From: Microcaldota archaeon | GTDB lineage: Archaea; Micrarchaeota; Micrarchaeia; Norongarragalinales; UBA8480 | Length of the DNA: 14,349 nucleotides | Reading direction: 5' to 3' | NCBI GenBank assembly: GCA_023247085.1 | Contig: JAHFHC010000001.1 | Location: 1 to 14,349, forward strand | Part shown: positions 1 through 14,349 of the stretch, one piece after another | Layout of the letters: each line of letters starts with the position of its first letter | Position numbering within the stretch: position 1 is the first letter of the stretch | Program-made: the position numbers and the translations under genes | Notes under the pieces: model-generated | Seen by the model: only the letters and a program-made list of their open reading frames with translations | What the model was told of the DNA's origin: nothing | Database searches by the model: none

Positions 1-788
1 ATTGGAATACAGTGACCACCGACACCGGGCCCAGGTTGATGAATATTTACTCGCGGGTGCTTATTTGCAAGTTCAATTACATCAAATACATTAACTCCAA
101 ACTGTTCACAGAGAAGCGCCAGCTCATTTGCAAAGCCAATATTGACATCTCGAAACGTATTTTCGCTTAGTTTCACTATTTCAGCCGTAGTAGCGGTCGT
201 AGGATATATCTTACCCCCAGTTACAATTTTAGAATAAAATTCAACTGCCGTTTTAGTGCTTTTTTCATCTATTCCGCCAATAACCCGATCGTTATTCACA
301 ATTTCGTATAGTGTTTTACCTGGAAATGCCCGTTCAGGACAATGCGCTAGCATAAAATCTTTACCTGCTTTTAACCCGCTTTTCTTCTCTATTAACTCAC
401 GTACCATTACGCTAGTTGTATTTGGAGAAATAGTTGATTCAATCACTAGAAGCGCGCCTTTTTTGATAAAGCAAGCAATTGAAGAAACAGCATTTTGTAA
501 TGGCACAGCATCCATTTTTCGATTTTTTACGGGCGTAGGAACAGAAATTATTATTACGTCAGCTTCACTGCATTTTGATGCATCAACTGAAGCAACTAGC
601 TTTTTTGCCTTTACAACATTCGGCAATAGTTCTGCAAAACCAGGCTCTTCAAAAGGTGCAACTCCCCCCTGTACTTTTTCAACTTTCTTAGAGTCAATAT
701 CAATTCCAGTTACATCTACGCCTGCTTTTGCAAAAAGACATGCAGTAGGTAAACCAATGTAACCTAATCCAACTACGCATAATTTCAT
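1..788 (-). CDS. Nucleotide-sugar 6-dehydrogenase, UDP-ManNAc dehydrogenase type (3' end cut off by window)
   Basis: This enzyme family oxidises C6 of a UDP-sugar to a carboxylate in two NAD+-dependent steps, here most likely giving UDP-N-acetylmannosaminuronate or a similar uronate in the cytoplasm. Reading from ATG at 788-786 gives 262 codons before the window edge. Visible are the Rossmann motif GLGYIG (residues 7-12), VPTP after the dinucleotide fold, CPERAFPG, a central FRDVNIGFANELA segment with the conserved Lys and Asn just before it, and the catalytic cysteine in GVGGHCIP (Cys260). The family usually has about 420-440 residues, so roughly 160 C-terminal residues lie outside. The GGHCIP form fits the WecC/WbpA branch better than classical UDP-glucose dehydrogenases (GGSCFPKD). 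It is divergent to the DUF354 gene across a 71-bp gap. The family call is firm; the exact substrate is inferred. Confidence 0.93.
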   Translation of the reverse strand, partial: MKLCVVGLGYIGLPTACLFAKAGVDVTGIDIDSKKVEKVQGGVAPFEEPGFAELLPNVVKAKKLVASVDASKCSEADVIIISVPTPVKNRKMDAVPLQNAVSSIACFIKKGALLVIESTISPNTTSVMVRELIEKKSGLKAGKDFMLAHCPERAFPGKTLYEIVNNDRVIGGIDEKSTKTAVEFYSKIVTGGKIYPTTATTAEIVKLSENTFRDVNIGFANELALLCEQFGVNVFDVIELANKHPRVNIHQPGPGVGGHCIP

Positions 789-814
789 GTAGAACAACTC
801 ATTTTAAACCAATA

Positions 815-841
815 ATAGTAAATATAGTAAATAAAGTAAAA
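815..841. repeat. Three tandem imperfect 9-bp repeats in a divergent promoter gap
   Basis: Two exact copies of ATAGTAAAT (815-823 and 824-832) are followed by a degenerate copy AAAGTAAAA (833-841). They occupy the middle of the 71-bp gap between the dehydrogenase (minus) and DUF354 (plus) genes, where archaeal TATA boxes would be expected for both directions: about 27-35 nt upstream of each ATG. The array may be the promoter core or a repeated regulator site; low complexity in AT-rich DNA is also possible. Confidence 0.5.
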
Positions 842-859
842 CCAGGTATAAAAACGGAT

Positions 860-1876
860 ATGAACGAAACAATTTGGTTTGATGTAACTAATTCACCGCA
901 TGTATTTTTCTTAGAGCCTTTTATGAAATATTTTAAAAAAAAGGGTTTTAATGTACACGTAACTACACGGCAATTTTACCGGTTAGATGAAATACTTAAC
1001 AATCGTGGTATCGAATATCACAGTGTAGGGCGACATTTTGGAAAAAATTTAGCTGCAAAAGCAGTTGGAATGGCTGAACGCGTTACAGCACTCACGCTGC
1101 ATATAAAAAAAATAAAGCCAATCGCATGTATAGCCGCAGGTTCTCCTTATGCAATGGCCGCTTCAAAGTTACTTCGAATTCCAAGCTTTTGGATTACTGA
1201 CAACGATATCAGTGCGCACATGGTTAATTTTGGAGCACGTTTTGCAACACGAGTCTTTCTACCTGAATACAGTCATATTAATTTTTATGAAAAACATGGA
1301 GTAAAGAAAAGCCATATAGTGACTTTCAAAGGATTAAAAGAAGATTTTTACTTGCATGGATTTAAACCAGATAAAAATTACTTCAAAAAAATAGGTTTAA
1401 GTGGAAAAATTGCGGTTATTCGTTCTGAACCAAGCCACGCCGTTTACTTCCATGGCGAAAAACAAAATGAAGCAGCTATAATAGAAACACTTCAAGAAAA
1501 TGGGTTTAGCGTAATCTACCTTCCACGCAGTAAAGACGAAGAACAAAAAACTCGTGCTGCTTTTCCAAATGTTTTTGTTCCCGAAACCGCACTTGATGGT
1601 CAAAACCTTCTTGCTAATTCTGAGATACTAATAGGCGCAGGCGGAAGTATGAATCGAGAAGCAGTTGTACTTGGAACAAAAGTATTATCAACATACAGTG
1701 GCCCTTCACTCGGTGTAGACGAATGGCTAATTAAAGAAAAATATATGATACACAATGTAAATCCTTCAAAAATAGACCTAAAGCAATTTATCACAACTAA
1801 ACTAAATAAGTACAACAGTACTGAAAAGGGTTTTAAGACTGTGGCAAGTGAAATAGAAAGTGTAATTCAGGCATAG
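860..1876 (+). CDS. DUF354 family protein (glycosyltransferase / UDP-GlcNAc 2-epimerase-like fold)
   Basis: A 338-residue member of the DUF354 family, which has the GT-B double-Rossmann architecture related to UDP-GlcNAc 2-epimerases and MurG/LpxB-like transferases. Visible family marks are the N-terminal segment WFDVTNSPHVFFLEP, the GRHFGK segment near residue 60, the AGSPYAMAASKLLRIPS stretch, and a C-terminal nucleotide-binding-like segment GAGGSMNREAVVLGT near residue 260. No signal peptide or membrane helix is evident, so it is probably cytoplasmic or peripheral. The reaction of this family is not established; in a glycan cluster a sugar-transfer or nucleotide-sugar role is likely. The ATG at 860 immediately precedes the conserved first strand, and no clear SD precedes it. 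It converges on the fused oxidoreductase gene with 9 bp between the stop codons. Confidence 0.88.
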   Translation: MNETIWFDVTNSPHVFFLEPFMKYFKKKGFNVHVTTRQFYRLDEILNNRGIEYHSVGRHFGKNLAAKAVGMAERVTALTLHIKKIKPIACIAAGSPYAMAASKLLRIPSFWITDNDISAHMVNFGARFATRVFLPEYSHINFYEKHGVKKSHIVTFKGLKEDFYLHGFKPDKNYFKKIGLSGKIAVIRSEPSHAVYFHGEKQNEAAIIETLQENGFSVIYLPRSKDEEQKTRAAFPNVFVPETALDGQNLLANSEILIGAGGSMNREAVVLGTKVLSTYSGPSLGVDEWLIKEKYMIHNVNPSKIDLKQFITTKLNKYNSTEKGFKTVASEIESVIQA

Positions 1877-1885
1877 TCATTTAGT

Positions 1886-3949
1886 TTATATCCCATGCAA
1901 TTGATTGCTTACCCTGAACGCAATTCGCGTAGCGGTAAATGCAGCATTAAGGTTTGGCAACGGATCAACTTGCCCTTGAATCGCTCTTGCAAAAAATTGC
2001 ATTTCTTCGTTATGCCCTTTGTTTTGTTTTCCACTGTAAAGAACTTCGCGTTTTCCATTTGTGTTAGCAATAACATTATGGAAATCTGTTAATTCAATTG
2101 TTGTATTTCCAAACAATACTTCAATTTTTTCTTTTTCAGTTTTATCGCTTCCGCTAGTAGTATATAACAAATTGCATAGTGATCCATTTTCAAAAACTAT
2201 TGCAACTGCCACATTTTGAAAGTCAATTGTAGAAGCAGATACCGAAGTGATTTGTGAATCACAAAGATACAAAAATACATCAAAGAAATGCACCATTTCT
2301 CCAATTATTCGTCCGCCTTCGTTTAAGTCATTTAAGAAATGATCCAACGAAAGTGAATCCGCTTTTACACGATAATTTACAACAACTGGCCGGTTTCCAA
2401 TAAATTCCTTAACTTTTTGCAATACTGGCGAATAACGGCGATTATGGCCAACAACTAGCACTTTAGAATGTTTTTTCAATGCGTGTTCGATTTTGTTTAA
2501 TTGTGAATCGTTTAATGCAAGTGGCTTTTCTACAAATACGTGTTTACCTTGTTCTAATGCTTTTACAACTAAATCAGCATGAGTAGAATGGCGAGTTGTT
2601 ATTGCAACTGTATTTGTAGACTTATCTGCTAATGCATCTTCGTAATTTGAATAGCATTTGTTTGACTTGCATAATTCTGCAACGTAGCGCGCATTAGAGG
2701 GGGTCATAGAAGCAACGCTTGTAATTGAAATTCCGGATTTTGCAATTGCTGAAATCAAAGTGCTTTTTGCAAAGTTACCGGGTCCGATTAAACAAAGTGA
2801 AGCCCGACTAGAATGAAAAGCGGGTTTAAGCTCAAGATGATGTGTTTTTTCTACAAGCGGGTATTTAATGACTAAAACATTTATTTTTCCGCGTTGTAAT
2901 TCGCTAAAACTTTTCAATACGTATTGAGGCTCGCAAATTTTGTCAACTAAAGATTCAACTTGAAGTCCCTTACTAAGGAGTTCTACGAACGCCTGTAAGT
3001 TACGCTGTTCAGTCCAACGTACGTAGGCATATGGGTAGTCAACTCCTTTTTCTTCGTATTGTTGGTCATATCGACCAGGACCATAAGAAGTTGAAATAAG
3101 CACGTCAAGTTCACGCTTGTAAAGTGCTTCTCTATCTAAATTAAGTCCAACGTCGCCTACTATGATCAATTTTCCTTTTCGTCTACATAATTTAATTGCA
3201 TTATTTGCTAATTCACTTGAAGGAGATGCTGCGGTTAGTAGAACATAATCCGCCCCGTTGTTATTTGAAAAATTGGCAACTTCTTTTCCTAATTGATTTG
3301 GCGTAACCGCGTTTATTCCTAGCTTCTTTGCTTTTGACAATTTTTGTGCTGAAATATCAACGCCGATTACTTCAACGCCATTTAATTGAAGTATACGACT
3401 TGCTAGTAATCCAACTAACCCAAGTCCGTATACAACCGCTTTATCGCCAATTTTAGCATCTGCACGGCGAACAGCTTGAAGTGCAATTGCGCCTACGCCT
3501 GCAAAACACGCCTGAGAAGTTAAAACCCCTTGCGGGATTTTTACAACTAAATTCTTTGGAATAACAGCATAATTAGCATGTACGGCATAACCTGCGCCAG
3601 CACAAGCAACTCGATCTCCGAGTTTAACATGTGAGACATTCCGGCCAACTTGTACAACTATACCGGAATTACTATAGCCTAATAGCGATGGCTCGTTTAT
3701 CTTAGTCTTAGCGATTTGCAACGCTTGTAAAAACCCGCGTTGAGAAACTAGTTTTTTAAAACGTTCAACTAGTTTTTTATCTCGTAAAACTTCTAGAAAC
3801 GCGCTTTGACGTTTTTTAACTGAAGATAATTCCGTTCCTGTGCTGACTAAAGAATACTCTACGCGTACGAGAACTTCGTCATCATTTGCAACTGGCGTTG
3901 GCTCTTCTTCTAATGACAATTTACCGTGTTTTACTAGTAGTTGATTCAT
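1886..3949 (-). CDS. Bi-domain oxidoreductase: MDR (zinc-type alcohol dehydrogenase fold) fused to Gfo/Idh/MocA
   Basis: A single 687-residue chain carries two NAD(P)-dependent oxidoreductase modules. Residues about 1-345 form an MDR domain with a GroES-like part and the dinucleotide motif GLGLVG (175-180). Residues about 385-687 form a Gfo/Idh/MocA domain with GPGNFA (389-394), the signature EKP (474-476) and a GEMVHFFD segment ending near 557 whose His matches the usual catalytic region. The usual catalytic zinc ligands of the MDR part look replaced: the Cys position reads STGTE and the GHE position reads LGYSNSG, so this half is probably not a zinc alcohol dehydrogenase. I chose ATG at 3949 over the in-frame GTG at 3958, because that GTG is the start of a GTGAT ribosome-binding motif and family members begin with a similar MxQLL segment. 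It lies 13 nt downstream of the heparinase-like gene and is probably cotranscribed. Substrates are unknown; a nucleotide- or lipid-linked sugar is inferred. Confidence 0.92.
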   Translation of the reverse strand: MNQLLVKHGKLSLEEEPTPVANDDEVLVRVEYSLVSTGTELSSVKKRQSAFLEVLRDKKLVERFKKLVSQRGFLQALQIAKTKINEPSLLGYSNSGIVVQVGRNVSHVKLGDRVACAGAGYAVHANYAVIPKNLVVKIPQGVLTSQACFAGVGAIALQAVRRADAKIGDKAVVYGLGLVGLLASRILQLNGVEVIGVDISAQKLSKAKKLGINAVTPNQLGKEVANFSNNNGADYVLLTAASPSSELANNAIKLCRRKGKLIIVGDVGLNLDREALYKRELDVLISTSYGPGRYDQQYEEKGVDYPYAYVRWTEQRNLQAFVELLSKGLQVESLVDKICEPQYVLKSFSELQRGKINVLVIKYPLVEKTHHLELKPAFHSSRASLCLIGPGNFAKSTLISAIAKSGISITSVASMTPSNARYVAELCKSNKCYSNYEDALADKSTNTVAITTRHSTHADLVVKALEQGKHVFVEKPLALNDSQLNKIEHALKKHSKVLVVGHNRRYSPVLQKVKEFIGNRPVVVNYRVKADSLSLDHFLNDLNEGGRIIGEMVHFFDVFLYLCDSQITSVSASTIDFQNVAVAIVFENGSLCNLLYTTSGSDKTEKEKIEVLFGNTTIELTDFHNVIANTNGKREVLYSGKQNKGHNEEMQFFARAIQGQVDPLPNLNAAFTATRIAFRVSNQLHGI

Positions 3950-3953
3950 TTTA

Positions 3954-3958
3954 ATCAC
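3954..3958 (-). promoter_or_regulatory. Ribosome binding site GTGAT that decides the oxidoreductase start
   Basis: GTGAT pairs with AUCAC at the 5' side of the 16S rRNA anti-SD, and a 4-nt spacer separates it from ATG at 3949. The asnB gene has the same motif with the same spacer. This argues that the GTG read as a possible start is part of the ribosome binding site. Confidence 0.5.
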
Positions 3959-3962
3959 AGGT

Positions 3963-5696
3963 TTAATATCGTATATTGAAACTGAACATTTTAGGCATTA
4001 AAACCCTTTCTAGTTTAAGAACAACTGCTTTACCCTCTTTTTTTTCACCAAAAATAAGTGAATACCATTTTTTTTCTATATTTCCAGCTAATTCACGGGG
4101 TTTTTCAAGCAAAATATTATCAACTTTAAATCCATTAGCCGCTTTTTTGACATTTAAATTCCCACAGTGAAAATTCCATTGCAAGTTGTGAATTCCAGTG
4201 CCTTTGAACCAATCTCGAATTTCAATTGATCTTTTATCTAGATTTATTCTAATCAAACGCTCATGCACGATTTGCCGGTCACTATAGCCATAATGTCTTC
4301 CAGCAATTACAATAGCATTGCCAATTTTATTTGCAAATGTTATTTCAGCTTTTGTTTTGTCAAATAATTTGAATAATTCGTTTTCATCAAAGTAATTTTG
4401 TTCACGAGTGTCAACTTGAGCGGTATTATGATACGCAGTTGACCGAAATAAGTTTCGCATTTTTGGATTACCGGTGTAAATATAAGCTCCCGGATCAATG
4501 AAAATTGGTTTCCCGTTTACATCTAGAGTAAACGCAAGGCTCGAATTATGCGTGTGCCCTCCCGTTTCAAGCGTTCCAGTTGGACCAGCAAAAAACGATA
4601 ATAGTAATTCGGCATCGCGATAAATGCAAAATCCACTTTTAGCAAAAGTGAACAAGCCCAATGTTGAATTTGGTATTTTCAAACATTTATTGCCAAGTTC
4701 TATTACATCTTCAAAACCATTAGCTAAATAATTTTTAAATAATCTGCCAGAGTCATTATCGCCAATTGATAAAAGAGAACCATCTGATCGCGTAATTATT
4801 TTCAAAAATACAAACATTTTTGTCAGTTGATTTTCAAAACTCTTGTCAATTTTTAAGTTGCGTTTCTTCATTAGCAAGTAAGCAACTAGAAACATTTCAG
4901 TTGCAAACCCGTGGTACCAAGTGCTTTTTTCAAAATCGACCCCATCACCTAATACTTGATATTGCATTTCTTTTTGTATTTCAGATGATGCAAATTCAAG
5001 CCACTTTTTACCATTTTCTGTTTTTTCAAATAGTAAACCTGCAAATAGTAAACCTAAAATATTTGTTAAATAGTGGTTATTTCTTATCTTTGGACTCCAT
5101 TCAAGATGATTGACAATAAAATCAGCGTGGACAAACAACGCTAAAAAAAACTTGTTCCAAAAAATAATGTCTTTTTTATCTGACTTATAAAAAATCGAAG
5201 CAGCAACGCATAAGTTTATTAGTCGTATAGAAACTTCCATTGACGATTTCCAATTTGGGGAACTACTGACTGGATTTTTTTCAATCCAATCAATTGTAAA
5301 TTGCTTAAATGCTAGCAAAAATGATTTATCCTGCGTTTTGTTATAAGCTTCAGCTAATACTGGCGCAAAATGAAAACGATTTAATTCCCACACGATACGA
5401 ACATCGCATTGCGCCTCGCCAAAAACTTTACCAAATACATAATCTACATTCCAATTTATCTTATCGCTTGTACTTGAACCAAAAACGGGTATTCGACTGT
5501 TTACAATACGTTTTGCAGTTTTAAGGGATGTACCATTTTTACAGAAGTGAGAAAAATAAATTAGATTAACTGGCTCAAAGTTGCTTGGCAACTTAGTGGG
5601 TGTGTTTTGTTTTGAAAAATGTGTTGACACTAGTTTTTTAACAATAAATCCCGTAGGATAGTGTTCTAAATATCTTTTTATTGTTTGAAACCGCAT
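3963..5696 (-). CDS. Heparinase II/III family protein (alginate-lyase-like fold)
   Basis: 577 residues with the two-part layout of the heparinase II/III family. An N-terminal alpha/alpha-toroid (about 90-340) contains WELNR (103-107), a segment with NNHYL (206-210) and DGVDFEKSTWYHGF (251-264). A C-terminal beta-sandwich (about 345-577) contains GGHTHNSS (379-386), the IDPGAYIYTGNP segment and the STAYHNT segment. Family members cleave uronate-containing polysaccharides by beta-elimination; His208 and Tyr261 are the residues I would test first as catalytic, by analogy only. The N-terminus (MRFQTIKRYLEHYPTG) is not a signal peptide, so the protein seems cytoplasmic or membrane-peripheral, which is odd for a lyase. 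ATG at 5696 follows a TATA box at near-leaderless distance. It is the first gene of a pair with the fused oxidoreductase, a linkage I recall from bacterial exopolysaccharide loci. A non-lytic or assembly role is possible. Confidence 0.88.
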   Translation of the reverse strand: MRFQTIKRYLEHYPTGFIVKKLVSTHFSKQNTPTKLPSNFEPVNLIYFSHFCKNGTSLKTAKRIVNSRIPVFGSSTSDKINWNVDYVFGKVFGEAQCDVRIVWELNRFHFAPVLAEAYNKTQDKSFLLAFKQFTIDWIEKNPVSSSPNWKSSMEVSIRLINLCVAASIFYKSDKKDIIFWNKFFLALFVHADFIVNHLEWSPKIRNNHYLTNILGLLFAGLLFEKTENGKKWLEFASSEIQKEMQYQVLGDGVDFEKSTWYHGFATEMFLVAYLLMKKRNLKIDKSFENQLTKMFVFLKIITRSDGSLLSIGDNDSGRLFKNYLANGFEDVIELGNKCLKIPNSTLGLFTFAKSGFCIYRDAELLLSFFAGPTGTLETGGHTHNSSLAFTLDVNGKPIFIDPGAYIYTGNPKMRNLFRSTAYHNTAQVDTREQNYFDENELFKLFDKTKAEITFANKIGNAIVIAGRHYGYSDRQIVHERLIRINLDKRSIEIRDWFKGTGIHNLQWNFHCGNLNVKKAANGFKVDNILLEKPRELAGNIEKKWYSLIFGEKKEGKAVVLKLERVLMPKMFSFNIRY

Positions 5697-5717
5697 GGTT
5701 ATTGTATCAGCGTCGTC

Positions 5718-5730
5718 GTTTTATAAGTAT
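5718..5730 (-). promoter_or_regulatory. TATA-box-like promoter for the heparinase-like gene (near-leaderless)
   Basis: On the minus strand this reads ATACTTATAAAAC, a good archaeal TATA box. The palindromic core TTATAA (5721-5726) is centred about 27 nt upstream of the ATG at 5696, so initiation at the usual distance would place the transcript start at or next to the start codon. The core reads the same on the plus strand and could also serve asnB with a leader of about 20 nt. Confidence 0.5.
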
Positions 5731-5737
5731 TCAATAC
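5727..5737. promoter_or_regulatory. 11-bp perfect palindrome GTATTCAATAC between divergent promoters
   Basis: Five-base arms (GTATT and AATAC) flank one central base, immediately beside the TTATAA core. The position upstream of both promoter directions suits a small dimeric regulator. Only one copy was noticed, and short AT-rich palindromes occur by chance. Confidence 0.25.
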
Positions 5738-5747
5738 ACTGGCGCAG

Positions 5748-5757
5748 TATATATATT
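5748..5757 (+). promoter_or_regulatory. TATATATA promoter-like run upstream of asnB
   Basis: GTATATATAT lies about 17 nt before the asnB ATG. That is too close for a normal archaeal TATA box serving a start at 5769, so the TTATAA core at 5721-5726 may be the true plus-strand element. On the minus strand the run could give the heparinase-like gene a leader of about 30 nt. Confidence 0.25.
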
Positions 5758-5759
5758 TC

Positions 5760-5764
5760 GTGAT
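5760..5764 (+). promoter_or_regulatory. Ribosome binding site GTGAT upstream of asnB
   Basis: GTGAT is followed by four T residues and then ATG at 5769. It matches the anti-SD and has the same spacing as the site before the fused oxidoreductase. It overlaps the in-frame GTG that could be mistaken for the start codon. Confidence 0.5.
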
Positions 5765-5768
5765 TTTT

Positions 5769-7712
5769 ATGTGTGGCATTTGTGGATTCTATGGTTTTGA
5801 AGATGCATCTTTATTGAAAAAAATGCGATCAGCTATAAATCATCGCGGGCCAGATGCTGAAGGAATCTATACTGATAAGCTATGTTCTCTCGGGCATAAA
5901 CGATTATCAATTATTGATCTTTCACCTGCAGGTAAGATGCCAATGTCAAATGAAGATGGAACTATTTGGGTTTCTTTTAATGGAGAAATTTATAATTTTG
6001 CGGGCATTAGAAAAGATTTAGAAGAAAAAGGGCATGAGTTCAAGAGTCATACTGATAGCGAATGCATTTTGCATGCTTATGAAGAATACGGAAAAGACTG
6101 CGTAAAGCGATTCGGTGGAATGTTTGCTTTTGCTTTATGGGATTCAAACAAAAAACTGCTAATGCTAGCAAGAGACCGAATTGGGGTGAAACCGCTTTAT
6201 TATTACTATAATTCTATCAATGGCAAATTGTTATTTGCTTCAGAAATTAAGTCCATTTTAGCTGCAGATTTTGTACCTAGAGAAGTCAATTTAGAAGCGT
6301 TTTATCACTATTTGACATTCATCACTACTCCAGCCCCCAACACACTTTTCAAAGGCATAAATAAACTACCAGGCGGGCACATTGCAATTATTCAAAATAA
6401 TAAACTCAAAATTGAAAAATACTGGGAAGTATCTGATTTTCCACTTGACTTTTCAATGACTGAAGAAAAAGCACAGCACTTAACCAGCGAAAAATTACTT
6501 GATTCCGTTAGACAACGTATGATTTCAGATGTTCCACAAGGGGTATTCTTATCCGGTGGACTAGATTCATCGGCAATTGTTGCGCTAATGAGTGAATTAA
6601 GTGAAGAACCAGTTAACACTTTTTCAATAGCTACTGGTACAAGTGAAAAATACAATGAACTGAAATATGCTAAAATTGTAGCTGATAAGTTCAATACAAA
6701 TCACAAAGAAATTCACATGAATGAATTAGATATTGTAAACTTTCTTCCAACTTTAATATACCAAGCAGATGAACCAATTGGAGATCCAGTAAATATTCCA
6801 ATTTACTATTTATCACAAGCAGCAAGAAAAAACAACGTAATTGTCTTGCAAGTAGGAGAAGGAAGCGATGAATTGTTTTGCGGTTACCCATTTTATAATT
6901 TAGAAGTAAAAATGAGCAAACTATTACACGCGCTACAAAAAGTTCCCGCACCTTTACGAATTGTCGGCAAAGAAGTAGCAAAAATAGCTGCTTCAAAGAA
7001 ATACCGCACAATGCCCGCGGTTATAGAAGATTATTTTGACCGTATAGCAAAAAATCAGGATATCCCTTGGCACACGGTGCTTTGTTTTACTGAATACGAA
7101 AAACCAGAATTGTTATCTAAACAGATAAAACATAATGAAAATGATGAAAACTCATATTCATTAATAGAAAAAACAACTAAAAGTGCTAAAACAAATAACG
7201 CAGATAATAACAACACTAAACGCCACGCTGCGGATAATTTACTTCAACGAGAGCGCATATTTGAATTAAAGACACGCATAGCGGAACTACTATTGATGCG
7301 CGTGGATAAATTTACAATGGCGCACGCAATTGAAGCAAGGGTACCATTTCTTGATTATAAACTAGTTGAATTCGAAATGACCGTACCGCCATATTCAATA
7401 CACTTGAAAAATGGAGTTACAAAATATATCTTAAAAAAAGCAATGCAAAATAAACTACCGCGTGAAATTATTCACCGAAAGAAAACTGGATTCAATGTAC
7501 CAGTATACGAAAATATGGGAAGTGACATACGCTCAATAGCAGAAAATGAATTTGAAACCCCCGAAATGGCTAAATTCTTTAATATACAAAAAGCACTGGA
7601 AATCATAAAGAACAAAGAAACAAAACAAATTGGAAACACTAGCTTCCGCACATGGATCTTGTTAAATTTTGCACTTTGGCATAAATATTGGATACGAGGA
7701 GAAAAAATATAG
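5769..7712 (+). CDS. asnB: Glutamine-hydrolysing asparagine synthase family amidotransferase
   Basis: 647 residues with an N-terminal class II glutamine amidotransferase domain and a C-terminal ATP-dependent synthetase domain. The start at 5769 is set by chemistry: it gives MCGICGFYG, so Cys2 becomes the N-terminal nucleophile after Met removal. RGPD (26-29), FNGEIYN (70-76) and TDSE (95-98) complete the glutaminase site, ammonia passes to the second domain, and SGGLDSS (262-268) is the ATP-pyrophosphatase P-loop. MRVDKFTMAHAIEARVPFLD is the conserved helix of the synthetase half. An Asn/Lys/Thr-rich stretch (about 454-488) interrupts the C-terminal domain and is probably a disordered surface loop. 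The enzyme may make asparagine, but in a glycan cluster with two uronate-forming dehydrogenases an alternative is amidation of a uronic acid, as proposed for WbpS. It is followed at once by the GT2 gene, so the two are probably cotranscribed. Confidence 0.93.
   Translation: MCGICGFYGFEDASLLKKMRSAINHRGPDAEGIYTDKLCSLGHKRLSIIDLSPAGKMPMSNEDGTIWVSFNGEIYNFAGIRKDLEEKGHEFKSHTDSECILHAYEEYGKDCVKRFGGMFAFALWDSNKKLLMLARDRIGVKPLYYYYNSINGKLLFASEIKSILAADFVPREVNLEAFYHYLTFITTPAPNTLFKGINKLPGGHIAIIQNNKLKIEKYWEVSDFPLDFSMTEEKAQHLTSEKLLDSVRQRMISDVPQGVFLSGGLDSSAIVALMSELSEEPVNTFSIATGTSEKYNELKYAKIVADKFNTNHKEIHMNELDIVNFLPTLIYQADEPIGDPVNIPIYYLSQAARKNNVIVLQVGEGSDELFCGYPFYNLEVKMSKLLHALQKVPAPLRIVGKEVAKIAASKKYRTMPAVIEDYFDRIAKNQDIPWHTVLCFTEYEKPELLSKQIKHNENDENSYSLIEKTTKSAKTNNADNNNTKRHAADNLLQRERIFELKTRIAELLLMRVDKFTMAHAIEARVPFLDYKLVEFEMTVPPYSIHLKNGVTKYILKKAMQNKLPREIIHRKKTGFNVPVYENMGSDIRSIAENEFETPEMAKFFNIQKALEIIKNKETKQIGNTSFRTWILLNFALWHKYWIRGEKI
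7696..7701 (+). promoter_or_regulatory. Possible SD site GAGGAG before the GT2 gene
   Basis: GAGGAG lies inside the last codons of asnB. It is 11 nt before a TTG (7713), 17 nt before an ATG (7719) and 23 nt before a second ATG (7725), so by spacing alone it favours the TTG. The conserved first strand of the GT2 fold favours 7725. Confidence 0.3.
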
Positions 7713-7724
7713 TTGAATATGTTC

Positions 7725-8735
7725 ATGATAAAACCACTATTTTCAATTTCAATACTAAACTGGAACGGCAAACATCTACTAAAGAAGTGCATAGAATCTG
7801 TATTAAAACAAACATACAAACCAATAGAAATCATACTCGTAGACAATGGCTCAACTGACGGATCAATTGAATTTGTCAAAAAATATTTTGAAAAAAAAGT
7901 AAAAATAGTTCAATTCAATAAAAATATTGGCTATAGTAAAGGCCATAATATGGGATTTGAAAAAAGCCGAGGCAAGTGGGTTGCTTTAATGAGTAATGAT
8001 GTTATTCTTGATAAAAACTGGGTAAGCGCAGTTATGCAAACGGCTCAAAAAGAGCCTGATGCCGGGGTAATTGGATCTCTCGGATATTTCAAAAATTTAT
8101 CTGAGTCCGTAAATGGAAATTACATGGATATATTAGGTATAGTAGCACCATGCAATAATAAACAAGTAACCTCGCTAATGACTGTTGCTGGCGGGGTATT
8201 CGCAGTCAATAAGAAATATTTTGATAAGCCATATGATGAAGATTACTTTATTTATGGGGACGAAGGTTTTTTAGGAATGCGAACACTGCTAAAAAATAAG
8301 AAAAATATCGTTTGCCTTAAAACTAATTATAAATTTCAAGGCACAGGCTCAGAAGGAACTGCTAAACTAAAAGAAAAAACAGTGTTTCTTTCCGAACGTA
8401 ACAATATACTAAACTTTTTGAGGTTTCTTAACATTAAAACAATAATTTTACTTTTACCAATTATAGCTATTCACTATATAACAAGCCGAATATTAAATTT
8501 GATTTTAACTGGGAAGTGGAATTACTTTCAGTGGCGTATAAATGCCTGGGTATGGATATTAACTAATATAACTCAAATTTTAGAAAAAAGACGTCAAAGT
8601 CAATCTGAAAAAAGAACGGGTGATAAAAAACTTTTTGAATTATTTATTTCTATTTCACCAAATGAGATAAAACACCATAATATAATGGCAAAATTATTTC
8701 AAAAGTACTTAAAATTAATTTATCCCTTAATTTAG
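7725..8735 (+). CDS. Family 2 glycosyltransferase
   Basis: 336 residues from the ATG chosen, with a GT-A fold. The first strand reads SISILNWNG, followed by DNGSTD (40-45) for nucleotide binding and SNDV (90-93) in the place of the metal-binding DXD region. A later VAGGVFAVNKKYFDKPYDEDYFIYGDE segment is typical of rhamnosyl- or N-acetylhexosaminyl-transferases of this family. A hydrophobic segment (about 240-262) near the C-terminus suggests membrane attachment, so it would extend a lipid-linked glycan on the cytoplasmic face. In-frame starts TTG 7713 and ATG 7719 would add 4 or 2 residues; 7725 gives the usual short lead to the first strand. It directly follows asnB. The sugar donor and acceptor cannot be read from the sequence. 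It is the only certain glycosyltransferase in the window. Confidence 0.9.
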   Translation: MIKPLFSISILNWNGKHLLKKCIESVLKQTYKPIEIILVDNGSTDGSIEFVKKYFEKKVKIVQFNKNIGYSKGHNMGFEKSRGKWVALMSNDVILDKNWVSAVMQTAQKEPDAGVIGSLGYFKNLSESVNGNYMDILGIVAPCNNKQVTSLMTVAGGVFAVNKKYFDKPYDEDYFIYGDEGFLGMRTLLKNKKNIVCLKTNYKFQGTGSEGTAKLKEKTVFLSERNNILNFLRFLNIKTIILLLPIIAIHYITSRILNLILTGKWNYFQWRINAWVWILTNITQILEKRRQSQSEKRTGDKKLFELFISISPNEIKHHNIMAKLFQKYLKLIYPLI

Positions 8736-8737
8736 CG

Positions 8738-8749
8738 CTTATATAAAAC
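8738..8749 (+). promoter_or_regulatory. Strong TATA-like element CTTATATAAAAC just after the GT2 gene
   Basis: This close match to an archaeal TATA box starts 3 nt after the GT2 stop. A transcript starting about 27 nt downstream would have a leader of about 125 nt before the next gene, or could be a small RNA. No open frame longer than a few codons lies in that stretch. Confidence 0.35.
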
Positions 8750-8778
8750 TTTAACAAAAATGTAATTTAAATTTAAGC

Positions 8779-8798
8779 TTCTTTTGAAGGCAAAAGAG
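8779..8798 (+). other. Stem-loop in the intergenic region
   Basis: Arms CTTTTG (8781-8786) and CAAAAG (8791-8796) close a 4-nt AAGG loop. A T-A pair (8780/8797) and a possible U-G pair (8779/8798) extend the stem to 7-8 pairs. No T run follows, so it is not a classical intrinsic terminator; it may be a leader structure or chance. Confidence 0.35.
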
Positions 8799-8823
8799 TT
8801 CTATAAAACCAATTAACTTTAAA

Positions 8824-8837
8824 ATGTTGCACAACAT
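8824..8837. promoter_or_regulatory. 14-bp palindrome ATGTTGCACAACAT, candidate operator
   Basis: Perfect 6-bp arms surround a central CA. The site ends about 15 bp upstream of a TATA-like element and about 60 bp before the epimerase ATG, a place where a dimeric regulator could act on the epimerase-dehydrogenase-reductase operon. Its partly GC-containing arms make it less trivial than the surrounding AT-rich DNA. Confidence 0.4.
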
Positions 8838-8852
8838 ATACTAACTTAGCTA

Positions 8853-8865
8853 TTTGTAAATAAAC
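8853..8865 (+). promoter_or_regulatory. TATA-like element for the three-gene epimerase operon
   Basis: TTTGTAAATAAAC is centred about 38 nt before the ATG at 8897, which would give a leader of about 12 nt. No SD precedes that ATG, which fits a short-leader archaeal transcript. The match is moderate. Confidence 0.3.
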
Positions 8866-8896
8866 TCAAATTAAAATCACAAAGAGACAAAAATAA

Positions 8897-9808
8897 ATGA
8901 ACATATTAATTACGGGTGGTTCTGGTTTTATTGGTAGGCACCTATCAGCGCAGCTACTCGAAGAGAAACATAAGGTCACCATAGTAGATCAAATGCCAAC
9001 AAAAATTCTGGGCGTAAACTACATAAAAGGCACAGTAATGGATTTTGATACGCTCAGTTTAGCACTCAAAGGTCAAGAAGTAGCCATAAATTTGGCGTCG
9101 GTTGTTGGCGTACAAAAAAATGAAGAACGTCCAGCAGAAGCACTAGATGTTAATATTATTGGCACAAAAAACGTGCTAGAAGCTTGCCGTAAAAATAATG
9201 TACGAAAAATAATTTATTCTTCGTCTTCAGAAGCTTATGGTGAACCAATAAAAATTCCAATTGAGGAAAGCGATTCACCAATTCCAATAACTACTTATGG
9301 AATAGCTAAATTAGCAGGTGAAGAATACATAAAGGCGTACGCAAAAGCGTATGGAATAAAATATACTATTTTTAGATTTTTCAGTGTTTATGGTCCGGAT
9401 CAATTAACTGATTTTGTATTACCGCGATTTGTTGCCAATGCAATTAAAAATGAGCCATTAATTATCCACGGGGATGGTTCACAAATACGTGCTTTTTGTC
9501 ATATTGACGACATCATTAGAGGAATTTCATTGTCGCTTATAAGAGGAGATAATGAAATAATTAATCTGGGAAATGATCGAGAAGTAGTTAGTATGAAGGA
9601 ATTAGCACAGCGAATAATTAAATTAACAAACTCGAAAAGTGAATTACAAATTGTGCCGTTTGCTAATACAGAAAGAGCACGTGGAAAAGAAATTTTACAC
9701 AGGGTACCTGCTCTTGAAAAAGCTAAAAAATTATTAGGTTATGCGCCTTCAGTACAACTAGAAGACGGTCTATATTCAGTCATAGCACACTTAAGGGATA
9801 AAAAATGA
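8897..9808 (+). CDS. NAD-dependent epimerase/dehydratase (extended SDR, nucleotide-sugar acting)
   Basis: 303 residues. The Rossmann motif TGGSGFIG (6-13) and Asp31 point to NAD(H). SSSEAYG (109-115) and the pair Tyr134/Lys138 (YGIAK) form the catalytic Ser-Tyr-Lys set, RFFSVYGP (160-167) follows, and the HGDGSQIRAFCHIDD segment binds the nucleotide-sugar. Such enzymes are UDP-sugar 4-epimerases or 4,6-dehydratases; the motifs do not separate these well. Coupling to a 6-dehydrogenase through a 4-nt overlap suggests a UDP-hexose or UDP-HexNAc 4-epimerase, comparable to WbpP/WbpO or TviC/TviB pairs. It is cytoplasmic, with no signal or membrane segment. It is the first gene of a three-gene operon. 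Confidence 0.9.
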   Translation: MNILITGGSGFIGRHLSAQLLEEKHKVTIVDQMPTKILGVNYIKGTVMDFDTLSLALKGQEVAINLASVVGVQKNEERPAEALDVNIIGTKNVLEACRKNNVRKIIYSSSSEAYGEPIKIPIEESDSPIPITTYGIAKLAGEEYIKAYAKAYGIKYTIFRFFSVYGPDQLTDFVLPRFVANAIKNEPLIIHGDGSQIRAFCHIDDIIRGISLSLIRGDNEIINLGNDREVVSMKELAQRIIKLTNSKSELQIVPFANTERARGKEILHRVPALEKAKKLLGYAPSVQLEDGLYSVIAHLRDKK

Positions 9809-11202
9809 GCTTATATTTACGAGATTTAACTCAAGCGTTAAAACAAATTCAGGAAAAAAAGATTAATATAACAGTTATTGGCGTAGGTACAATTGGCTTG
9901 CCCTTAGCTACTTTTTTGGCTTCAGCGGGGTATAACGTAACTGGCTTAGATATTAATGAAGCAAGAGTTAAGCAAATAAATGATGCAACGGTTGTTTTCG
10001 AATATAGTGACAAATTAAAGAAAGCAGTTAAACTAAATAAATTGCGCGCGACAACTAAAAGTTCAGATGCGCTTAAAGATGCTGAAATTGTATTTGTTTG
10101 CGTTCCAACTCCGCTAAACGAAAACCTAGCAATGAATAACTCTAACCTTCTTAGTGCAACGGATGCAATTATAAAAAACATCAAAGCAGGCATGCTTGTA
10201 ATTTACGAAAGTTCAGTTTCAATTGGAACAACTCGAACGCTTATTAAAAGAATAGAAGAAAATACAAAATTAAAAATTGGAAAAGACATAGGAATTGCTT
10301 ATTGCCCTGAGCGGTATAACCCAACCTTACCCCGCGAAATTCTCCCTCAAGTAATTTACAATTCAAAACAATCTGATATAGCTTATTATACAATAGATAA
10401 GGTGAGCAGAGTAGTTGGCGGATCAGATGAAAAAAGCCTAAAATTAGCCAAAAGAATTTATTCAGAATTTATAACAACCGAAGTAAAAGAAGTTTCTTCA
10501 ATAGAAACTGCAGAAGCCACAAAATTACTTGAAAATATTTTTAGAGACGTTAATATTGGACTTGTGAATGAATTAGCTACCATTTTTCCTACTTTTGGCG
10601 TTGACGTATACGAAGTTATAGACGCCGCTAAAACGAAACCTTTTGCATTTTTACCACATTATCCTGGAGCTGGAGTTGGGGGAGAATGTATCCCCGTTGA
10701 TACTTGGTATTTAATTCGCCAAGCTGAAGAAAATGGGCTTAATCCAAAACTGCTTAAAGTGACTCGTGAAGTAAATGATTCAATGCCCGCTCATACTGTG
10801 AAATTACTTGAAGAAGAGTTAGCTCAACATTCAAAAAAAATAAGTGGCAGTAAAATTAGTGTTTTGGGGCTAAGTTACAAGAAAAACATTTACGATACCC
10901 GTTTAAGCCCGTCTCTCGAAATTGTGAAAATATTAAAAAGTAAAGGCGCTAAAGTTGTAATTTACGATCCAATTGTTCAACAGCATGATTCACGTTACGA
11001 ATTAAATTCATTTGAAGATACATTCAAGAATAGCGACGCATTGATGTTGATAACTGATCATGACGCATTTCACCTTATTGACTTAAAAACAGTTAAAGAT
11101 TTAATGAAAACTCCCATCGTCATAGATGGAAGACAATTCTTTAATAAAACAAAACTTAAATCCCTAGGCTTTAGCTATCGTTGCATAGGTGAACCAAAAT
11201 AA
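9805..11202 (+). CDS. Nucleotide-sugar 6-dehydrogenase with an unusual GGECIP active-site motif
   Basis: 465 residues of the UDP-glucose/UDP-ManNAc dehydrogenase family. A 20-residue N-terminal lead precedes GVGTIG (26-31); the usual aromatic residue in GxGYxG is Thr29 here. Later come VPTP, CPERYNP, RVVGG, the central FRDVNIGLVNELA, and GVGGECIPVD with the catalytic Cys295. The residue before the cysteine is Glu294 where the paralogue in this window has His and UDP-glucose dehydrogenases have Ser. The stretch between CPERYNP and RVVGG is also longer than I expect for the family. The protein should form a UDP-uronate from the product of the epimerase encoded just upstream (4-nt ATGA overlap). 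The ATG is preceded by AGGGA, a weak ribosome site. It is a separate gene from the one at the left edge and the substrates probably differ. Confidence 0.93.
   Translation: MSLYLRDLTQALKQIQEKKINITVIGVGTIGLPLATFLASAGYNVTGLDINEARVKQINDATVVFEYSDKLKKAVKLNKLRATTKSSDALKDAEIVFVCVPTPLNENLAMNNSNLLSATDAIIKNIKAGMLVIYESSVSIGTTRTLIKRIEENTKLKIGKDIGIAYCPERYNPTLPREILPQVIYNSKQSDIAYYTIDKVSRVVGGSDEKSLKLAKRIYSEFITTEVKEVSSIETAEATKLLENIFRDVNIGLVNELATIFPTFGVDVYEVIDAAKTKPFAFLPHYPGAGVGGECIPVDTWYLIRQAEENGLNPKLLKVTREVNDSMPAHTVKLLEEELAQHSKKISGSKISVLGLSYKKNIYDTRLSPSLEIVKILKSKGAKVVIYDPIVQQHDSRYELNSFEDTFKNSDALMLITDHDAFHLIDLKTVKDLMKTPIVIDGRQFFNKTKLKSLGFSYRCIGEPK
11187..11192 (+). promoter_or_regulatory. SD site AGGTGA before the RmlD-like gene
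   Basis: AGGTGA matches the anti-SD fully and lies 9 nt before ATG 11202, inside the preceding gene. It contrasts with the leader-poor first genes of the transcription units. Confidence 0.55.
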
Positions 11203-11915
11203 TGACTACTATAATCACAGGCGGCAGAGGTAGGCTCGGAAAATATATAGCAAAAGAAATGTCTAACGCGATTATACCGCCTCATACCGAGTTAGATGTA
11301 ACAAACAGACAAGCCGTTTTTGAATTTTTTGCAAAGTACAAACCAGATACAGTAATACATTTAGCTGCTTTAGTGGATGTACGTGAATCTCAAAATAATA
11401 ATGAAAAAGCATGGAAAGTAAATGTCGGCGGCACTGAAAACGTAGTCGATGCTGCATTTGCGGTTAACCCAAATTGTTATTTTATTTACATATCTAGTGC
11501 GTGTGTATTCAACGGCGAACGTGGCGGATATACTGAAGAAGATGTACCAAACCCAGTAAATTATTATGGTTTAACAAAAGTAGTAGCTGAAGAAGCAGTA
11601 AGAAAACTTCCAAATCATTTGATCATTCGCACGGATTTTGTTGAACGCACAAAATGGAGATATCCTGGCGCGTATATAGACCGATTCTCTACTTGTGTTT
11701 TTTCTGATACATTGGCAAAGGCGCTAAAAGGCGTTATAGAAAAAAAAGTGACTGGATTAATACACCTAACCGGTAAGCGCAAAATTTCACATTATGACTT
11801 AGCAAAAATAACTACACCAGAAGTCCAGCCAATAAAATTAAAAGACGCAGATATTCCAATGCCTCAAGATCAGAGCATAAAAAGTATAAGGGGATGGGAT
11901 AACTTAGAGTTATAA
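11202..11915 (+). CDS. RmlD-like SDR, sugar-nucleotide reductase
   Basis: 237 residues similar to dTDP-4-dehydrorhamnose reductases and related SDRs. The N-terminal TGGRGRLG (6-13) binds the cofactor, followed by HLAALVDVR and the WKVNVGGTENV segment, then SSACVF (98-103) and Tyr122/Lys126 (YGLTK) as the catalytic pair. At about 237 residues it is shorter than typical RmlD (about 290), mainly in the C-terminal substrate part. It may reduce a 4-keto nucleotide-sugar. No RmlA, RmlB or RmlC homologue occurs in the window, so dTDP-rhamnose is not supported. Its ATG overlaps the stop of the dehydrogenase by one base (TAATG), which implies coupled translation and a role in the same pathway. It converges with the flippase gene. 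Confidence 0.85.
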   Translation: MTTIITGGRGRLGKYIAKEMSNAIIPPHTELDVTNRQAVFEFFAKYKPDTVIHLAALVDVRESQNNNEKAWKVNVGGTENVVDAAFAVNPNCYFIYISSACVFNGERGGYTEEDVPNPVNYYGLTKVVAEEAVRKLPNHLIIRTDFVERTKWRYPGAYIDRFSTCVFSDTLAKALKGVIEKKVTGLIHLTGKRKISHYDLAKITTPEVQPIKLKDADIPMPQDQSIKSIRGWDNLEL

Positions 11916-11935
11916 ATTTGTAAATTAGGTTAATC

Positions 11936-11952
11936 CTACTCAAAATTAGTAG
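11936..11952. terminator. Short inverted repeat between convergent genes
   Basis: CTACT and AGTAG flank a 7-nt AT-rich loop in the 38-bp gap between convergent stops, followed by CTATTTT on the plus strand. The five-pair stem is weak. It could aid transcription termination in both directions, but archaeal termination relies more on T runs. Confidence 0.25.
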
Positions 11953-11953
11953 T

Positions 11954-13423
11954 CTATTTTAGTCTCATTAATTTTTGTGCATCTTTAAATTTGTTAATTG
12001 GACCTAAAATAATTGCAAAAATTAGTTCATAAAGCTCTTTAAACGTCATAAACTTAGTTATGTGCATAACAGACAAAGTTATTGCTATTAAAATAGGCAC
12101 TATGACAAATGCTTCTTTTACAAAAAGAGACATTGTAAAAAATGCAACCGTAGCGATTACAAATGAAATTATATTTTTTAAAAATAGTATATAAAGTCGA
12201 AGCTCTTTACGCGTTTCATAAAAGAAATACCCAATTAAAAATAAACTGTCAAAAGCATATATCGCAATTGTTTCTAAAACACCTAATTTTCTAAATAAAA
12301 CTATTAAGCCCAGATTTACTAAATTAAGAAAAATGCCGGAATTTGTCCATATATAATTCCATTTTGTATTAGCTAGTGACAGATTCGTAATAAAACCAGA
12401 TAGCAATGAAATCACTAAAAAACCAGCGTATAATCCTAAAAATGGAATTGCAATTTCGTATTTAGCGCCAAAAATTATCGGAAGAATAATAATTCCAATA
12501 AATGAAAAACAAAGCCCTGAGATTAAAGAAGTAGCCACAAATTTTCTTAACCATATTTGAACTGACCCGTGATTTTTTACACTCGTCTGTTGAGCCATTT
12601 TTGGAAAAATGACTGCTAAAAGTGCTGAAAAAGGAATTATCAATAACTGACCATACTGGTCAAGTATTCGAAGTATTGCATTATTAATTGGATCATTTAT
12701 AAAAATTAAGGATCGCATATAGAAGCTTACCATTGCAGCAAGAATAAGCGGCCACCATAGACGTTTTATTGAATATTTAATGACATTCATCGCTGCTGAA
12801 AAATTAAATATTTGTTTATTTTGATACAATAATAAAAAGGCAACTAGAGCCGGTAATAAATAACTAAATAAATAAGCGCGTACAACTGCATCAGCCGAAC
12901 TAGAAAAAAATGAAAAGAAGAAGGGGCTAAGTCGAGCAGATAATTGCGTCGCTAAAAATATAACCGGCTGAAGCGCTACAAAAAAAGCGTAATATTTGAA
13001 TTTTTGCATTCCTTGAAAGGCAGATATAGAAAAAGTATAGAGCACAAAAAGAAAACTACATAAAATTATCAATGGAATCGAACTGGAAATTCCCAGACTA
13101 AGTAATTGTGAAATATAAGGTATTAAAAACAAAAAAAGTAAACTAAAAATTCCATAAATAACGGATAAAACTACAAAAACTGAAAAAGCTAAATCAATTG
13201 GTTTTTTTGATTTTGAAATTAACACCGTCGAAGTAACTGGTAAATTAAATGCTGCTACTGGCAATATGCTCATAAATAAAAATATACCAAGGTCAAGAGC
13301 CCCCATTTCATTGGCGGATAAGCTACGTGCAACTAAGGCAATTCCGAAAAACGATGCGATCTTAGCTAAAACAGTAGTTACGGCTATTACTGAACTGTTT
13401 GAAAGCACATCTGATTTAGGCAT
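11954..13423 (-). CDS. Polysaccharide flippase (MOP superfamily, Wzx/PST type)
   Basis: 489 residues, largely hydrophobic, with about 12-14 predicted membrane helices by eye. The first lie near residues 11-32, 42-69, 78-103 and 114-134. The N-terminus (VTTVLAKIASFFGIALVARSLS) and the loop FQGMQKFKYYA (136-146) are family marks of polysaccharide exporters that flip lipid-linked oligosaccharides across the cytoplasmic membrane. It would move the product of this locus to the cell surface. ATG at 13423 lies about 40 nt from a TATA box shared with the divergent methyltransferase gene. No polymerase or oligosaccharyltransferase is seen in the window, so the acceptor stays open. The family call is firm; the cargo is inferred from the neighbours. 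Confidence 0.9.
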   Translation of the reverse strand: MPKSDVLSNSSVIAVTTVLAKIASFFGIALVARSLSANEMGALDLGIFLFMSILPVAAFNLPVTSTVLISKSKKPIDLAFSVFVVLSVIYGIFSLLFLFLIPYISQLLSLGISSSIPLIILCSFLFVLYTFSISAFQGMQKFKYYAFFVALQPVIFLATQLSARLSPFFFSFFSSSADAVVRAYLFSYLLPALVAFLLLYQNKQIFNFSAAMNVIKYSIKRLWWPLILAAMVSFYMRSLIFINDPINNAILRILDQYGQLLIIPFSALLAVIFPKMAQQTSVKNHGSVQIWLRKFVATSLISGLCFSFIGIIILPIIFGAKYEIAIPFLGLYAGFLVISLLSGFITNLSLANTKWNYIWTNSGIFLNLVNLGLIVLFRKLGVLETIAIYAFDSLFLIGYFFYETRKELRLYILFLKNIISFVIATVAFFTMSLFVKEAFVIVPILIAITLSVMHITKFMTFKELYELIFAIILGPINKFKDAQKLMRLK

Positions 13424-13456
13424 TTTTAATCAACTTATTAAATAAAAATCATCTTA

Positions 13457-13470
13457 CGTTATATATACAC
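13457..13470. promoter_or_regulatory. Near-palindromic TATA box that could serve both divergent genes
   Basis: CGTTATATATACAC is centred about 34 nt before the methyltransferase ATG and about 40 nt before the flippase ATG. Initiation 27 nt away on either side would give leaders of roughly 8 and 13 nt. Neither gene has a convincing SD. Confidence 0.45.
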
Positions 13471-13497
13471 AGCTCATTACATAATTGAGTAAAAAAC

Positions 13498-14187
13498 ATG
13501 AAAGAATTTATAGAACCATATACCCCGTATACAAAAGGAACAGGACTAATAAAAAGAATCCTTGGGTTAATTCCAGGGCTTTCTAATTGGATTGACAAAA
13601 AAGCGCAAGAATATTATACCTTAAAAAAATGCAGACACTGGTCAAGTTTTTCTAATGGAACAGTACTGGATTTAGGTTGTGGCTATGGCCAATTTATGGA
13701 ATGCACGCCATCAAATATAAAAGTTATAGGAATTAACTTAAACCAAGAAGAAATTGCAACCGCACGAAAAAAAGGATTAACGATCATAAAGGCAGATTGC
13801 AGAAAATTACCATTTAGTAAAAACAGCGTGCACGGAGTAAACTGTTCTCATTTAGTTGAACATATTATTGAACCAATGGACATCTTAAAAGAAGCAAAAC
13901 GCGTGCTTAAACCAGGTGGAATAGTTGTTGTTCGTACTCCTGATTTAATTAGACATTTCAAACATTTTTACGACGATCCATCACACATTAACCCATTTAC
14001 AAAGAAAAAAATGGAAAAAGTATTAGTTTACTCTGGTTTTAGTAACATACGTGTTACTTATGGAACTTGTACTTTGAATTGGCTTAAACCATTTACTATT
14101 TTTCCAAAATTAAGGGTTGCACTTGAAGAATTAGCTTCGCCTGTATTTTCGCACGAGTTAATTGCAGTAGCAGAAAAATTAGATTAG
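13498..14187 (+). CDS. Class I SAM-dependent methyltransferase
   Basis: 229 residues. Motif I is DLGCGYGQF (58-66), and an acidic/post-I region follows around IGINLNQEE (77-85). AD (99-100) precedes the adenine-binding part, SHLVEH (117-122) is motif IV-like, and VLKPGG (136-141) is the common Methyltransf_11 strand. PSHINPFT (161-168) is often seen in methyltransferases of glycan loci. A short N-terminal helix region (1-50) is not conserved in a way I recognise. It probably methylates a sugar hydroxyl or a lipid/glycan intermediate in the cytoplasm. It is divergent from the flippase and its last 9 bases overlap the end of a convergent gene. The fold is certain; the substrate is not known. 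Confidence 0.88.
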   Translation: MKEFIEPYTPYTKGTGLIKRILGLIPGLSNWIDKKAQEYYTLKKCRHWSSFSNGTVLDLGCGYGQFMECTPSNIKVIGINLNQEEIATARKKGLTIIKADCRKLPFSKNSVHGVNCSHLVEHIIEPMDILKEAKRVLKPGGIVVVRTPDLIRHFKHFYDDPSHINPFTKKKMEKVLVYSGFSNIRVTYGTCTLNWLKPFTIFPKLRVALEELASPVFSHELIAVAEKLD

Positions 14188-14349
14188 AGAGTTATATAGT
14201 TTAGCCAAATTTTGCTTATACATTTTTGCACTAACTTGCAACACTATTTTTTTAACTTTTTTAGTGTTCACTTTGTTGGGATGGATAAAATGGTTACGCA
14301 ACTGGGGTCCTAATGCATTTTCATCATTAAATGCGTGAAACTCTGCAAT
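14179..14349 (-). CDS. C-terminal end of an unrecognised protein (5' part outside window)
   Basis: An open frame enters from the right edge and runs for 56 residues to TAA at 14181-14179. The peptide begins IAEFHAFNDENALGPQLRNH and ends with a Lys-rich helix (VKKIVLQVSAKMYKQNLAKLYNSLI). A basic helix ending in a LYNSL-like motif is common at the C-terminus of GT4 glycosyltransferases, which would suit the locus, but this fragment is too short for a family call. It converges with the methyltransferase and overlaps its last 9 bases. Confidence 0.55.
   Translation of the reverse strand: MAEFHAFNDENALGPQLRNHFIHPNKVNTKKVKKIVLQVSAKMYKQNLAKLYNSLI

Follow-up and report, generated by a model that had tools for sequence, protein, structure and literature searches.

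The genes for a heparinase-fold protein and a bi-domain oxidoreductase, neighbors in the window (the whole 14,349-nucleotide stretch of archaeal DNA analyzed here), are paired across genomes far more often than chance would allow. Established for this pair are the fold of the first protein, its missing export signal, the genetic linkage, and, for a likely homologous pair, a published loss of capsule. We consider the chances evenly balanced that the two proteins form a unit that tailors uronates in the cytoplasm during surface-glycan synthesis, with the heparinase-fold protein as a C5-epimerase and the oxidoreductase as a redox epimerase. At bi-domain loci free of heparinase genes, other (alpha/alpha)-toroid proteins often fill the heparinase position. 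This observation is new here, and the replacement suggests C5 epimerization, a chemistry beyond that considered in an earlier note on this DNA.

The gene pair and its surroundings

Two open reading frames, a heparinase-like gene and an MDR-Gfo/Idh fusion, were found where the earlier note had placed them, and Pfam agrees with both. The first (3963 to 5696, minus strand) encodes a heparinase II/III (PL12-like) fold protein of 577 amino acids, assigned from Pfam, AlphaFold2, and conservation. It matches Hepar_II_III_N (8.8e-29) and Hepar_II_III_C (1.5e-33) and belongs to the heparinase II/III superfamily by PF16889 and PF07940 (101.3 bits with a cutoff of 22 and 116.7 bits with a cutoff of 24, respectively); in the 27-row heparinase alignment, PF07940 matches 27 rows and PF16889 matches 25. 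The protein falls outside the HepC equivalog NF045573 (82.3 bits versus a cutoff of 700), and neither a HepC-type export signal nor a degradative setting was found: a hydrophobic N-terminal segment is absent, and the neighboring genes are biosynthetic.

The second gene (1886 to 3958, minus strand), identified by Pfam and alignment, encodes a 690-amino-acid fusion of a zinc-less MDR module (approximately residues 1 to 370; ADH_N, then ADH_zinc_N at 2.8e-15) and a Gfo/Idh module (approximately residues 387 to 690; GFO_IDH_MocA, 1.2e-20). The NCBI name "bi-domain-containing oxidoreductase" fits, with 97 to 99% coverage and approximately 33% identity to annotated members. Both NAD-binding motifs (GLGLVG and GPGNFA) are intact, the EKP lysine of the Gfo/Idh module (K478) is retained, and G178/G180/G183, G392/G394, E477-K478-P479, and H557 are invariant in the bi-domain alignment. 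The catalytic zinc ligands of zinc-dependent MDR alcohol dehydrogenases are absent in all six aligned members, which carry G94-Y95-S/A/C instead of Gly-His-Glu and an S-x-G-T-E stretch without Cys. MDR and Gfo/Idh genes are adjacent but unfused in Mesobacillus. The same two families make up YcjQ and YcjS, the guloside/glucoside 3-dehydrogenases of Escherichia coli, which together invert a sugar via a 3-keto intermediate, and the window MDR module matches a gene annotated ycjQ (25%, 3e-6). However, YcjQ is zinc dependent and the YcjQ/YcjS pair is catabolic and unfused, whereas the window enzyme is fused and its MDR module lacks zinc ligands.

The heparinase reading frame, stop codon included, runs to 3963, and the next reading frame begins with a GTG at 3958 or an ATG at 3949; the 13-nucleotide gap given in the earlier note holds from the ATG but shrinks to 4 nucleotides if the GTG is the start. 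The common promoter that it also proposed is plausible in this archaeal genome. A candidate TATA box, TTATAAAA (5719 to 5726, minus strand), lies 23 nucleotides before the heparinase ATG, which fits the TATA box of a leaderless archaeal transcript, but it is a weak candidate, with matches equally frequent by chance. A sigma-70 promoter scan of the window was set aside because the host is an archaeon.

The small host genome carries wecB, two UDP-ManNAc-dehydrogenase-like genes, and an AglB homologue. Convergent with the pair is a DUF354 gene (860 to 1876, plus strand; Pfam, 3.1e-47) for a putative GT-B-like glycosyltransferase, also present near a bi-domain gene in a genome of the same genus. 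A UDP-N-acetylmannosamine dehydrogenase-like gene (3 to 797, minus strand; NF040825, 314 bits over 265 amino acids), cut by the window edge, likely supplies a UDP-linked uronate, and a second UDP-sugar (uronate-forming) dehydrogenase lies at 9805 to 11202 (plus strand; TIGR03026, 7e-120; NF040825, 3e-92). The divergent neighbor is an AsnB-type amidotransferase (5760 to 7712, plus strand; TIGR01536, 2e-148); AsnB genes occur in 22 of 80 bi-domain loci, where they could serve uronate amidation.

Linkage, export, and capsule synthesis

We surveyed 80 bi-domain loci from GTDB, counting a heparinase gene if it lay no more than 10 kb away. The loci were found with the bi-domain alignment; the broad heparinase alignment held no stretch conserved enough for searching, and a contig search with the window heparinase alone did not find relatives. 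Co-occurrence was above chance: a heparinase gene was present in 31 of the 80 loci, on the same strand in 31/31 and as the next gene in 14, and the distances of the heparinase and bi-domain partners correlate (Mantel, 0/2000). The pair is surrounded by polysaccharide-biosynthesis genes (wecB/wecC, GT4, and AsnB) in surface-sugar clusters of many bacteria, with wecB/wecC-type genes in 13 to 14 of the 31 heparinase loci. Heparinase genes of a similar kind also exist without a bi-domain gene (loci L003 to L007 and L107). Within the host's own phylum, the two genes are too rare (4/295 and 2/295) to inform on co-occurrence.

The heparinase-fold protein of the window begins with MRFQTIKRYLEHYPTGF, and a Kyte-Doolittle check (not SignalP) revealed no signal peptide or membrane helix, with peak mean hydropathies of 0.78 (12-residue windows, first 60 amino acids) and 1.69 (19-residue windows, whole protein). 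No in-frame start lies between the upstream stop and the ATG at 5696, and therefore no signal is hidden there. As the earlier note had held, then, the protein lacks these features, and no clear export signal was found among 37 relatives. The family name and the annotation "alginate lyase family protein" would suit an ordinary extracellular or periplasmic degradative lyase beside an unrelated oxidoreductase. The probability of this reading is close to negligible: it is already contradicted by the linkage, with its frequency, constant strand, adjacency, and correlated distances, and by the missing signal peptide, and the neighborhoods are biosynthetic.

In Vibrio vulnificus YJ016, VV0357 (a "zinc-binding dehydrogenase" with two predicted membrane helices) adjoins the heparinase III-like VV0358 (pfam07940); deletion mutants of either gene lack a capsule, and both were complemented (PMC6037467). 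By description, this pair resembles that of the window, and homology is likely, with VV0357 as a putative two-module fusion, although its predicted helices count against this. Since neither deletion mutant makes a capsule, the role is biosynthetic. The authors of that study proposed a lyase clean-up role for VV0358 (PMC6037467), in which a quality-control lyase degrades uronate glycans that are misassembled or stalled, in the manner proposed for alginate lyases in the periplasm. We regard this as very unlikely, as the family has no export signal, deletion abolishes the whole capsule, and both the equally essential oxidoreductase and the replacement by C5-epimerases are left unexplained. The proofreading role raised in the earlier note found no support. 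Its proposal of a cytosolic biosynthetic pair for a lipid- or nucleotide-linked uronate, rather than a degradative lyase, is supported by the linkage, the missing export signal, the biosynthetic clusters, and the VV0357/VV0358 capsule loss.

Replacement partners, fold, and active site

The partner across the 80 loci was a heparinase in 31, an AGE-fold protein in 13, and a true D-glucuronyl C5-epimerase in 3 (PF06662; 3e-53, 5e-47, and 2e-45), and each type often directly adjoins the bi-domain gene. No locus held two partner types together (0/80; hypergeometric P = 1.2e-4), and partners were exclusive among the 47 bi-domain loci over 20 kb (P = 5e-5); the nonoverlap of GLCE and heparinase is by itself not significant (P = 0.22), with GLCE in only three loci. 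For the model of the AGE-fold family (pLDDT 92), the top structural match is cellobiose 2-epimerase (Z 31.6; 4e-7 by sequence), and unsaturated glucuronyl hydrolases also match well (Z approximately 25). The Pfam signature of the family (GH88 and others) is that reported for AglQ (PMC3827465), and Agl32, an archaeal C5-epimerase of AGE-type fold, has a short DolP-linked glycan as its substrate (PMC13308652). By fold resemblance, the family beside bi-domain genes is a putative C5-epimerase like Agl32. Agl32 and AglQ, of haloarchaeal N-glycosylation, differ in fold from the window protein, and Agl32 was ruled out as a heparinase homologue on its AGE-like fold. Papers on Plesiomonas AltNAcA name WbgZ as a C5 epimerase, with no link to heparinase. 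The mutually exclusive GLCE and Agl32-like partners point to the heparinase-fold protein as most likely a cytosolic uronosyl C5-epimerase, which would act on a lipid-linked glycan by analogy with human dermatan sulfate epimerase.

The AlphaFold2 model of the window protein (mean pLDDT 89) has the toroid and beta-sandwich fold of DS-epi1-type C5-epimerases. Its best matches are the HepC/PL12 lyases (Z 33 to 35; HepC 4mmi, Z 34.9), whereas DS-epi1 (6hzn) aligns with a Z of 22.7 (3.4 Å, 482 residues); because the lyases match better, the fold does not decide between lyase and epimerase. HepC, or heparinase III (PL12; 4mmi and 5jmd), shares the fold over approximately 500 residues at approximately 22% identity, but the window protein has no export signal and is encoded in biosynthetic loci. 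The likeness to the animal C5-epimerase DS-epi1 extends to an HxH followed by an acidic residue 18 positions on (H381-x-H383...D401 in the window protein, His450-x-His452...Glu470 in DS-epi1), although DS-epi1 is a Golgi enzyme acting on a chondroitin polymer and only 14% identical.

Among heparinase-fold homologues, R158, N207, H208, Y261, Y407, H423, R480, and D495 are invariant. Of the residues that the earlier note singled out for comparison, His208 and Tyr261 are invariant in the 27 homologues, but His381 is kept in 20 and His383 in 22. H208/Y261/Y407 probably correspond to the His/double-Tyr motif of DS-epi1, which lyases of the heparinase fold share, and active-site residues in this fold do not tell lyase from epimerase (PMC8006597). 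It is conceivable, if somewhat unlikely, that the protein is a biosynthetic cytosolic lyase that acts by beta-elimination on a uronate chain, lipid-linked or nascent, leaving a 4,5-unsaturated residue or setting chain length, while the zinc-less MDR module reduces or processes the product. PL12 lyases are nearest in both fold and sequence, quinone/enone reductases are among the zinc-less MDR relatives, and HepC residues align with N207, Y261, and H381, so the site could still perform elimination. However, C5-epimerase-type proteins are found in the heparinase position, the families never co-occur although a lyase should be accompanied by a GH88-like hydrolase, and H381, which aligns with the HepC active-site His, is missing in 7 of the 27 linked homologues. 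That loss, seen in one subtype, would also suit another role on the uronate or its carrier: a nucleotide-linked sugar as the substrate of the pair, or a heparinase-fold protein with a different chemistry or with none, serving to bind and present the glycan. We think this unlikely, given that N207, H208, Y261, and Y407 are kept in 27/27 homologues and that the structurally solved relatives take glycan chains as substrates.

Proposed chemistry and its implications

As a C5-epimerase, the heparinase-fold protein would bind a short polyprenol-linked glycan and neutralize the uronate carboxylate. At the Asn-His/Tyr/Tyr site, a tyrosine would abstract H5, as in the lyase relatives, and C5 would be reprotonated from the opposite face without expulsion of the C4 substituent, so that L-GulNAcA, for instance, would arise from D-ManNAcA, or L-IdoA from D-GlcA. 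In the MDR-Gfo/Idh fusion, one module would oxidize a hydroxyl on that sugar or on a neighboring one and the other would reduce the ketone, and the enzyme may in this way epimerize a second carbon via a keto sugar. We infer the C5 chemistry, the lipid-linked substrate, the whole role of the oxidoreductase, and the joint action of the pair on one substrate that the earlier note had suggested. There is a small chance that the oxidoreductase and an interchangeable toroid C5-epimerase (of heparinase, GLCE, or Agl32/AGE fold) constitute one widespread module inverting two centers of a lipid-linked uronate (e.g., a redox inversion at C3 and a proton exchange at C5, taking D-ManNAcA to L-GalNAcA), with animal dermatan sulfate epimerase as a relative of the heparinase-fold version.

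A degradative annotation is attached to many "alginate lyase/heparinase family" proteins from clusters for O-antigens, capsules, and archaeal glycans. If those without signal peptides are C5-epimerases, the origin of L-GulNAcA, L-IdoA, and related surface L-uronates would be explained. L-GulNAcA is a constituent of Vibrio cholerae VPS and has been proposed to arise from ManNAcA by C5 inversion, with no enzyme assigned (PMC3901696); this inversion would perhaps be explained too. The same reading would give dermatan sulfate epimerase a prokaryotic counterpart and, through the pairing, provide a first functional frame for the uncharacterized bi-domain oxidoreductase family.

The gene pair in the window

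Both ORFs that the earlier note described are present, on the minus strand: a heparinase II/III-fold protein (577 aa, 3963-5696) matched by both heparinase II/III domains, and a fused MDR and Gfo/Idh ("bi-domain") oxidoreductase (690 aa, 1886-3958) matched by ADH_N/ADH_zinc_N and then GFO_IDH_MocA. The reported 13-nt gap between them holds when counted to the in-frame ATG, but the first possible start, a GTG three codons earlier, lies 4 nt from the heparinase stop. A shared promoter had also been proposed. The gap is short, but the TATA-like TTATAAAA located 23 nt before the heparinase ATG is one of five such matches across the window, which equals chance expectation; a common promoter is therefore inferred from the short gap. 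On the opposite strand, genes for an NAD-dependent epimerase, a UDP-sugar dehydrogenase, and RmlD-like SDRs (8897-11915) overlap by 1 to 4 nt and form a second nucleotide-sugar operon. A 489-aa polytopic membrane protein (11954-13423) matched nothing in Pfam or NCBIfam at E 0.001 and is flippase-like by size and hydrophobicity.

Linkage, inheritance, and probable biosynthetic role of the pair

Scanning GTDB genomes with the bi-domain alignment recovered at least 584 members, of which the analysis retained the 80 closest to the window protein; a heparinase gene lies within about 10 kb in 31 of these 80 loci, and in 23 of the 47 longer than 20 kb, rates that do not represent an unbiased sample. 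The heparinase is always on the same strand as the bi-domain gene (31/31), in 12 loci as the next gene downstream and in 2 as the next gene upstream, the window's order; all 26 scanned heparinases matched PF07940. Partner protein distances are correlated across loci (r 0.56; r 0.77 for direct neighbors; 0 of 2,000 permutations each), which fits joint inheritance of the pair as one unit. According to annotation, plasmid loci in Streptomyces, Parabacteroides, and Sphingobium carry the pair beside wecB, wecC, AsnB, or GT4 genes. The host genome is archaeal (0.89 Mb, 92% complete, 36 contigs), and because both genes are rare in its phylum (PF07940 in 4 and bi-domain in 2 of 295 genomes), the pair was likely gained horizontally. 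A same-genus genome places the bi-domain gene at the edge of a contig; an RmlD-like gene and DUF354 come next. In E. coli, five plasmid records and four chromosomes have a heparinase II/III gene alongside wecB-wecC and the gene for a WbuB-like glycosyltransferase but no bi-domain gene (CP016036.1, NZ_CP162190.1); in the one chromosome inspected, this is an O-antigen locus between galF and cpsG.

The earlier note viewed the pair as biosynthetic rather than degradative, and published genetics strongly favor this view. In V. vulnificus YJ016, in-frame deletions have been made separately in two adjoining genes, VV0357 ("zinc-binding dehydrogenase") and VV0358 (heparinase III-like, pfam07940). Either mutant was capsule-less by immunoblot, and each was complemented (PMC6037467). 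By annotation and adjacency, VV0357 fits the bi-domain enzyme. Since either deletion abolishes the capsule, a purely degradative role is very unlikely, and this shows that both partners are required for synthesis.

C5 epimerization or lyase chemistry

In agreement with the earlier note, the window heparinase shows neither an evident signal peptide nor an evident membrane helix. The same holds for 37 aligned relatives; many of these have instead a short N-terminal stretch that is basic and amphipathic, such as WYLRRLSRMGPREIGGR. Among 27 aligned heparinases from bi-domain loci, R158, N207, H208, Y261, Y407, H423, R480, and D495 are invariant. His208 and Tyr261, which the earlier note singled out for comparison, are among these; His381, also named there, is lost in seven sequences, every time with E256 replaced by Q and with loss of R414/R418. 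These form a second subtype (Q256, P/L381; L030, L038, L063, L067, L073, L074, and L084), whose genes nevertheless adjoin bi-domain genes or lie close to them. At the HxH motif, a Sphingobium heparinase adjoining a bi-domain gene (L014, 9234-10946) reads PSQSD, with both histidines lost. A Deinococcus homologue between asnB and a UDP-sugar dehydrogenase gene (L005, 5605-7605) may be inactive, judging from its sequence, because N207, H208, and Y261 are missing.

The AlphaFold2 model of the window heparinase is confident (pLDDT 89, pTM 0.91). Its top structural match is PL12 HepC (Z 34.9), followed by other toroid lyases, and a lyase acting in biosynthesis is the main rival to a C5-epimerase. 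The model also aligns with human dermatan sulfate epimerase 1 (DS-epi1; Z 22.7, 3.4 Å, 482 residues), which proves that a heparinase-type toroid can epimerize; its authors point out that small changes may convert a lyase into an epimerase (PMC8006597).

The strongest clue to the chemistry comes from bi-domain loci without heparinase, where other toroids occur: a 390-aa helical protein in 13, mostly as the next gene, and a D-glucuronyl C5-epimerase in 3 (PF06662; E 3e-53, 5e-47, and 2e-45). The helical family resembles cellobiose 2-epimerase (Z 31.6), the same fold type as reported for Agl32, an archaeal enzyme forming iduronate on a lipid-linked tetrasaccharide (PMC13308652), and has a GH88-like profile as described for AglQ (PMC3827465). 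The label "antibiotic ABC transporter permease" that some members carry is apparently a misannotation of a sugar-epimerase-fold protein, and on haloarchaeal plasmids (L103, 4723-7302; L104, 4622-8603) the family adjoins DUF354. A degradative slot should hold a lyase and a GH88-type hydrolase together; no two of the three toroids co-occur in any of the 80 loci (P 1.2e-4; P 5e-5 in long loci). Because three different toroids occupy the slot, one a recognized C5-epimerase family and one resembling another, we suggest that the slot serves C5 epimerization. That the cytosolic heparinase-fold protein is itself a C5-epimerase is moderately supported, with the odds about even. Both protein families are already known and named; in the literature searched, with most subscription journals outside it, we found neither C5-epimerase activity for this branch nor a slot shared with C5-epimerases.

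The oxidoreductase and a candidate substrate

In the alignment, both nucleotide-binding motifs of the bi-domain oxidoreductase are intact, as is the EKP lysine of its Gfo/Idh module, but the MDR module lacks the zinc ligands; in Mesobacillus, the modules are two unfused adjoining genes. YcjQ/YcjS offer an analogue for redox epimerization, from which we infer that the bi-domain enzyme would perform such a reaction.

Genes of the wecB/wecC type occur in 13 to 14 of the 31 heparinase loci, and the window's own genome encodes a UDP-GlcNAc 2-epimerase (1e-92), an AglB homologue, and two dehydrogenases best fitting the archaeal UDP-ManNAc dehydrogenase model. L-GulNAcA occurs in the VPS of V. cholerae, where the enzyme for its C5 inversion is unassigned (PMC3901696). 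Given the recurring wecB/wecC-type genes and the matching UDP-sugar genes of the genome, our first guess for the heparinase-fold reaction is ManNAcA to L-GulNAcA; from stereochemistry alone, an oxidoreductase acting at C3 of the same residue would take D-ManNAcA to L-GalNAcA.
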